Positions 1 through 64,000 of a stretch of 64,000 bases of DNA are shown one piece after another. Within the stretch, counting starts at the first letter, position 1. Each line of letters opens with the position of its first letter. Origin of the DNA: Bradyrhizobium sp. 1 (GTDB lineage: Bacteria > Pseudomonadota > Alphaproteobacteria > Rhizobiales > Xanthobacteraceae); assembly GCF_023073315.1 (NCBI RefSeq), contig NZ_JADPJH010000014.1, positions 124,001 to 188,000 on the forward strand. Direction: 5' to 3'. The position numbers and the translations under genes are program-made. The notes below the pieces were generated by a model. That model was not told the origin of the DNA. It searched no databases and saw only the letters and a program-made list of their open reading frames with translations.

Positions 1-109
1 TGATGATATGGCCGCCCCTGGCGGGATCGACGAGCTCCGCCTTGGTCAGCGTGGCGATGTCGGCCAGCGCTGAGGCAGGCGGTTTTTTGAAGAAGGTCGG
101 CTGCGCCAT
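1..109 (-). CDS. lpxD: UDP-3-O-acylglucosamine N-acyltransferase LpxD, N-terminal part only
   Basis: Only the first 36 codons lie in the window; the gene runs off the left edge. The start ATG at 107-109 follows a purine-rich GGGGTGGA. The residues [11 protein letters not shown] followed by a short region rich in Ala, Asp and Leu match the usual opening of alphaproteobacterial LpxD, the lipid A pathway enzyme that adds the second 3-hydroxyacyl chain. It lies directly downstream of bamA on the same strand, which is the conserved bamA-lpxD order. The catalytic left-handed beta-helix is outside the window, so the call rests on the N-terminus and on position. Confidence 0.8.
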
Positions 110-199
110 TCCACCCCGTCGCGGTCCGGCTTCGGCATGAAGCGGCCTAGCCGCATCATGCCTCATCTCATGGATTGAGCACGATCTTTTTGGAAACCG

Positions 200-221
200 C
201 CCCCGGGAGTGACTCTGGGGG
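200..221 (-). other. Short GC hairpin between bamA and lpxD
   Basis: CCCCC at 200-204 pairs with GGGGG at 217-221 around a partly self-complementary centre. It lies in the 136-base gap between the bamA stop and the lpxD start. On the minus strand it is followed by CGGTTTCC rather than a T run, so it is more likely a processing or attenuation hairpin than a full terminator. Confidence 0.3.
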
Positions 222-245
222 ACGGATCATGCCCTGCTGATCGAA

Positions 246-2786
246 TTAGAACGAGGTGCCGCCGCCGAACCGGAATTCCTGCGTGCGATCATTCTTGCCC
301 TTCGTGAGCGGCACGGCGTAGTCGAAGCGCAGCGGGCCAAACGGTGACTGCCAGATCAGACCGACACCGACCGACGAGCGGACGACATTGCCGTTGTCAT
401 ACACCAAGCCGGTACACGTTCCAGGCGAGACAGCCGGGGTGATCGTCGATGGCGTACAGTTCGAATTCTTGGTCGTGGTCATTTCGTTGGTCACCGACCA
501 CGTCGTCGGGCCCTGATAGTCGTACAGGCCGCCGGCATCGGCATAGACAGCGCCCTTCAGACCCACTTCCTTCGGAAGGAACCAGAACGGCATCTGCAAT
601 TCGAGCGAAGCGCCCCAATATTTGGTGCCACCAAGCGCGTCCTGCGTGCCGTAGGGATTCAAATCACGCGGGCCGATGCCGTTCGGGGCAAAGCCGCGGA
701 CGAGGTTCGGACCCATCTGGAATTGATCGAGCATGCGCAGCTCGTTGCTGCCGATCTTGTTCAGCATGCCGCTCTGGACGTGCACGAGGCCGACGATGTC
801 AGACACCAGCGGAGCGTAGTACTTCGCGTCGATGACCGACTTCAGGTAGGAGACGTCGCCGCCGACGCCGGCGAAGTCCTGCCGGAAATCGACGAGCAGG
901 CCGTCGGTGGGGTTCTTGTTGTTGTCCAGCGTGTTGTAGGTCAGCGTGTAGCCGAGCGCCGAGGTCAGGGTCTTGCCGCTGGCAAGCTCCTTGCGCACCG
1001 GCAGCGATGCTTCGCCGTCGCTGTAGCAGCCGAGACCATTGGTTGATGGATCGAGGGGAATACCGCTCGCCGCCGAGAAAGCCGGGCTCGGGTTGAACGC
1101 CGCCGTGCCAAAATTATTGTTACAGTTCGCCAGGTAGTACGGCAGCGTGATTTCCTGCTGGTAGACCGAGTAGCGCAGCTGCAGCGCCAGGTCTTCACGC
1201 AAGGAGAAGCCGAGGCGCGGCGAGAAGCCGAGCGTCTTGGTGCCGTAGGAGATGTAGCTGTTGGACAGCTGCTGGCGTTGATAGAAGTCGAGGCCCAGCG
1301 CGATGCGGTAGTCGAGCAGGTACGGCTCGACGAACGACAGCGAGTAGCCGCGCGCGTACTGGCCATAGGTCACCGCCGCCTTGGCGAACAGGCCGCGGCC
1401 AAGCAGGTTGCGCTCGGAGACCGAGACTTCGGCAAGCGCACCGTCGGTCGTGGAGTAACCGCCCGAGACCGAGAAGTCGCCGGTCGATTTCTCTTCCATG
1501 TCGACGATCAGGATGACGCGGTCGCTCGAGGAGCCTGGCTCCGTCGTGATCTTGACGGTCTTGAAGTAGTCGAGGTTCTTCAGGCGCCGCTCGGCACGAT
1601 CGACCAGCGCGCGGTTGTAGGCATCGCCCTCGGAGAGGTCGAACTCGCGACGGATCACGTAGTCGCGCGTGCGGGTGTTGCCGCGCAGATTGATGCGCTC
1701 GATATAGGTGCGCGGGCCCTCGTCGATGTTGAACACGACGGAGACAGTGTGCGCCTCGAAGTTGCGGTCGCCACCGGGACGGACCACGGCGAAGGCATAG
1801 CCGCGGCGCGAGGCCTCGATCTGCATTTCCTCGACCGACTTCTCGACCGCTTCGACGTTGTAGAGCGAGCCGACATTGACGCGCGAATAGTTGCGCATCG
1901 AAGAGGGATCGAAGTTCGGAATACTGGAGCGGAAATCAAGCGCACCGACGCGATACTGCGAGCCTTCTTCGATCTTGAAGGTAACGTTGAAGCCCTTCTT
2001 CTCCGGATCGTATTCGGTGAGCGCGGCGACGACCTGGACGTCGGCGAAGCCGTTCTTGAGGTAGAAGCGGCGGATCAGGTCGCGGTCGGCTTCGACGCGA
2101 TCGGGATCGTAGATGTCGCTGCTGGCGAGGAAGCTCAGCAGATTCGATTCGTGGGTCTTGATGATGTCGCGCAGACGATAGGACGAGTACGCGTTATTAC
2201 CGACGAACTCGATCGACTTGACGCCGGTCTTGGCGCCCTCCTCGACCGTGAAGACGAGGTCGACGCGGTTGTTCGGCTGCTCGATGATCTCGGGGGTGAC
2301 GCGCACGTCGTAGCGACCGGAACGGCGATAGATCTCGGCGATTCGCAGCGTGTCGGACTGCACCATGGCGCGGGAGAAGGTGCCGCGCGCCTTGGACTGG
2401 ACTTCGGAGGTGAGCTGCTCGTCCTTGATCTTCTTGTTGCCCTCGAAGGCAATCCGGCCGATCACCGGGTTTTCCACCACGGAGACGACGATCTGGCCAC
2501 CGGCGCCGCGATTGATTCGGACGTCCTGAAACAGGCCGGTCTCGATCAGCGCCTTGAGGCCGTCATCGATGGCGCCCTGATCCAGGCGGCCACCCGGGCC
2601 GGGCTTGAAATAGGAGCGGATGGTCTCCACCTCGACACGGCGATTTCCTTCGACGGAAATCGACTGGACGGTCTGAGCTACCGCAGACGAAGACACAAAA
2701 GCAGCCCCAACCGGGGCAAGCACCGGCGCGCCGAACATGATCAGGGTTGCAAGCAAGCCCCCCCGGAGTCGCAGTCCAAACTTCAT
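246..2786 (-). CDS. bamA: Outer membrane protein assembly factor BamA
   Basis: BamA is the central beta-barrel of the BAM complex, which inserts outer-membrane proteins. I chose the ATG at 2786 because it begins a clean Sec signal peptide (MKFGLRLRGG, a hydrophobic core, then SSSAVAQ). The open frame extends 34 codons further upstream, but those codons carry no signal-peptide logic. The mature part starts with the POTRA motif VQSISVEGNRRVEVETIRSY, has five POTRA repeats over roughly residues 35-420, then a 16-strand Omp85 barrel. The protein ends in Phe, as expected of a barrel recognised by BAM. At 846 residues it is of usual length. It sits between rseP and lpxD, the conserved envelope cluster. 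Confidence 0.96.
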   Translation of the reverse strand: MKFGLRLRGGLLATLIMFGAPVLAPVGAAFVSSSAVAQTVQSISVEGNRRVEVETIRSYFKPGPGGRLDQGAIDDGLKALIETGLFQDVRINRGAGGQIVVSVVENPVIGRIAFEGNKKIKDEQLTSEVQSKARGTFSRAMVQSDTLRIAEIYRRSGRYDVRVTPEIIEQPNNRVDLVFTVEEGAKTGVKSIEFVGNNAYSSYRLRDIIKTHESNLLSFLASSDIYDPDRVEADRDLIRRFYLKNGFADVQVVAALTEYDPEKKGFNVTFKIEEGSQYRVGALDFRSSIPNFDPSSMRNYSRVNVGSLYNVEAVEKSVEEMQIEASRRGYAFAVVRPGGDRNFEAHTVSVVFNIDEGPRTYIERINLRGNTRTRDYVIRREFDLSEGDAYNRALVDRAERRLKNLDYFKTVKITTEPGSSSDRVILIVDMEEKSTGDFSVSGGYSTTDGALAEVSVSERNLLGRGLFAKAAVTYGQYARGYSLSFVEPYLLDYRIALGLDFYQRQQLSNSYISYGTKTLGFSPRLGFSLREDLALQLRYSVYQQEITLPYYLANCNNNFGTAAFNPSPAFSAASGIPLDPSTNGLGCYSDGEASLPVRKELASGKTLTSALGYTLTYNTLDNNKNPTDGLLVDFRQDFAGVGGDVSYLKSVIDAKYYAPLVSDIVGLVHVQSGMLNKIGSNELRMLDQFQMGPNLVRGFAPNGIGPRDLNPYGTQDALGGTKYWGASLELQMPFWFLPKEVGLKGAVYADAGGLYDYQGPTTWSVTNEMTTTKNSNCTPSTITPAVSPGTCTGLVYDNGNVVRSSVGVGLIWQSPFGPLRFDYAVPLTKGKNDRTQEFRFGGGTSF

Positions 2787-2961
2787 GCGCAACGCGCCCT
2801 TATCATTCCGTGCCAGACCCACCCCAACGCCGGTCCGGAGATTCCCCAAGTTCGAAGCCGCTTGTAGCCAATTTCCTCGGTGCCGCAAACGGCAGCAGAC
2901 ACCGTAATTTCAATTTCATTCCAAGACGTTGCCCAAGAGCAACGCCACAAAAAAGCCCCTA

Positions 2962-4113
2962 TCAGGAAGCGGCCATCCGCAGGATGTCGTTGTAGGTGGC
3001 GAACACCATCAGCATCAGCACCAAACCCAGCCCGATCCGGAACCCCATCTCCTGAGTCCGCTCGGACAAGGGCCGGCCGCGAACCACTTCCGCCGCATAG
3101 AACATAAGGTGACCGCCATCGAGCAGCGGGATCGGGAACAGGTTCAAGAGGCCGATCGAGACCGACAGCACCGCACAGAGGTTGATCACGAACTGGAACC
3201 CGGCGCTGGCCGCCTGCCCCGACATCTTGGCGATACCGAGAACGCCGCTGACCTCGTTAGGATTGCCGTTTCCGACAAACAGCGAGCCGAGGAACTTGAA
3301 GGTGCTGGTGATGATGAACCAGACCTGCTCGACACCGATCTTGAGCGCCTCACCGACGCCGACCGGAGCGGTCGAGGTCTCGCCTGCCTGCGACTTGTGC
3401 TCGACACCGAGCACACCGACACGGTGGCTGTTGCCGAACGGATCCTTGCGCTCGAGCAGCGCCGGCGTCGCGGTCAGCGCCACGATGGCGTCGTCCCGCT
3501 TCACCTGGAACGTAAGCGCCGAACCAGCGTTCATGGCAACGATTCGCTGCATGTCGGCAAAGCTCTCGATCGGCTTGCCGTCGATCTGGACCACAACGTC
3601 CCCGATCTTGAAGCCGGCCGCAGCCGCAGCGCCGTCGACAACGACGCCGTCGACGCGCGCGATCGTGCTCGGCTTGCCGTAGTACAGCGCCATGCCGGCG
3701 AAGATCAGCGCGCCAAGGATAAAATTGGCGATCGGACCGGCAGCGACGATGGCCGCGCGCGGGCCGACCTTCTTGTGGTGGAAGCTGCCGGCACGCTCTT
3801 CGGCCGTCATGGCCGCAAGCGTCTCGGACGACGGGGTCGAGGCCTCACTCTCGTCGCCGAAGAACTTGACGTAGCCGCCGAGCGGGATCGCCGAGACCTT
3901 CCAGCGGGTGCCATGGCGGTCGTTGAAACCGACCAGCTCAGGTCCGAAGCCGAGCGAGAAAGTTAACACGCGAACACCGGCCCAGCGCGCGACCAGGAAA
4001 TGGCCGAGCTCATGGAAGAACACGACGATCGTCAGGACGAACAGGAAGGGAACAGCGTAGCCGAGGAGCCCATGGCTCAACGTATTGAAACTATGGACGA
4101 AAAAGTCGATCAT
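2962..4113 (-). CDS. rseP: Site-2 zinc metalloprotease RseP/MmpA
   Basis: This is an inner-membrane intramembrane protease (M50 family) that cleaves anti-sigma factors and other single-pass membrane proteins. The active-site HExxH motif is HELGH at about residues 34-38 in the first membrane segment. A PDZ domain follows in the middle (VVVDGAAAAAGFKIGDVV). The third zinc ligand is in the C-terminal LDGGH motif. At 383 residues it has normal length. It lies between dxr and bamA in the conserved order, 44 bases after the dxr stop, so it is probably co-transcribed. The inverted repeat CGTTGC/GCAACG near 2930-2945 separates it from bamA. Confidence 0.95.
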   Translation of the reverse strand: MIDFFVHSFNTLSHGLLGYAVPFLFVLTIVVFFHELGHFLVARWAGVRVLTFSLGFGPELVGFNDRHGTRWKVSAIPLGGYVKFFGDESEASTPSSETLAAMTAEERAGSFHHKKVGPRAAIVAAGPIANFILGALIFAGMALYYGKPSTIARVDGVVVDGAAAAAGFKIGDVVVQIDGKPIESFADMQRIVAMNAGSALTFQVKRDDAIVALTATPALLERKDPFGNSHRVGVLGVEHKSQAGETSTAPVGVGEALKIGVEQVWFIITSTFKFLGSLFVGNGNPNEVSGVLGIAKMSGQAASAGFQFVINLCAVLSVSIGLLNLFPIPLLDGGHLMFYAAEVVRGRPLSERTQEMGFRIGLGLVLMLMVFATYNDILRMAAS

Positions 4114-4157
4114 CGAATTCCCTCATCCAGCGCCGCAAGGCCCTGGCCCCGAACCAT

Positions 4158-5381
4158 CTAGGATGCCTTTAAGGCAATTTGAGGCAATAGGGCGGCAGCT
4201 CTATTTCGCGAAACATGGTCAACGGCGATTGCATCATCCGCTGAGGTCATGGGGGCCCGGTTCCCGCCCCGGATCCAGTCCTCGAGCGTCGCCTCCACCA
4301 GCCGGGCGATCGCGCCGAACCGGATCTTGCCGGCGATGAAGGCGGCGACCGCGACCTCGTTGGCCGCGTTGTAGACAGTGGTCGCCCCCTTCCCGGTCCG
4401 GAGCGAATCGTAGGCCAGCCGCAGTCCCGGGAACCGCTCGAAATCCGGCGCCTCGAAGGTCAGCTGGCCGATCTTGGCGAGGTCCAGCTTGGCAGCCGGT
4501 CCCTTGATCCGGTCGGGCCAGCCGAGGCAATGGGCGATAGGCGTGCGCATGTCGGGCGAGCCGAGCTGGGCCATCACCGAGCGATCGGAGAATTCCACCA
4601 TGCCGTGGATGATCGACTGCGGATGCACGAGGACGTCGATCTCGTCGGGAGAGAGCGCGAACAGATAGGACGCCTCGATCACTTCGAGGCCCTTGTTCAT
4701 CATCGAGGCGGAATCGATCGTGATCTTCTGGCCCATGCTCCAGTTCGGATGCTTCAGGGCCTGCTCGAGGGTCGCCTTCTCGATGTCAGCGGGCTTCCAG
4801 GTGCGGAACGGACCGCCCGAAGCGGTGATGATGACGCGGACCAGCTCGTCACGATTGCCCGATGCCAGCGCCTGGAATAGCGCGTTGTGCTCGGAATCGG
4901 CCGGCAGGATGCAGGCCCCGGCTTTCGCCGCGCGCTGCATGAAGAAATCGCCGGCGCAAACCAGGCATTCCTTGTTGGCGAGCGCGACATGCGCGCCGCG
5001 ATCGACCGCCGCCAGCGCCGGCTTCAGTCCGGCAGCGCCGCTGACCGCCGCCATCACCCAATCGGCGGGACGCGCACCGGCCTCGATCACCGCGCTTTCG
5101 CCGGCGCCGCATTCGGTGCTCGTTCCCGCAAGTGCGGCCTTGAGCTCGGCGAACTTCGATGTGTCGGCGATCGCAACGAAGCGCGCGGAAAACTCCTTCG
5201 CGAGCTTTGCCAGCGCCTCGACATTGCTGTTCGCGGTCAACGCCTCGACGCGATAGCGCTCGGGAGAAGCGCGCAGCAAATCCATCGTGCTGTCGCCGAT
5301 CGAGCCGGTGGCACCGAGGACTGTGACGCTGCGGATGTCGGACGCAGCAAGCCTGTTATTACGCAAGGGAACGGCGCTCAT
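4158..5381 (-). CDS. dxr: 1-deoxy-D-xylulose 5-phosphate reductoisomerase
   Basis: Dxr converts DXP to MEP with NADPH, the first committed step of non-mevalonate isoprenoid synthesis in the cytoplasm. The nucleotide-binding motif [12 protein letters not shown] lies near the N-terminus, and the metal and substrate region includes [14 protein letters not shown] and ITASGGPFR. The frame is open 30 codons further upstream, but the ATG at 5381 fits homologues and lies four bases after the cdsA stop, giving 407 residues. It feeds undecaprenyl phosphate synthesis together with uppS in the same operon. Confidence 0.96.
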
Positions 5382-5385
5382 GTCC

Positions 5386-6228
5386 TCACCAAACCATAAG
5401 ACCGCTTCCGGCGCTATGCACACCATGGCGGAGGAAGCCGATAATCCATGCCACCAGGATGGCGGCGACAAAACCGTCCAGACGGTCCATTAACCCGCCG
5501 TGGCCGGGAATTAAGTGACTGGAATCCTTGACATCGAAGCGCCGCTTCACCGCGGATTCGAACAGATCACCGCATGCCGACACCACCGACAGGATGGCGC
5601 TGACAAGCAGCAGTGGAAGCGCTTTTCCGAGCCCGCAAGCCGCAAAGCCCGCAGCAACCGCAAGGCTCGCCGTGAAGCCGCCGAGGGCTCCGGACCAGGT
5701 CTTCTTCGGACTCACGCGCGGCCAGAGCTTCGGCCCGCCGATGCTGCGGCCGGCAAAATAGCCGCCGATATCGGTCGCCCATACCACCAGCAGCACGAAC
5801 ATCAGCGCCGCAAAACCGTTGGCGAGATCCTTTCGCACCAGGATCGAGGCCAGCAGCGCCGCCGACGCATAGGCAAAGCCCGTCGCGGCCCAGACGAACT
5901 TACCGCGCGCAATCAGCGTCACGATCGCGCCGCCGACACAGCCGACGATGATTGCGGTCTTGAGCGCGCCGAAGGCAACGCACAAGCCCATCGTGGCGAT
6001 GACGATCGTTCCTGCCCCGGTCAGCGCGGTCGAAGCTGCGCCCACCACCATCAGCCATTCCGCGAACAGCCCGATCGACACCAAAGTCACAAGCAGCGCC
6101 CACAGCCAGCCGCCCACATAGGCAACCGCGATGACGAGCGGCGCCAGCACCAGCGCTGCGAGAACTCGCATCACGAGATTGCTCGGGGCAGGCTTGGCGC
6201 CCGCCGATGCGGTATCGGGTTCGCTCAC
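5386..6228 (-). CDS. cdsA: Phosphatidate cytidylyltransferase CdsA
   Basis: This integral membrane enzyme makes CDP-diacylglycerol, the precursor of bacterial phospholipids. About eight hydrophobic segments are visible. The family signature is near the C-terminus: [19 protein letters not shown] followed by [11 protein letters not shown], which carries the catalytic Asp and Lys residues. It begins with GTG at 6228, overlapping the uppS stop as GTGA, so it is translationally coupled. Its 280 residues are normal. Confidence 0.95.
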
Positions 6229-6983
6229 GAGGCGGTTTTCGCGACGAGGCCGCCGAAACGGCGTTCTCGCCTGGCAAATTCGGCGATCGCGCTTTCCAGC
6301 GCCGCCTTGTCGAAATCGGGCCAGTGGATCGGCACGAAGACGAGTTCGCTATAGGCGGCCTGCCACATCAGGAAGTTGGACAGCCGCTGCTCGCCGCTGG
6401 TGCGGATGATGAGATCGGGATCGGGAATGTCGGACGCATCGAGATGCGCTCCCAGCGTGTCGGCGTCGATCGAGGCGGGATCGCGCCTGCCCTCGGCGAC
6501 CTCGCGCGCGAGCTTTTGTGCCGCTTTCGCGATCTCCTGCCGCGAGCCGTAATTGAAGGCGACAACGAGCGTCAGGCGCGTGTTGCCGCGCGTCAGTTCC
6601 TCGGCCTCGTTGAGCAGCGCGCAGATGTCGCTCTCGAGTCCCTCCCGCTCGCCGATGATGCGGACCTTGACGCCGTCACGATGCAGGCTCGCCAGATCGT
6701 TGCGGATGAAGCGCTTGAGCAGACCGAAGAGATCGCCGATCTCGCTTGCCGGACGCGACCAGTTCTCCGAGCTGAAGGAGAAGATGGTGAGATAGCGAAT
6801 GCCGAGCTCGTGCGAGGCGCGCACCACGCGGCGCAGCGCCTCGACGCCACGGCGATGCCCCTCCGCACGCGGCAGACCGCGCGCAGCCGCCCAGCGCCCG
6901 TTGCCATCCATGATGATGGCGACATGCGCAGGCGCGTCAGACCGGTCGGGTCCTTCCGTTGCAGGCGCGGCGGCGTTGGACAT
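6225..6983 (-). CDS. uppS: Isoprenyl transferase / undecaprenyl diphosphate synthase
   Basis: UppS condenses isopentenyl units cis onto farnesyl diphosphate to make the C55 lipid carrier of peptidoglycan and other surface polymers. The catalytic motif [12 protein letters not shown] is near residue 22, and the C-terminal signature [19 protein letters not shown] plus the downstream YSELVF block are intact. The ATG at 6983 has GAGG about eight bases upstream. It is the first gene of a tight uppS-cdsA-dxr group, after a 96-base gap from frr that holds a palindromic repeat. Confidence 0.95.
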
Positions 6984-6998
6984 GGAAGCGGCCTCAAA

Positions 6999-7043
6999 GC
7001 ATGATCCGGATAAGTGCGCAGCGGTTTTCCGAAAAGATCATGC
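6999..7043. repeat. Palindromic intergenic repeat (GCATGATC ... GATCATGC)
   Basis: Arms GCATGATCCGGA (6999-7010) and TCCG plus GATCATGC (7028-7043) are mutually complementary apart from a four-base AAAA bulge, around a centre containing GTGCGCAGCGG. The element fills the frr-uppS gap. From memory, closely similar elements are scattered between genes in Bradyrhizobium and Rhodopseudomonas; no second copy was found in this window. Confidence 0.6.
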
Positions 7044-7057
7044 GCGAACAATAACCT

Positions 7058-7081
7058 AAAGCGCGATGACAATCGCGCTTT
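7058..7081 (-). terminator. Hairpin at the frr stop codon
   Basis: AAAGCGCGAT (7058-7067) and ATCGCGCTTT (7072-7081) are perfectly complementary with a GACA loop. The stem overlaps the frr stop codon. On the minus strand it is followed by AGGTTATTGTT, a weak T-rich tail, so partial termination or mRNA end protection between frr and uppS is plausible. Confidence 0.5.
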
Positions 7082-7643
7082 AGACGGTCAGGATTTCTTT
7101 TTCCTTGGTGGCCAGCAGCTGGTCGATCTCGGTGATGGTGCCGTCGGTCGCCTTCTGCACCTCGTCGGCGTGACGCTTCTGATCGTCCTCCGACATCTCG
7201 TGATTCTTCTCGAGCTTCTTGATCACGTCGAGCCCGTCGCGGCGGACATGGCGCACGGCGACCTTGGCAGCTTCGGCGTATTTGTGCGCGACCTTCACCA
7301 GTTCCTTGCGGCGTTCCTCGTTGAGCTCGGGAATGCGCAGGCGCAGCACCTGGCCTTCGGTCGCCGGCGACAGGCCGAGATTGGAATCGACGATCGCCTT
7401 CTCGACCGGCTTGACCATCGACTTGTCCCAGACCTGCACCGAGATCATGCGCGGCTCCGGCACGCTGACGGTGGCGAGCTGGTTCAGCGGCATGTGACTG
7501 CCGTAAGCTTCGACCTGGACCGGGTCGAGCATCGAGGCCGAGGCGCGGCCCGTGCGCAAGCCGCCAAGCTCGTGCTTGAGCGATGCGACGGCGCCCTGCA
7601 TGCGGCGCTTGACTTCGTTGAGGTCGAAATTACCCGTGGCCAT
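7080..7643 (-). CDS. frr: Ribosome recycling factor
   Basis: Frr splits post-termination ribosomes together with EF-G. The protein opens [15 protein letters not shown] and holds the two-domain pattern of the family, including [14 protein letters not shown], the central [14 protein letters not shown], and the long helices of domain I. Two in-frame ATGs lie at 7646 and 7643. AAGGAG ends four bases before the first and seven before the second, so I prefer 7643 (187 residues). It lies downstream of pyrH in the conserved order. Confidence 0.96.
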
Positions 7644-7711
7644 CATGTTTCTCCTTCAAAATCCCGGCGACTTCTCCGCACCCCTCCTTTTGGGGCGCGC
7701 CAGATCAGCCG

Positions 7712-8428
7712 TCAGCCGGCGACGATGGTTCCGTGGCCGACGCCACGCAGTACAGCGCCGATCGAGCCCGGCTCCGCGATCGAGAACACGATGATAGGCA
7801 GCGACGTCTCGCGGGCAAGCGCGAAGGCGGTCGCATCCATCACCTTGTAGCCACCCTCGATCGCCTGCGAATGCGTCAGGCGGTCGAACCGCGTGGCGGT
7901 CGGATCCTTCTTCGGGTCGGCCGAGTAGACGCCGTCGACATTGGTCGCCTTCAGCACCACCTGGGCGCCGATTTCGGCCGCGCGCAGCACGGCGGTGGTG
8001 TCGGTGGTGAAGAACGGATTGCCGGTTCCGCCGCCGAGCAGCAAGATCCGGCCGTCGGCGAGGTATTTGTGCGCCGCAGTGCGGGTGAACAGCTCGGAAA
8101 TCTCTGGCATGACGAAGGCCGACAACGCCCTCGCTGGCGCGCCCTTGCGCTCGATCGTGGCTTCGAGCGCGAGGCAGTTCATCATGGTGGCCAGCATGCC
8201 CATGGTGTCGCCGGTGGTACGCGATACGCCGCGCGACGAGACCTCGACACCGCGAAAGATGTTGCCGCCGCCGATCACGACCGCAACCTCGCATCCGAGC
8301 TGACGGGCCGCGATCAGATCGTCCGCAACCCGGTCCATGGTCGGCTGATCGATGCCAAACCCCTGCTGTCCCGCGAGATATTCGCCGGACAGCTTGATCA
8401 CGACGCGACGATAGACCGGATCAGTCAT
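7712..8428 (-). CDS. pyrH: Uridylate kinase PyrH
   Basis: PyrH phosphorylates UMP to UDP, as a hexameric amino-acid-kinase-fold enzyme. Visible motifs are [11 protein letters not shown] at the N-terminus, [11 protein letters not shown], and [16 protein letters not shown]. An in-frame GTG lies at 8434, but AGGAAA abuts it directly, while the ATG at 8428 has six bases of spacing and gives the usual 238 residues. Upstream on the transcript is tsf, separated by a hairpin-bearing 60-base gap. Confidence 0.96.
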
Positions 8429-8465
8429 GAGCACTTTCCTCGTCCGGGCGCCGCTTCCGGCAGCA

Positions 8466-8487
8466 CGCCGGAAGGAACGTTCCGGCG
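8466..8487 (-). other. Perfect hairpin between tsf and pyrH
   Basis: CGCCGGAA (8466-8473) and TTCCGGCG (8480-8487) form a perfect 8-bp stem with a six-base loop, one base past the tsf stop. No T run follows on the minus strand. It may tune tsf versus pyrH expression by attenuation or processing. Confidence 0.45.
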
Positions 8488-8488
8488 C

Positions 8489-9412
8489 TTACTTCTTGCC
8501 GCTGACCGCGGCGACCTCGGCCGCGAAGTCGGTTTCCTGCTTCTCGATTCCCTCACCGAGAGCATAGCGCACAAAGCCTGCGATCTTCACCGCGCCGCCG
8601 ACCCTGCCTTCGGCTTCCTTCACCGCCTGCGCCACCGACTTGCCGGTGTCGTGAATGAAGGCCTGCTCGAGCAGGCAGACTTCCTTGTAGTAGGTCTTCA
8701 GGCCGGACTCGACGATCTTCTCGATCACGTTCTCCGGCTTGCCCTGCTGGCGATATTTGTCGGCGAGCACGTCCTTCTCGCGCTTGACGACCGCCGGATC
8801 GAGGCCGGTCGGGTCGAGCGCGAGCGGGTTGGTGGCCGCGATATGCATCGCGATCTGGCGGCCCAGCGTTGCGAGCTCGTCGGCCTTGCCCGGCGATTCC
8901 AGCGCCACGATCACGCCCATCTTGCCGGCGCCGTCGATGACGGCACCGTGGACGTAGTGCGACACCACGCCCTGGCTCACTTCGAGGGAGGCTGCGCGGC
9001 GCAGCGTCATGTTCTCGCCGATGGTGGCAATCGCGTCGTTGATCGCGGTCTCGATCGTGACGTCGCCGACCTTGGCGGCCTTGATCTTCTCGACATCGGC
9101 GCCGACGTCGAAGGCGACCTGGGCGATCATCTTGACGAGGCCCTGGAACTGGCCGTTACGCGCGACGAAGTCGGTCTCGGAGTTGACCTCGACCAATACG
9201 CCCTTGGTGCCCTTGGTGAGCGCACCGATCAGGCCCTCGGCCGCGACGCGGCCCGACTTCTTGGCGGCCTTGGACAGGCCCTTCTTGCGGAGCCAATCCT
9301 GCGCCGCTTCCATGTTGCCGTCGTTTTCGGTCAGCGCGGCCTTGCAGTCCATCATGCCGGCGCCGGTCGACTCGCGCAGCTCCTTGACCATCGCAGCTGT
9401 GATCGTTGCCAT
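8489..9412 (-). CDS. tsf: Elongation factor Ts
   Basis: EF-Ts is the nucleotide exchange factor of EF-Tu. The N-terminal domain carries the family signature [17 protein letters not shown] near residue 12, and the core contains the TDFVARN region that contacts EF-Tu. It is 307 residues, normal length, with AAAGGA upstream of the ATG at 9412. It lies after rpsB with a 135-base gap, as in most bacteria. Confidence 0.97.
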
Positions 9413-9509
9413 CGTTGAAAATCCTTTTTGCCTGCCGGTTCGCCGCGGCGCGGCCCGATCGCCCCGCCGCGGTCCATCTCAGGAATTCGCGTCAACTGAA
9501 TGAAATGGT

Positions 9510-9528
9510 GGCCGGATCCTATCCGGCC
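9510..9528 (-). other. Hairpin between rpsB and tsf
   Basis: GGCCGGAT (9510-9517) and ATCCGGCC (9521-9528) form a perfect 8-bp stem with a CCT loop, about 20 bases after the rpsB stop. A second GC-rich inverted repeat (CCGCGGCG/CGCCGCGG, about 9440-9473) lies closer to tsf. No T run follows either one, so they look like attenuation or processing sites rather than full terminators. Confidence 0.45.
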
Positions 9529-9547
9529 AACCCATCGCTCTTTTTGA

Positions 9548-10537
9548 CTATTCCGCTTCCGCGGTTAGCGCCTTGGCCTTGGCGACCCACGCGTCGGCAC
9601 GGCTGGGGAGACCAACCTCTTCGCCGATCTTGTGCGCGGTGGCGTGATCGAGCTCGGCGAGCTGCCAGAAGTGGAAAATACCGAGGTCGTTGAACTTTTT
9701 CTCGATCTCGCCCGACACGCCGGGGAGCTTCTTGAGGTCGTCGGAGGTGCCGCGCGGACCGGCAAGGCCCTGGAAGCCGCTCGTGGCCGGCAGCTCTTCC
9801 GCGACCGGCCGAACCGATGCGCCGACGTCGATGCCCGAATCGCCCTGGGCGCGCGAAATGCCGTCGATCGCGGCGCGCGCGATCAGATCGCAATACAGCG
9901 CGATGGCGCGGCCGGCGTCGTCATTGCCCGGCACCACATAGGTGATGCCCTTCGGATCCGAATTGGTGTCGACGATCGCGGCGACCGGGATGTTGAGCCG
10001 CTGGGCTTCCTGGATCGCGATGTCTTCCTTGTTGGTGTCGATCACGAAGATCAGGTCGGGCAGACCGCCCATGTCCTTGATGCCACCGAGCGAACGGTCG
10101 AGCTTGTCGCGCTCGCGCTGAAGCGTCAGGCGCTCCTTCTTGGTGTAGGAGGAGGCATCACCGCCGGCGAGCACGTCGTCGAGGTGACGCAGGCGCTTGA
10201 TCGAGCCCGAGATCGTCTTCCAGTTGGTCAGCGTGCCGCCGAGCCAGCGCGAATTGACGAAGTACTGCGCGCAGCGCTTGGCAGCGTCCGCGACGCCGTC
10301 CTGCGCCTGGCGCTTGGTGCCGACGAACAGGATGCGGCCGCCCTTGGCAACGGTGTCGCTGACCGCCTGCAAGGCCGTGTGCAGCAGCGGCACGGTCTGG
10401 GCAAGGTCGACGATGTGAATGTTGTTGCGGGCGCCGAAAATGAACGGTGCCATTTTCGGATTCCAGCGGTGAGACTGGTGACCAAAGTGCACGCCAGCTT
10501 CGAGGAGCTGACGCATAGTGAAATCGGGTACTGCCAT
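9548..10537 (-). CDS. rpsB: 30S ribosomal protein S2 with C-terminal extension
   Basis: S2 is a small-subunit protein. The start ATG at 10537 opens [21 protein letters not shown], the canonical S2 N-terminus; the frame is open another 47 codons upstream but that stretch is promoter and leader. The S2 core runs to about residue 250 and is followed by about 75 extra residues (from [19 protein letters not shown]) with helix-hairpin-helix character. This extension is typical of alphaproteobacterial S2. The total is 329 residues. It is the first gene of the operon. Confidence 0.96.
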
Positions 10538-10650
10538 CGTTCTAATTCTCCGGTTGGTTCCTCCGGAAGCGTGTGAGCAAAACGGAGCGTTGTCGCCCCG
10601 GCTGCCACCGGACGGCCTTGTGAGCCATGCTTCCGTGTGAGATGGCGCGG

Positions 10651-10678
10651 TGTATAGCGCCATTTCGGCCAGAAGCAA
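10651..10678 (-). promoter_or_regulatory. Predicted housekeeping promoter of the rpsB operon
   Basis: On the minus strand TTGCTT (10673-10678) and TATACA (10651-10656) are separated by 16 bases. Transcription would start near 10644, giving a leader of about 105 bases before the rpsB ATG, long enough for the autoregulatory S2 leader known in other bacteria. The caspase-gene terminator lies directly upstream. Confidence 0.55.
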
Positions 10679-10684
10679 GGAAAT

Positions 10685-10725
10685 AAGGGCCTTTCGGGGG
10701 CGGTTTTCGCCCGCGAGAGGCCCTT
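10685..10725 (-). terminator. Terminator of the caspase-like gene
   Basis: AAGGGCCT (10685-10692) pairs with AGGCCCTT (10718-10725). A nested GGGCG/CGCCC stem closes most of the interior. On the minus strand the stem is followed by ATTTCC, moderately T-rich. It lies 22 bases past the stop of the caspase-like gene and just before the rpsB promoter. Confidence 0.65.
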
Positions 10726-10747
10726 TCCGTAAAGACCGCCCTGCCCC

Positions 10748-13210
10748 CTAGCACCTCGGCTGGTTGGGTGGGCACTTCTTGGGCGCCGGCGCCGCGGGAC
10801 GCGGTGGCGGGGCTGCCGGACGCGGCGGGGCGACGGCCACCCGGGGCGGCGGTGGTGGCGGAGCCGGCCGGGCCACCGGCGGCGGCGCGGGCCGGGCCAC
10901 AGCAACCGGAGCCGGTCTTGGCGGCGGAGGCGCAGCCACACGTGGCGGAGGCGCTGACACCCGCGGCGGAGGTGGCGGCGTGGGCCGCGCCACAGCCTGG
11001 GGCCGCGGTGGCGGTGCAACTGGTCTGGCCGCCTGCGGCGGGACGGGCGGACGGGTCTGCGGCCTGACCGGCTCGCGCGCGGCCAAGGGTGCTGGCGCGA
11101 CCGGTTTTCCCGCTGCAGCGGCGGGCGGTGTCCCGGCCGGCCCACGGGTTGCCGACTTGGCACGATCAGCGGGCCCGGCTCCAGGCGCGGTCTGCGCAAC
11201 CGGCGGCTTCGGCGGCTGGCCGGGCACAGCGGCCGGGTTTGTCGCATTGGGCGAGGCAGTTGCCGGAGCTGCAGCAATCGGCGCGCCCGGATGCGCCGGC
11301 GGCGTTGCACCGGGGGCCGTCGCGGTCGGCGCGGGCCTGCCGCCCGGCAAAGGCCCTGCCCCCGCCGGTGGCGCTGGCGGACCGCCACGAGCTCCGGGAA
11401 CCGGCAGCGTATTGGCGGCGGGCAGCTTGGCCTGTGGCGCAGCGCTCGGCGCCGCACCCGGCACGGCAGCCGGTGCGGCACTTGGGGCAGCGCTTGGCAC
11501 GGCACCTGGTACGGTACGTGGTCCCGCATTTGGCACCGCATTTGGCGCGACATTCGCCGGCGTCACCGGCGGTATCCCGGGCCGCGCCGTCGGCTGGATC
11601 GTCGCGCTCGGCGGCATCGGTGCCTTGCCCTGCTGGATCAGGGCGGCGCGCTGCGCGACCGCCTGCGGCACGGCCGGCCCCACCGGATTGGCGCGGCCGG
11701 CAACGGCTGGCGCGAGGCTAGCTGGTCCGGTCCCCGGTCCCCCGCCCGGCGGCGGTGCCAGCGGCCGGTTGATCACGGTGTTGATGACCGTCGTATTATG
11801 GATGTTCTGGTAGATGATGTTGTTCGGCGGCGGCGCGACATAGATCGGCGGCCTGACGAACACCGGGATCGGCACGAACAGCGGCTGCGGCAGCACGAAC
11901 AATCCGACCACGGGCAGCGGCGGCTCCAGCACGATGAAATCCGGCGGTGGCGGCGGCAGGTAATAGACCGGCGGCGGCGGTGGCGGCGCGAAGCCGAACA
12001 CGGGATCGCCGAACAGCAGCACCGGACGATCGACATAGACGATCTCCTCCGGCGGCGGAGGCGGCACGTCATAGTCGATCATCGCAAAAGTCGGCGGCGG
12101 CTCGACCGGCGCGGTGAGGATGGCGAGGCGGCGACGCGCATCGCCCGCGTGCGGGCCGCGCGAATAGCGGCGCAGATACGACCAGTAAGCTTCGGGCGTG
12201 TCGGTACGATAGGTCCGCCGCCAGGTGATCGCCTCGCGCCGCGCGGCGACGATCGCCATCACGCGCCCGGACATCGGATCATTCGGATAGGTTGCAAGAA
12301 ACTCCTCATAGGCCGGCAGCGTGTCGCGTTGGAGCGCCGCGGCATAGGCATCCTGCACGCCGAGATCGCGGATCGGCTTGCTCCTGATGGCGGCGACCTG
12401 GTCGGGTGCCGTCGCCGGCGGAGGCGCGTCGGGCCCGCGCTCGAAGAAGGAGAACGGCGCCGATATCTTCTGCTCGTTCCAGGGTACCTGTGCGCCCTTG
12501 CTGGCCTCGTTGACGCGCAACCGGAGCCGGTCGAACACCTCAGCCAGCGGCAGGCCGCCGGTGCGGATCATCTCGGCAAGCGACTGCGCGTAGATGCCGT
12601 ACGGGCCGGGCTCTTCCGGCGCCACCGTGCCGGGCGCGGCATTGAATGCGATCAGCATGTTCGGATCGGGCTCGACCAGAGCGAGCCCGCTGGCGATCGG
12701 CTGGCCGCCCTCGATGAAGGGCTGCGCGCGGGCCGCATCGAGCACGAGGATGTTGGCCTTGAGCGGAAGCGCCGCAAGCTGTCGCGCATAGTCGCTGATG
12801 CGCAAGGCCTCGGTCGGAATGTCGGTGTCGCGGGTGACGTTGGAATCGACCGGAACGAAATAGTTCTCACCGGCAAGCTGTACGCCGTAGCCGGCGAGAT
12901 AGATCATCGCGACGGTGCCGGGTCCCGAGGCCTGCGCCTTCTGGATGAAGTCGCGAAAACTCTTGCGCAGCGTGTCGCCGTCGAGATCGCGCGCGCCGAC
13001 GACGTCGAAGCCCGCCGCCTGTAGCGTCTGCGCGATCAGGCCGGCATCGTTCGCGGTCGTCGCCAGCGGCGACTTGGCATAGGCGCCGTTGCCGACCACG
13101 AGCGCGATGCGCTTTTCCTGCTGCTGCGCACGCGCCGGATCTGGCGCGCCTGCGGCGAGGAACAGGATCGGCAGGAGAAAACAGAGGAAGGCCTTGAGCG
13201 TCCCACGCAT
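10748..13210 (-). CDS. Exported caspase-fold (peptidase C14-like) protein lacking the catalytic dyad, with long Pro/Ala-rich tail
   Basis: The frame opens upstream, but the ATG at 13210 begins a clear Sec signal peptide ending near ARAQ (residue 29), giving 820 residues. Residues about 33-260 are a caspase p20-like domain: RIALVVGNGAYAKSPLATT, IYLAGYGVQ, ENYFVPVDSN and LVLDAARAQPF. In active family members the two catalytic sites read GHG and DACR. Here the His position is Tyr108 and the Cys position is Ala160, so the protein should be proteolytically dead. A linker with tandem Tyr/Trp-rich segments (about 320-410) leads into some 400 residues dominated by Pro and Ala, a low-complexity tail that may bind peptidoglycan or protein partners. 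It is transcribed toward rpsB but has its own terminator. Function unknown; a structural or scaffold role is inference. Confidence 0.85.
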   Translation of the reverse strand: MRGTLKAFLCFLLPILFLAAGAPDPARAQQQEKRIALVVGNGAYAKSPLATTANDAGLIAQTLQAAGFDVVGARDLDGDTLRKSFRDFIQKAQASGPGTVAMIYLAGYGVQLAGENYFVPVDSNVTRDTDIPTEALRISDYARQLAALPLKANILVLDAARAQPFIEGGQPIASGLALVEPDPNMLIAFNAAPGTVAPEEPGPYGIYAQSLAEMIRTGGLPLAEVFDRLRLRVNEASKGAQVPWNEQKISAPFSFFERGPDAPPPATAPDQVAAIRSKPIRDLGVQDAYAAALQRDTLPAYEEFLATYPNDPMSGRVMAIVAARREAITWRRTYRTDTPEAYWSYLRRYSRGPHAGDARRRLAILTAPVEPPPTFAMIDYDVPPPPPEEIVYVDRPVLLFGDPVFGFAPPPPPPVYYLPPPPPDFIVLEPPLPVVGLFVLPQPLFVPIPVFVRPPIYVAPPPNNIIYQNIHNTTVINTVINRPLAPPPGGGPGTGPASLAPAVAGRANPVGPAVPQAVAQRAALIQQGKAPMPPSATIQPTARPGIPPVTPANVAPNAVPNAGPRTVPGAVPSAAPSAAPAAVPGAAPSAAPQAKLPAANTLPVPGARGGPPAPPAGAGPLPGGRPAPTATAPGATPPAHPGAPIAAAPATASPNATNPAAVPGQPPKPPVAQTAPGAGPADRAKSATRGPAGTPPAAAAGKPVAPAPLAAREPVRPQTRPPVPPQAARPVAPPPRPQAVARPTPPPPPRVSAPPPRVAAPPPPRPAPVAVARPAPPPVARPAPPPPPPRVAVAPPRPAAPPPRPAAPAPKKCPPNQPRC

Positions 13211-13394
13211 GGCTTGTGCCCGCTTTTGTCGTTGAGGTGCCACCACGCATAAGACGCGCGGCTGGCTGAATGGCACTTGAACGAAAAGCGCCGATTGAGG
13301 CGGCGGCATGGCGCCCCCGCCTTCTATCAAACCCCTGCGTCAGACGCGCGTAAGCCTCGCGACCGCACTCGCGGCGCGAGCCCCCGCGGGTCGT

Positions 13395-14135
13395 TCAGCC
13401 CTGCGCGATCAGATCGACCGTGCCCGTTGTGAGCCGATAGATGCCGCCGACGACCTTCAGCTTGCCCTGCTCCACGGCGGCATTGAGGATCGGCGCGGCC
13501 GTCTTCAGCTTGGCGATGTTGTCGATCACGTTCTGCCGGATCGCCTTGTCGAGGACGTCCCCGCCCTGCTGCATCGCAGCCTTGGCGGCGGGTGCGATCG
13601 CGTCGACCAGCGAGGGAATATGTCCCGGCGGCGGCTTGTCGTCCTTGATCGCCTTCAGCGTCGCATCGACCGCGCCGCAGGCATCATGGCCGAGCACGAG
13701 GATCAGCGGCGCACTCAGCACCGCGACCGCATATTCCATGCTGGCAATGGTCTCGGTGCCGGCAAAATTTCCGGCGACGCGGCAGACAAAGAGATCGCCG
13801 CGGCCGGTGTCGAAGGCGTATTCCGGCGCGATGCGCGAATCGGCGCAGCTCAACACGGCGGCGAATGGGTTCTGTCCGCCGGCCAGTGCCTCGCGCTCGT
13901 GCTTGAAATCATGCCGCCGTGATACGCCCGAGACGTAGCGCGCGTTGCCTTCCATCAATCGCTTCAGCGACGCGTCGGGCGACAGCACGTTCTGCGGCTT
14001 TGGTGGCGCTTTGGTGTCCTTGGCGAAGGCCTCGCCGGCAAAGGCCAGCCCGAGAGCGGATGCAGTGAGAAACACTGCCGACCGCCGCGAGGGGGCACGA
14101 CAATCAAACGGACTCTCAGAGCACTTGGCGCACAT
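13395..14135 (-). CDS. Exported beta-class carbonic anhydrase
   Basis: It interconverts carbon dioxide and bicarbonate. The N-terminus has a Tat-like signal, SRRSAVFLTASALGLAFA (residues 16-33), so the enzyme is predicted to be periplasmic. Zinc ligands of the beta class are present: Cys97 in the CADSR motif with the Asp99/Arg101 dyad, and His150 and Cys153 in GHDACGAV. Length is 246 residues including the leader. It is 185 bases from the caspase-like gene on the same strand, with no clear sign of co-transcription. Confidence 0.92.
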   Translation of the reverse strand: MCAKCSESPFDCRAPSRRSAVFLTASALGLAFAGEAFAKDTKAPPKPQNVLSPDASLKRLMEGNARYVSGVSRRHDFKHEREALAGGQNPFAAVLSCADSRIAPEYAFDTGRGDLFVCRVAGNFAGTETIASMEYAVAVLSAPLILVLGHDACGAVDATLKAIKDDKPPPGHIPSLVDAIAPAAKAAMQQGGDVLDKAIRQNVIDNIAKLKTAAPILNAAVEQGKLKVVGGIYRLTTGTVDLIAQG

Positions 14136-14212
14136 GGTTCGCTCCTCGCCTCAATGGTTGGACGATCAGCACAGACCTGCGGGCTGCGCTAGCGTCACGA
14201 AACCCTGCGCCT

Positions 14213-14734
14213 TTACTGCGCCAGCCGCAACTCCGCGATCGTCGTTCGCGCGGCGGTCTCATCGAGCGCCAGAAAATCCATCGGCCCCTGGTTCTTGTAA
14301 CCGGCCGTCATCGCGAGCGTGAGACCATAGCCCAGCACTCCCGTGCTCGCATTCGCGATCACCGCATTCTTCCGGTCGCTGAAGCGCGCCACGAAAAACA
14401 CGGTCTGTCCCGATTGCGCTGCGAAATCGACGCGCGTGACGCCCGGGAAACCCATCTCCTGCGCCACGAATTGGTGCGGGCCGGCCGGACGATCGACGTA
14501 GACATAGGTCCCGGTCTTGAGGCCCGTGAGCGGCGTACCATCGAGGGTGAAATCAAAGGCCCCATCGGCGAGGCCGCCATAGCCTTTTTCGCGCAGCACG
14601 ACGACGCGTGCCTGCCCCGCCTTCGGCGGCCCGACCTTTCGCAAGGTCTCCGAATAATCCAGCCCGCTCCTCGCGGTCTCACAACCACACAGCAATGCCG
14701 CCGCCATCAGCAGCACCAGCCCACGCAGCAACAT
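14213..14734 (-). CDS. DUF2846-type lipoprotein
   Basis: A 173-residue protein with a lipobox LLCGC near residue 18, so it should be lipidated and tethered in the envelope. The body has the DUF2846 pattern: RVVVLREKGYGG, a LDGTPLTGLKTGTYVYVDRPAGPH block and a TVFFVARF strand. The first ATG is at 14734 (a TTG codon precedes it in frame). No biochemical role is known for the family. It stands alone between the carbonic anhydrase and dnaE. Confidence 0.75.
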   Translation of the reverse strand: MLLRGLVLLMAAALLCGCETARSGLDYSETLRKVGPPKAGQARVVVLREKGYGGLADGAFDFTLDGTPLTGLKTGTYVYVDRPAGPHQFVAQEMGFPGVTRVDFAAQSGQTVFFVARFSDRKNAVIANASTGVLGYGLTLAMTAGYKNQGPMDFLALDETAARTTIAELRLAQ

Positions 14735-14851
14735 CAAGCGCCCCCAGAAACTTCCCCGGGGATCATGCTAGCCGGAATCAGCGAAAGGTTGCAACCGTCC
14801 CAATATGACAACTTCATAAATACCGGGCCGGCCGCAACGCGCGCCGATCGG

Positions 14852-17800
14852 CTACAGCTGCTGCACATCCACGACGCCCGCAACCGCCTTGATGGCGCCT
14901 GCGATCTGCGGCGAGACCTTGAAACGGCCGGGCAGCTTCATCTCCACCTCGGTCTCGAGATCGAGCATCATCACCAGCGAGACCTCGCCGTCGCCGCTCG
15001 AGCGCGGCGCGATGCCGGGGCTGCCGATCTTTGGCGCGGCGCCGTTCGTGCCCGCGACCTCGGGACCGGCCAGACGCTTGGCGATCGAGTCCAGCGGCTT
15101 GGTATCGCGCACGAAGATGCGCAGGCCCTTCTGTGTCTTGGCGGCGGCATCATCCAGCGGCTCGGCATGCAGCACGCGCGCACGCACGTCCTCGCCCTGG
15201 AGCTCGGCCCCCAGTTGAAGCAGCACGGCGGCGCCCGGCTCCAGCACGTCGCGATATTGCGCGAGCCCCTCGGAGAACAGCACCGCCTCAAAGTGGCCCG
15301 TGGGATCGGAAAGTCCCATGATGCCCATCTTGTTGCCGGTCTTGGTGCGCCGCTCCATGCGCGACACGACCGTGGCAGCGACCTTGCCGGCGGTGGCGCC
15401 GGTCTTCACCGCGCGCGAGAACTCGGCCCATGACTGCACGCGCAGGCGCTTCAGGACGGTCGCGTAATCGTCGAGCGGATGGCCCGACAGGAAGAAGCCG
15501 ATGGCATCATATTCGCGGCGCAACCGCTCGGCCGCCAGCCACGGCTCGATCTGCGGCAGCATGATGGTCGGCGCATCCGCCGAGCTGCCGAACATATCGT
15601 TCTGGCCGATGGTCTCGGCCTGATGCGCGCGCTGGCAGGCGGCAAGGATCGCATCCGCACCGGCGAAGACGCGGGCACGGTTCGGCTCCAGCGTGTCGAA
15701 GGCGCCGGCTGCGGCGAGACTTTCGATGATGCGCTTGTTGACCGCGCGCGGATTGACCCGCGCGGCGAAGTCGGCGAGCGAGGTGAACAGCCCCTTCTTC
15801 GTCCGCTCCTCGATGATCTGCTCGACGGCCTGGATACCGACGCCCTTGAGCGCTGCGAGCGCGTAATAGATCGTCTTCTCGCCGACCTCGAAGGTCGCGC
15901 CCGAACGGTTGATGTTCGGCGGCTCGAGCTTGATGCCGAGGCGTTGCGCCTCGGAACGGAATTCGGAGAGCTTGTCCGTGTTGTTCAGATCGAGCGTCAT
16001 CGACGCCGCAATGAACTCCACCGGATAATGCGCCTTCATGTAGGCGGTGTGATAGGACACCAGCGCGTAGGCCGCCGCGTGGCTCTTGTTGAAGCCGTAG
16101 TCGGCGAATTTCGCCAGCAGCTCGAAGATGGTGTCGGCCTGCCCCTTCGGCACGCCGTTCTTCACCGCGCCCGCAACGAAGATCTCGCGCTGCTTCTCCA
16201 TCTCGGCGCGGATCTTCTTGCCCATGGCGCGGCGCAGCAGGTCGGCGTCGCCGAGCGAATAGCCCGACATCACCTGCGCGATCTGCATCACCTGTTCCTG
16301 GTAGATGATGACGCCGAAGGTTTCCTTGAGGATCGGCTCCAGCACGGGATGCAGATATTCCGGCTCCTCGTCACCATGCTTGCGCGCACAATAGGTCGGG
16401 ATGTTCGCCATCGGACCCGGGCGATACAGCGCGACCAGCGCGATGATGTCCTCGAAACGGTCGGGCCGCATGTCCACCAGCGCGCGCCGCATGCCCTGGC
16501 TTTCAACCTGGAACACGCCGACCACCTCGCCGCGCGCCAGCATCTGGTAGCTGTCGGCATCGTCGATCGGCAGCGTCGCCAGATCGACATGGATGTCGCG
16601 CGGCTTGAGCAGTTTGCAGGCGACGTCGAGCACCGTCAGCGTCTTCAGGCCGAGGAAGTCGAACTTCACGAGGCCCGCCGGTTCGACCCATTTCATGTTG
16701 AACTGGGTCACCGGCATGTCCGACTTCGGATCGCGGTACATCGGCACGAGTTCGCTCAAGGGGCGATCGCCGATCACGATGCCGGCCGCGTGCGTCGAGG
16801 CGTGGCGGGTCAGGCCCTCGAGGCGCTGCGCGATGTCGAAGGCGCGCGCCACCACCGGATCTTCATCGCGAAACGCCTGAAGCTTTGGCTCGCTCTCGAT
16901 CGCGGCCGCCAGCGTGACGGGCGCGGCCGGATTCTGCGGCACCAGCTTGGTCAGCTTGTCGACCTGGCCGTAAGGCATTTGCAGCACGCGGCCGACGTCG
17001 CGCAGCACGCCGCGCGCCTGCAGCGTTCCGAAGGTGATGATCTGCGCGACCTGGTCGCGGCCGTAACGCTCCTGGACGTACTTGATCACCTCGCCGCGGC
17101 GGTCCTGGCAGAAGTCGATGTCGAAGTCCGGCATCGAGACGCGTTCCGGATTGAGAAAGCGCTCGAACAGCAGGCCGAACTTGATCGGGTCGAGGTCGGT
17201 GATGGTCAGCGCCCAGGCCACCAGCGAGCCTGCGCCGGAGCCGCGGCCCGGACCGACGGGAATGCCTTGGCCCTTCGCCCATTTGATGAAGTCGGCCACG
17301 ATCAGGAAGTAGCCCGCGTACTTCATGCGCATGATGACGTCGAGCTCGAACGCCAGGCGCTTGTTATAGTCCTCGTCCGTCGTGCCCTGCGACAGGCCGT
17401 GCACGCGCAGGCGGTTGGCAAGCCCCTCCTCCGCCTGGCGCTTCAACTCGGCCGCCTCGACCGCGGCGGCATCGGAGCTTGCGGCGGCGCCGACCGTGAA
17501 GAACGGCAGGATCGGCTTGCGCGTCATCGGGCGGAACGAGCAGCGCTCGGCGATCTCGACCGTCGAGGCCAGCGCCTCCGGAATGTCGGCGAACAGCACC
17601 GCCATTTCTGCACGCGTCTTGAAACGGTGATCGGGCGTCAGCTGCAAGCGATCGGTCTCGGCGATCAGCCGGCCGCCGGCGATGCACAGCAGCGCATCAT
17701 GCGCCTCGTAATCGTCGGTCGACGCGAAATACGGCTCGTTGGTCGCGACCAGCGGCAGGCCCTTGGCGTAGGCGATGTCGATCAGCGCGCTCTCGACGCG

Positions 17801-18355
17801 CCGCTCCTTGTCGAGATTGTGCCGCTGCAATTCGATGTAGAGCCGGTCACCGAACAGGCCGGCGAGTCGCTCGCAGCGCGCGGCCGCAACCTCGGCCTGA
17901 CCGCTCGCAAGCGCGAGCGAGATTGGCCCGTCCGGGCCGCCGGTCAGTGCGATCAGACCTTCGGTCTCGCCGTCGAACCAATCGAATTTGATGAACGGCG
18001 CGTGGCTGTCGGGCGATTCGAGGAACGCGCGGGAATTCAGCCGCATCAGGCTGCGGTAACCGCGCTCCTGCGCGGCGAGCAGCACCACGCGCGAGGGCGG
18101 AAGCGCGTTGCGCGCGTTAGGATCCTGGTCGCCGAAATCGATCGCGAGTTCGCAGCCGACGATCGGCTGGATGCCGGAGCCCGCCATCTTGTCGGAGAAC
18201 TCCAGCGCGCCGAACAGATTGTCGGTGTCGGTCAGCGCCAGCGCCGGCTGGTGGTCTTTCTTGGCAAGCTCGGCGAGCTTGGCGATCTTGATCGAGCCCT
18301 TGAGCAGCGAATAGGCCGAGTGAACGTGAAGGTGGACAAATCCGGCGCTCGGCAT
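14852..18355 (-). CDS. dnaE: DNA polymerase III subunit alpha
   Basis: This is the replicative polymerase, 1167 residues. The N-terminal PHP domain starts FVHLHVHSAYSLLKGS. The C-family polymerase core has the catalytic Asp motif PDFDIDFCQDRR and GPGRGSGAGSLVAW. Tandem helix-hairpin-helix and OB-fold regions follow (MGIMGLSDPTGHFEAVLFSE). It is intact with no frameshift. In many related genomes dnaE lies close to lolD, lolE and proS; here those genes are 25 kb away at 43.9-47.2 kb. Confidence 0.97.
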   Translation of the reverse strand: MPSAGFVHLHVHSAYSLLKGSIKIAKLAELAKKDHQPALALTDTDNLFGALEFSDKMAGSGIQPIVGCELAIDFGDQDPNARNALPPSRVVLLAAQERGYRSLMRLNSRAFLESPDSHAPFIKFDWFDGETEGLIALTGGPDGPISLALASGQAEVAAARCERLAGLFGDRLYIELQRHNLDKERRVESALIDIAYAKGLPLVATNEPYFASTDDYEAHDALLCIAGGRLIAETDRLQLTPDHRFKTRAEMAVLFADIPEALASTVEIAERCSFRPMTRKPILPFFTVGAAASSDAAAVEAAELKRQAEEGLANRLRVHGLSQGTTDEDYNKRLAFELDVIMRMKYAGYFLIVADFIKWAKGQGIPVGPGRGSGAGSLVAWALTITDLDPIKFGLLFERFLNPERVSMPDFDIDFCQDRRGEVIKYVQERYGRDQVAQIITFGTLQARGVLRDVGRVLQMPYGQVDKLTKLVPQNPAAPVTLAAAIESEPKLQAFRDEDPVVARAFDIAQRLEGLTRHASTHAAGIVIGDRPLSELVPMYRDPKSDMPVTQFNMKWVEPAGLVKFDFLGLKTLTVLDVACKLLKPRDIHVDLATLPIDDADSYQMLARGEVVGVFQVESQGMRRALVDMRPDRFEDIIALVALYRPGPMANIPTYCARKHGDEEPEYLHPVLEPILKETFGVIIYQEQVMQIAQVMSGYSLGDADLLRRAMGKKIRAEMEKQREIFVAGAVKNGVPKGQADTIFELLAKFADYGFNKSHAAAYALVSYHTAYMKAHYPVEFIAASMTLDLNNTDKLSEFRSEAQRLGIKLEPPNINRSGATFEVGEKTIYYALAALKGVGIQAVEQIIEERTKKGLFTSLADFAARVNPRAVNKRIIESLAAAGAFDTLEPNRARVFAGADAILAACQRAHQAETIGQNDMFGSSADAPTIMLPQIEPWLAAERLRREYDAIGFFLSGHPLDDYATVLKRLRVQSWAEFSRAVKTGATAGKVAATVVSRMERRTKTGNKMGIMGLSDPTGHFEAVLFSEGLAQYRDVLEPGAAVLLQLGAELQGEDVRARVLHAEPLDDAAAKTQKGLRIFVRDTKPLDSIAKRLAGPEVAGTNGAAPKIGSPGIAPRSSGDGEVSLVMMLDLETEVEMKLPGRFKVSPQIAGAIKAVAGVVDVQQL

Positions 18356-18543
18356 GGTCGGCTGACGGCCTCTTGCAGATGAGATGGAGCGGTCGCCGGC
18401 TCCAGGAGATTATGGGAGCACCCTGCCCCCACCCGGCCGACTCGCCTCACAATGGTGGGGTGTCGCGCTGCCAGAGTCCACGCCGGAGCAGCCGATCAGC
18501 CGCGTCGTCCCACTTTTCCCCAGGCCTGCCCCAGAGCCGGGAA

Positions 18544-18642
18544 TCAGAGTTGCGGTATGACTTGGGCCCAGATCGCGATCATTCCGACGAACAGCGCGAT
18601 CGACGCCAGGGCTGCGGCTTCTTCCACGAAAATCCTGAACAT
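18544..18642 (-). CDS. 32-residue single-pass membrane peptide
   Basis: A small gene with ATG at 18642 and GGAG six bases upstream. It encodes a 32-residue peptide with an acidic N-terminus (MFRIFVEEAA) and one hydrophobic helix (ASIALFVGMIAIWAQVI), ending in PQL. An ATG four codons upstream (18654) overlaps the ribosome-binding site, so the shorter form is preferred. The amphipathic start, membrane helix and strong start context argue for a real small membrane protein. Function unknown. Confidence 0.6.
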   Translation of the reverse strand: MFRIFVEEAAALASIALFVGMIAIWAQVIPQL

Positions 18643-18760
18643 GGCTTGCTCCATCACTAGAACGTATGAAGAACATTGTTCTCATTTCGTTCTTTGGAGT
18701 CAAGCGCTCTCGCTTATCTCAAAATGCGATGGTTAACTCGCTGAATTCAAACAATAAAAA

Positions 18761-18785
18761 AAGCCCCGGCCAGCGGCCGGGGCTT
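18761..18785 (-). terminator. Rho-independent terminator of the outer-membrane protein gene
   Basis: A perfect 11-bp stem, AAGCCCCGGCC (18761-18771) and GGCCGGGGCTT (18775-18785), with a three-base loop. On the minus strand it is followed by TTTTTTATTG. It lies 30 bases past the stop of the barrel protein gene. Confidence 0.93.
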
Positions 18786-18815
18786 TCGACAACCGCTCGA
18801 AATGAGCGATCAGTC

Positions 18816-19535
18816 TCAGTACCTGGCGATCATGGGGCCGCCGAACTTGTAGTTCAGGCGGACGAGACCCATGTCGACGTCCTGCTTGATGTGCTCGAAC
18901 TGCGGCAGCAGACCGGTCAGGGTTTGGTCGTGGCCGCTCAGGAAGATGTGGTTGTACTCGACGCCGACCGACCAGTTCGGAGCGAAGCCGTATTCGAGGC
19001 CTGCGCCGATCGTGCCGCCCCAACGGGTATCGCTGGCCGAAGCCGTCTGCACGCCCGCGAAGGACACGTCGTACTTGGTGCCGACAACCGCCGCGCCGCC
19101 CTTCGCGTAGATCAGGACGTTGTTCCAGGCGTAGCCGACCTGACCGGTGATCAGACCGAACGAATCGATCTTGGTGTGATTGTTGAAGCCGGTGAGCGCG
19201 CTGGTGTGGCTGCCGGAGAAGTCGGCCCAGTTGCCCTGGCCTTCCACGCCGAACACCCACTGGCCCGACTGCATGCGGTAGCCGACCTGGCCACCGACCG
19301 TGCCGCCGGTCGCATCGTGCGAACCTTCACGGCCGACGCCGATCAGATCCCAGGTCGCGTGCGACGAGGCACCGCCGCCGTTGATGCCGATGTAGAAGCC
19401 GCTCCAGTCATAGACCGTGGCGATCATCGCGGGCGCCTTGGTGTAAGGCCGCGCAGCGAGGTCAGCAGCAAGCGCCGGCGCAGTCGCGCCGAGCGCGACG
19501 AGGCTCACAGCAGCAAGCAACAGATTCTTGTTCAT
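18816..19535 (-). CDS. Outer-membrane beta-barrel protein (Omp25/Omp31-like)
   Basis: 239 residues with a Sec signal (MNKNLLLAAVSLVALGATAPALA), then ADLAARPYTKAP and WSGFYIGINGGGA, the signature opening of rhizobial Omp25/31-type eight-strand barrels. Strands end in alternating aromatic patterns, and the protein ends in ARY, an aromatic terminus suitable for BAM recognition. It is a single-gene unit with a strong terminator. The upstream gap holds a 16-bp perfect palindrome that may be an operator. Confidence 0.9.
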   Translation of the reverse strand: MNKNLLLAAVSLVALGATAPALAADLAARPYTKAPAMIATVYDWSGFYIGINGGGASSHATWDLIGVGREGSHDATGGTVGGQVGYRMQSGQWVFGVEGQGNWADFSGSHTSALTGFNNHTKIDSFGLITGQVGYAWNNVLIYAKGGAAVVGTKYDVSFAGVQTASASDTRWGGTIGAGLEYGFAPNWSVGVEYNHIFLSGHDQTLTGLLPQFEHIKQDVDMGLVRLNYKFGGPMIARY

Positions 19536-19645
19536 TTGATTCCCGTTCCAGTTTCGTCGTTAGGCCCCCGGGCCGTGGCGTCGTCATAACAGCGCGCGAC
19601 AGAATTGCTGTAACCTCGACGCCACAGTCAGGACCAAAGGCCCTG

Positions 19646-19661
19646 TGTTCATTAATGAACA
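19646..19661. promoter_or_regulatory. 16-bp perfect palindrome in a divergent promoter region
   Basis: TGTTCATTAATGAACA is its own reverse complement. It lies 111 bases upstream of the barrel protein start and 130 bases upstream of the DUF3551 gene start, between divergent genes, in an AT-richer stretch. A regulator binding site is plausible; the regulator is unknown. It is not the GTTC-N7-GTTC direct repeat of alphaproteobacterial LexA. Confidence 0.5.
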
Positions 19662-19790
19662 TTTTAGATGCGCGCCCGAGAAACCCTTTGAAACATGAGT
19701 TTTCAGCAGTTCCAATGTCTTCTGCACGGCATACACTGCGAACGCGCGTAATGATGCCGCGCGCACGATCGTGTGATTGGAGAATCGAAA

Positions 19791-20111
19791 ATGCGTGCAC
19801 TGTTTACCCTCCCCATTGTTGCCACATTTTCGCTCGCAATCGCCACATTCGCGCTCACGCTGCACGCAAGCACACCCGCACGCGCGTTCGGGACGCATCA
19901 CGCGTTCTGCCTCACCGGCAATGAATGGCCGGGACTGAGCAATTGCACGTTCGACACTTATGCGCAGTGCCAGGCGAGCGCGTCGGGCCGCGCGCTCACC
20001 TGCCTCGCGAATCCCTATTTCGGAGGTGAGAGCGATGATCCCTACGCCTATCAGAACCGTCCACGCGCGCAGTCGCCGGGCTATTCGTCCGGCTATTACC
20101 TCCCGCGCTGA
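19791..20111 (+). CDS. DUF3551 small exported protein, copy 1
   Basis: 106 residues. The ATG at 19791 has GGAGA upstream, and six in-frame codons before it lack a good start. A Sec signal ends near ARA. The mature part has four Cys in the DUF3551 pattern (FCLTGNEWPGLSNCTF, QCQASASGRALTCLANPYF), probably two disulfides in the periplasm. It is followed one base later by a second DUF3551 gene in another frame. Family function is unknown. Confidence 0.8.
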   Translation: MRALFTLPIVATFSLAIATFALTLHASTPARAFGTHHAFCLTGNEWPGLSNCTFDTYAQCQASASGRALTCLANPYFGGESDDPYAYQNRPRAQSPGYSSGYYLPR

Positions 20112-20112
20112 G

Positions 20113-20373
20113 ATGCGCCGCGCTGGCCTCGCGCTCGCCGCGATCGGCCTGCTCTTCGCGAGCGCGTCCGCGCACGCGCAGACCTATGATCCGAGCTACC
20201 CCGTCTGCATGCAGATCTACGGTCCCGTCGGCTATTTCGACTGCCGCTACGCCTCGCTCGAGCAGTGCAGATATCTCGCCACCGGCCGTTCCGCGAGTTG
20301 CGCAGTGAACCCGTATTTTGTGGAAAAAAAGCCGGCAGCTCCTCGTCGGCCGAGGCGCACAAATTCTCTCTAG
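20113..20373 (+). CDS. DUF3551 small exported protein, copy 2
   Basis: 86 residues starting at the ATG one base after the stop of the preceding gene (TGAGATG), so coupling is likely. A Sec signal (LALAAIGLLFASASAHAQ) is followed by the same four-Cys pattern as copy 1: PVCMQIYGPVGYFDCRY, QCRYLATGRSASCAVNPYF. The two copies have diverged strongly outside the Cys framework. An alternative in-frame ATG at 20035 would remove a recognisable signal start. The stop overlaps the stop of the convergent MAPEG gene. Confidence 0.78.
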   Translation: MRRAGLALAAIGLLFASASAHAQTYDPSYPVCMQIYGPVGYFDCRYASLEQCRYLATGRSASCAVNPYFVEKKPAAPRRPRRTNSL

Positions 20374-20777
20374 GTGCGGCTCAGCAGCAATGCGATGGCA
20401 AGAACAATCGTCGCGCATGCACCGGTCAGGAACGCGAATGTACGGATGACGGGAATGCCCGCAGCGTAAATGACATAGTGAGCGAGGCGCGCAACAACGT
20501 AGACCTGAGCCGATAGCACGGTGGCTCTGTTGCTGACGTCGATGATCGCGCCCACGAGCACCAATGGTGCAAACACCACCAGATTCTCGATTGCATTGAT
20601 GTGGGCTCGGCGCGCCCTGTCGGCCCATGGCGCATCAACGGGATAGCAGGCACCAGGCGTGCCGATTGCGCGCATCACGCCGTGCGTCGTCATGCGCGCG
20701 AGCACGTAAGGCACCCACATCAGCGCCGTCGCCGCGGAGATCAGAGTCAGACAATAAAGTTCGGGCGTAAATTTCAC
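20370..20777 (-). CDS. MAPEG-family membrane protein
   Basis: 135 residues, four membrane helices, starting at GTG 20777 two bases after the stop of the upstream gene. The motif ARRAHINAIENLVVFAPLVL is the typical second-helix signature of bacterial MAPEG proteins, a family related to glutathione- and eicosanoid-metabolising membrane enzymes. The exact substrate is unknown. It forms a two-gene unit with the 165-residue membrane protein upstream. Confidence 0.82.
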   Translation of the reverse strand: MKFTPELYCLTLISAATALMWVPYVLARMTTHGVMRAIGTPGACYPVDAPWADRARRAHINAIENLVVFAPLVLVGAIIDVSNRATVLSAQVYVVARLAHYVIYAAGIPVIRTFAFLTGACATIVLAIALLLSRT

Positions 20778-20779
20778 TG

Positions 20780-21277
20780 TCAGATCGCAGCCAGTTGTGT
20801 CGGCCGGAACCGCACGGTGGTCAGGATCGCCAGAACGATGAAGACGACAAGCGCCGATCCCTGCACCACCAGGAACGCGGGCTCAGTCTGCGTCGGAGCC
20901 CACGATGTCAACAGCGGGATTTTCAGGAAGGACTGAATGAGGAGGACGAACACATTCAGGTACAATGACAGCACGGCGGTGATCGCAAAGATCGGACGCC
21001 AGATGCTCGAGAGGTGCCTGCCAAAATAGGCGAACGTCGCGAGCGCCAGCATCGCCAGCGAAATCAGCCCGACGATGTGCGACGGCAGCAATTTTGGCGC
21101 CGGGAAGAAGAAGCCCGTGACGCTCGTCAATATCGTAGCCGCCAGAAAGACCGCCGTCGAAGTTCGCGACGGATCGGCCTTCAACCATCCAACCGCTGCA
21201 ACCACCCCGGCGGCGATGCCGATCAAACTGATCAACACGTGCAAGAACGTGAAAGTGGCCAAACTCATGCCCAACAT
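20780..21277 (-). CDS. Four-helix membrane protein of unknown function
   Basis: 165 residues with four hydrophobic segments at about 8-30, 43-60, 66-86 and 98-118, plus a C-terminal one (LVVQGSALVVFIVLAIL). There are few charged residues and no recognisable catalytic motif. It starts at ATG 21277, with an alternative ATG three codons later, and is followed two bases after its stop by the MAPEG gene, so the two are likely co-expressed. I do not recognise a named family. Confidence 0.7.
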   Translation of the reverse strand: MLGMSLATFTFLHVLISLIGIAAGVVAAVGWLKADPSRTSTAVFLAATILTSVTGFFFPAPKLLPSHIVGLISLAMLALATFAYFGRHLSSIWRPIFAITAVLSLYLNVFVLLIQSFLKIPLLTSWAPTQTEPAFLVVQGSALVVFIVLAILTTVRFRPTQLAAI

Positions 21278-21379
21278 GATGGTGTCCCAACTGGAGTAGT
21301 CGATCGGAATTTGGCGGCCGCCGGAGCGAAGCTCATTTGATGTGATCGCTTCCGACGGCTCGACGCTATCTGGGCGTTG

Positions 21380-21916
21380 TTATTTCGCCGGCACCAGCAG
21401 ACCCAGGGGCCAGAGCGGGCCGACGGGAATGAGCTGGAACGTCATCATGTCGGCCTGCCCCAGCGGCAGCTTCTCCAGCAGCGTGTGGGCCTCGGCGGAA
21501 TCCGTCACATTCATCAGGAAAACCGCACCGGACCCGTCGTTCTTGGCGAACCACTGATCGATCTTTCCGGCGAGCATCAGGCGCATCGTGTCGTATGCCT
21601 CCGACGGCATGACAGCGGGAATGGTCTGGGGCGTTGCCTTGGCGGTCCACGTGCCGATGGCAAGCACCTTCGTCGTGAGGGTCTTTGCCGCGACCATCTC
21701 GGCCGAGCCTGGGGATGCCTTGTTCTCTGACATTTTGATCAAGTCCTTCTTTTCTACGTTGGTTGCGTGTTGGTGGCGCCGTTCGCCAAATGGATCAGCC
21801 GATCGCGACGCGGCCCGAGCGTCCGGCTGCGCCAGCAACACCGCCGCCGTCGCTGCGGCTGCAAGTCCCAGGACCGCCCGGCGATATCGGGAAGCCCGCG
21901 CGCGTGTCTTGCTCAT
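21380..21916 (-). CDS. Exported protein with a muconolactone-isomerase-like (dimeric alpha/beta barrel) domain
   Basis: 178 residues. Residues 1-36 form a signal-like segment with twin Arg (RYRRAVLGLAAAATAAVLL) ending near ARAAS. The C-terminal 90 residues carry the pattern LMLAGKIDQWFAKNDGSGAVFL, LLEKLPLGQADMMTFQLIPVGPL, seen in muconolactone-isomerase-like and YciI-like domains. An internal ATG at 21733 with AAGGA upstream could give a cytosolic short form. It lies 31 bases downstream of the alpha/beta hydrolase, probably in one operon. Reaction unknown. Confidence 0.65.
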   Translation of the reverse strand: MSKTRARASRYRRAVLGLAAAATAAVLLAQPDARAASRSADPFGERRHQHATNVEKKDLIKMSENKASPGSAEMVAAKTLTTKVLAIGTWTAKATPQTIPAVMPSEAYDTMRLMLAGKIDQWFAKNDGSGAVFLMNVTDSAEAHTLLEKLPLGQADMMTFQLIPVGPLWPLGLLVPAK

Positions 21917-21947
21917 GATGGCTAATCCTTCGATGTGGGAGGGACGA

Positions 21948-22814
21948 TCACGACAGCATCAGTTCGGCGACGCGTTCCGGCATGTCCGACTGGAGCCAGT
22001 GTCCCGCCGGCACCGGATGGAACGAGCCGTGCTTAAAATGAGCGGCCCGCTCCTTGCCCATCGCCGTCGAGAAATAGGGATCGAGCTCTCCCCAGATGAC
22101 CTTCACCGGAAGGTCGAGCGTCCCGAGCAGATGCAGGCGAGTGCTGTTGCGCCTCAATTCCTCGTAGAACTGCGCTCCCATCTGCAGGAAGGCAGGACCA
22201 GAACTCGGCGGCCGAACGAAATTGTCGGCGATCAACGGGGCCATGAACTGCTCGAAGTGCTGCTTTTGAGCGGCCGGAAGCGGCTCGGCGAATTTCGCCC
22301 GCTGCCAGTCCAGCAGCCAGCCGAACTGCGCAGGACTTTGCGCGGTGGCGAGCGCGAGCGCCCTGAGCGCCGGATCGGCAAACAGCACGATCATCTCTGG
22401 CCAGGCGTTGAGCGGCGAATTGTCGTAAGCCGAATTGAGAATGCAGAGTGAGGCGACCTTGTAGGGATGTTCGATCGCGAAATTGATCGCGGCAGCACCC
22501 GACGAATCATGTCCGACGGGAACGACCTGGCCGAGCCCCAGCGCCTGGATCACCGCGGAGAGATCGCCGAGTTGCTGCGCGAAACTGTAGGACGCAGCTA
22601 TCTTGTCGGATCCGCCAAAGCCCAGGAAATCGAATGCGACGACGCGCCGGCCGGCAGCCGTCAAATAAGGGATGAGATCGTCGTAGATATGAAGATTGTC
22701 GGGAAAGCCGTGCATGAGGACGAACGCCGGCCCCGTGCCGTCATAGTCGCGGACGTAAACGCTACCCTGTTCACGTGGAATCCGATGCTCGCTGAAAACC
22801 GGTTTGCCGTCCAT
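21948..22814 (-). CDS. Alpha/beta hydrolase of the haloalkane dehalogenase/epoxide hydrolase group
   Basis: 288 residues from the ATG at 22814, which has GAGGGTG upstream; 14 further open codons precede it. The oxyanion-hole motif is HGFPDN. The nucleophile elbow reads VGHDSSGAA, with Asp in the nucleophile position as in haloalkane dehalogenases and epoxide hydrolases rather than Ser. The acid Asp is in WGELDPYF, and the catalytic His is in AGHWLQ. Substrate is unknown. It lies just downstream of an AraC-type regulator gene on the same strand. Confidence 0.82.
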   Translation of the reverse strand: MDGKPVFSEHRIPREQGSVYVRDYDGTGPAFVLMHGFPDNLHIYDDLIPYLTAAGRRVVAFDFLGFGGSDKIAASYSFAQQLGDLSAVIQALGLGQVVPVGHDSSGAAAINFAIEHPYKVASLCILNSAYDNSPLNAWPEMIVLFADPALRALALATAQSPAQFGWLLDWQRAKFAEPLPAAQKQHFEQFMAPLIADNFVRPPSSGPAFLQMGAQFYEELRRNSTRLHLLGTLDLPVKVIWGELDPYFSTAMGKERAAHFKHGSFHPVPAGHWLQSDMPERVAELMLS

Positions 22815-22960
22815 GACACCCTCGCCGCGGCTTGAAGCGCCGCGTTTCGATGCCAAGGATCAGTCAGGCCAAGCCGTTTGGATTGGATATTCGTGACGTC
22901 GTCTTTTTCAAAAAACCGACCTGAAGGCGCACATGGCCACGCGCATCATCGCCGGCGAAA

Positions 22961-23911
22961 TCAACGATGCGTCTGCCGCCATCGTCCGGGGCTGTCGCCC
23001 TCGAGCTTCGTGAAGACACGCGTGAAATGGCTTTGATCGACGAACCCGCACATGAATGCGATCTCGGCAAGGCCCAGCGTTCCCGCAAGCAACAACGCCT
23101 TCGCCCGTTCGACCCGTTTTCGAACCAGCCATTGGTGTGGTGTAATCCCGGTGGTCCGTCGAAAGGCGCGTGCGAAATAGCCCGGCGACAGTGCGCATTC
23201 GCGTGCCAGTTCCGCGATGGTGGGATCGCCATCCAGGTGCGCCGAGATGAAGTCGATTACCCGACGAAGTTGCCAGGGCGACAATCCTCCCGAAACCGGC
23301 GCGTCCGGCAGGGTGGCGTTGCCGTATGCCCTCATGACGTGGGCATAAAACGCCAGCGCGACGTGGTCGATGAACAGAGTGCTGCGTTCGTCGGCGCGCT
23401 CGACCTGATCGAGGAGAGCGTTGGCCAACCCGTACATCACCCTGTCATAAACGCCCTGACCAGGTGAGATCAGCCCCTTTGTACGCGAAATCCCTTGATC
23501 GAAGGCGAGTTCATCGAGTGACGCCTGGGAAATGTAGAATCGGATGATGTCGAACGGTGCGTGGATTTCGGAGACCGGATTGCTGCGCAGGTCGAACAGG
23601 AACGTGTCGCCTGGATTCACCTGCTTCGTCAGGTGATGCCGCCCGTCGATCCAGAGATCCACGGCGACCGGCAGAAGCGGAACATGGAGCGAGAACGCAT
23701 GCTCGGGCGGGACGTTCTTGGCCGGGCCCTGCATCGCCTGCGCGCTCGCCAACCGCGTGAATCCGATCGGCGCAACGGACGCAGTCCGCGCCAGAATCGT
23801 CGGAGGCAGACCAATCTTCCGATCACCGCGCTTTCGTAGCTGCCGCCTACAAGGCGCTGCTGCATCGAGCGTACTCCATTCCAAACCGGCAAGGCGCTGT
23901 ATCCATAGCAT
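22961..23911 (-). CDS. AraC-family transcriptional regulator
   Basis: A regulator with two helix-turn-helix motifs at the C-terminus: TIAELARECALSPGYFARAF and GLAEIAFMCGFVDQSHFTRVF. The N-terminal 200 residues include a cupin-like sensor (AFSLHVPLLPV, PGDTFLFDL). The start is uncertain: ATGs at 23911 and 23923 and a GTG at 23932 are in frame. It probably controls the hydrolase and isomerase-like genes downstream on the same strand, or the MFS exporter read divergently from a shared 248-base promoter region. Confidence 0.85.
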   Translation of the reverse strand: MLWIQRLAGLEWSTLDAAAPCRRQLRKRGDRKIGLPPTILARTASVAPIGFTRLASAQAMQGPAKNVPPEHAFSLHVPLLPVAVDLWIDGRHHLTKQVNPGDTFLFDLRSNPVSEIHAPFDIIRFYISQASLDELAFDQGISRTKGLISPGQGVYDRVMYGLANALLDQVERADERSTLFIDHVALAFYAHVMRAYGNATLPDAPVSGGLSPWQLRRVIDFISAHLDGDPTIAELARECALSPGYFARAFRRTTGITPHQWLVRKRVERAKALLLAGTLGLAEIAFMCGFVDQSHFTRVFTKLEGDSPGRWRQTHR

Positions 23912-24159
23912 ACACGGCGGCATGCACGGCACGTGAACGAAAAACGGTCACGCCGCACGATCGAGGATTGTCGCAATATCGACAAACTGCGATCGCGTGG
24001 TGGCCACACGCAAATCGGGAAGCTGATATGCGGTCAGCCCTGCATCGGGCCTCCGGTGTTGACGCAGACTGATCCGCGTTTAAGTACGACAGACAAATCT
24101 TGCAGGGGGTGGCGACGTTCACTGGGCTGGTTCCCGTTGACGCCACCATTGCAGGACAT

Positions 24160-25455
24160 ATGACGATCTCGCCTCACGCGACCTCACGCCGAGCAAAGTC
24201 GACTTCGGCCTCGGCGCCCCCTCACCTAGCCATCGTCCTGTTCTCGCTCGCGATGGGCGGCTTTGCGATCGGAACCACCGAATTCGCATCGATGAGCCTG
24301 CTGCCGTTTTTCGCGGCCGACCTCCACATCGACGAGCCGACCGCGGGGCACGCCATCAGCGCCTACGCGCTCGGCGTCGTGCTGGGCGCGCCCCTGATTG
24401 CGGTGCTCGGCGCGCGCTTCGCCCGCCGCACACAGCTGCTGGTGCTGATGGCCGTGTTCGCGATCGGCAATGCGCTCACCGCGCTTGCACCTGGCTTTGG
24501 CTGGATGATCGCGGCGCGCTTTCTGTCGGGCTTGCCGCATGGCGCCTATTTCGGCGTCGCCGCGCTGGTCGCGGCCTCGCTGGTTCCGCAACAGCGCCGC
24601 TCGCAGGCGATCGGTCAGGTCATGCTCGGCCTGACCATTGCCACCATCATCGGCGTGCCCCTGGCCAATTGGATCGGCCAGGCCGTCGGCTGGCGCGCGA
24701 GCTTTGGCCTCGTGTCGGTGCTTGCGCTGCTCACGGTGCTGCTGTGCGCCCTGTTCGCGCCGCGCGACCAGGCCGGCCGGTCGGATCCGCTGCGCGAGCT
24801 CGGCGCTCTCAAGAGCGGCCGCGTCTGGATCACGCTCGCGATCGGCGCCATCGGCTTCGGCGGCATGTTCGCCGTCTACACTTATCTGGCGACGACGCTG
24901 ATTGAGGTCACCAAGGTGAACGCGGAGGTCATCCCGCTCTTCCTGGCCGTGTTCGGCGTCGGCGCCACGCTCGGCAATCTGTTCGTGCCGCGCTTCGCCG
25001 ACCGTGCGCTGATGCCGACGGCGGGCATCATCCTGTTGTTCTCGGCAATCGCGCTGCTGGTGTTTCCGCTTGCCGCCGGCAATCCCTGGCTGCTGGCGAT
25101 CGACGTTTTCGCGATCGGCACCGGCGTCTCGATCGGCGCCATCCTGCAGACGCGGCTGATGGACGTCGCGGGAGACGCACAGGCACTTGCCGCCGCGTTG
25201 AACCATTCGGCGTTCAACACCGCCAATGCGCTCGGCCCGTTCCTGGGCGGGCTCGCCATTCGCGAAGGCTTCGGCTGGACCTCCACCGGTCCGGTCGGCG
25301 CTGCGCTCGCGCTCCTGGGCTTCCTGATCTGGATCGTCGCCTGGCGCGATGCCAGACCTGCTCCGGTCGATATCACCTCGCCGCACGAGACTGCGCCGCT
25401 CGCGCCAGCGTTGGCGCCGGATCGCCGCAGCCGCGCGAGGGATTCTGTGGCGTAA
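24160..25455 (+). CDS. MFS drug/sugar efflux transporter (AraJ/YdhP-like)
   Basis: 431 residues with twelve hydrophobic segments. The N-terminus after 20 polar residues reads MGGFAIGTTEFASMSLLPFF, the hallmark of the DHA1-type arabinose-efflux/YdhP group. Motif A (GARFARRTQLLVLM) follows helix 2. The ATG at 24160 is preferred over upstream in-frame codons because the earlier segment lacks membrane character. It is divergent from the AraC-type regulator, suggesting regulated export of an unknown compound. Confidence 0.88.
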   Translation: MTISPHATSRRAKSTSASAPPHLAIVLFSLAMGGFAIGTTEFASMSLLPFFAADLHIDEPTAGHAISAYALGVVLGAPLIAVLGARFARRTQLLVLMAVFAIGNALTALAPGFGWMIAARFLSGLPHGAYFGVAALVAASLVPQQRRSQAIGQVMLGLTIATIIGVPLANWIGQAVGWRASFGLVSVLALLTVLLCALFAPRDQAGRSDPLRELGALKSGRVWITLAIGAIGFGGMFAVYTYLATTLIEVTKVNAEVIPLFLAVFGVGATLGNLFVPRFADRALMPTAGIILLFSAIALLVFPLAAGNPWLLAIDVFAIGTGVSIGAILQTRLMDVAGDAQALAAALNHSAFNTANALGPFLGGLAIREGFGWTSTGPVGAALALLGFLIWIVAWRDARPAPVDITSPHETAPLAPALAPDRRSRARDSVA

Positions 25456-25516
25456 GGGCGACGTGCACTCAGCTTTGCCACGGCGTCTTACGTGACCAGA
25501 TTCCGACTCGGTCGCC

Positions 25517-26266
25517 CTAACCGGCCAGCGTGACGATCAAAGGTCCGTTTCGGGTTGCGATCACGGTGTGCTCGAACTGGACGGTCGGCGCTTCGGGGCT
25601 GCTGTAGAGCGTCCACGGATCGTCGCCATCCTGGGCCCACTCGGCGCCCAGGGACAGGAACGGCTCGACGGTGAACACCAGGCCGTCGCTCATGACGCGG
25701 CGTTCGGAGCGGTCGGGCCATGTTGCGATCTCCGTCGGCTCCTCATGGAGCGACCGGCCGACACCGTGGCTGGCGAGATTCCTGACCAGGCTGTAACCGT
25801 TCTTCTGCGCAAAGGTCCCGATGGCCTTGCCGATGCCGGCGATCGGTTTGCCGGCGCCGACCTGCTGCAGACCCGTCCACATCGCCCGCCTACCATCCCT
25901 GCAAAGGCGTTCGATCGCGCGGGTCACGGGCGGAACGGCGAACGAGGCGCCCGTGTCCGCAAAGAAGCCGTTCTTCTCGGCTGACACGTCGATATTGACG
26001 AGATCGCCGCGCGCGATCCGCCGGTCACCCGGGATGCCGTGAGCGATCTCCTCATTCACGCTGATGCAGGTCGCCCCGGGGAAGTCATAGGCCAGCTCCG
26101 GCGCCGAACGGGCGCCTGCGGCCTCCAGGAGCTTTCGTCCGATCTGGTCCAGCTCGCCCGTGGTGATGCCCGGCTCGAGCGCCTTCCCCATCGCCTCCAG
26201 GGTATTGGCGACGATGCAGCCTATCTCCTTGAGGCGCGTGAGATCGTTGTCATCAGAGATCGTCAT
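25517..26266 (-). CDS. map: Type I methionine aminopeptidase
   Basis: It removes the N-terminal Met from nascent proteins, using a dinuclear metal site. The ligands are visible in order: Asp in NIDVSAEKNGFFADTG (two), His in ASHGVGRSLHEEP, Glu in FTVEPFLS, and Glu in VQFEHTVI. It has 249 residues from the ATG at 26266; an upstream in-frame extension of 18 codons has no conserved content. It lies in an accessory stretch rather than by ribosomal genes, so it may be an additional copy to a housekeeping Map elsewhere. Confidence 0.92.
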   Translation of the reverse strand: MTISDDNDLTRLKEIGCIVANTLEAMGKALEPGITTGELDQIGRKLLEAAGARSAPELAYDFPGATCISVNEEIAHGIPGDRRIARGDLVNIDVSAEKNGFFADTGASFAVPPVTRAIERLCRDGRRAMWTGLQQVGAGKPIAGIGKAIGTFAQKNGYSLVRNLASHGVGRSLHEEPTEIATWPDRSERRVMSDGLVFTVEPFLSLGAEWAQDGDDPWTLYSSPEAPTVQFEHTVIATRNGPLIVTLAG

Positions 26267-26343
26267 ATCAGGGCTCTTTCCGAAAGGACCGGACATAGCG
26301 CTTGTGAACCCGGCTTGCAAACGCGAGGGCCGATCTTGAATGT

Positions 26344-27163
26344 CTACTGCCAGGGTGGCGCGGCCAGCGACGGCGCGATTTCGATGGCCCCCTCCTCACC
26401 ACGCTGCGCCATGCCGTCACAGAGCGACAAGGCAGCGTCGTCCAATGCCCGGTTCGGCTCGTCCGCCGCGCGCCATGTATCCCATGCCGAGGTCTCGATC
26501 CCCGCGAGTGCGAGCAGATCGCGCGCCAAGTTGACGCGGGCAAAGAACAGACCGGGTCGTCGAGCCGTGACCGAGCTGCGCCGGGTCGATGGCGCCGCTG
26601 CGGCATCGCTTCCACGCCTCGATGCCCGTGATGAACTCGGTGCGAGGCACATCCGTCGGATCGAAATCGAACTTGAGCAGGCTGCGGTGCAGCTCGTCGA
26701 GCTCGGCATCGACCAGCACCCAGCGCTGCGCATCCCGGGCCCAATATTCGCAAACCCAATGATCGTGGAGGGGATGCCCGGTAAAATATTTGCCGAAGCC
26801 GCAGCGTAGGCGGGCCGGCCTGCCGTGATGCCGCAGCACAGCGCACATCATCAGCGAAAAGTCCCGGCACGTCGCCAATGCCCTCGACGCACCCGGCCGG
26901 GCGATGCTCAGTGGCCCCGGGGCAATCGTCAGAAGTTGCTCCAGGCGCCGGGCCACAGGCAACGTGGCTCGGCTTTGGCCGGAGAAGTCGGCGGGGTCCA
27001 ATCCCTGCCTCTCGATCCATGCTTCGTGGATCAGGAGGCCCTGCAAGGTGCGGCACAACGCTGCAATGTCCCGCGGCAGGCCACCGATCAGGGTCGCGTA
27101 AGCGCCGGGATCGGTGAACACGCTGTGGCTGGCATAACGATCGGGAGTCGCGAGTTCGGTCAT
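26344..27163 (-). pseudogene. Transglutaminase-like protein gene, interrupted by a frameshift
   Basis: From ATG 27163 the frame opens MTELATPDRYASHSVFTDPG and contains a papain-like core: the Cys in TCRDFSLMMCAVLRHHG, then the HDHWVCEYW and VLVDAELDE blocks with the catalytic His and Asp. After IDPAQLGHGST (near 26551-26570) this frame turns into Arg-rich nonsense and stops at 26417. A sensible sequence resumes in the next frame as PGLFFARVNLARDLLALAG, then AWDTWRAADEPN, ending at 26344. One extra base around 26560 would explain this. Either a recent inactivation or a sequencing error is possible. Confidence 0.75.
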
Positions 27164-27346
27164 TTGCACATGCTGACGAATGCCCGACTGCTCTGCGCCC
27201 CAGGCCGACAAGTCCAGGACAGCAACCTTGCCCACCCGGATGTCGGCCAAATAAACACACACCTTGGTGCCACCGCAAGTTGTGAAAGCGCCGATCGTCG
27301 CATAGCCTCAGTCTCGATTATGCACTGCGTGGTAGTCGACCGTTTC

Positions 27347-28609
27347 ATGCCCGTCCGTATCCTGCTTCTTATTGTCTCGCTGTTGCTTCCCGGCGCATTG
27401 CGTGCAGAAACTCCGGCCGAGAAAGCCGGATTTGTATCGAAGCTCACGATCTATCTTGCCAAGGGAGCTCCCGACGCGTGCGGGCCGGGCTGCGACCGCT
27501 GGATCGCCATCGAGGGCCAGATCGATCAGGAGGCCGCGCCGCGCATTCGCCGCTTCCTCGCCGGCGTCAAGGACATGCAGCGTCCGATCTATTTTCATTC
27601 GCCCGGCGGCAATGTGGACCAATCCTACGCGATCGGACGGCTGCTGCGCAGCCGCAAGGCGGTCGCGCGCGTCGGCCGGACGATTGTGACGGCATGCGCC
27701 TCGGGCACGCAGGTGGACGCTGCCTGCCTGAAGGTCAAGAATACAAGCGGTGAGGTCGAGGCCGAACTCACCACCTACCGCGCCATGTGCAACTCGGCCT
27801 GCGGCTTTCTGTTGATCGGAGCGACATCTCGCGAGGTGGCCCCCGACGCCGCAGTGGCGGTGCATAATTCCAGGCTGACGCTCCTTTTTCACGGCAATCC
27901 GCCTCCGCAGGTGGTTGCAGAGGCCCGGCGGCGCCGGATCGCGAGCGGCGAGCGCGACCGCACCGCGTTCATCGCGGCAATGGGAATCAGCCGCGAGCTC
28001 GATGACCTCATCCAGACAGTGAAGTTCGAAAACCTGCACGTGCTGACGCGGCCGGAGCTCTATCGTTTCGGCATCGACACGCGGCCGCTGGCCGAGACGA
28101 CGTGGAAGCTGGAGAAGGAAGCGCGGCCGTTCGTCCGCAAGTTCGCGGTGCTGAAGAAGGAGAACGGCACCTCGTTCCGTATGATGGAGTGGCGGCTGTC
28201 TTGCGAAAACAGGACGCGGGTGCCGCTGACATTCGCGGGCGAGATCGACGAGGCGACCGCCGGCAAGAGCACGATCCTGATGACGGCGGATGCCGAAGCG
28301 GGCAAGCAGGCCGGAGGATCTCCGGTGCGGTCCGGCAAGTACGAGGTCTGGCGCGGCAGCACCGACGCCGACACGGTCAAGGCAATGCTGGCGTCCCGCG
28401 TCCTGCATGTCCGCGAAACCACGACAATGCCGGACGACAAGACCGACACGACGAAATTCGACATCGACATGACGGGTCTGACTGCGGCGTGGACGCAGCT
28501 CAAATCATCCTGCGCTCTGTCGACGCTCAACCCGATCGGCCCCTGGCCGGCCACGGTGCCGAACCTCGGCACCACGCCGCCGACGGCACCGACGGCACCG
28601 ACGCCGTAA
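27347..28609 (+). CDS. Exported protein with ClpP/crotonase-like fold (COG3904-type)
   Basis: 420 residues from the ATG at 27347, which begins a Sec signal (RILLLIVSLLLPGALRA). The N-terminal half resembles ClpP-like periplasmic proteins: IYFHSPGGNVDQSYAIGRLL, then MCNSACGFLLIGATSREV with the Ser and oxyanion-type segment, and AVAVHNSR. The C-terminal half has a beta-rich region, ending in a Thr/Pro/Ala repeat (PTAPTAPTP). An earlier in-frame ATG at 27320 is possible. Substrate and role are unknown; a periplasmic protease or peptidase role is inference. Confidence 0.75.
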   Translation: MPVRILLLIVSLLLPGALRAETPAEKAGFVSKLTIYLAKGAPDACGPGCDRWIAIEGQIDQEAAPRIRRFLAGVKDMQRPIYFHSPGGNVDQSYAIGRLLRSRKAVARVGRTIVTACASGTQVDAACLKVKNTSGEVEAELTTYRAMCNSACGFLLIGATSREVAPDAAVAVHNSRLTLLFHGNPPPQVVAEARRRRIASGERDRTAFIAAMGISRELDDLIQTVKFENLHVLTRPELYRFGIDTRPLAETTWKLEKEARPFVRKFAVLKKENGTSFRMMEWRLSCENRTRVPLTFAGEIDEATAGKSTILMTADAEAGKQAGGSPVRSGKYEVWRGSTDADTVKAMLASRVLHVRETTTMPDDKTDTTKFDIDMTGLTAAWTQLKSSCALSTLNPIGPWPATVPNLGTTPPTAPTAPTP

Positions 28610-28640
28610 GCTGCCTAGAACCTGTCCCTTGCGATTTAAC

Positions 28641-28652
28641 GACCAATGGGTC
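28641..28652. promoter_or_regulatory. Palindrome GACC-N4-GGTC before the TetR gene
   Basis: GACC (28641-28644) and GGTC (28649-28652) flank AATG, 13 bases before the TetR ATG. The same arms and spacing recur before the EamA gene at 29321. It is a candidate autoregulatory operator. Confidence 0.55.
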
Positions 28653-28664
28653 TATATATCAACA

Positions 28665-29279
28665 ATGAACCGCCAGACTCCCGCGCCATTGCCCCGCGGC
28701 CGCCCCCGAAGTTTCGACATGGACGCCGCTGTCGAACGCGCGATGAATGTGTTCTGGTCGCACGGCTATCACGCCACGGCGCTGCCGGACCTTCTTCGTG
28801 CGACGAAGCTCTCGCGCGGCAGCCTTTACGCCGCGTTCGGTGACAAGCACTCGCTGTTCTTGCTGGCGCTCGACCGTTACATTGCCATTGCTTTGACACG
28901 GATGGATATCGAACTTGACCCCCGCAGAGAGCCGGTCGACGGCCTGCGGGCCTACCTTGCCGGCTATGTTGAGCGCAACAGCGGTGCCAATGGTCGGCGC
29001 GGATGCCTGCTGGTAGCCACGGCCATGGAACTGGCTGGACGTGATGCCGACGTTGATCGTCGCATCGGGAGCTTCTTCAAAGCCATGGAGGCCAGGGTGG
29101 CTGATGCGCTTTCCCGTGCGAAGGCGGCTGGCAAGCTGGCCGATGGTGTCGAGCCTTCGAGTGCCGCCCGAATTCTCGTCTGTTTCGTCGAGGGCCTGCG
29201 GGTGGTCGGTAAAACGGCACCGACACGGATCATTTCGCAAGCGACCGTTGACGCTTTTCTCGACCGCTTCATCAGGTAG
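28665..29279 (+). CDS. TetR-family transcriptional repressor
   Basis: 204 residues. The N-terminal HTH is FDMDAAVERAMNVFWSHGYHATALPDLLRATKLSRGSLYAAFGDK. The C-terminal half carries GRRGCLLVATAMELA, typical of the LmrA/YxaF/NemR-like branch of TetR repressors, which answer drugs or reactive electrophiles. The ATG at 28665 is chosen; the 12 codons before it cover the operator-like palindrome. Seventy bases downstream begins an EamA transporter with a matching palindrome upstream, so the pair looks like a repressor-exporter module. Confidence 0.88.
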   Translation: MNRQTPAPLPRGRPRSFDMDAAVERAMNVFWSHGYHATALPDLLRATKLSRGSLYAAFGDKHSLFLLALDRYIAIALTRMDIELDPRREPVDGLRAYLAGYVERNSGANGRRGCLLVATAMELAGRDADVDRRIGSFFKAMEARVADALSRAKAAGKLADGVEPSSAARILVCFVEGLRVVGKTAPTRIISQATVDAFLDRFIR

Positions 29280-29320
29280 ACAAACCATGGACGTTTCCGC
29301 TGTTCGCACGCCTATATCTA

Positions 29321-29332
29321 GACCGAATGGTC
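29321..29332. promoter_or_regulatory. Palindrome GACC-N4-GGTC before the EamA transporter gene
   Basis: GACC (29321-29324) and GGTC (29329-29332) flank GAAT; the arms extend to AGACC/GGTCT. It lies 17 bases before the transporter ATG. Its twin is upstream of the TetR gene at 28641. From memory, NemR-like repressors recognise similar AGACC/GGTCT palindromes. Confidence 0.55.
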
Positions 29333-29349
29333 TTGAAAAGAACGATGCC

Positions 29350-30210
29350 ATGTCTGCCATTCAGATCGTCTGCGCGGTGGTCGTCCCCTTGCTCTGGGGT
29401 TATCAATTTGTGGCGATCAAAGTTGGCGTTATGGAGTTTCCGCCGCTCTTCTTCCTCGCATTGCGCTTCCTGGCCATGGCGCTGTTGCTTGTTCCCTTTG
29501 TCAAAAGGCCCACACGTCAGCAGTTTGGCCCGATCGCAGCGATTTCGTTTTTCCTTGGTGGACTGAACTTCGGGCTCTTCTATGTTGGCCTCGGCCTCGG
29601 CTCGGGAAGCATGTCGGCCGTCGCAATTCAACTCGCCACGCCCTTCACCGTCCTGCTGGCCTGGCCGCTGCTCGCGGAGCGGCCGTCTCTCACCACGTCT
29701 GCCGGCGTGGCACTTGCCTTCGCCGGTGTGGTGGTGTTGGCGGCGGAGCCTGGCCTGTCGGCAAACGCGCTTCCGCTGCTGCTTGTGGTCGGGGCAGCCT
29801 TCGCGTTCGCGGTGTCCAACGTCTTGACGAAGCGCTACGGCCCTTTTGATCCCCTGATGTTGATGGGGTGGTCGTCGCTGCTCACGGTGCCGCAGGTCAT
29901 GGTGATGTCGCTGCTGCTTGAACATGGACAGCTGGCGAGCCTTGCCACGGCGGATCAACGCGGTTGGCTGGCACTCGCCTACACGATCTTCATCGGAGGA
30001 ATTGTCGGGTTTGGCCTTTGGTTCTGGCTGATCGCCCGTTGCTCCATGGGCCGCGTCGCGCCCTTCGGTCTGCTGCTTCCGGTGTTCGCCCTGATGTCGA
30101 GCGTAGTGTTCCTCGGCGACCGCGTGACGCCGAAGTTGATTGCCGGTGGGCTGCTCGCGATCGCGGGCGTCGCCATGACGCAACTGAGACCGGGTGTTCG
30201 CATAACCTAG
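29350..30210 (+). CDS. EamA/DMT-family transporter
   Basis: 286 residues with ten hydrophobic helices in two EamA repeats: first from VVVPLLWGYQFVAIKVGV, second from LLVVGAAFAFAVSNVLTKRYG. It belongs to the drug/metabolite transporter superfamily, probable exporter of a small metabolite. An in-frame ATG at 29287 exists, but the operator-like palindrome lies between it and 29350, favouring the later start. It is co-oriented with and probably controlled by the TetR gene. Its stop codon abuts the remnant of an MmyB-family gene on the other strand. Confidence 0.86.
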   Translation: MSAIQIVCAVVVPLLWGYQFVAIKVGVMEFPPLFFLALRFLAMALLLVPFVKRPTRQQFGPIAAISFFLGGLNFGLFYVGLGLGSGSMSAVAIQLATPFTVLLAWPLLAERPSLTTSAGVALAFAGVVVLAAEPGLSANALPLLLVVGAAFAFAVSNVLTKRYGPFDPLMLMGWSSLLTVPQVMVMSLLLEHGQLASLATADQRGWLALAYTIFIGGIVGFGLWFWLIARCSMGRVAPFGLLLPVFALMSSVVFLGDRVTPKLIAGGLLAIAGVAMTQLRPGVRIT

Positions 30211-30245
30211 ACCGGCGTGTAGATCACAAGCTTCGTAAGTGCGCC
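30207..30245 (-). pseudogene. 3' remnant of an MmyB/XRE regulator gene
   Basis: On the minus strand this stretch reads ALTKLVIYTPV followed by a stop. The intact XRE regulator at 41772-42545 ends ALKLVIYTPV. At DNA level 24 of 28 bases match from the stop codon onward. Nothing upstream on that strand continues the gene in place, so only the last dozen codons survive here. See also the internal fragment at 32539. Confidence 0.65.
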
Positions 30246-30261
30246 GACGGGGCCCCCCGTC
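30246..30261 (+). other. GC-rich hairpin after the EamA gene
   Basis: GACGGGG (30246-30252) and CCCCGTC (30255-30261) are complementary with a minimal loop, 36 bases past the transporter stop. No T run follows. It may serve as a weak terminator. Confidence 0.35.
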
Positions 30262-30382
30262 GCAATCGGCCCGGACCGGAAAATACCGTCGAGGAGTCCG
30301 GTAGCGGACAGACATCGAGCGATCGGGAGCGCTAAATTTCCTTCAAGGCTGTCCGGCGCCTGGTCCGCGCGAGTTTACGGTC

Positions 30383-30565
30383 ATGAAGAGACGGCGACGA
30401 TCCGAACCGCACACATTTGAAAGCTATATTGCCGCCTCCAAAGCGCGTCTCGAGGCAGAGGCCTCTCAGCTTTCGGACGGTCCTGAACGAGAGTATCTGC
30501 GCGAAAAGATCAGACAGCTCGAGACTGCTGCCGCCATGAACACGTTGTTGTCTGCCGACAGGTAA
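30383..30565 (+). CDS. Small charged coiled-coil-like protein, 60 residues
   Basis: MKRRRRSEPHTFESYIAASK begins a highly charged, helix-prone sequence; the central part (ARLEAEASQLSDGPEREYLR) and EKIRQLETAA give a likely short coiled coil. It is the first of three tiny genes on the plus strand with gaps of 5 and 7 bases, which suggests an operon. No known domain is recognised. Confidence 0.6.
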   Translation: MKRRRRSEPHTFESYIAASKARLEAEASQLSDGPEREYLREKIRQLETAAAMNTLLSADR

Positions 30566-30570
30566 CCGCC

Positions 30571-30777
30571 ATGTCCACCGGCCAACCCGACGCACCTTCG
30601 CCCCTCAGGAAACAGGCCACGGACGCGCTCCGCAGGGCACGAAAATTGCCGGTTGGGCATGCGAGAAACGATCTGAGGCAAATGGCGATGGGGCTGCTCT
30701 GGCTCGAGCGGCGCGGCGCGCCGGAGACGGTGCGGCGGGTCGAGGCGGCGTTCCGCGAAATCGGAAAGACGGGCTGA
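30571..30777 (+). CDS. Small helical protein, 68 residues
   Basis: Starts five bases after the previous stop. The sequence is Arg/Ala/Leu-rich and helical (LRKQATDALRRARKLPVGHA, LRQMAMGLLWLERRGAPETV), resembling the short ALRRARKLPxGxARNDLRQ proteins often seen in Bradyrhizobium. No catalytic motif. Function unknown; the tight spacing indicates co-transcription with its neighbours. Confidence 0.6.
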   Translation: MSTGQPDAPSPLRKQATDALRRARKLPVGHARNDLRQMAMGLLWLERRGAPETVRRVEAAFREIGKTG

Positions 30778-30784
30778 GGCCGTT

Positions 30785-30997
30785 ATGTCGAAACCAGATC
30801 CCGAGCTGTTGCCGATACGTCCACGGTGCCCCAAATGTCAGATGCGGATGATCAGCACCGACGTGGTCGTCGAGGCCAATGGTTTCGAGGACAGAACCCT
30901 CCAGTGCATCGGTTGCGGACATATCGAAACCAGGCGAACGGCCACCGGTCCTCTGGTATCGCCGCCTGCCGTGGCCGGGACCAAGGGTTTCAGGTGA
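30785..30997 (+). CDS. Small zinc-ribbon-like protein, 70 residues
   Basis: Two CxxC pairs, RCPKCQMRM near residue 15 and QCIGCGHIE near residue 41, make a single rubredoxin/zinc-ribbon knuckle that probably binds zinc. It starts seven bases after the previous stop; its own 3' end overlaps the convergent Crp/Fnr gene by eight bases. Function unknown; nucleic-acid or protein binding is possible. Confidence 0.65.
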   Translation: MSKPDPELLPIRPRCPKCQMRMISTDVVVEANGFEDRTLQCIGCGHIETRRTATGPLVSPPAVAGTKGFR

Positions 30998-31694
30998 GGG
31001 TTGCCTCATGCTCCAGCAGGGTCTCGTAGCACTCGCAGGACAATAGCCTCAGTGCGTCCCGATCCAGGATTTTGATGACGCCGCGCGCATATGTGATCAC
31101 GCCCTTGTCTTGCATCCTGCGCGCGACTTCCGTGACGGAGGTCCTGCGGACGCCCAGCATTTCGGCGAGCAGTTCCTGGGTCAGGGCAACCGTATCGCTC
31201 GCGGCGCGATCGGAGGATTGCAGCAGCCAGCGGCAGAAGCGCTCGTCGACCTGATGCAGCGCATTGCAGGCGGCGGTGATGCGGGCCTGCGTCAGCATGA
31301 CTTCGTTGTAGCGCACGCACAGATCGCGAAGCGCATCGCTGGTACCGACCGCTTTCCTGAACGGCGCCGCACCGATCTTGCTGAGCTGAAGCGGCAACTG
31401 GACGACCACGCGAACGAGCGACGTGTATAGACCCAGTCCGGCCATTGCACCGACCACGCCTTCGCGCCCGACCGTCGCGGTTTCGATTGCCTTGCCGTCC
31501 CGCATCACCGCGAGCATCGAGAGCATGCCATTGTGAGGGAAATAAACGTGGTCGACCTCGGCGCCGGCCTCGTAGATGACTTCGCCTTGCACCAACGACC
31601 TCGTCACCAAATGCGGCTCGAGCGCGTCGAAATCCTTGCGTGGCAACGACGCAAGTAGCCTGTTATCCAGCGAACTGGGCGAAGGTGCGTGCAA
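30990..31694 (-). CDS. Crp/Fnr-family transcriptional regulator
   Basis: 234 residues. The cyclic-nucleotide-binding-like fold covers residues about 15-135 (VIYEAGAEVDHVYFPHNGML), with no N-terminal Cys cluster, so it is not an oxygen-sensing FNR type. The C-terminal winged helix is SDTVALTQELLAEMLGVRRTSVTEVARRMQDKG. The effector is unknown. It converges with the three tiny genes at 30383-30997. Confidence 0.88.
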   Translation of the reverse strand: MHAPSPSSLDNRLLASLPRKDFDALEPHLVTRSLVQGEVIYEAGAEVDHVYFPHNGMLSMLAVMRDGKAIETATVGREGVVGAMAGLGLYTSLVRVVVQLPLQLSKIGAAPFRKAVGTSDALRDLCVRYNEVMLTQARITAACNALHQVDERFCRWLLQSSDRAASDTVALTQELLAEMLGVRRTSVTEVARRMQDKGVITYARGVIKILDRDALRLLSCECYETLLEHEATLT

Positions 31695-32156
31695 ATGCGG
31701 CTTTCGGCCCGATCGGTCGGGCGTGATACCGCAGGGGGATGATTGCGCACTCCGAGGGGGCGCTCCGCGGGGATTTGCCTGATACTAGGATCGGCACAAG
31801 CCCTTGTCGGTCCGGTATCCGTCTTGGGCCAGTCTTCGGCCATTTCCGCGGATACTCCCGTAAATATAGTCCTTTCTGGCGCGTTGGTGTGAACTATTCG
31901 CGTCTCCAATCTCCATATGTACGTTGCACGACAAAGCCGCGCCAGCTGCGCGCAACTGGAGCGGGCTCGCCGATCAGGAAAAACACCCCTGCTCGGCCAT
32001 AATTTGCCTCGGGGCCGGAACTAACGACGGAATTCGTTGTTCGTTCACGTGACACCGCCTTTGTTCGGTATCCGACAAAGGAACAGGGTGAAGCGCATCT
32101 GCCCGAGGAAGCGGGCACACCGGCGCATTCTGCGATATTGCCGAGGAAGCCACGTC
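31695..32156. other. 462-base intergenic region between Crp/Fnr and response regulator genes
   Basis: No convincing coding frame; the short open frames present have no sensible composition or start signals. It should hold the divergent promoters of both flanking genes. A GGAAC at 32017 resembles half of a general-stress (EcfG) promoter, but CGTT follows at 13 or 20 bases rather than 16-17, so I do not call a promoter. Confidence 0.6.
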
Positions 32157-32534
32157 ATGCAGCATCACGCCTGCACTCGACCCCTCGTGCTCGTTGTCGA
32201 GGACGAGGTTCTGCTGCGGTGGACGGCCGCCGAAGCCCTTCAGGAGGCGGGGTTTGACGTTGTCGAGGCCGGCAGTGCAACCGAAGCCATCTCGATACTC
32301 GAAAAGCGATCGGATATCCGCGCGGTCTTTACCGATATTCAGATGCCAGGCTCGATCGACGGCCTGAAGCTTGCCCACCTCATCAGCTTCCGTTGGCCGC
32401 CCATCAGGATCATCGCCACGTCCGGTCAGGTCAAATTGCGCGACGACGACTTACCGCAGGGCGGGCGCTATCTGCGAAAGCCGTATCCCGTGGCCGACCT
32501 CACCGACCTGCTGGGCGAGATGATGGGAAAATGA
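32157..32534 (+). CDS. Stand-alone response regulator receiver protein
   Basis: 125 residues, a single receiver domain without an output domain. Acidic pair in VLVVEDEVLL (near residues 15-16), phospho-acceptor Asp60 in AVFTDIQMPG, Ser89 in ATSGQ, and Lys108 in YLRKPYP. CheY-like single-domain regulators in this order often take part in general stress or chemotaxis phosphorelays. No kinase gene is adjacent. The ATG at 32157 is preferred to an upstream in-frame start because the earlier codons lack domain content. Confidence 0.88.
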   Translation: MQHHACTRPLVLVVEDEVLLRWTAAEALQEAGFDVVEAGSATEAISILEKRSDIRAVFTDIQMPGSIDGLKLAHLISFRWPPIRIIATSGQVKLRDDDLPQGGRYLRKPYPVADLTDLLGEMMGK

Positions 32535-32538
32535 AAAC

Positions 32539-32650
32539 ATGGCGCCGGCGTTGCGCCTCGGTTTGTCGGTCATCCTCAGGAGCAGCATGTTGCGACCGTC
32601 CTCCCTGGGCCGATCGAACGCGAAGACCTCCTCGGCGGTGACACGCTCTG
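32539..32650 (-). pseudogene. Internal fragment of an MmyB/XRE-type regulator gene
   Basis: On the minus strand one frame reads VFAFDRPREDGRNMLLLRMT followed by DKPRR. The intact paralogue at 41772-42545 has VFAFGRLAQEDRNTLLLVMT followed by NKQTRK. The DNA is alignable for about 75 bases around GGTCATC-CAGGAGCAG-GTTGCGA. No start or remaining domain is present here, so this is a relic or a gene-conversion scar. Together with the 3' remnant at 30207 it may come from one disrupted gene. Confidence 0.5.
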
Positions 32651-32674
32651 CATTGCGAACATTGATGGATAGCT

Positions 32675-32812
32675 TCAGTCCGACGCCGTCTTTGCCGAGA
32701 TCGTCCGGCTGGTACGGGTTCCTTGACCGGTATCCAAACGATAGAGGGCGGCGGCACCGCCGGCCAGGACGAGCGGGATGACGAGGATCGCGAGAATGTT
32801 CGTTCTGCTCAC
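32675..32812 (-). CDS. 45-residue single-pass membrane protein
   Basis: GTG start at 32812 with a perfect GGAGG five bases upstream. It encodes VSRTNILAILVIPLVLAGGA, continuing AALYRLDTGQ and a Ser/Thr-rich tail. That is one membrane helix with a short periplasmic tail. No family name recognised. The strong ribosome-binding site and clean topology support it despite the short length. Confidence 0.5.
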   Translation of the reverse strand: MSRTNILAILVIPLVLAGGAAALYRLDTGQGTRTSRTISAKTASD

Positions 32813-32982
32813 GAAAGCCTCCGGCGGATGAGATGTCGAGCCATCAATCGACCGCGCGCATACGAGGTTCCGTGAAATTTTCAAGACCGCTGCGCGGCCT
32901 TCATCCTCGGACCGAAATGCGGCCGCACGCGGAACTTCTCCCCATCGCGCTACTTTGAAATCGAATCACGAAAGCGCCCTTC

Positions 32983-34488
32983 ATGAACACAGAAACGGAA
33001 CTCAAATTTCAGGTTGCGCCACGAAAGCTGGCATCCTTGTTGCGGAACGGCAGTGGGCGGCGCCATCGGTCCGAGCAAACGCTGGTGTCGAATTACTACG
33101 ATACGAGCAAGCACAAGCTCAGACGAAATGGCCTCACGCTTCGGGTCCGCAAGATCGAAGACCGCTACGTACAAACCGTGAAGGCGAGCGGCATGGGGAG
33201 CGTGACGCGTGGCGAATGGGAGCATGAGGTCAGCGGCGCAAAGCCTGACCTCAAGCAAATGAAAAATACCGCGCTCGAGCGCGTGGCCACCAAAAAACTG
33301 CCTCGCAAGCTCAGGTCGGTGTTTCAGACCGACGTGCATCGGACGGCTGAGGAACGGCGGGTCCGCAGGAGCCGGATCGAGCTTGCGGTCGACCGCGGCC
33401 GGATCGGCGCCGGCCGTCGCTCGCGACCTATCGCCGAGCTTGAACTTGAGCTGAAGTCCGGGCACGTCGCAGATCTGTTTCGTTTGGCGCGAGATATCGA
33501 ACGCAAGACGGGCGCGGAGCTTGATCTGCGCTCGAAATCCGAGCGAGGTTACCAGCTCCTCGCGCGAGAGGGCGAAGGCGCACAACGCGCCGAGCCGATC
33601 GGATTGAAGCACGAGCTTTCACCGCAAGATGCCTTCCGTGTGATCGCCCATTCGACGCTTCGGCACATCACCGCCAACGCCGATCCAGTGCGCAAGATGG
33701 ACTCCGAAGGAGTCCATCAGATGCGGGTCGGCCTGCGGCGGCTGCGAGCGGCCATCTCGCTCTTCGACGACATCCTGCTGCGCGCGAGCACGGCCCGGAT
33801 CAAGGCTGAACTCAAATGGCTTACGGGCGAGCTCGCGCCGGCGCGAGAAATCGACGTTTTCCTGAAGGAGAGCATTCAGCCGATTGCCGACCAGGACGTC
33901 CCGAAACGCGGCTCTCGCGCAATCCGGAAGGAGTTTTCCAGGCAGCGAACGGCGGCCTTCCGGCGCGCCCGTGACGCGGTCGATTCGGCCCGTTACCGCC
34001 GCCTTTTGATTGATGCGGCCGAGTGGATAGACCGCGAACGCCCCCGCAGCGCTGATGATCGAACCATCGCCGCCTATGCCGGGGCCGTGCTCGACCGGCG
34101 GGTGAAGAAGGCGCGAAAGCAAGGCAAGCAGCTGAGCGACCTCGATCCAGGGCAGCGCCACAAATTGCGGATCAAGATCAAGAAAATCCGCTATGCCGTC
34201 GACTTCTTCAGAAACCTCTACCGGGATCGCGACCAGGACGAGCTCGCCGGCCTTTCCGACCGGCTGAAGCGGATTCAATCCGCCTTGGGATCGTTGAACG
34301 ATTTCGCGGCGCATCGCGAGTTGGCGACCGAGGCCGCGTTGTCGGCGCCTCCCGCGAACCGCCGCGCACAGGCTTTTGCATCGGGATTCATCGTGGGCCA
34401 GGAACGCGAGGCGGCTCAGGACTTGATCGCGGACGCATCGAAGCAGCTGCACAGATTGCGTCGCCTGAGTATCGAACCGGGCAAGTGA
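32983..34488 (+). CDS. CYTH and CHAD domain protein
   Basis: 501 residues. The N-terminal CYTH domain has the ExExK signature as TETELKF and alternating basic/acidic tunnel residues (RVRKIEDRYVQTVKASG, ELELELKSG), so it should bind triphosphorylated compounds with a divalent metal. From about residue 220 a CHAD domain follows, rich in conserved His and basic residues (VHQMRVGLRRLRAAISLF, HKLRIKIKKIRYAVDFF). CYTH-CHAD fusions are linked to inorganic polyphosphate or triphosphate metabolism. It stands alone on the plus strand upstream of the DUF2177 gene. Confidence 0.9.
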   Translation: MNTETELKFQVAPRKLASLLRNGSGRRHRSEQTLVSNYYDTSKHKLRRNGLTLRVRKIEDRYVQTVKASGMGSVTRGEWEHEVSGAKPDLKQMKNTALERVATKKLPRKLRSVFQTDVHRTAEERRVRRSRIELAVDRGRIGAGRRSRPIAELELELKSGHVADLFRLARDIERKTGAELDLRSKSERGYQLLAREGEGAQRAEPIGLKHELSPQDAFRVIAHSTLRHITANADPVRKMDSEGVHQMRVGLRRLRAAISLFDDILLRASTARIKAELKWLTGELAPAREIDVFLKESIQPIADQDVPKRGSRAIRKEFSRQRTAAFRRARDAVDSARYRRLLIDAAEWIDRERPRSADDRTIAAYAGAVLDRRVKKARKQGKQLSDLDPGQRHKLRIKIKKIRYAVDFFRNLYRDRDQDELAGLSDRLKRIQSALGSLNDFAAHRELATEAALSAPPANRRAQAFASGFIVGQEREAAQDLIADASKQLHRLRRLSIEPGK

Positions 34489-34623
34489 CTTTTGGAGCAC
34501 CGCCGTGGGCTCCTCTGCCACGGGCGATCCTGACAGCTCTTGGGTTCCCGACCTCCAAACTGCCAAGCTCTGCCGATCTCGCGCTCGTCCCACCGCTTGA
34601 CGAATTCCGGGCTGCCACAGCAC

Positions 34624-34653
34624 TGATCCAAGCCCCTCTGGCGGACGTATACG
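34624..34653 (+). promoter_or_regulatory. Predicted ECF11 (RpoE-ChrR type) promoter of the DUF2177 gene
   Basis: TGATCC (34624-34629), an 18-base spacer, then TATACG (34648-34653). The architecture is identical to the two promoters at the sigma gene locus. The predicted start site near 34660 leaves about 20 bases before the ATG at 34680, and it settles the start choice for that gene. Confidence 0.7.
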
Positions 34654-34679
34654 GGATGACGGCAATTTCGGAGAGCACG

Positions 34680-35084
34680 ATGGCCTATGTGGTCGGCTAT
34701 ATCACCGCGCTGATCGCCTTTGGCGCGATCGACGTCATCTGGCTGAGCTTGGTGGGGCCTGCGCTCTATCGTCCGACGCTTGGCGATATCCTGCTGACCG
34801 ATCTCCGGGTGGTCCCAGCCGTGACGTTCTATGCGATTTATCCCATTGGACTTCTCGCCTTCGCCGTCATGCCGGGACTGAAGTCGGATTCAATGGCCTC
34901 CGTCGCCGGGTTGGCCGCGCTGTTCGGAGCGATCGCCTACGCCACCTACGACCTGACCAATTTTGCAACGCTGCGCAATTGGACGCTGCAGATTACGGCG
35001 CTCGACATCGCCTACGGCGCGGCGGCCTCCGCTTTTGCAGCCTTCGTCAGCTTTCTCGTCGTTCGCGCCGTTGCGCACGACTGA
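34680..35084 (+). CDS. DUF2177 membrane protein
   Basis: 134 residues with four hydrophobic helices. The motif ATYDLTNFATLRNW is the DUF2177 hallmark. The ATG at 34680 has GGAG seven bases upstream and lies just after a predicted ECF11 promoter; a longer frame upstream would cross the promoter. Function unknown. DUF2177 genes are often near CFA-type methyltransferases and ChrR (from memory), and here the promoter puts it in the same regulon. Its 3' end converges with the first CFA-like gene. Confidence 0.85.
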   Translation: MAYVVGYITALIAFGAIDVIWLSLVGPALYRPTLGDILLTDLRVVPAVTFYAIYPIGLLAFAVMPGLKSDSMASVAGLAALFGAIAYATYDLTNFATLRNWTLQITALDIAYGAAASAFAAFVSFLVVRAVAHD

Positions 35085-35088
35085 AGGC

Positions 35089-36123
35089 TCAGGCTGGACG
35101 TGTCGGCGACAGCCGATAGTGGCCGACTTGCCACTCCTCGCCGCCGGCGTGACCAAACAGGCCGATGGTGGCGAGAAAGAACAAGCGCCATCGCCGCTGC
35201 CAAAGACGCGCGTCCTTGCCGTAGACCTGTCTCAGCACCTCGAAAATTTCGGCTCGATATCGATCGTAATTGGCCAGCCAGTCCCGGGCCGTCTTTGCGT
35301 AATGCCGGCCGTTCCACTGCCACTCGGCATCCACGATGAAGAGATCCTCAAACTGCCGGATCAGCCGGTAGCTCGGCATGATGCCGCCGGTGAAGAAATG
35401 CTGCGCAATCCAGTCCGCGCGGTTCTCAGGCGAAAACCGATAAGACCCGTATTTGTGGGTGAAGATGTGAAGGAACAGCAGGCCTTCGGGAGCCAACGCA
35501 GCGCGCAGGCGCGTCAGCAGCAGCCGCCAATTGAGCATGTGCTCGAACATCTCCACGGAGACGATTCGGTCGAATTGGCCCTGGGGCACGAATTCGTTCA
35601 TGTCGGCTGTGATCACCGACAGGTTGCGAATGTTGGCCGCACCGGCCTGGCGTAGGATGAACTCCCGCTGCGAGGCCGAATTCGACACCGACGTGATGCG
35701 CGAATTGGGATAGCGCCGCGCCATCCACAGAGACAACGAGCCCCAGCCGCAACCCAGTTCGAGAACATCCTGCCCATCCGCCAATTTTGCGTGCTCGGCA
35801 GTCATATCCAGCGCGCGCGCTTCAGCCTGCGACAGCGTGTCGAGATCGTCGCCATAGAAGCAGCTGGAGTATTTTCGTTGTGGGCCCAGTATCAGCTCGA
35901 AGAACCGCGCGGGAATCTCGTAATGCTGGGCATTGGCTTCAGCGGTGTTGGTCGCAATCGGAAGCGCGGCAATCTCACGGGCGAAACTCGCGTCCGAACA
36001 GCGCGAGGATTGCGCCAGGTCACGCTGCGTGCATTCGACCAGGCGAGTGATGACCGCTGCGCTGACGCTGTCCGGCCACGGCAACGCTTCGCCGAGTCGG
36101 ATCGCGATCTCCGTCAATGTCAA
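35089..36123 (-). CDS. CFA-type SAM-dependent methyltransferase, copy 1
   Basis: 344 residues from a TTG start at 36123 with GGAGG five bases upstream and one base past the DUF1295 stop. The SAM-binding motif is VLELGCGWGSLSLWMARRYP. The fold matches cyclopropane-fatty-acid synthase: HYEIPARFFELIL, FDRIVSVEMFEHM, FLHIFTHKYG. Where E. coli Cfa has Cys139 in its YSCAYW motif, this protein reads YSSCFY. The His equivalent to Cfa His266 is kept. Probable substrate is the double bond of a phospholipid acyl chain; the product may be a methylated rather than cyclopropane chain. It ends the sigma-chrR-DUF1295 unit. Confidence 0.85.
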   Translation of the reverse strand: MTLTEIAIRLGEALPWPDSVSAAVITRLVECTQRDLAQSSRCSDASFAREIAALPIATNTAEANAQHYEIPARFFELILGPQRKYSSCFYGDDLDTLSQAEARALDMTAEHAKLADGQDVLELGCGWGSLSLWMARRYPNSRITSVSNSASQREFILRQAGAANIRNLSVITADMNEFVPQGQFDRIVSVEMFEHMLNWRLLLTRLRAALAPEGLLFLHIFTHKYGSYRFSPENRADWIAQHFFTGGIMPSYRLIRQFEDLFIVDAEWQWNGRHYAKTARDWLANYDRYRAEIFEVLRQVYGKDARLWQRRWRLFFLATIGLFGHAGGEEWQVGHYRLSPTRPA

Positions 36124-36124
36124 A

Positions 36125-36937
36125 CTAGCCTCCCGTCGATGTCTTCCGCGGCCCGAGAAAGAATACGTTCGTTGCCGTCTGGTACTTCCGAAATGCATCG
36201 CCCCGACTGGCCAGCATGTGTTCTTTCAGCGGCGGAATGCCGGAGACATAGACGAGCAGCCAGTACATGCAGAGCGGGGCAACAAGCGCAAAATAGCCCC
36301 AGAGGTCGCTTCCCGTGGGATCGATGGCCAGAACGGGATAGGCGAGCCAGCCGAGCCATTCGAAGAAGTAGTTTGGATGACGCGACCACCTCCACAGCCC
36401 GACGTCGCAAATCCTCCCTTCGTTGCCTGGGTCATGTCGGAATCGGCGCAGCTGCTCGTCAGCGGCGGCTTCCCCGGCGATGGCCACGACAAAAATCAGA
36501 AGAGCGGTCGCGGCTTGCACCGGATGGACCGGACCGGGCGCGGCTGCCGCGAGCCACATCGACAGCGCGAGTGGAATGCTGACGAGTGCCTGCTTTTGCA
36601 ACAACCCGAGCATGCGCGATGTTGCGTCGGCGCCCCACTCCCGAATGAGCTTGGCATAGCGCGGATCATCCGTGATGCCCCGCGTGCGGCGCGCAATGTG
36701 CGACCCGAGCCGGAGCGCCCAGATCGCCGCCATTGCCGCGACGAGGACGCTCTGAAGCTGCATCGGCTTGACCGTCACGGCGCCGGCAAAGCCGACCAGG
36801 CCAAGCCCGAATGTCCAGATGGTGTCGACCCATCCCGAATTACGCGACCCGCGCCAGACCAGCCAGGCGGCGGTCATGATGATCGAGAGCGCCGCCGAGA
36901 CGCCGATCAGACCGATGATGAATGTTGAAGCGGTCAT
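36125..36937 (-). CDS. DUF1295 / steroid-5-alpha-reductase-like membrane protein
   Basis: 270 residues with six to seven membrane helices. The C-terminal block WRWSRHPNYFFEWLGW is the DUF1295 signature, related to ICMT-like and 3-oxo-5-alpha-steroid dehydrogenases; it suggests an NAD(P)H- or SAM-using lipid enzyme. It follows chrR by 28 bases and precedes the CFA-like gene by one base, so it belongs to the sigma operon. Substrate unknown. Confidence 0.88.
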   Translation of the reverse strand: MTASTFIIGLIGVSAALSIIMTAAWLVWRGSRNSGWVDTIWTFGLGLVGFAGAVTVKPMQLQSVLVAAMAAIWALRLGSHIARRTRGITDDPRYAKLIREWGADATSRMLGLLQKQALVSIPLALSMWLAAAAPGPVHPVQAATALLIFVVAIAGEAAADEQLRRFRHDPGNEGRICDVGLWRWSRHPNYFFEWLGWLAYPVLAIDPTGSDLWGYFALVAPLCMYWLLVYVSGIPPLKEHMLASRGDAFRKYQTATNVFFLGPRKTSTGG

Positions 36938-36965
36938 TCAGCAGCTCAGCCAAATAGCGACGGCT

Positions 36966-37598
36966 TCACAACCGAACGAATGGCTGCAGCAGCCGTCCGA
37001 GCCACCCGCGCAGCTCGAGGTCGCCCTGCATGGCCACCAGGCAAATGCAGATGTCCCCCTCCTCGACGAGCGGCGTGTGATCGACAGTATCGTCGGCTGC
37101 GTCAAAATCGCCTGGACCATAGCGGCCGAGATCGTGGCGAAATGCGCCCTGAAGCACACAGGTCCATTCGACCCCGGAATGGCCATGGTGTGGCAGCGAA
37201 GATCCGGGCGCAGCCTTCAGCATGAAGACGCGCGTGCCCTCGCTCTCGGGCACCTCGACCTTCCTCCAGTGAACGCCAGGGCCGATCCATCGCCAGCGGC
37301 CGACCTCGTAGGGGGCAAGGACACCAGGACAATCGGGCTCCGGCTGATGCAGGGCCGGCGCCGGCGGCGCGGCCTCGTCCAGCCGTGCGAGAGTCTCGTC
37401 CAGTGAGCCGGCGCGCGCGGCAGCCGGCGGCGCTCGCTCGACCAATGCACCACCGAACTGCTCGAAAGCCGCCACTGTCGCCCGGCAACAAGGACATAGC
37501 GCGACATGGGCGGCCACGACGACGCTGCGCGGCTCGTCGAGCGAGCCCGATGCGAAAGCCAGCAGGGTTTCCTCATCTGGATGATGCGTGATCGTCAT
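36966..37598 (-). CDS. chrR: ChrR-type zinc anti-sigma factor
   Basis: 210 residues. The N-terminal anti-sigma domain has zinc ligands His6, His31, Cys35 and Cys38 in TITHHPDEE and HVALCPCC, the same positions as in Rhodobacter sphaeroides ChrR. The C-terminal half is a cupin with His138, His140, Glu144 and His174 (LPHHGHSGVEWT, TVDHTP) that could bind a second metal and is needed for the singlet-oxygen response in that homologue. It overlaps the sigma gene by four bases (ATGA), so the pair is coupled, and should sequester the sigma factor until oxidative stress. Confidence 0.93.
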   Translation of the reverse strand: MTITHHPDEETLLAFASGSLDEPRSVVVAAHVALCPCCRATVAAFEQFGGALVERAPPAAARAGSLDETLARLDEAAPPAPALHQPEPDCPGVLAPYEVGRWRWIGPGVHWRKVEVPESEGTRVFMLKAAPGSSLPHHGHSGVEWTCVLQGAFRHDLGRYGPGDFDAADDTVDHTPLVEEGDICICLVAMQGDLELRGWLGRLLQPFVRL

Positions 37599-38164
37599 GA
37601 GTTCTCACCGAGGAAATCGCGCAAGCGCGCCATAGCCAACCGCAGCCGGGACTTCACCGTTCCAAGCGGAATGCCGAGCTTCGTCGCGATGTCGCCATGG
37701 GCATTGCCTTCAAAGAATGACAGCTCCACCACGCGGACCTGCTCCTGCGGCAAGCCCTCCAGCGCGGCGCGCACACGGCGTTCGCGCTCGACGGCCTCGA
37801 ACGGCACGTCGGGCGGATCAGTCTCGGCGGGAAGCATGAGCTCGTACACCTGATGGAGCTGCGCGCGCTGATCTTTTCGAAACCGGTCGATGCGAAGGTT
37901 CCTGGCGATGGTAAATATCCAGGCGGACACAGTCGCCTTCTGGGGATCGTAGCTGGCGGCCTTGCGCCAGACCGCGATCAGCGTCTCCTGCGCCAGATCT
38001 TCGGCGATCTCGGCCGCTGCCCCGCCCCTCATCAGCACGGTCTTGATACGCGGTGCGTAGAAGCCAAACAGGTCCTTGAACGCCTCGCGATCACCGCGCG
38101 ACGCTATGGCACGAACCAGGGTTGCGGCTATTTGCGGTGTAATGGACTCAACCCCGCAACGCAT
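37595..38164 (-). CDS. rpoE: ECF sigma factor, RpoE/ECF11 type
   Basis: 189 residues from the ATG at 38164; the frame is open 94 codons more but those cover the promoter. Region 2 is EAFKDLFGFYAPRIKTVLMR with the core DLAQETLIAVWRKA and WIFTIARNLRIDRFRK. Region 4 HTH is LSFFEGNAHGDIATKLGIPL then GTVKSRLRLAMARL. It is the partner of ChrR. It should recognise the TGATCC-N18-TA promoters found upstream of itself, of the oxidoreductase operon and of DUF2177. Its leader is about 98 bases. Confidence 0.92.
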   Translation of the reverse strand: MRCGVESITPQIAATLVRAIASRGDREAFKDLFGFYAPRIKTVLMRGGAAAEIAEDLAQETLIAVWRKAASYDPQKATVSAWIFTIARNLRIDRFRKDQRAQLHQVYELMLPAETDPPDVPFEAVERERRVRAALEGLPQEQVRVVELSFFEGNAHGDIATKLGIPLGTVKSRLRLAMARLRDFLGENS

Positions 38165-38268
38165 GATGGCTTCCGGCCGACTGTCCCATCGCCGCCGTCT
38201 CTCCCCTGGTCCCGGCTGACGCCTGCCGTACCCTAGCCTAGCTACTGTACCGGTGGTTTGCATACATC

Positions 38269-38298
38269 CAGATACGTCCGCCGCCCGGCTTTGGATCA
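38269..38298 (-). promoter_or_regulatory. Predicted ECF11 promoter of the sigma-chrR operon
   Basis: On the minus strand TGATCC (38293-38298), 18 bases, then TATCTG (38269-38274). This gives autoregulation of the sigma gene. Its -35 end faces that of the divergent promoter at 38312, the two forming an 11-bp inverted repeat with arms CTTTGGATCAC and GTGATCCAAAG. Confidence 0.75.
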
Positions 38299-38311
38299 CC
38301 ACGAACGGATG

Positions 38312-38341
38312 TGATCCAAAGTCGCTTCTCGCCCGTAACTG
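38312..38341 (+). promoter_or_regulatory. Predicted ECF11 promoter of the FAD-oxidoreductase operon
   Basis: TGATCC (38312-38317), 18 bases, then TAACTG (38336-38341), with a predicted start near 38348, about 46 bases before the gene at 38394. Same spacing as the divergent sigma promoter and the one at 34624. Confidence 0.75.
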
Positions 38342-38393
38342 TGACCGGAACCCAAGTGCCCATCCATGGGGCCAACCACGAGGATGGGGCGGG

Positions 38394-39737
38394 ATGCAGG
38401 GCGAGAACGGACCGCGAAAACGGATTGCGGTGATCGGCACGGGCATATCCGGGATGTCTGCGGCATGGCTCCTAAGCCAGCGGCATGACGTGACAGTCTA
38501 TGAGCGCGACCGCCGGGTCGGCGGCCACTCCAATACCGTCGAGGTTCGTACGTCGGATGGCGTCGTTCCCGTCGACACCGGATTCATCGTCTACAACGAG
38601 AAAACCTACCCGAACCTGACGGCGCTCTTTGCTTACCTCAATGTGCCGACGCATGCCTCCGACATGTCGTTCGCCGTCTCGCTCGAGGATGGCGAGCTGG
38701 AATATTCAGGTACCAGCCTGAACGGCCTGTTCGCCCAACGCAGCAACGTCTTTCGTCCACGCTTCTGGTCCATGCTCAACGACCTGTGGCGGTTCTATCG
38801 CGAGGCACCGCGGGATCTGTCGACGCTCGACGATCTCTCCTCCCTGGAGCAATATCTCGACGCTGGTTATTACGGTCAGGTCTTTCGCAGCGACCATCTG
38901 TTGCCGATGGCCGCAGCGATCTGGTCGTCCTCGCCCAGCCTGATGCTGCAATATCCGGCAGCCTCGTTCATTCGCTTTCACGACAATCACGGATTGCTGC
39001 AGCTGCGCAACCGGCCGCAATGGCGGACGGTCGTCGGCGGCAGCCGTAGCTACGTCGATTCGCTCACGCATCGGTTCAGGGAGGGCCTCCATCTTCCCCG
39101 GGGCGTGACGGCCATCCAGCGCCAAGAGAATGGTGTCGAGGTGAGCGATAGCGGCGGCCACGCCAACCACTTCGATGATGTCGTCGTCGCGACGCATGCT
39201 GATCAGGCGCTGACGCTGCTGCAGGAGCCGACGGCAGAGGAGCGGACCCTGCTCGGATCATTTCGCTACAGCCGGAACCGCGCCGTTCTCCATAGCGATC
39301 CGGTCTTGATGCCGCAACGCAAGGCAGCGTGGGCGAGCTGGAATTACATCGGAGGCAAGGGCACCACGGAAATTCCAACCGTGACCTATTGGATGAACGC
39401 ACTTCAACAGTTGCCGACAACAAAGAATTTGTTCCTGACGCTCAATCCACAGATTGAACCAAGAGAAATTTTGCACGAGGAGAAATACGATCATCCGATC
39501 TTCGATGCCGAAGCCATGAGCGCACAGCGCAGCCTGTGGTCCTTGCAACGCAGGAGCCGCACATGGTTCTGCGGTTCCTATTTCGGCGCCGGTTTCCACG
39601 AGGATGGGCTCCAATCAGGACTCGCCGTTGCAGAAGCGCTCGGCGGCGTCCGGCGGCCGTGGCGCGTTGAAAACGAGTCCGGCCGTATCTACATGAACGA
39701 TGGGAGCCGTGATCAGACAAGGCCACTTGCCGCATGA
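38394..39737 (+). CDS. FAD-dependent NAD(P)-binding amine-oxidase-fold oxidoreductase
   Basis: 447 residues. The dinucleotide motif RIAVIGTGISGMSAAWLLSQ and VYERDRRVGGHSNT is at the N-terminus. Homologues are flavoproteins grouped with amine oxidases and phytoene-desaturase-like enzymes, and in ChrR-type clusters they are placed in unusual-fatty-acid oxidation or desaturation. The ATG at 38394 follows GAGG; the 47 codons upstream cover the ECF11 promoter. It overlaps the DUF1365 gene by four bases. It probably acts on the methylated acyl chain made by the CFA-like enzymes. Confidence 0.85.
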   Translation: MQGENGPRKRIAVIGTGISGMSAAWLLSQRHDVTVYERDRRVGGHSNTVEVRTSDGVVPVDTGFIVYNEKTYPNLTALFAYLNVPTHASDMSFAVSLEDGELEYSGTSLNGLFAQRSNVFRPRFWSMLNDLWRFYREAPRDLSTLDDLSSLEQYLDAGYYGQVFRSDHLLPMAAAIWSSSPSLMLQYPAASFIRFHDNHGLLQLRNRPQWRTVVGGSRSYVDSLTHRFREGLHLPRGVTAIQRQENGVEVSDSGGHANHFDDVVVATHADQALTLLQEPTAEERTLLGSFRYSRNRAVLHSDPVLMPQRKAAWASWNYIGGKGTTEIPTVTYWMNALQQLPTTKNLFLTLNPQIEPREILHEEKYDHPIFDAEAMSAQRSLWSLQRRSRTWFCGSYFGAGFHEDGLQSGLAVAEALGGVRRPWRVENESGRIYMNDGSRDQTRPLAA

Positions 39738-40522
39738 TATCATCTTCGTGCCTCTACACCGGCCAAGTTGTTCACCGCCGCCTCCTGCCTCGGACGCATC
39801 AGCTGCGCTACCGGGTGTTCTGGATGTTGCTCGATTTGAACCAGATCGACAGCCTCTCGAAGCAGCTCAGTTTCTTTTCACGCAATCGCTTCAATCTCTC
39901 CAGCTTCCACGACGGCGACCATGGCGACGGCAGTGACGTCTCGCTTTTAGAGCAGATGCAGCGCCTTTTGCGACAAGCAGGGTGTCAGGCCGACCAGCTC
40001 ACGATCAGGCTGCTCTGCATGCCGCGTATTCTCGGCCACGGCTTCAATCCGCTGAGTGTCTATTTTTGTTACCGACGTGACGGCTCGCTCGAGGCAATCA
40101 TCTACGAGGTCCACAATACCTTCGGCGATCGGCACAGCTACGTGATGCCGATCCATGGCGCCACGACAGAGATCATCGAGCAGAGTTGCCCGAAGGATTT
40201 CTACGTCTCGCCATTCCTGGGCATGGACATGTCCTATGGATTTCGCGTCCGGCCTCCGGCCGCGCAGGTGGAGGTTTCCATCCACGGCAAGGAGGGCGAC
40301 AAGACGGTCATCACCGCATCGCTTTCCGGGAGACGCCACCCATTGACCGACAGCGCTCTGATCAAGGCCTTTTTCAGCCATCCGCTGCTCACATTGAAAG
40401 TCATCGCGGCCATCCATTGGCACGCGTTGCGGATGATCCTTAAGGGCTTTCGCTTGCATCCCCGTAAGCTCGAAGCGCAACGCGCGGTAACGGCCGCGGA
40501 CGGTCGAGGACTCCAGCCATGA
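39734..40522 (+). CDS. DUF1365 family protein
   Basis: 262 residues, starting at the ATGA overlap with the oxidoreductase. Motifs CLYTGQVVHRRLLPRTHQLRYRVFWM at the N-terminus, then RILGHGFNPLSVYFCYR and KDFYVSPFLGMDMSYGFR, define the family. DUF1365 genes recur with CFA-type methyltransferases and FAD oxidoreductases. No catalytic residue is known to me; a lipid-binding or lipid-modifying role is inference. It overlaps the following gene by four bases. Confidence 0.88.
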   Translation: MISSSCLYTGQVVHRRLLPRTHQLRYRVFWMLLDLNQIDSLSKQLSFFSRNRFNLSSFHDGDHGDGSDVSLLEQMQRLLRQAGCQADQLTIRLLCMPRILGHGFNPLSVYFCYRRDGSLEAIIYEVHNTFGDRHSYVMPIHGATTEIIEQSCPKDFYVSPFLGMDMSYGFRVRPPAAQVEVSIHGKEGDKTVITASLSGRRHPLTDSALIKAFFSHPLLTLKVIAAIHWHALRMILKGFRLHPRKLEAQRAVTAADGRGLQP

Positions 40523-41745
40523 GGTCCAGCTCGTCCACGTTAGCGCCTGATGTCGTCGCCGAGCCCTCGGGGCTGGTAACCCGGATGATTGGCCGGCTAC
40601 TTCCACCGATTCAATCGGGCCGTCTGCGGCTGGTTCTCCCGAACGGCGAGCAGCTCGAACTTGGCAGGCGAGATTCGGGCGCCCGGGATGTAGGCAGCGA
40701 CATCTCCGTAACCGTACATCGCTGGCGAGCATTACGGCGCGTATTGCTTTCCGGCGAGGTCGGATTCTCCGACGGCTATATCGCCGGCGATTGGTCCACC
40801 AACAATCTGGTAGGCGTGCTCGACTTCATCGTTCGAAACGAGACGGCTTTCGCCAAGGTCGCAACCTCCCGCGCCCCTCGCGTCCTTGATTGGCTCCGGC
40901 ACCGCGCCCGAGCGAATACCAGGGCCGGTAGCAAAAGGAACATCGCAGCCCACTATGACCTCGGTAACGAGTTCTACCGCCAATGGCTCGATCAAGGGAT
41001 GAACTACTCTTCCGCGATCTACGATTCGGAGGTTTCGCTGGAGGCGGCGCAGCAAAACAAACTTGAACGAGTGTCCCGTTACCTCGATCTCAAGGGCGGC
41101 GAGCGCGTTCTCGAAATCGGGTGTGGATGGGGATCGCTCGCAGAGCATCTGGTTCGCTGCCACGATGCGGCCGTCACTGGGGTTACACTTTCCCGATCGC
41201 AGCTAGACTATGCGCAGCTGCGCCTGTCGAGGGAGATCGAAGCCGGTAAGGCTGCCATTCGCTTTCAGGACTATCGCGACATCGACGGGCGTTTTGACCG
41301 GATCGTCTCGATCGAGATGTTCGAGGCCGTCGGTGAACGATACTGGCCGCTCTATTTCGAGAAGCTGCGGTCGAGCCTCGTCAAAGGCGGGGTCGCCGTG
41401 CTCCAAATCATCACGATCGCGCCGTCTCGCTTCAATGCCTATCGAAACACTCCGGATTTCATTCAGCGCCACATCTTTCCGGGAGGCATGCTGCCGACCG
41501 CCGAGATCGTCGAGGAACAGGCGGCCAAAGCCACGCTCAAGGTGACGGGCCGGGAGTCCTTCGGATTGAGCTACGCCCGCACCCTCCGGGACTGGCGCGA
41601 CCGTTTCATGGAATCGTGGCCGGAAATCGAAACCCGCGGCTTCGACACGCAGTTTCGCCGCATGTGGGAATACTATCTGGCCTATTGCGAAACTGGATTT
41701 CGACACGACGCCCTCGACGTGAGCATCTTCAAGCTGACGCACTGA
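40519..41745 (+). CDS. Cyclopropane-fatty-acid synthase-like methyltransferase, copy 2
   Basis: 408 residues, full-length relative to E. coli Cfa, with its N-terminal domain and a SAM-binding site VLEIGCGWGSLAEHLV. Alignable blocks are HYDLGNEFYRQWLDQGMNYS, FDRIVSIEMFEAVGERYWPLYF and ESFGLSYARTLRDWRDRF. The residue at the Cys139 position is Ser (MNYSSAIY versus MQYSCAYW), and the His266 position is Gln (VLQIITI versus LLHTIGS). The Glu in MFEAVG and the Tyr in LSYARTL are retained. These changes suggest a methyltransferase with altered chemistry or specificity rather than a standard cyclopropane synthase. It closes the three-gene operon. Confidence 0.87.
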   Translation: MRSSSSTLAPDVVAEPSGLVTRMIGRLLPPIQSGRLRLVLPNGEQLELGRRDSGARDVGSDISVTVHRWRALRRVLLSGEVGFSDGYIAGDWSTNNLVGVLDFIVRNETAFAKVATSRAPRVLDWLRHRARANTRAGSKRNIAAHYDLGNEFYRQWLDQGMNYSSAIYDSEVSLEAAQQNKLERVSRYLDLKGGERVLEIGCGWGSLAEHLVRCHDAAVTGVTLSRSQLDYAQLRLSREIEAGKAAIRFQDYRDIDGRFDRIVSIEMFEAVGERYWPLYFEKLRSSLVKGGVAVLQIITIAPSRFNAYRNTPDFIQRHIFPGGMLPTAEIVEEQAAKATLKVTGRESFGLSYARTLRDWRDRFMESWPEIETRGFDTQFRRMWEYYLAYCETGFRHDALDVSIFKLTH

Positions 41746-41771
41746 TTGTTCCGGCTCCCGTCAGTCTCTTG

Positions 41772-42545
41772 CTAAACCGGCGTATAAATCACGAGCTTCA
41801 GCGCGGGGTCGTCATTGGCTTGAAAGCTCGTGTGCTCGAAATGCAGCACGCCGAGGGTCGGATGGGACATGGTCTTGCGGCCCGACGACGTGCTGCGGAT
41901 CTCGTGGGCCTCCCACCATTTGACGAACTCCGGACTGCCCTGGCGCAGCCGCGTCAGCAATTCGGCGAAGGCGGGATCGCCGGCCCAGACGTCGTGGGTG
42001 GCGCGAAACATCGCCACCATGCCCTTGGCCACGTCCGCCCAGCCCGCACCGTAAGCCTTTCGCGTCTGCTTGTTGGTCATCACCAGGAGCAGTGTGTTGC
42101 GATCCTCCTGGGCTAGCCGCCCGAATGCAAAAACCTGCTCGGCGGCGGCGTTCCACGCCAGCACGTCCCAGCGCCGTCCGGTGATGTAGGCCGGATGATT
42201 GAGGCTTTCGATCATTCGCCGGATCGGCGGTGGCACGATCTCCGGCACGAAGGCACTCTTCGCGCCATCGCGCGCCAGCGCCTTCAGATGCGCGTGCTCG
42301 GTCTTCGTCAGACGCAGCGCACGCGCCAGCGCATCGACGGTGGTGACCGACGGGCTGACGGTGCGGCCCTGCTCGAGGCGAATGTACCAGTCGACGCCGA
42401 TGCCGGCGAGCTGGGCGACCTCCTCACGGCGCAGGCCCGCGGTACGCCGCCGCCGGCCGGCGGGCAGACCTACGGTCTTCGGCGACAGCTTCTCGCGGCG
42501 CGACCTGAGGAAGTCCCCGAACTCGACGCGGCGTGGATCGGCCAT
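41772..42545 (-). CDS. XRE-family regulator with MmyB-like C-terminal domain
   Basis: 257 residues. The N-terminal HTH includes LRREEVAQLAGIGVDWYIRLEQGR. The C-terminal MmyB-like ligand-binding domain has VFAFGRLAQEDRNTLLLVMT and ends LKLVIYTPV. It is divergent from the quinone-oxidoreductase-like gene at 42655 across a 109-base gap, so it probably regulates that gene, as is common for this pair. Two decayed fragments of a relative of this gene lie at 30207 and 32539. Confidence 0.9.
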   Translation of the reverse strand: MADPRRVEFGDFLRSRREKLSPKTVGLPAGRRRRTAGLRREEVAQLAGIGVDWYIRLEQGRTVSPSVTTVDALARALRLTKTEHAHLKALARDGAKSAFVPEIVPPPIRRMIESLNHPAYITGRRWDVLAWNAAAEQVFAFGRLAQEDRNTLLLVMTNKQTRKAYGAGWADVAKGMVAMFRATHDVWAGDPAFAELLTRLRQGSPEFVKWWEAHEIRSTSSGRKTMSHPTLGVLHFEHTSFQANDDPALKLVIYTPV

Positions 42546-42654
42546 GACGTCACTCCCACGATGGAGGGATTTCGTAATACTAGGATAATACCAGGCCTTC
42601 TTGTCCCTTCAAGGGCGGCGCATATGGGCTTCACCCCGACCTTGAGGTGAACAC

Positions 42655-43734
42655 ATGAAAGCCGCCGTACTCAAATCCTTCGGAACGCCGCTGGTGATCG
42701 AGAATGCCCCGGAACCGGTGCTCGGCACCGGCGAGGTCATCGTCGATGTCGTCGCCACGCGCGTGCTGTCCTACATGAACGAGGTCTTCAGCGGGATGCG
42801 CAATTATGCCCTCGACCTGCCGATCATCCCGGGCCCGGGCGGCATCGGCCGGGTGCGCGCGATCGGCCCGGACGCAACCAGGCTCGCGATCGGCGACTGG
42901 GTATTCTGCGATCCGACAGTGCGGTCGCGCGACGACGCCGTTGCGCCCGACATCGCGCTGCAAGGACTGACTGCCGCAGGTCTAGGCGGCATGCGTCTGC
43001 AGCAGCATTTTCGTCACGGCTCGTTCGCCGAGCAGATGCGCCTGCCGACCGAGAACGTCAAGCGCCTCGGCGCGATCACGTCGGAGCAGGCCACGCAATG
43101 GTGTGCGCTGGGGACGCTGCTGGTGCCCTATGGCGGTTTCCTCGCCGCCGACCTGAAACCGGGCGAAACCGTGCTGGTGAGCGGGGCCACCGGCAATTTC
43201 GGCAGCGCGGCGGTGTCGGTCGCGCTGGCGATGGGCGCGGCCTGCGTGGTGACGCCGGGCCGCAACGAAAAGATCCTCGCCGACCTCGTCCGCCGCTTCG
43301 GCTGCCGCGTGAGGCCGGTCAGGCTCAGTGGCAACGAGGACGAGGACTGCGAGGCGATGAAGCGCGCCGCGCCCGGGCCGATCGATTGCGTATTCGACAT
43401 CATGCCGCCCTCGGTGAGCCCGAACGTGGTGCGCGCGGCCGTCATGACCGTGCGCGCCTACGGCCGCGTCGTGCTCATGGGCGGCGTCGGCATGGCGGGC
43501 GGTCCGGGGCTCGAGCTGCCCTACCCCTGGATCATGCGCAACTGCATCAGCATCCACGGCGTCTGGATGTATCCGCCGGACGCAGCAAGCCGCCTGATCG
43601 CACTGGTGCGATCCGGGCTGTTGCGGCTCGACGAATACGAGACGACGGCCTTCGGTCTCGATCACGCCAACGAGGCCGTGGAGCATGCCGCGGCCAATGG
43701 CGGACCGTTCAAATTGACGGTGATCAGGCCGTAA
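42655..43734 (+). CDS. Zinc-type alcohol dehydrogenase / quinone oxidoreductase-like protein
   Basis: 359 residues of the medium-chain dehydrogenase superfamily. The GroES-like N-terminus (PEPVLGTGEVIVDVVATRV) and Rossmann motif ETVLVSGATGNFGSAAVSVAL are clear. The classical catalytic-zinc Cys/His pattern of alcohol dehydrogenases is not evident, as in quinone oxidoreductases. AGGTG lies before the ATG at 42655. The regulator at 41772 is divergent. Substrate unknown. Confidence 0.86.
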   Translation: MKAAVLKSFGTPLVIENAPEPVLGTGEVIVDVVATRVLSYMNEVFSGMRNYALDLPIIPGPGGIGRVRAIGPDATRLAIGDWVFCDPTVRSRDDAVAPDIALQGLTAAGLGGMRLQQHFRHGSFAEQMRLPTENVKRLGAITSEQATQWCALGTLLVPYGGFLAADLKPGETVLVSGATGNFGSAAVSVALAMGAACVVTPGRNEKILADLVRRFGCRVRPVRLSGNEDEDCEAMKRAAPGPIDCVFDIMPPSVSPNVVRAAVMTVRAYGRVVLMGGVGMAGGPGLELPYPWIMRNCISIHGVWMYPPDAASRLIALVRSGLLRLDEYETTAFGLDHANEAVEHAAANGGPFKLTVIRP

Positions 43735-43741
43735 GCGGCCG

Positions 43742-43773
43742 CCGCTGCGGCGATGCGCCGTCGCAGCGGTTTT
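43742..43773 (+). terminator. Rho-independent terminator of the dehydrogenase-like gene
   Basis: CCGCTGCG (43742-43749) pairs with CGCAGCGG (43762-43769); an inner GCG/CGC extends the stem. TTTT follows at 43770-43773. It lies 8 bases past the stop codon. Confidence 0.78.
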
Positions 43774-43826
43774 GCCCGATCCATCAAATAGCTGGAAGGC
43801 GTCACCCCGATCATAGCCGCCGGTGT

Positions 43827-43864
43827 CCGGCTACTGTGCATGGGGTTGTTTCGCAGTTTTTGTT
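43827..43864. repeat. Dispersed 3'-end repeat, copy A (after lolD)
   Basis: A 38-base sequence on the plus strand beginning CCGGCTACTGTGCATGGGG. It matches the reverse complement of 59263-59301 with one mismatch and one gap. It overlaps the lolD stop codon and, read in lolD sense, starts AACAAAAACTGCG right after the coding sequence. Confidence 0.75.
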
Positions 43865-44567
43865 ATTCGAGCTCGACGACCTGGCCGTTCGACAGCGACA
43901 CGCGCCGGTCCATGCGGCCGGCGAGCTCCATGTTGTGGGTCGCGATCAGCATCGAAACTTGCGTGGCCTTGACCAGCTGCATCAGGGCCTGGAACACATG
44001 GTCCGCGGTGTGCGGATCGAGATTTCCGGTCGGCTCGTCCGCAAACAGCACGCGCGGCGCGTTCGCAACCGCCCGCGCGATGGCGACGCGCTGCTGCTCG
44101 CCGCCCGACAGTTCCGCGGGGCGATGGGTGATGCGGTCGCCGAGCCCGAGATAGCCGAGGATCTCCTTGGCGCGCTTGACGCTCTCGGACTTCTTCAGGC
44201 CGCGGATCATCTGCGGCATCATCACGTTCTCCAGCGCCGAGAACTCCGGCAAGAGCCGGTGCGACTGGTAGACGAAGCCGATATCGGTGCGGCGCAACTG
44301 GGTGCGCTCGATGTCGGGCAGTTGCGAGGTCGGCGCGCCGTTGACATAGACCTCGCCGGAATCGGGCGCTTCGAGCAGGCCCGCAATGTGCAGCAGCGTC
44401 GACTTGCCCGAGCCCGATGGCGCCACCAGCGCGACCGATTGCCCGGCCCACAGCGCGAGCTTGGCGCCGTCGAGGATCGTCAGCGGCACCTCGCCCTGCA
44501 AGTACTGCCGCTTTATCTCGTGGAGATAAATGACCGGTACATCTTCAGCCCCATGCTGCTGCTCCAT
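43863..44567 (-). CDS. lolD: Lipoprotein-releasing ABC transporter ATP-binding protein LolD
   Basis: LolD energises release of outer-membrane-directed lipoproteins from the inner membrane, together with LolC/E. Walker A is [14 protein letters not shown], signature [15 protein letters not shown], Walker [13 protein letters not shown] with the H-loop in [15 protein letters not shown]. It has 234 residues. It follows lolC/E by seven bases; the two are one operon downstream of proS. In many relatives dnaE lies next; here dnaE is 25 kb distant on the same strand. Confidence 0.95.
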
Positions 44568-44574
44568 CAGCCCC

Positions 44575-45855
44575 TCACTCGTACCGGAGCGCTTCGACCG
44601 GATCGAGGCGCGCGGCGCGCCACGACGGGTAGAGCGTCGCCAGGAACGACAGCGTCAGCGCCATGATGACGACGGCCGAGGTCTCGCCGACGTCGATCTC
44701 GGCGGGCAGTTTCGACAGGAAGTAGAGCTCCGGCGAGAATATCTCGGTGCTGGTGAGCCAGGACAGGAATTGCCGGATCGATTCGATGTTGAGACAGATC
44801 ACGAGGCCAACGAGGAAGCCGACCAGCGTGCCGACCACGCCGATCGAGGCGCCCGTGATCAGGAAGATGCGCATGATCGAGCCTTGCGAGGCGCCCATCG
44901 TGCGCAGGATCGCGATGTCGCTGCCCTTGTCCTTCACCAGCATGATCAGGCCGGAGACGATGTTCAGCGCCGCGACCAGCACGATCATGGTCAGGATCAG
45001 GAACATCACGTTGCGCTCGACCTGGAGCGCGTTGAAGAAGGTCGAGTTGCGCTGCCGCCAGTCGACCAGGAACACAGGCCGGCCCGCGGCCTCCGTCACC
45101 GCCTGACGAAAAGCGACGATGCGATCGGGGTTGGTGGTGAACACCTCGATCGAGGTGACGTCGTTGCTGCGGTTGAAATAGGCCTGCGCTTCGGCGAGCG
45201 GCATGAATACGAAGCCGAGATCGTATTCGGACATGCCGATCTCGAACACGGCGACGATCTTGTACGGCTTGATGCGTGGCGTGGTGCCCATCGGGGTGAC
45301 CGCGCCCTTCGGCGCCACCAGCGTGATGCTGTCGCCGGCGTGCAGCGACAGCTGGTCGGCAAGGCGCCGGCCGATCGCGACCCCCTGCCCGTCGTCAAAG
45401 CCCTCGAGCGAGCCCTGCTTGATGTTCTTGGCGATCGAGGTGAGGTTGTTGAGGTCGTCGGAGCGGATGCCGCGCACCAGCACGCCCGAGGCGTTCCACG
45501 GCGAGGACGCCAGCGCTTGGCCATCGACCACGGGGGCCGCAAGGCGGATGCCCTGGACCTGGCTGAGGCGGTCGGCGACGTCTTTCCAGTCCGTCAGCGG
45601 CGATTCCAACGGCTGCACCAGGATGTGGCCGTTGAGGCCCAAAATCTTGTCGAGCAGTTCTTTCCGGAAGCCGTTCATGACGGCCATCACGATGATCAGC
45701 GTCGCCACGCCCAGCATGATGCCGAGGAAGGAGAACCCGGCGATCACCGAGATGAATCCCTCCTTGCGGCGTGCCCGCAAATAGCGCGCCGACAACATCC
45801 ACTCGAAGGGCGCGAAAGGCGCGGTTGGCTTGGTCTCTGTCATGGTTTCATCCAT
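44575..45855 (-). CDS. lolC: Lipoprotein-releasing ABC transporter permease LolC/LolE
   Basis: 426 residues with four membrane helices and a large periplasmic domain between helices 1 and 2, as in the MacB/LolCE fold. The N-terminal [20 protein letters not shown] and the final [15 protein letters not shown] motif that engages the ATPase are visible. Alphaproteobacteria usually have a single LolC/E-type (LolF-like) permease. An alternative in-frame ATG is at 45843. It pairs with LolD. Confidence 0.93.
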
Positions 45856-45887
45856 CGCTCGATAATCCCATGATTCGGGGTCAAATG

Positions 45888-45905
45888 TGGCCGGATTACC
45901 GGCCC
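45888..45905 (-). other. Hairpin between proS and the lol genes
   Basis: GGCCGG (45889-45894) and CCGGCC (45899-45904) flank ATTA, with T/A closing pairs nearby. It lies in the 72-base gap between the proS stop and the permease start. No T run follows, so it may attenuate rather than terminate. Confidence 0.35.
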
Positions 45906-45927
45906 ACTATCGCGCGATGAACACTAT

Positions 45928-47247
45928 TCAACCGACCAGCCGGGCGACCGCGTCCGCAGGCGACATGGTCTCGCGGGAGCCGTCGCTGCGCTTCTTGATC
46001 TCGACCTTGCCGTCCGCGAGACCCTTGGGGCCGATCATGATCTGCCAGGGAATGCCGATCAGGTCTGCGGCGGCGAATTTGGCGCCGGCGCGCTGGTCGG
46101 TGTCGTCATAGAGCACGTCGACGCCCTTGGCCTGGAGCTCGGCATAGAGCTTCTCGCAGGCCGCATCGACTGCGGCATCGCCCTGCTTGAGATTGAGGAT
46201 CGACACGCGGAATGGGGCCACCGCCTCCGGCCATTTGATGCCAGCATCGTCATGGCAGGCCTCGATGATGGCACCGAGCAGGCGGGAGACGCCGACGCCG
46301 TAGGAGCCGCCGTGGATCGGCACGTCGACGCCGTCAGGCCCGGCCACCAGCGCCTTCATGGCGTCGGAATATTTCGTGCCGAAATAGAAGATCTGGCCAA
46401 CCTCGATGCCGCGGGTGTTCACCCGCTTGTCTTCGGGCACTTCCTGCTCGAACCGCGCGGCGTCATGGACGTCCTCGGTGGCGGCATAGACCGAAGTCCA
46501 TTGCTTGATAATCGGCGTCAGGTCGCCTTCATAATCGACGTCCTCGCCCGGCACCGGCAGGTCCAGCACGTCGCGATTGATGAACACGCCGGATTCGCCG
46601 GTCTCAGCCAGCACGATGAATTCGTGGCTGAGATCGCCGCCAATCGGGCCGGTCTCGGCGCGCATCGGGATCGCTTTCAGCCCCATCCGCGCGAAGGTGC
46701 GCAGGTAAGCGACGAACATCTTGTTGTAGGCGACGCGCGCCGCAGCTTCGTTGAGGTCGAAGGAATAGGCGTCCTTCATCAGAAACTCGCGGCCACGCAT
46801 CACGCCGAAACGCGGACGCTGCTCGTCGCGGAATTTCCATTGGATATGATAGAGATTGAGCGGCAGGCTCTTGTAGGATTTCACGTAAGCGCGAAAGATC
46901 TCGGTGATCATTTCCTCGTTGGTCGGCCCGAACAGCAGCTCGCGCTTGTGGCGGTCGGCGATGCGGAGCATCTCCGGGCCATAGGCGTCATAACGGCCGC
47001 TCTCGCGCCAGAGATCGGCGAGCTGGAGCGTCGGCATCAACAGTTCCAGCGCGCCGGCGCGGTCCTGCTCCTCGCGCACGATCTGCTCGATCTTCTTGAG
47101 CACGCGGAAGCCGAGCGGCAGCCAGGCATAGATGCCGGCGGCCTCCTGCCGGATCATGCCGGCCCGCAGCATCAGCCGATGCGAGACGATCTCCGCCTCT
47201 TTCGGATTTTCCTTCAGAATGGGCAGAAAGAACCGCGACAACCGCAT
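45928..47247 (-). CDS. proS: Prolyl-tRNA synthetase, short (alphaproteobacterial type 2)
   Basis: It charges tRNA-Pro. It has 439 residues, shorter than the E. coli enzyme because the inserted editing domain is absent, which is typical for this class. Class II motif 2 is [20 protein letters not shown], motif 3 [14 protein letters not shown], with [16 protein letters not shown] near the start. The C-terminal anticodon-binding domain follows ([20 protein letters not shown]). The ATG at 47247 is preferred over a TTG four codons earlier. A 147-base gap separates it from the copper operon upstream on the same strand. Confidence 0.96.
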
Positions 47248-47394
47248 GGCAATACTCAAGGAATCAGTGATGGCCTGCAGTGAAAGCGGATTGAGAGCGA
47301 AAACACAAGACCGGGAATGAGGAAAAGCCGCTAACGCAGCGAAATTCCTGTCATTTTTCCGTTGCCTTCAGGTTCGACTTGAACGCTGTACGCC

Positions 47395-48957
47395 TCAAGG
47401 CGGCGCCACCTCAAGATCGTCCTCGAGCGTGATCTTCTCGAAATCGGTGACCAGCGCATCGATCCGCACACGCCAGCGGCCGGCGAAGGGCAGCTCGACC
47501 TTGCGCACATGCCAGTAGCCGTCAGGCCCGAGCGAAGCGTCCCGCTCCATCGGCTCGATGCCGCGCTCGGGCAGGCTCAGGGTCAGCGTCACCTCCTTGG
47601 CCGTGAGCGGCGCCGCCTCGCCCGTCATGAGCTGGAGCACGAAGTCATCAGCGCCCGCCTTGCCGGGCGAGACCAGGACCTGGAACATCGCCTTGTCGGT
47701 GTGGATGTGGATCGCCAGCGGCGTTTCGGGAACGATCGTCCGCGGCGGCGGCGTGAAGCGCCAGCCGGCGACGACGGCAAGGATGGCGAGTGCAATCGCA
47801 CCTTCCAGCAGGATCGAGCGCTTCAGCGCGGGCGTCGCATTCTCGCCCCTAGCCAGGGCCGGTGTCAGCCGGAACCGATTGAGCGCGGCAAGCGCCAGCA
47901 ATCCCGTGACAAACACAAGCTTGATCGAGAGGATCATCCCGTAGCGGGTCTCGACCAGCGCTGCCGGCTTGTCGAGCTGAACGATCGCGAGTGCGAGGCC
48001 GGTCAAGGCCAGCACGCCGACCGCCAGCGCAGCAATGCGGGAGAAGCGGTTCACGACGGGAAGCGTTGCGCTCGTCGGCTTCGACACCAGCGCGACGAGC
48101 GGCGCGAGGGCGCCGATCCAGATGCTGACGCCGAGGCCGTGGAGAAAAATCGCCGGCCGGATCAACGCCTCCGGCGGGGCCGTTGCAGCGTGCCCGGTCA
48201 TGGCGAGCGACAGACCGACGCCGACAAACGCGATGATCGCAAGCGCGCGCACATACCATGCGCTGCGCAGCGACATCAGCGCGAGCAGCATCGCTGCGAT
48301 GGCCACCATCAGCGCGGGGCCGGCGCTGGTCGCGAACGCGACCTTCCAGGGGGCTATCGTCGCGAGCGCCGCTGGCGGCAGCCCGAGGAGATCGAGGCCC
48401 AGTGCGCCAAGGGACGCGATGGCGCAGGGAATGCCGATGGCGAGCGCCAAGCGCGGGACGGTCATCCCGATCATCGACCACGCGATCCAGCGCGCAAAGA
48501 ACACGCCGCCGACGCCGACAAACAGGCCGAGGTAGAGACCGATCCGGGCAAGCCAGATCAGCGCGTTTAACCCGCCATCCGTCGTGACCGGAGGCGTTGT
48601 CGCCGTCGGCATGCCGATCGAGAAGATCACCGAGCCCGAGACCGGATGGCCGTCCTCGGAGATCACGCGATAACTGACCACGGACGTTCCCTGCGGCAGG
48701 TCCGGTGGCATCACGACCGAGATGGTCTCGCCCGATGCGTTGACCCGCGCATCGTGCCGCGCCCGGCCCGCGCCATCGATCAGCAGAATTGCGCCCGGCG
48801 TCACCGCTTCGTTGAAACGCAGTTCCACCGCCTTCGGCGCACTTGCGAGCATGCTGCCGCTCGCCGGCTCGACCGCGACAAGCGCCGCATGCGCCGAGGC
48901 GCCGGTCGCAAAGCCGACAACGAGGAGCAGCGTCGCGAGCCCGGCGAGCAGGCGCAT
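47395..48957 (-). CDS. CopC-CopD fusion copper-transport protein (YcnJ-like)
   Basis: 520 residues. A Sec signal is cleaved before His23, giving the His1 of a CopC domain; the second ligand region is EDGHPVSGSV (His104). Residues about 130-380 form eight membrane helices of a CopD-type domain (LARIGLYLGLFVGVGGVFFARW). A C-terminal beta domain (about 400-520; FQVLVSPGKAGADDFVLQLM) resembles the YtkA/FixH-like fold. It probably moves Cu across the inner membrane. It overlaps the YcnI gene by one base and closes the copper operon. Confidence 0.9.
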   Translation of the reverse strand: MRLLAGLATLLLVVGFATGASAHAALVAVEPASGSMLASAPKAVELRFNEAVTPGAILLIDGAGRARHDARVNASGETISVVMPPDLPQGTSVVSYRVISEDGHPVSGSVIFSIGMPTATTPPVTTDGGLNALIWLARIGLYLGLFVGVGGVFFARWIAWSMIGMTVPRLALAIGIPCAIASLGALGLDLLGLPPAALATIAPWKVAFATSAGPALMVAIAAMLLALMSLRSAWYVRALAIIAFVGVGLSLAMTGHAATAPPEALIRPAIFLHGLGVSIWIGALAPLVALVSKPTSATLPVVNRFSRIAALAVGVLALTGLALAIVQLDKPAALVETRYGMILSIKLVFVTGLLALAALNRFRLTPALARGENATPALKRSILLEGAIALAILAVVAGWRFTPPPRTIVPETPLAIHIHTDKAMFQVLVSPGKAGADDFVLQLMTGEAAPLTAKEVTLTLSLPERGIEPMERDASLGPDGYWHVRKVELPFAGRWRVRIDALVTDFEKITLEDDLEVAPP

Positions 48958-49475
48958 CAGGGCTTTGGTAACAATTTCACGCCAGGCGCCGGCGACTTGC
49001 CCTCATGCGAATGCCCTGCCCCTTCCGCCGGAATCTCGATCCAGCGGCTGACGCCGGTCTCGCATTCCTGGACGACGGGAAAGTACAGGGTCGTGTTCGG
49101 CTTGAGCGCATCGGTCAGCACCGTGTGCATGACGAACTCGTCATAGTTCTTGTCCGGCAGCTTGCCGCCGGACCACGCCACCTCCTTGACGCCGGAGGAG
49201 AGCTTGTTGCCGTGATAATCGTACTCAGTGGCATATTTGCCCTCGACCACATCGACGCTCCAACCCGCCTTCGGCATCGGCTTCACCGCGATCACCCCTT
49301 CCGGGATCTGCACGCGGATCTTCACCGTGGGCGAACCGGCACAGCCATGCGGCACGGCGAAGACGGCCTTGTAGGACGCGCCGACCGTGGCCTGCTTGCC
49401 CTCGAGAAAGACGTGCGCCACCGCGGGCGATGCGGCGAGTGCCGCAATCGCGATCAGGCAAAATCGCTTCGACAT
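48957..49475 (-). CDS. YcnI-family (DUF1775) copper-binding protein
   Basis: 172 residues. The signal peptide is cleaved to leave His21 as the first mature residue (AVAHVFLEGKQATVG), which in YcnI homologues coordinates Cu(II) with a nearby Glu and a Trp. The body shows VPHGCAGSPTVKIRVQIPEG and the Cys pair around CETGV. The C-terminus is His-containing (GAGHSHEGKSPAPG). It lies between PCu(A)C and CopC-CopD. Confidence 0.9.
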   Translation of the reverse strand: MSKRFCLIAIAALAASPAVAHVFLEGKQATVGASYKAVFAVPHGCAGSPTVKIRVQIPEGVIAVKPMPKAGWSVDVVEGKYATEYDYHGNKLSSGVKEVAWSGGKLPDKNYDEFVMHTVLTDALKPNTTLYFPVVQECETGVSRWIEIPAEGAGHSHEGKSPAPGVKLLPKP

Positions 49476-49506
49476 GGTTGACCTCCTGAAGCCCAGATCG
49501 GCTGCG

Positions 49507-50031
49507 TCACATCTTCATTCCCGAATGATCCGGCATTTTCTTCATCATCATGCCTCCGCCGCCACCGGGCGCCTGCGCGCCGACGCCCTGGACATCAAGA
49601 GAGACGGCGATCTTGCCTGCCTTTTCGAACTCCAGCGTGACCGGCACCTTCTCGCCTTCCTTGAACGCGCCCTTCAGTTCCTGGAGCATCAAATGATAGC
49701 CACCGGGCGCAAGCTTCACCGTCTTTCCGGGATCGATCACGAGCCCCTTGTCGAGCGGGCGCATCTTCATCACGCCATTGTCCATCGTCATCTCATGGAC
49801 CTCGACCTTTCCCGCGATATCGGCGGAAACGCTGACCAGCTTATCCGCCGCCGTCCCCTTGTTCTCGATGGTCAGGTAGCCGCCCGCCACCTTGGCGCCA
49901 CCAGGCGTCGCCCGACTCCAGGCCTGCGAGATGACGAGATCGCCGGCCTTGACGTCGTCGGCCGCCGCCGGTGCCGCGCAGAGCGCGAGAGCGAACGCCG
50001 CGAACATCGTATCTTTCAACATTTTCTTCAT
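49507..50031 (-). CDS. PCu(A)C-type periplasmic copper chaperone
   Basis: 174 residues from the ATG at 50031 with a Sec signal ending near PAAADD. The Cu(I) motif is complete: His79 in VEVHEMTMDNGVMKM, Met90, and His113/Met115 in GGYHLMLQEL. A C-terminal Met/His tail (GMMMKKMPDHSGMKM) adds a likely second copper site. Such chaperones deliver copper to cytochrome oxidase or buffer it. It is in the copper operon, 28 bases after the thioredoxin. Confidence 0.92.
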   Translation of the reverse strand: MKKMLKDTMFAAFALALCAAPAAADDVKAGDLVISQAWSRATPGGAKVAGGYLTIENKGTAADKLVSVSADIAGKVEVHEMTMDNGVMKMRPLDKGLVIDPGKTVKLAPGGYHLMLQELKGAFKEGEKVPVTLEFEKAGKIAVSLDVQGVGAQAPGGGGGMMMKKMPDHSGMKM

Positions 50032-50059
50032 ATCGGTCTTCCCGGTTGCAGATTGAATT

Positions 50060-50557
50060 TCAGTGTGCGGCGAGCTGTTGGTCCGACCATTTTTCGAGAT
50101 CAACCATCTCGGCCGAGCCTTCGATCGTCGTGATGGTCTGGTCCCGCGAGATGAGCATGGTCCGGGGAATGTCTCCCTGCCAGGCAGGATCGATCTCGAA
50201 CCGCAAACGCTCGACAAAGCCGTCGCTGAAGATGAAGTTCTCGGTCGACGACAACCCCGCTTTATCAAGCATCGATTGCGTCGCAGCCGGAAGGTTCGGC
50301 ACGAGATCGGCGCTGATCGTGATCACGTCAATCCCGGGATGGTCCTTCGCAAACTGCCCGAGCAGCGGCAGCTCGACCTTGCATGGCCCGCAGGTCACAC
50401 CCCAGAAATGCACGAGGGTCGGGCGGCCTGCATGGCCCTTCAGCACGCTTTGCCAGGTGCCGCGCTCGAACGGTTTGAGGGCCGGCCGCGCTCCAAGCGC
50501 AGACGCCGATGCGATCAGGATAGACAGACCCAGCATGCCTGCAAATCGACGTTTCAT
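50060..50557 (-). CDS. TlpA/Sco-like thioredoxin-fold protein
   Basis: 165 residues. Signal segment, then a thioredoxin fold with active site FWGVTCGPCKVELPLL, Cys56 and Cys59. It resembles TlpA/ScsD-type membrane or periplasmic oxidoreductases that keep copper-site Cys residues reduced. The ATG at 50557 overlaps the preceding stop as ATGA. In this operon it may act on the Cys-rich Asp-box protein encoded upstream. Confidence 0.86.
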   Translation of the reverse strand: MKRRFAGMLGLSILIASASALGARPALKPFERGTWQSVLKGHAGRPTLVHFWGVTCGPCKVELPLLGQFAKDHPGIDVITISADLVPNLPAATQSMLDKAGLSSTENFIFSDGFVERLRFEIDPAWQGDIPRTMLISRDQTITTIEGSAEMVDLEKWSDQQLAAH

Positions 50558-51765
50558 GGTTGGTCCTCGATCGCTGTGAGGCGGTAGCCATCCGCCTTCG
50601 TCATCCATGACAGGTAGGTCTGCCGGCCATTGGAGACCAGCAAGGGATGGTCGGAAGTATCGGTCGTGCTCGATATCGTCTTCGGCGGCGACCAGGTCTC
50701 GCCATCGTCACGCGAAATCGTCATCTGAACCGAAGTCTTCTCGCCATCGAACTCCTTCCACACCATCACCGTTCCCGTCCCGCCCGCAAGCACGAAGGGT
50801 CGCGTCGGGTTGCGGCCCGGCTGCCCGATCGCCATGGGCGCGGAGAAGGTCCGGCCTTCGTCGCGCGAGTGCGCGTAGAACAATCCCTTCCGCGCCTTTC
50901 CGTTCGTGTACCAGGCGACGTGATAAGTCCCGTTCGGCGCAACGGTGAGGCTCGGCCCGTGGTGCGGACAGGCATTGATCTGCCAGTCGTCGTTGCTGAC
51001 CCGATGGATTTCGCCCGACGTCGAGACATCGGTGAACGTCATGACCGCGTGATCGCGCACACCCCCGTCGAAAATGTTTCTGAAGATCACGGCCGGCCGC
51101 CCCGGCGCCGCGAATGTCAGCCCCAACCGGCAACATTCGCAGGTGTTGTCACGCGCGAGACCTGCCTCCCCGTAGTTGGCGCCGCCGTCGCGCGACGAGG
51201 CAAAGAACAGCCCTGCTCCCTCGTACTTCCGTCCCGCTTCCTTCGCGGGAACGCGATTGCGCTTGTCGAGCCACGCCGCGAAGACCGTTCCGTCCTGATC
51301 GAGCGCCAGCGCCTCAAACCGCTGGCTCTCGTTGTTTGCCGTGATGGGCTTCAGGTCCGCGAAGCTCCTCCCGCCATCGCCGGATCGTGAGTAGAGCACC
51401 TGCCCGTTGAACGCTTCATCCCTGAAGATCGAGAATGCGAGGGCGATGCCGCCCTTGCGATCGACGACGATCTTCGGCCGGGCATCCGGCCCCCAATCAA
51501 GGTTCAGCCGCTTCGTCGTGACCTGGATGGGAGCCGAGAAACTGCGTCCCGCATCCTGCGAACTCGCAACCGAGACCTGCCCGCCCGCCATCCAGACCAG
51601 CCACAACGTTCCGTCCGGACCGAAGGCAGGCGTCACCTTGGTTGCGCAGCGCAGCGTCGGCTCTTCGCAGGCCGATTCGGAGGCATGCTGACCGTGCATC
51701 TGCGCGAGCGCCGTACCTTGCAGAAGCGCGAGAGCGGCTATCCCGAGCAAGCCATTTCGGACCAT
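50554..51765 (-). CDS. Exported Asp-box (BNR/sialidase-fold) protein with a CECC motif
   Basis: 403 residues with a Sec signal (GLLGIAALALLQGTALAQ) and an AGGGAG before ATG 51765. At least five Asp-box repeats are visible: SQDAGRSF, SGDGGRSF, SRDGGANY, SRDEGRTF, SRDDGETW, predicting a six-bladed propeller. Sialidase catalytic residues are not evident. The motif DNTCECCRLGL (Cys209, 211, 212), plus Met/His-rich residues right after the signal (MHGQHASE), could bind copper. It lies between a TonB receptor and a thioredoxin, so a metal-related role is more likely than glycan cleavage. Confidence 0.82.
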   Translation of the reverse strand: MVRNGLLGIAALALLQGTALAQMHGQHASESACEEPTLRCATKVTPAFGPDGTLWLVWMAGGQVSVASSQDAGRSFSAPIQVTTKRLNLDWGPDARPKIVVDRKGGIALAFSIFRDEAFNGQVLYSRSGDGGRSFADLKPITANNESQRFEALALDQDGTVFAAWLDKRNRVPAKEAGRKYEGAGLFFASSRDGGANYGEAGLARDNTCECCRLGLTFAAPGRPAVIFRNIFDGGVRDHAVMTFTDVSTSGEIHRVSNDDWQINACPHHGPSLTVAPNGTYHVAWYTNGKARKGLFYAHSRDEGRTFSAPMAIGQPGRNPTRPFVLAGGTGTVMVWKEFDGEKTSVQMTISRDDGETWSPPKTISSTTDTSDHPLLVSNGRQTYLSWMTKADGYRLTAIEDQP

Positions 51766-51791
51766 GGTCCTACTCCCTTCGAGAGCCCGGA

Positions 51792-54194
51792 TCATCTGAA
51801 CGCCACCTTCATACCTGCAACGAAGGCGCGCGGCGAGCCGGCATAGATCGATCCCGGCGACAAGCTTGCGAGCGCGCTTGCAGAATCCTGAATGCCGGCC
51901 GGCGAGACCGTGTTGGTGATATTATTTGCCGAAGCAATATAGGTCCGGTCGAACACGTTTCTGACTTCGAGGAACAGGTTCAAGGATCGGAAGGTGTCGG
52001 ACACCAGATCGGTCTTGTAGTGAACGTTGACGTTGACCAACTCGTAACCCGGCGCCTTCAGCAAATTTGCATTGTCCATGTAGAAGGAGTCCTTCCACTG
52101 GAACTCCACGAAACCTCCGAGGCCGGTCAGCGGCCCGGCGAACTCATCGTAGCCGACCCTGGCCGTGAGCTCGTTGGGCGAGACACCGGGGATCTTGTTA
52201 CCTGCCCGATTGAAGCTGAACACGGCCCCCTTTGCGATGTCCTCGACATACTCGGTGTAGACCTCGTCGAGATAGGTGTATGCCGCCATGAACCGCCAGC
52301 CCGGATAGAACTTCCAGTCAGCCGCGAGCTCGATGCCACGATGCTCGGATCGCGGTGCGTTGAAGGAATAGGTTACGCCAGGTGTCTGAGTAGACTGAGT
52401 GACGATCTCGTTGCGGAAGAACTCGTAGAAGCCGGTGGCGCTGAGCTTGAGTGTGTTGTTCGGCGTCCAATCAAAACCGAGATCGTAGCCAAGATTCTTC
52501 TGAGTCTGGAGTTGGGTATTGTTGCCCGATAATCCCGTCTGAACGACGAAAAGATTCGAAACCTGCGGCGTGCCGTATCCCGTGGCAACTCGTCCCCGGA
52601 ACAGCCACTCGTTGTTGAGATTGTAAAGAAGCGCCAGCTCAGGTGCGGTGTTTTGAAACTGCCGGTCCGCCGTCGTGGGTGTTGTCGCAGTAATACCGGT
52701 GGGTCCAATGTACGAATAAGCCGTGTTGATGCCCTTGAGAACGGTTGTCTCCCAACCGACGCCGGCGACGGCCGTCAGCGAAGTGGTCAGCTTGAGTTCT
52801 TCCCGTGCGCGAACACCATAATTGGTCGTTTCGCTGTAGAGATTGCTCGACAGTCTGCCGAGCGTCGCGTTGCCCCCCGGCATCACGTTTCGCGTGTCGC
52901 TCGACGCCGTCAGCGTGTTGTAGAAGGCGCCGAAGAACGCGGTCGACTCCATCCCGAGAATCTCGCCGCGCTTGGTCAGGTCGCTCATGTAATTGTACGA
53001 CGGAAAATCGCCAATCGCGCTGGTCGTCCCCGTCGGCTGGCTAATGTTCCTGTCGTCGAAGGTGAACTGATTTCGCCATGTCGTGATATTGTCGAAATCG
53101 TGCTCCCACCGGCCGCCGACGATGGTCCGGCGGTCGTTACGGCCGAGCCCGGCCTGCACGGCCGTCTCCTTGTCGGTTCCGGCGGTCGGGTTGAAGCCGT
53201 TGTTGTTTAGCAAGATCGTTCCACATCCGGCTGCCGCCGTCAGACCGGTTGCGCAGCCCTGCTGAAATGGGTTTTGATAATACTGGCTCAGCGTAGAGCG
53301 AAGCGGTAACCGCGCGCTGAGGTCGTTGTTGATGATCTTGACCGTGAAGCGATCGTCCGGCGTCGCCTTGAGCGTGCCGAGGAAGTTGACGGTCTGCGTA
53401 TTGAACCAGCTGTTGCCGGTATAGCCGTCGCCCCGCGTGTCGCTTGCGAACAGCGAGCCCTCGAAATTGCCGACCTTCTTGCCGGCCGCAAGATAGTTGT
53501 TGAGATAGCCGTAGCTGCCGCCGTCGACGCCATATTCGACGCCGTCGATCGTGCCGCCCGGCCGCGTCCGGAAATTGAGCGCGCCGCCGGTCGCGTAGTT
53601 CCCGTAGAGCGCCGACGAAGGGCCGCGCACGACGTCGATGGCACCATAGGCGTGGGGATCGATCAGGTCGCTGCGCGACAGGCCGTCAGGCTGCGTCACT
53701 GGGAAGCCGTCGTCGAAGATCACGAGATTGCGGATACCAAAGCCGTTCCGGGCGTTGGATCCGCGAATCGAGATCCCGAAATCGCGCGGACCGTTGCCCT
53801 GCTTGATCGAGATGCCCGGACTGTCCCGCAGCACGTCGCCGACCGAAAACGCCGGCCGGTTGTCGAACTGGCTGCGATCGATGGTCGTCGCGGTCTGGCC
53901 AGCCGGCGCCTGATTGAGGCTATCTCGCGCTGCGCCGGCGGTCACCTCCCAGTTTTGGGTCGGCGCGCTGGCGCTCACGTTCCCTGCGACGGGCCGCGTC
54001 GGTCGGCTTGCCGCAGTGGAGCGCTGTCGCGTGGGCCGGGCTATCGGCTTGGGACGGGCGGCCTGCGGCGCCTCGACGGTTACCGGGGGAAGCGCAGTAT
54101 TGCTGCTTTGGGCAAAGGCTCCACTCGACGACACAAGCAGCGCCGCCTGGATGGCAACGACACTCACGCCACGGCGAGCATGACAATTCAACAT
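51792..54194 (-). CDS. TonB-dependent outer-membrane receptor, copper operon
   Basis: 800 residues. A signal peptide ends near AFAQS; a TonB-box-like PPVTVEAPQ follows, then a Pro/Arg-rich linker. The plug has SVGDVLRDSPGISIKQGNG and NLVIFDDGFPVTQPDGL, and the rest is a 22-strand barrel ending MKVAFR. The context of copper handling proteins suggests copper or a copper chelate as substrate, though the sequence alone does not show this. It lies 27 bases upstream of the Asp-box gene. Confidence 0.9.
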   Translation of the reverse strand: MLNCHARRGVSVVAIQAALLVSSSGAFAQSSNTALPPVTVEAPQAARPKPIARPTRQRSTAASRPTRPVAGNVSASAPTQNWEVTAGAARDSLNQAPAGQTATTIDRSQFDNRPAFSVGDVLRDSPGISIKQGNGPRDFGISIRGSNARNGFGIRNLVIFDDGFPVTQPDGLSRSDLIDPHAYGAIDVVRGPSSALYGNYATGGALNFRTRPGGTIDGVEYGVDGGSYGYLNNYLAAGKKVGNFEGSLFASDTRGDGYTGNSWFNTQTVNFLGTLKATPDDRFTVKIINNDLSARLPLRSTLSQYYQNPFQQGCATGLTAAAGCGTILLNNNGFNPTAGTDKETAVQAGLGRNDRRTIVGGRWEHDFDNITTWRNQFTFDDRNISQPTGTTSAIGDFPSYNYMSDLTKRGEILGMESTAFFGAFYNTLTASSDTRNVMPGGNATLGRLSSNLYSETTNYGVRAREELKLTTSLTAVAGVGWETTVLKGINTAYSYIGPTGITATTPTTADRQFQNTAPELALLYNLNNEWLFRGRVATGYGTPQVSNLFVVQTGLSGNNTQLQTQKNLGYDLGFDWTPNNTLKLSATGFYEFFRNEIVTQSTQTPGVTYSFNAPRSEHRGIELAADWKFYPGWRFMAAYTYLDEVYTEYVEDIAKGAVFSFNRAGNKIPGVSPNELTARVGYDEFAGPLTGLGGFVEFQWKDSFYMDNANLLKAPGYELVNVNVHYKTDLVSDTFRSLNLFLEVRNVFDRTYIASANNITNTVSPAGIQDSASALASLSPGSIYAGSPRAFVAGMKVAFR

Positions 54195-54278
54195 GGGCCA
54201 TTCCTGACGCCGGCTTTCTTACCGGCCATTCGACAGCATCAATCGCCAGCGGACGAACCGCGGCGACCCTGGGGGTCG

Positions 54279-54665
54279 TCAGGAAATGTGTGGAGGCGCG
54301 CGTGCCTGGGCGTGGGAGCCCTTGGGGACGGAAGCAGTCGAGGCATCCGCCTGATGCCACACCACGCGTTCGGCGTGGCGGAAGGGAACAGCGAGCGCAA
54401 GCTGCGGCGGCGAATCGAGCGAGGCAGCCGCCTGCGCCAGACAGCAGAGCGCACAGGCACCGGCATGTGCGGCCGGTGTGCCGGTCTGATCGTTCAGACC
54501 ACCCTGCTCACTCGCGCTGTGGCAGATGACGGCGGCGGACAGCGGATCGGCCACGGCCTGGCCGGCCGCCAGACAGGCGGCAATCGGCGCCAGCACCTGC
54601 ATCGCCAAGGCGAGCAGGACCAGGGGTAGGAATTTTTGCAGCCGTGAGCGCATCCACCGAACCAT
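54279..54665 (-). CDS. DUF2946 protein with Cys/His motif
   Basis: 128 residues. A signal or membrane segment (FLPLVLLALAMQVLAPIAACL) is followed by VICHSASE and the Cys-rich HAGACALCCLAQ, the DUF2946 hallmark. These Cys and His residues could bind copper. It is the first gene of the seven-gene copper operon. An alternative ATG at 54653 is in frame. Confidence 0.75.
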   Translation of the reverse strand: MVRWMRSRLQKFLPLVLLALAMQVLAPIAACLAAGQAVADPLSAAVICHSASEQGGLNDQTGTPAAHAGACALCCLAQAAASLDSPPQLALAVPFRHAERVVWHQADASTASVPKGSHAQARAPPHIS

Positions 54666-54847
54666 TCGTTCGTGCGCTAACTAAACACCTCGCCCGGTCC
54701 TGAGTCGAGGTCGGTTCCACCGCCTTCTTGGCCCAGCGCAAATTTCTCGAAAACTGTGGTCGGAGCGCCCCGCGGGAGGAGACGTCCGGCATTTGAGGCA
54801 GTCGGGCAACCCTGCCTCATCCACAGATTTCTCATATTTGTCATATG

Positions 54848-54860
54848 TTTACCTGGTAAA
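54848..54860. promoter_or_regulatory. 13-bp palindrome TTTACC-T-GGTAAA
   Basis: TTTACC (54848-54853) and GGTAAA (54855-54860) are perfectly complementary around one T, in an AT-rich segment 183 bases upstream of the copper operon start. Candidate operator for a copper or other regulator; no cognate regulator gene is in the window. Confidence 0.45.
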
Positions 54861-55085
54861 TAGCCCGATCATTTCGTTCGTTGCTCTTATTTTGAACAAT
54901 CGTTGCCGAAAATGATGACAAGTGAGAAAAGTTGATCTAGCATCCCTCTTGCTCAGGCTGAACCGCGAGGTTGAAGTCTGGTGGTCCAAGTCTCGGGAGG
55001 AGCCCCTGGCGCGCAAAACGCAGCGTCGCCCCGTCAATTAAGAGCAAATCTTAGAATCGGGGATAATAGGGTCGACACAATTTTC

Positions 55086-55114
55086 GAGCGGGGCTAGGGC
55101 CCCGCTCTTTTTTT
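55086..55114 (+). terminator. Strong Rho-independent terminator without an upstream gene
   Basis: A perfect 9-bp stem GAGCGGGGC (55086-55094) / GCCCCGCTC (55099-55107), loop TAGG, followed by seven T (55108-55114). No plus-strand gene precedes it; it lies 15 bases before the globin start. It probably ends a small RNA, or works as an attenuator for the globin gene. Confidence 0.85.
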
Positions 55115-55129
55115 GCCTGCGTGGCATCG

Positions 55130-55540
55130 ATGCTGATGAGCGCTTCATCTAATCCAATCGAAGAGAGCTTCGAACTCGCGGCCGCGCGCTGCGCGGATCT
55201 CACGCCGCTCGTCTACCAACGGCTGTTCGACCAGCATCCGGAAACGCGGGCGATGTTCCGCACGCAAGGCAGCGAGCTCGTGAAGGGCTCGATGCTGGCG
55301 CTGACGATCGAGGCGATCCTCGACTTGGCGGGCGAGCGTCGCGGGCATTTCCGGCTGATCGCCTGCGAAGTGTCGTCGCATGATGCCTATGGCACGCCGC
55401 GCGAGTTGTTCATCGCGTTCTTCGCCGTGATCAGGGATACGCTGTGCGATTTGCTCGGCGATGAATGGTCGACTGACATTGCGCAGGCCTGGGACGCGCT
55501 GCTCATCGAGATCGACGCCTTCGCTGCCGTTCCAGCCTGA
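55130..55540 (+). CDS. Single-domain bacterial globin
   Basis: 136 residues. The globin fold pattern is visible: FELAAARCADLTPLVYQRLF, then a B-C-D segment with HPETRAMFR, and GHFRLIACEVSSHDAYGTPR, where a proximal His is expected. The C-terminal helix is EWSTDIAQAWDALLIEI. Such globins bind oxygen or nitric oxide. The start is uncertain among ATG 55130, ATG 55136 and GTG 55121; a terminator ends only 15 bases upstream, so the promoter may overlap it. Confidence 0.8.
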   Translation: MLMSASSNPIEESFELAAARCADLTPLVYQRLFDQHPETRAMFRTQGSELVKGSMLALTIEAILDLAGERRGHFRLIACEVSSHDAYGTPRELFIAFFAVIRDTLCDLLGDEWSTDIAQAWDALLIEIDAFAAVPA

Positions 55541-55678
55541 CACTTTGCGCTGCACCAAAGCGAACTGCGGCGATCTCACGTTGATTGCAGATTGAGTGGC
55601 ATCAACTCTTGTGAGAGACTTTCGGAGATCGGTCGCGCAATCAATGACGCGCCGAGATAAAATATATGGGAGCGAGCG

Positions 55679-56701
55679 ATGTCCGGGACGAAAGATTTCT
55701 CGACGACGAGGCGCGATCTTCTTCAGGCGGCAGCGGCTGCCGGCGCCGGGGCTGCCCTTTTCGGCAGCATGGGCATAAACCCCGCATTGGCAGCCGAAGT
55801 CGGACGCAGCGAGAAGCCGCTGAAGGCGGCGTTCTCCAACGCGGGCCTCCAGGCGACCTGGTGTGCGCAGGGCAAGCAGGCCGCGGAATTCTGGGGCAAG
55901 CTGTTCAACGTTGAAGTGACCTGGTTCGACGGCCAGCTCGATGCGGTGAAGCAGCGCGCCGCGATCGACAACATGGCCTCGCAGAAGTGGGATTTCGTCG
56001 CGATCCAGGCGTTCGGCATCGGCACCCTCACCCAGCCCGTGCAGAAGATGATCGACGCCGGCACGCCCGTGATCGACATGGACACGCTGATCGCACCGCT
56101 CGATCAGATCAACGTGCACTCCTTCCTCGCCCCCGACAACGAGTTCATGGGGGCCTCGGTAACGCAGGCGCTGTGCAACGCCATGGGCGGCAAGGGCAAG
56201 ATCATCATGACGCAAGGCGCGCTAGGCCATACCGGCGCGCAAGGCCGCGCCAAGGGCTTCAACAACGTCGTGAAGCAATTCCCGGCCATCGAGGTGCTCG
56301 ACACCCAACCGGCCGACTGGGACGTCTCCAAGACCGCGCGGCTCTGGGAAACCTATCTGACAAAATATCCGCAGATCGACGCGGCGTTCTTCCACAATGA
56401 CGACATGGCGCTGGCCGCCGCCAACATCATGAAGGCGCGGGGCCGCACCAACATCCTGATCGGCGGCGTCGACGCCATGCCGCCCGCGATCCAGGCGGTC
56501 AGCGAGGGCCGGATGTTTGCGACCGTGCGCAATCCGTCATGCCGCATCCATGGCGGCGCCATCATCGCGGGCGTCTCCGCTGTGGTCGGCGGCGAGAAGA
56601 GCGGCCAGGGCATTCCGAAGAACGTCGTCACCGACGGCCCGGTGGTGACCAAGGCAAACGCACCTGGGATGCAGTGGATGGAAGATCACTTCCTGATCTG
56701 A
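55679..56701 (+). CDS. Sugar ABC transporter substrate-binding protein (RbsB-like)
   Basis: 340 residues with a Tat signal (STTRRDLLQAAAAAGAGAAL), so it is exported folded. The mature part is a periplasmic-binding protein of the RbsB type: FDGQLDAVKQRAAIDNMASQ, FFHNDDMALAAANIMKARG, ILIGGVDAMP. GGAG precedes the ATG. It is the first gene of an operon with an ATPase and a permease, making a complete importer of the ribose/galactose class; substrate not known from sequence. Confidence 0.9.
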   Translation: MSGTKDFSTTRRDLLQAAAAAGAGAALFGSMGINPALAAEVGRSEKPLKAAFSNAGLQATWCAQGKQAAEFWGKLFNVEVTWFDGQLDAVKQRAAIDNMASQKWDFVAIQAFGIGTLTQPVQKMIDAGTPVIDMDTLIAPLDQINVHSFLAPDNEFMGASVTQALCNAMGGKGKIIMTQGALGHTGAQGRAKGFNNVVKQFPAIEVLDTQPADWDVSKTARLWETYLTKYPQIDAAFFHNDDMALAAANIMKARGRTNILIGGVDAMPPAIQAVSEGRMFATVRNPSCRIHGGAIIAGVSAVVGGEKSGQGIPKNVVTDGPVVTKANAPGMQWMEDHFLI

Positions 56702-56707
56702 GCCTCC

Positions 56708-58210
56708 ATGCCTGAGGTACGTACGCCCATCCTGGAACTGCAGGGCATCACGAAGAGCTTTGGCGGCGTCGAAGCGCTTCGTGGTGTCGACTTCGCGCTT
56801 TTCCCCGGCGAGATCCACGGTCTCGTCGGCGAGAACGGCGCGGGAAAAAGCACGCTGATGAAGATCATCGCCGGCGTGCACACCGAGTTCTCCGGCCGCT
56901 TTCTGATCGACGGAACGGAGGCGCATTTTCGTTCGGCACGCGATGCGCATACGGCCGGGATCGCCATGGTGCATCAGGAGCTTTCTGTCGCGCCCGACCT
57001 CACGGTCGCAGAGAACGTCTTCCTCGGCAACCAGCCGACCAACGCCCTCGGCCTCGTGCAATGGCGGCGCATGGCGCGCGAGGCCGGCGAGCAGCTTTCT
57101 CGATTCGGTATCGACGTCGATCCGATGTCGCGGCTCGGCGATCTCCCGATCGGGCTGCAGCAGCTGATCGAGATCGCCCGCGTGCTGTTCTCCGGCGCCC
57201 GCATCGTCATCCTGGACGAACCGACTTCCGCCCTCTCCCCGCCCGAGGTCGAGCGCCTGTTCGGGACGCTCCGGCGGCTCCGCGAGGAAGGCACGGCCAT
57301 CGTCTTCATCTCGCATTTCATCGAGGACATTCTTCGCGTGTCCGACACCGTCACCGTGTTCCGCAACGGACGGAAGGTTGCCGAGACTGCATCCGCCGCA
57401 ACCAGTAAGGGCGCGCTGATCGAGGCGATGATCGGCCGCGGCGGCGAAGCGCTCGAGCACAGCTACAGCGACGACCTGATGCTGCCGCAGCCCGCGGACG
57501 GCTCGGTGGTGCTGAAGGTCGACCAGCTCTCGCTCGCCCGCAGCCTGAAGGACGTCTCCTTCGAGGCCCGCGCCGGCGAGGTGCTCGGCATCTACGGATT
57601 CATGGGCTGCGGCCAGCAGGAGCTGTCGCGCATCCTGTTCGGCAAGCTGAAACCCGATAGCGGCACCCTCGCCGTCGAGGGCAAGCCAAAGACCTTCGCC
57701 AGCACGGCAGCCGCGCGGCGTGCCGGCGTGGCGCTGGTGCCGGAGAGCCGGCGCGCCATGCTGTTCCACCAGGAGCCGGTCTACAAGAACATCTCGATCA
57801 GCATTCTCGATCGCATCTCGTCGCTCCTCCTCAAGCCGGCGCAGGAGCGCGACATTGCCAAGCGCCAGGTCGAGCAGTTGCAGATCAGGCCGCCGGTGGT
57901 CGGCCTCGATCTCGGCATGCTCTCCGGCGGCAACCAGCAGAAGGTCGCGCTGGCAAAATGGCTGACCTATCCGCCGAAGCTGCTGGTGCTGTGCGAGCCG
58001 ACCCGCGGCATGGATGTCGGTGCCAAGAACGACGTCATCAACATCATTCGCGACCTCCGCGCCAAGGGGCTTGCCATCATCGTGCTGTCGACCGAGCCGG
58101 AAACGGTGCTGTCGCTGGCCGACCGCATCCTCGTGCTCAAGCGCGGCGCAGTGGTGCGGGAATTCAAGAACGAGCCGGTCAGCAAGGACCGCCTGCTGGA
58201 AGCGGCGTGA
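56708..58210 (+). CDS. Sugar ABC transporter ATPase with two nucleotide-binding domains
   Basis: 500 residues. The first domain has Walker A VGENGAGKSTLMKI and signature-type LPIGLQQLIEIARVL with VILDEPTSALS. The second has IYGFMGCGQQELSRIL, LSGGNQQKVALAKWL and LVLCEPTRGMDVGAKND. As in RbsA/MglA, the second domain has a degenerate Walker A. It starts seven bases after the binding-protein stop and drives the permease encoded next. Confidence 0.94.
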   Translation: MPEVRTPILELQGITKSFGGVEALRGVDFALFPGEIHGLVGENGAGKSTLMKIIAGVHTEFSGRFLIDGTEAHFRSARDAHTAGIAMVHQELSVAPDLTVAENVFLGNQPTNALGLVQWRRMAREAGEQLSRFGIDVDPMSRLGDLPIGLQQLIEIARVLFSGARIVILDEPTSALSPPEVERLFGTLRRLREEGTAIVFISHFIEDILRVSDTVTVFRNGRKVAETASAATSKGALIEAMIGRGGEALEHSYSDDLMLPQPADGSVVLKVDQLSLARSLKDVSFEARAGEVLGIYGFMGCGQQELSRILFGKLKPDSGTLAVEGKPKTFASTAAARRAGVALVPESRRAMLFHQEPVYKNISISILDRISSLLLKPAQERDIAKRQVEQLQIRPPVVGLDLGMLSGGNQQKVALAKWLTYPPKLLVLCEPTRGMDVGAKNDVINIIRDLRAKGLAIIVLSTEPETVLSLADRILVLKRGAVVREFKNEPVSKDRLLEAA

Positions 58211-58222
58211 CGGAGAAGCACC

Positions 58223-59251
58223 ATGGCGAGCAGTGAGACGGCTTCGGCGGCGGGTAGCCGAGCGCGAGGCCTTGCGCCGTTCCTGCGCTCGCAGATGCGC
58301 AACATCGCGCCGTTCCTGACGCTGATCTTCCTCTCCGGCTTCTTCGCGCTCGCCAGCCCCTCCTTCGCGACGCTGGACAATCTCGGCAATATCCTGACGC
58401 AAGTGTCGGTCACAGGCGTCATCGCCGTCGGCCTCACCTTCGTGATCCTCTGCGCCGAGATCGACCTCTCGATCGCCAGCATCGCCAACGTCACGGGCAT
58501 CGCCGTCGCCTACTTCACGCTGCAGGAATCCTATGTCAACATTCCCAACATTCCCCTCCCCGGTGCAGCCGCGATCCTGCTGGCGATCCTGCTCTGCGCG
58601 GCTCTCGGCCTCGTCAACGCGCTGGGATTGACACTGATCGGCATCCCCTCCTTCATCATGACCTTGGCCATGATGCAGATCGCCGCCGGCATCTCCGCGA
58701 TGCTGGTGCGCGGCCAGATCGCCTACAAGGTGCCTGAATTGATCACGACGCTCGGCTCGGGATCGATCGGCGGCATTCCCTGGATCGTCATCGTCGCCGC
58801 CATCATGCTGCTGTCGGGACATCTGGTGCTGACCTACACGCGCTTCGGCCGCTACGTCTACATGGTTGGCGGAAATCGCGAGGCGGCCGAATATGCCGGC
58901 CTCAACGTCAAGCTCATCCTTGGCGCGGTCATGGTGATCTCGGCGGTGTGCTCCGGCATCGGCGGCATGCTCGGCGTCGCCCATTTCGGCAGCGCGCAGC
59001 AGAACGAGTTCGATACCTATCTGCTCGACTCCATCGCCGCCGTCGTCGTCGGCGGCACCAGCCTGTTCGGTGGCCGCGGCGGCATCGGCAACACCATCGT
59101 CGGGCTCTTCGTTCTCGGTGTTCTCAACAACGGCCTCGACCACGTCAACATCGACAGTTTTTTGAAGATCCTGATCCGCGGCCTGATCCTGCTTGCGGCG
59201 CTGGTCATCAACGTCTACGCGCAGCGGCTGCGGGAAAAAGCGGCGGAGTAG
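58223..59251 (+). CDS. Sugar ABC transporter permease
   Basis: 342 residues with about ten membrane segments of the BPD_transp_2 family (RbsC-like). A conserved stretch is FGRYVYMVGGNREAAEYAGL (EAA-like loop) and GGTSLFGGRGGIGNTIVGLF. GGAG lies before the ATG at 58223, 12 bases past the ATPase stop. It completes the importer. The dispersed repeat copy B starts 12 bases after its stop. Confidence 0.92.
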   Translation: MASSETASAAGSRARGLAPFLRSQMRNIAPFLTLIFLSGFFALASPSFATLDNLGNILTQVSVTGVIAVGLTFVILCAEIDLSIASIANVTGIAVAYFTLQESYVNIPNIPLPGAAAILLAILLCAALGLVNALGLTLIGIPSFIMTLAMMQIAAGISAMLVRGQIAYKVPELITTLGSGSIGGIPWIVIVAAIMLLSGHLVLTYTRFGRYVYMVGGNREAAEYAGLNVKLILGAVMVISAVCSGIGGMLGVAHFGSAQQNEFDTYLLDSIAAVVVGGTSLFGGRGGIGNTIVGLFVLGVLNNGLDHVNIDSFLKILIRGLILLAALVINVYAQRLREKAAE

Positions 59252-59262
59252 ATAGTCGTCAA

Positions 59263-59301
59263 AACAAAAACTGTGAAAACAACCCCATGCACAGTAGCCG
59301 G
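59263..59301. repeat. Dispersed 3'-end repeat, copy B (after the sugar permease)
   Basis: Begins AACAAAAACTGTGAAAACAA and ends CAGTAGCCGG. Apart from one gap and one mismatch it is identical to the reverse complement of copy A at 43827. Sense relative to the preceding gene is the same as copy A relative to lolD. The 18 bases TAGCCGGAATCAGCGAAA at its end also occur at about 14769-14786 after dnaE, in the opposite relative sense. The flanking sequence to about 59400 also resembles Bradyrhizobium-type repeat tails (from memory). Confidence 0.75.
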
Positions 59302-59397
59302 AATCAGCGAAATCAATGGCTTGCAGGCGACGCCGCGCAATTGCTGATTTTTCGAATTTTCATTTGACGCGTCGGGCAAAACAGGGGTAGGATGTCA

Positions 59398-59760
59398 TGA
59401 TGGGCGTCGGTGGGCAGCTTCAAGCTGGCCGCGCACGAACTGCACGTGACGCCGGCCGCCGTCGGGCAGCAGGTGAAGGCGCTGGAGGCGCGCCTGGGCG
59501 TGCAGCTGTTCGAGCGCCTGCACAAGCAGCTCATCCTCACCGCGGCCGGTCAGGCCTATCTGCCCGGCGTCTCCGAAGGCTTTCGCCACATCGCGGAGGC
59601 GACCTCGCAATTGAAACCGGCAGGAGCGGTGCTGCTGCAATTGGGAGTCCATGGCAGCTTCGACCTGCGCCGTCTCGATCTGGCGGCGTTTCGTAGCGCG
59701 CATGCGGAGATCGGCTTGCGGGTGCTGCATCCGGCTAATCGTCTTTTAGGAGATGCCTAA
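59398..59760 (+). pseudogene. Decayed LysR-family regulator gene
   Basis: The frame encodes GSFKLAAHELHVTPAAVGQQ, VKALEARLGVQLFERLHKQL and ILTAAGQAYLPGVSEGFRHI, the winged-helix core of a GcvA-like LysR protein. The first 20 or so residues of the HTH are missing: the frame is closed by TGA at 59398-59400. The ligand-binding domain is cut after LRVLHPANRLLGDA, leaving 117 of the usual 300 residues. It is not expected to be functional. It directly follows a repeat-rich gap. Confidence 0.8.
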
Positions 59761-59789
59761 CATTATCCCCCCGCACAACCGGAGGCGCA

Positions 59790-60008
59790 ATGTTTTTTGC
59801 TTTCGCGCTGACCTTCGCGGGCGCTACCATGATCGAGGCTGCCGGATACTTCTTCAAGCTCAACAGGAACCTGATCGCGGGTGTCCGGACGATGACCGGA
59901 CTCTGGTTTGCGGTCGCGGCCGGTCGTCAAGAGGAGCCGCGCCAGCCGCCTGCGCCGACAGCGTTAACTCTCGGGAGAGCGATGTCTCAAGGCGTGGTGC
60001 CGGCATAG
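59790..60008 (+). CDS. Doubtful small membrane ORF, 72 residues
   Basis: ATG at 59790 with GGAGG four bases upstream. The N-terminal part (FFAFALTFAGATMIEAAGYF, LNRNLIAGVRTMTGLWFAV) looks like membrane segments, but the last 25 residues are Pro/Gln-rich and unlikely. It may be a truncated relic like its LysR neighbour. I do not recognise it. Confidence 0.3.
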   Translation: MFFAFALTFAGATMIEAAGYFFKLNRNLIAGVRTMTGLWFAVAAGRQEEPRQPPAPTALTLGRAMSQGVVPA

Positions 60009-60021
60009 TTGAGGTCGATGA

Positions 60022-60594
60022 ATGCGAAACGCGACAGTCGGCGCGATCACCTACGAATTCCTCTTTGAGGTTTATCGAAAAATGGATCACGATCGAACGA
60101 CCGGGTTTATCCAATCCCGACCCGATGAAAATGGCACACAGCGGGAGGCCTTCTACCACGAAGCGATGGGCCAGTGGGAATGGATTGGCAGGGTGTTGGG
60201 ACAAGTTGGCGTCCTGAAGGCCCTGCAGCAGCCACCTCCACCTCCATGGGCTGGACCAACTTCGATGCCAAGGAATGACTTCTCCTACCCTGTGATGACC
60301 TTGGCCGAATGCAGTGCTGCCGACTTCTCGAATTTCGAGACCTTTGACAACTATTGCGTTGCGATGTTCTCCCTTGAATATCTGCACTACCATTTCAAAC
60401 GTGCCGGGGACCTCGTCAATCTCGCCATTCGATCGCCCCGCTTCGTGGATTCTGTTGCGGCTCAAGACGACATTTTCCGCATCGAGGACAGCAATCGCGT
60501 CGTCTTTGATCGCTCGCGCTACGAAGAAAAGGTCATGACACGTTGGAGAGACGGGCTGGACAACCGCAACATACGTCCCAAGGGTGGCGCGTAG
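60022..60594 (+). CDS. Hypothetical protein, 190 residues
   Basis: ATG at 60022 preceded by GAGG at good spacing. The composition (few biased residues, many aromatic and acidic: ITYEFLFEVYRKMDHDR, FETFDNYCVAMFSLEYLHYH) looks like a real globular protein and is less GC-biased than the neighbouring genes, suggesting foreign origin. It ends one base before the convergent ABC gene. No domain recognised. Confidence 0.5.
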   Translation: MRNATVGAITYEFLFEVYRKMDHDRTTGFIQSRPDENGTQREAFYHEAMGQWEWIGRVLGQVGVLKALQQPPPPPWAGPTSMPRNDFSYPVMTLAECSAADFSNFETFDNYCVAMFSLEYLHYHFKRAGDLVNLAIRSPRFVDSVAAQDDIFRIEDSNRVVFDRSRYEEKVMTRWRDGLDNRNIRPKGGA

Positions 60595-61663
60595 CTATCC
60601 GCCCCCGGTCGCGGCCAACGTCGCCTGCACCGCAATCTCGTCAGCTCGCCAACACCTCACCGCGTGTCCATCAGCACGCGTCTCCAGCACCGGCCCAGGC
60701 TCGCCTCGACACACCGCCTCGGCGTACCGACACCGCGGGCTGAACGCACACCCATTCGGCGGATTGAGCGGATTGGGGAGATCGCCGCCTGTCGTCGCCA
60801 GCGGTGCATGGTGCAGCGGATCGGGGATCGCGGCGATCAGCGCCTGCGTGTACGGGTGCGCCGGCCGCTCGAAAATCTCGCGCCAGTCGCCGTTCTCGAC
60901 GATGCGGCCGAGATACATCACGGCGACCTTGTCGCTCATGTGCTCGACGACGCCGAGGTCGTGGCTGATCATGATGTAGGAGAGACCGAGCGTGTCCTTC
61001 AATTCCAGCAGCAGATTGATGATCTGGGCGCGGATCGAGACGTCGAGCGCCGAGACGGGCTCGTCGCAGATGACGATCTTGGGATTGAGGATCAGGGCGC
61101 GGGCAATGCCGATGCGCTGCCGCTGGCCGCCCGAGAATTCGTGCGGGTAGCGGCCCGCCTGTTCGGGCCGCAGGCCGACATGCCGCAGCATGGTCGCGAC
61201 GCGGTCCCCGATCTCGCTTGTTGCGGTCACGCCGTGCACACGCAGGGGATCCTCTAACGTCCGGCGAACGGTCTGGCGGGGATTGAGCGAGGCGTAGGGA
61301 TCCTGAAACACCATTTGCACAATGCGGGCCAGCGCCTTGCGATCGCCGGATGGCCTGTTCGTCACGACCTGCCCGTCCACCACGACGCGGCCACGGGTCG
61401 GCGCCAGCAGGCCCAGAATCGACAGCGCGACCGTCGACTTGCCGGAGCCGGACTCGCCGACCAGGCCGAGGCATTCGCCGCGCTTCAGCTTGAGGTCGAC
61501 GCCGTCAACGGCACGGAGCAGCCGCCGGTCGCGGCCGAGCCAGCCGCCGCCCATCGGAAAATGAACCGCGAGATCCTCGACGCTGAGGATGAGATCGTCG
61601 TCCGGCCTGCCTTCACCCAGCCTGTCTTCACCCGGCCTGTCTTCATCCAGCCGGTCTTGGGGC

Positions 61664-61671
<8 letters not shown>
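60595..61671 (-). CDS. Dipeptide/oligopeptide ABC transporter ATPase (DppF-like)
   Basis: 358 residues. After a variable N-terminus made of pentapeptide repeats (EDRLG/EGRPD type), the ATPase has Walker A LVGESGSGKSTVALSIL, signature EFSGGQRQRIGIARAL and Walker B IVICDEPVSALD. The C-terminal oligo_HPY region (HPYTQALIAAIPDPL, CAFSPRCRYAEAVC) marks the peptide/nickel transporter class. It overlaps the DppD gene by eight bases. Confidence 0.92.
61606..61665. repeat. 15-bp tandem repeat at the start of the DppF-like gene
   Basis: Four units of about CCTGTCTTCACCCAG (61606-61620, 61621-61635, 61636-61650, and a diverged 61651-61665). They encode in-frame Glu/Asp-Arg-Pro/Leu-Gly pentapeptides at the N-terminus, so repeat number changes would not shift the frame. 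Confidence 0.8.
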
Positions 61672-62640
<969 letters not shown>

Positions 62641-62644
<4 letters not shown>

Positions 62645-63462
62645 GACCGCCGGCTCCGCGACTGTGGATCGAGAATGTCGCGCAGGCCGTCGCCGAGCAG
62701 ATTGAGGCCGAGCACCGTGAGGAAGATGGCAAGGCCCGGAAACACCGAGAGCCACGGCGCCGTCGTGATCTGGTCGCGGGCGTCCGACAACATGCTGCCC
62801 CAGCTTGGAAACGGCGGGCGAACGCCGAGACCCAGGAACGACAATGCGGCTTCGGACAGGACCGCGCTGCCCATGCCGAGCGTCCCGATGACGATGATGG
62901 GCCCGAGCATGTTCGGCAACAGCTGCGTGATCATGATGCGCAGATCGCCGTAGCCGAGCACGGTGGCCGCCTGCACATAGCCCTGGCTCCTGAGCGACAG
63001 CGCCGAGGCCCGCGCGATCCGGCACGTAAAGGACCAGTTGGTCAGCCCGAGCGCGATCAGCAGGCTGGTCAGGCCGGGTCCCAGCACCGCCATGATGGCG
63101 AGCGCAAAGATCAGCGAGGGGATCGCGAGCATGAGATTGGTGAGGCCGTTGACGACATCATCCCACCAGCCGCCCCAATAGCCGGCGCTCAGCCCCAGCG
63201 CCACGCCGATGACGCTGTTGATCAGCTGCGAGACGATGCCGACGGTCAGCGAGACGCGTGCGCCGTACACGACGCGGGAATAGATGTCGCGGCCCTGGTC
63301 GTCGGTGCCGAACCACCAGGTCCAGCTCGGAGGCTCCTCCGCATTCATGAGGTTGGCGTCCAGGACGGGATCGGTGTGCGCCAGCCAGGGCGCCAGCAGC
63401 CCGACCAGGATGGCCAGCGCGAACAGCGCGCCGCCGATGATGAGATTGGCGCGGAGCTTCAT
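62641..63462 (-). CDS. Dipeptide/oligopeptide ABC transporter permease (DppC-like)
   Basis: 273 residues with six helices. The family motif of DppC permeases is seen: WWFGTDDQGRDIYSRVVYGAR near the N-terminus and, in the EAA region, YVQAATVLGYGDLRIMITQLLPN. The ATG at 63462 overlaps the upstream permease stop as ATGA. It is the second permease of a DppBCDF set; the binding protein gene is expected beyond the right edge. Confidence 0.94.
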
Positions 63463-64000
63463 GCGTATCTGATCCTGGGATCGATCACCCCGTAGAGCAC
63501 GTCGATCAGCAGATTGATCGCGAGAAAGGCCAGCACCACCACGAGAATGGAGCCCTGGACGGCGGGAATGTCGCGCTGCAGGACGCTGTCGACGAGCAGC
63601 GATCCGATGCCCGGCCAGGAGAACAGTTTCTCGACCACGACCGCCTGCCCCATCAGCGCGCCGAACTGCAGGCCGACCGTGGTGAGAATGATGACGAGCG
63701 CGTTGCGCATGACGTGCCACTTCACGACCCGCGTTTCGCTCATGCCCTTGGAGCGCGCCGTGCGGACGAAATCAGCGGTCATGATCTCAAGGACGGCGGC
63801 GCGCGTCGTCCGGGCAAACAGCGCCATCGGCGAGACGCCGAGCGTCACAGCCGGCAGGACCAGATATTTCAGGCCGCCATCGCCATAGCCGAAACTCGGC
63901 AGCCAGCCGAGCTTCAACGCAAACAGATACATCAGCACCAGCCCGAGCCAGAATTTGGCGATGGAAAGGCCCGACACCGCGACGATCATTGCAAGCGTAT
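63459..64000 (-). CDS. Dipeptide/oligopeptide ABC transporter permease (DppB-like), C-terminal part
   Basis: The gene enters from the right edge; 179 codons up to the stop are inside. Motifs SIAKFWLGLVLMYLFALKLGWLP, FVRTARSKGMSETRVVKWHVMRNAL (EAA loop) and the ending LYGVIDPRIRYA are typical of DppB/OppB. The frame continues upstream of the last in-frame ATG (63989) with no stop, so it is truncated by the window. Confidence 0.93.
   Translation of the reverse strand, partial: TLAMIVAVSGLSIAKFWLGLVLMYLFALKLGWLPSFGYGDGGLKYLVLPAVTLGVSPMALFARTTRAAVLEIMTADFVRTARSKGMSETRVVKWHVMRNALVIILTTVGLQFGALMGQAVVVEKLFSWPGIGSLLVDSVLQRDIPAVQGSILVVVLAFLAINLLIDVLYGVIDPRIRYA

Follow-up and report, generated by a model that had tools for sequence, protein, structure and literature searches.

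The eight genes at positions 34,624–41,745 of the window (the 64,000-nucleotide stretch of Bradyrhizobium sp. 1 DNA analyzed here) probably form an ECF11 RpoE-ChrR regulon responding to singlet oxygen, with methylated furan fatty acids on membrane phospholipids as the predicted output. The observed basis for this reading within the window is the set of gene families and their order, the promoter, co-occurrence, and predicted folds; for homologues, previous work has shown the chemistry of UfaM, UfaD, UfaO, and FufM, the turnover of ChrR, and that furan fatty acids are destroyed by singlet oxygen. The reading makes DUF1295 and DUF2177, both domains of unknown function, candidates for roles in the furan fatty acid pathway, and it would place a FufM-type furan methylase in a singlet-oxygen sigma operon of a rhizobial genome and its relatives.

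Cluster architecture and predicted regulation

The genes are organized in three units of four, three, and one (Table 1), with all named families intact and arranged as given in a preliminary description of this DNA; that description had the number of units right but counted nine genes. Two start codons were assigned from sequence context. CFA1 probably begins at the TTG at 36,123, behind a GGAGG, rather than at 36,198, and DUF2177 probably begins at the ATG at 34,680, since the other in-frame ATG (34,656) lies only 7 bases past the −10 element.

Table 1. Genes and promoters of the cluster, in window coordinates
Feature	Position	Strand	Remarks
DUF2177 promoter, ECF11-type, TGATCC-N16-CGTA	34624..34649	+	strict motif
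DUF2177 small membrane protein	34680..35084	+	PF09945 125.5 bits; 4 predicted helices
CFA1, putative FufM-type SAM methyltransferase, CMAS family, coclaurine-NMT branch	35089..36123	-	CMAS 133.6 bits; likely TTG start
DUF1295 membrane protein, predicted sterol/steroid reductase fold	36125..36937	-	203.2 bits; invariant RHPNY
ChrR anti-sigma factor with cupin domain	36966..37598	-	TIGR02451 203.1 bits (cut-off 124.5)
ECF11 sigma factor, RpoE type	37595..38164	-	189 aa counted from chosen ATG
Promoter of sigma-chrR-DUF1295-CFA1 unit, ECF11-type	38273..38298	-	strict motif
Promoter of ufaD-ufaO-ufaM unit, ECF11-type	38312..38337	+	strict motif
UfaD-type FAD-dependent fatty acyl desaturase	38394..39737	+	Amino_oxidase 77 bits
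UfaO-type DUF1365 protein, candidate furan-forming oxygenase	39734..40522	+	DUF1365 274.9 bits
UfaM-type SAM fatty acyl methylase (CFA2)	40519..41745	+	CMAS 274.8 bits

The best of eight PDB matches to the sigma factor at E ≤ 1e-10 is R. sphaeroides RpoE (2Q1Z_A, E 2.5e-38), and the best PDB match to ChrR, which carries a Cupin_7 domain, is R. sphaeroides ChrR (2Z2S_B, E 2.9e-41, residues 1–197). His6, His31, Cys35, and Cys38, which we take to be the ligands of the ChrR zinc anti-sigma domain, are all found in the window protein. Homology and gene order back the earlier interpretation of the cluster as a singlet-oxygen RpoE-ChrR (ECF11) system with membrane-lipid remodeling as its output. EcfQ and EcfF of B. 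japonicum, which have been studied for singlet oxygen, were set aside as a different system; the source study describes ecfQ as having no neighboring anti-sigma gene and assigns EcfF another anti-sigma, OsrA (PMC3420878).

The strict motif precedes each of the three units, in agreement with the proposal that they have one promoter type in common. It occurs at nine sites in the 7,985,562 bases of the genome (reversed control, 0), three of which sit inside 3.7 kb of the cluster; at nine sites per genome, the chance of three in one given 3.7-kb stretch is approximately 1e-8. A site is also found before folE. The sites L005, L006, and L007, located inside coding frames, were put aside as chance occurrences. 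A looser form of the motif (TGATC[CTA]-N15 to 17-CGTA) was sought up to 300 bp upstream of genes in related named loci, leaving out sigma matches below 36% identity and loci with less than 250 bp of upstream DNA. This form was present at 28 of 32 usable loci for the sigma gene, 20 of 54 for ufaD, and 10 of 51 for DUF2177, and reversed controls gave 0 throughout; the majority of related ufaD and DUF2177 loci thus do not have it. For DUF1295, just 1 of 63 loci has the motif within 300 bp, and none was found within that distance of the DUF1295-CFA1 pair of Rhodopseudomonas; the CFA2 row (80 loci) was not usable because CFA1 cross-matches CFA2. Three other genomes yielded 26 sites for the motif pattern, as compared with 3 for the reversed control, and no target gene was recognized at 15 of the 26.

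Probable furan fatty acid genes and the second methylase

The contiguous FAD oxidoreductase, DUF1365, and CFA2 genes are, on sequence grounds, very probably ufaD, ufaO, and ufaM. DUF1365 is reported as the UfaO family and the flavoprotein as the UfaD type, and the order in the window is that given for ufaD-ufaO-ufaM in R. palustris (RPA2571-2570-2569; PMC7380195). UfaD, UfaO, and UfaM adjoin one another in four of five named genomes (Rhodopseudomonas JSC-3b, AAP120, and B29, and Bradyrhizobium BTAi1), at 41–49% identity to the window proteins and with loci that end inside ufaD; in the fifth, Caulobacter OR37, neither UfaD nor UfaO was found within 1.5 kb of the best CFA2 match. CFA2 itself matches CFA synthase 6BQC (E 1e-52), and no N-methyltransferase is among its matches listed at E ≤ 1e-20. 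Because the Ufa families stand in R. palustris order, a methylated furan fatty acid is the predicted core product. The preliminary description had wavered between furan fatty acids and something new, and had tied neither DUF1365 nor the flavoprotein to a specific Ufa enzyme; the gene order largely settles the furan side of that question, leaving DUF1295 and DUF2177.

The same description had named two acyl-chain methyltransferases. Two CMAS-family proteins are present (32.9% identity over 234 aa), but CFA1 does not hold up as a cyclopropane-type enzyme and is nearer to N-methyltransferases, which head its PDB matches ahead of the cyclopropane synthases (E 5.2e-59 for coclaurine N-methyltransferase 6GKV; E 1.8e-27 for CFA synthase 6BQC). 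It fits the profile of FufM, that is, a CMAS-family protein distant from UfaM and similar to plant LIME1 and coclaurine N-methyltransferase; FufM is reported to be 37.9% identical to AT4G33110/LIME1 (PMC10940516). In R. palustris JSC-3b, the family at E ≤ 1e-10 consists of UfaM and one CFA1-type protein preceded by DUF1295, though this is a strain other than CGA009 and a further methylase could be missed in the 4.1 Mb of sequence covered. Three proteins of the methylase family are present in each of Rhodopseudomonas AAP120 and B29, and R. palustris CGA009 is absent among the 80 CFA1 loci listed. These comparisons suggest that CFA1 is likely FufM, the dimethyl-furan methylase, which is the most likely identity of the second methylase, rather than a second cyclopropane or methyl-branching enzyme. 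The assignments of both ufaDOM and FufM were made by family, gene order, and elimination, in comparison with Rhodopseudomonas relatives.

CFA1 could instead methylate some other head group or lipid chain, for instance as an aminolipid N-methyltransferase, so that the cluster would produce 9M5-FuFA only, together with a second product. Plant N-methyltransferases are indeed its nearest solved structures; however, the likeness to plant LIME1 reported for FufM applies here equally, Chlamydomonas CFA2 (CPLD27) is likewise reported to be annotated as a coclaurine N-methyltransferase (PMC4067076), and the 4.1 Mb of JSC-3b contain no family candidate besides UfaM and the CFA1 type, all of which leave this alternative unlikely. 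A plain oxidative-stress regulon producing cyclopropane fatty acids, for which the two CMAS-family proteins might speak, is highly improbable and in its cyclopropane-only form was ruled out, given UfaD and UfaO homologues contiguous with CFA2 in ufaDOM order, the N-methyltransferase matches of CFA1, and the scores of both methylases (140.7 bits for CFA1 and 263 for CFA2) below the NCBIfam CFA-synthase cut-off of 400 bits.

Distribution and predicted roles of DUF1295 and DUF2177

Across genomes, the presence of DUF1295 and of DUF2177 tracks that of the furan pathway, as represented by UfaO. In the family sample, 33 of 33 genomes with DUF1295 encode UfaO, against 6 of 47 others; in the class sample, 13 of 15 genomes with DUF1295 do so, as do 14 of 14 with DUF2177, against 52 of 128 without DUF2177; and among genomes with CFA1, UfaO occurs in 19 of 20 (family sample) and 6 of 7 (class sample), the Fisher tests on these co-occurrences ignoring kinship and counting the window's own genome. 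At E ≤ 1e-20, one genome (G024) has a CFA1-type protein and no UfaO, and two (G104, 86% complete; G170, 95% complete) have DUF1295 and no UfaO. Of 20 loci (19 from other genomes plus the genome's own paralogue), 18 have DUF1295 adjoining CFA1; of the 80 named loci listed, 64 have DUF1295 near CFA1 and the other 16 have no DUF1295 nearby; the pair is found in all three Rhodopseudomonas genomes searched.

A sequence search of the PDB with DUF1295 found no match, and its best Foldseek hit (E 2.3e-3) missed the threshold of E ≤ 0.001; the claim for its fold rests on a second structure alignment. There, the whole chain matches steroid and sterol reductase structures 4QUV (Z 14.4, 236 residues aligned, 3.7 Å) and 7C83 (Z 13.7, 215 aligned, 4.1 Å), and also 7BW1 (Z 12.2), at 12–13% identity in those rows. 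A chain from the Arabidopsis Ycf2-FtsHi complex takes the third row, at Z 12.3, and for helical models a Z below approximately 13 may reflect no more than a common arrangement; the first differently folded structure appears at Z 6.3. DUF1295 is thus predicted to be folded like steroid 5-alpha-reductase and delta-14 sterol reductase, while constituting its own Pfam family; it also scores 31.7 bits for Pfam Steroid_dh, above the cut-off of 22.6. The RHPNY motif is conserved in 54 of 54 cases, and its Asn is presumably the sterol-reductase form of the motif. The model and these matches point to an NADPH reductase as a fairly likely identity for DUF1295. The ring of furan fatty acids is opened by singlet oxygen to an electrophilic ene-dione, and we tentatively propose this ene-dione as the substrate, an assignment with somewhat less than an even chance of being right; a literature search on the ene-dione chemistry of furan fatty acids found nothing usable.

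Two other roles for DUF1295 appear improbable, to a similar degree. As a biosynthetic partner of CFA1, it would saturate a methylene or methyl-alkene chain to give a methyl-branched fatty acid in parallel with the furan route, a role compatible with the close adjacency of the two genes and with the sterol-reductase fold. However, 14 of the 33 family-sample genomes with DUF1295 carry UfaO and no CFA1 at E ≤ 1e-30, which argues that DUF1295 is tied more closely to the furan pathway than to the methylase. FufM by itself is also reported to be enough for the dimethyl furan in R. sphaeroides, so DUF1295 would not be required for the dimethyl step. As an ICMT-like SAM methyltransferase, DUF1295 would have the appropriate fold (4A2N, Z 12.0; 5V7P, Z 10.8) and a weak Pfam ICMT match under the cut-off (18.7 of 24 bits), but the top two reductase structures score higher, Steroid_dh passes its cut-off, and the Asn of RHPNY presumably marks a sterol reductase.

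The DUF2177 model is confident (pLDDT 96.8) and has no PDB structure match at E ≤ 0.001 (best Z 5.2), a result that demonstrates neither a novel fold nor any function. Invariant Asp and Tyr residues of the protein are located in predicted membrane helices, and DUF2177 is a putative accessory membrane protein of the furan pathway.

Proposed pathway and comparison with known systems

In Bradyrhizobium sp. 1, where we infer that the cluster is induced, singlet oxygen would cause the loss of ChrR and release the sigma factor; via the one promoter type, the freed factor would activate the sigma operon itself, ufaD-ufaO-ufaM, and DUF2177. UfaM would methylate cis-vaccenoyl chains, UfaD would introduce a second double bond, and UfaO would insert oxygen from O2 and close the furan ring, yielding 9M5-FuFA; CFA1, as FufM, would then add the second ring methyl to give 9D5-FuFA. 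The furan would be consumed sacrificially by singlet oxygen, the most likely task of DUF1295 being NADPH reduction of the ene-dione formed by ring opening, with DUF2177 assisting in the same pathway. If DUF1295 does repair or detoxify oxidized furan lipids, this would explain survival of the electrophiles made by the shield itself, and could bear on ChrR sensing of membrane damage. It is conceivable, though doubtful, that the shield regenerates: DUF1295 with NADPH would convert the ene-dione to a saturated 1,4-dione, and DUF2177, with its invariant Asp and Tyr residues in membrane helices, would aid dehydrative re-closure of the dione to the furan (Paal-Knorr type). In that case, furan fatty acids would act as catalytic rather than sacrificial quenchers, and bacteria and green algae would have a repair cycle in common under unrelated regulators, given the same five families in Chlamydomonas.

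The R. sphaeroides RpoE-ChrR regulon resembles the window in its sigma and ChrR homologues, its autoregulated promoter, its UfaD and UfaO genes beside the sigma gene, and the inclusion of UfaM; its reported targets include GTP cyclohydrolase folE2 (PMC7074977), comparable to the folE site noted above. However, ufaM (RSP_2144) is apart there by locus number and adjoins phrA, whereas the window ufaM is in the cluster, and DUF1295, DUF2177, and a second methylase are not named in the 15-gene list of that regulon, some entries of which read only 'hypothetical protein' (PMC7074977). R. palustris RPA2571-2569, together with fufM RPA0924, is reported to have the three-gene order and families seen here (PMC7380195). 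In the Rhodopseudomonas genomes searched, the DUF1295-CFA1 pair lies away from ufaDOM with no ECF11 motif, whereas in the window all are clustered with the sigma gene and DUF2177.

In the literature searched, the term DUF1295 appears in 14 papers and DUF2177 in 3; going by titles and the beginnings of abstracts, PMC4067076 is the only one of these that deals with singlet oxygen. In Chlamydomonas, CFA1, CFA2 (CPLD27), DUF1365, DUF1295, and DUF2177 are reported to be induced by singlet oxygen in a SAK1-dependent manner (PMC4067076); the regulator is unrelated and the genes are at separate loci, the likeness to the window being one of family names as reported. The set of two methylases, DUF1365, DUF1295, and DUF2177 that is singlet-oxygen-induced in this alga is found clustered in alphaproteobacteria.

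Regulator, shared promoters and layout of the cluster

New here are a putative FufM-type methylase, DUF1295 and DUF2177, which, judging from sequence, share promoters with a known regulator and a known furan core. The cluster has eight intact genes, one fewer than the preliminary description had counted. The whole layout is seen again at loci of Bosea, Mesorhizobium, Methylobacterium, and Ancylobacter, and without DUF2177 at Rhodopila loci; among the named loci listed, Bradyrhizobium sp. OK095 is the closest by protein identity (80–88%).

Cluster features (window coordinates) and related features elsewhere in the same genome (G000)
Feature	Position	Strand
Eight intact genes	34680-41745	
Leftward unit: sigma, chrR, DUF1295, CFA1		-
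Rightward unit: FAD oxidoreductase, DUF1365, CFA2		+
DUF2177 gene		convergent with CFA1
Site upstream of ferrochelatase gene (Pfam) (L001)	G000:C6:98967-98992	
Site 108 bp upstream of folE, GTP cyclohydrolase I (Pfam) (L009)	G000:C38:677083-677108	
Promoter pattern ~100 bp upstream of AraC-family regulator gene (L008)	G000:C38:182446-182471	
Second CFA1-type gene, 51% identical, outside the window (L030)	G000:C24:288089-289156	

Of the initial proposals, the singlet-oxygen-type RpoE-ChrR regulator is supported by homology and the common promoter type was borne out. Top PDB matches were R. sphaeroides RpoE for the sigma factor (E 2.5e-38) and ChrR for the anti-sigma factor (E 2.9e-41), and the ChrR of the window retains His6, His31, Cys35, and Cys38; the regulator is of an already known kind. 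The motif TGATCC-N16-CGTA precedes each of the three units and occurs at nine sites in the genome (7,985,562 bases; reversed control, 0), three of them inside a single 3.7-kb stretch at the cluster (chance approximately 1e-8 for one given stretch).

A looser motif (TGATC[CTA]-N15 to 17-CGTA) was counted among the 80 named loci listed, after removal of sigma matches below 36% identity and of loci with short upstream DNA. Upstream of the sigma gene, it occurs at a distance of up to 300 bp in 28/32 usable loci; the corresponding figures are 20/54 for ufaD and 10/51 for DUF2177. Its rarity or absence before DUF1295 (1/63), CFA1 (1/65), UfaO (0/55), and ChrR (0/32) is what an operon-internal position predicts. 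Reversed controls at these loci gave no sites.

The predicted furan core and the additional proteins

UfaM methylates cis-vaccenoyl chains; UfaD, a FAD protein (RSP1091), produces the methylated diene; and UfaO (DUF1365, RSP1090) is described as both required and sufficient to form the furan, with O2 as the source of its oxygen; R. palustris RPA2571-2570-2569 carry out the same steps (PMC7380195). Of the five named genomes in which this was searched, Bradyrhizobium BTAi1 and the Rhodopseudomonas genomes JSC-3b, AAP120, and B29 carry ufaD, ufaO, and ufaM side by side in the arrangement of the window (41–49% identity, the loci stopping inside ufaD); in the fifth, Caulobacter OR37, neither UfaD nor UfaO adjoins the best match. 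This shared order, together with that of the R. palustris genes, makes it very likely that the right-hand unit is ufaD-ufaO-ufaM, a furan core of an already known kind.

FufM converts 9M5- to 9D5-FuFA, furan fatty acids with one and two ring methyls (PMC7380195), and has 37.9% identity to plant LIME1 (PMC10940516). The Pfam CMAS score of CFA1 is half that of CFA2, and in the PDB CFA1 matches N-methyltransferases best (coclaurine, E 5.2e-59; pavine; and others), with CFA synthase later (E 1.8e-27); CFA2 ranks these in the opposite order. R. palustris JSC-3b (4.1 Mb searched, E ≤ 1e-10) holds just two family proteins, UfaM and a CFA1-type protein preceded by DUF1295, and AAP120 and B29 have an additional third, CFA-like member; these fit the RPA3082 and RPA0924 given alongside UfaM (PMC7380195). 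The N-methyltransferase-like matches and these family counts suggest that CFA1 is probably FufM, by family and by elimination among the Rhodopseudomonas proteins compared.

The second CFA1-type gene of this genome has no adjoining DUF1295 and reads EMFEQ where EMFEH is usual; one compared genome (G024, locus L028) has a lone copy of similar kind, with ETFEQ, and CFA1-type genes without DUF1295 nearby are found at Bradyrhizobium loci L037, L051, L057, L063, and L088.

The best structural match to the AlphaFold2 model of DUF1295 (54 sequences, pLDDT 95.8) is 4QUV, a delta-14 sterol reductase (Z 14.4, 236 aligned, 3.7 Å); other matches are steroid 5-alpha-reductases 7C83 (Z 13.7) and 7BW1 (Z 12.2), an Arabidopsis Ycf2-FtsHi complex chain (Z 12.3), and ICMT methyltransferases (Z 12.0 and 10.8), where values below approximately 13, exceeded by the top two reductases, may reflect an arrangement common in helical proteins. 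The first different fold appears at Z 6.3. The sequence passes the Pfam cut-off for Steroid_dh and falls below that for ICMT, and an Arg-His-Pro-Asn-Tyr motif is invariant (54/54). Steroid 5-alpha-reductases reduce an enone, and furan opening by singlet oxygen yields ene-diones. Singlet oxygen formation is reported to promote furan fatty acid destruction (PMC6852236). Given this fold and chemistry, we propose that DUF1295 would reduce the singlet-oxygen-oxidised furan.

DUF2177 is confidently modelled as a four-helix membrane protein, and no close PDB match to the model was found. DUF2177 genes are also described adjoining heliorhodopsin genes (PMC11109279), another link between DUF2177 and light.

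Candidate targets outside the cluster

Two further motif sites in the genome, upstream of folE and of the ferrochelatase gene, look like additional targets on sequence grounds. The ferrochelatase site is retained in OK095 (3/16 spacer bases differ); Bosea CRIB-10 has a site 32 bp upstream of folE with an unrelated spacer, and a Pseudolabrys MAG has an ECF11-type site 10 bp upstream of a DNA photolyase gene. OK095, Pseudolabrys, and Bosea together gave 26 pattern sites versus 3 in the reversed control; for 15 of the 26, no target gene was recognised. R. sphaeroides RpoE is reported to control folE2 and phrA (PMC7074977), and phrB, ufaM, and folE are reported as light-induced in Pseudomonas (PMC9758184). 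Through the ferrochelatase and folE sites of this genome, the regulator could possibly control photosensitising porphyrins and the folate that photolyase uses. The protein downstream of the AraC-associated site has no counterpart next to any of the OK095, Pseudolabrys, or Bosea sites.

Co-occurrence with UfaO and a Chlamydomonas parallel

DUF1295 and DUF2177 follow UfaO across genomes. In a family sample of 80 genomes, this one counted, UfaO occurs in 39, DUF1295 in 33, and CFA1 in 20; UfaO is present in 33/33 genomes with DUF1295 versus 6/47 others, and in 19/20 with CFA1 versus 20/60 others; CFA1 is missing from 14 genomes that carry both DUF1295 and UfaO. In a class sample of 142 genomes (66 with UfaO at a liberal E ≤ 1e-20), UfaO accompanies DUF1295 in 13/15, CFA1 in 6/7, and DUF2177 in 14/14. 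Exceptions are G024 (just a CFA1-type protein), G104 (86% complete), and G170; Fisher values, which ignore kinship, run from 1e-16 to 0.04. Around CFA1, tblastn found DUF1295 at no fewer than 64 of the 80 named loci listed, UfaD at 56 or more, and UfaO, DUF2177, and ChrR at at least 55, 53, and 33, lower bounds because many contigs stop inside the flanks.

Chlamydomonas genes reported as singlet-oxygen-induced via SAK1 include CFA1, CFA2 (alias CPLD27, coclaurine N-methyltransferase), DUF1365, DUF2177, and DUF1295 (PMC4067076), which, matched at the family level alone, are all the enzyme-like families of the cluster except a separate FAD protein. Arabidopsis AT3G23510 is described as similar to both UfaM and UfaD (PMC10940516). 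A fasciclin-like gene is, like the furan set, reported as singlet-oxygen-induced in both Chlamydomonas (FAS2, PMC4067076) and R. sphaeroides (RSP_1409, PMC7074977).
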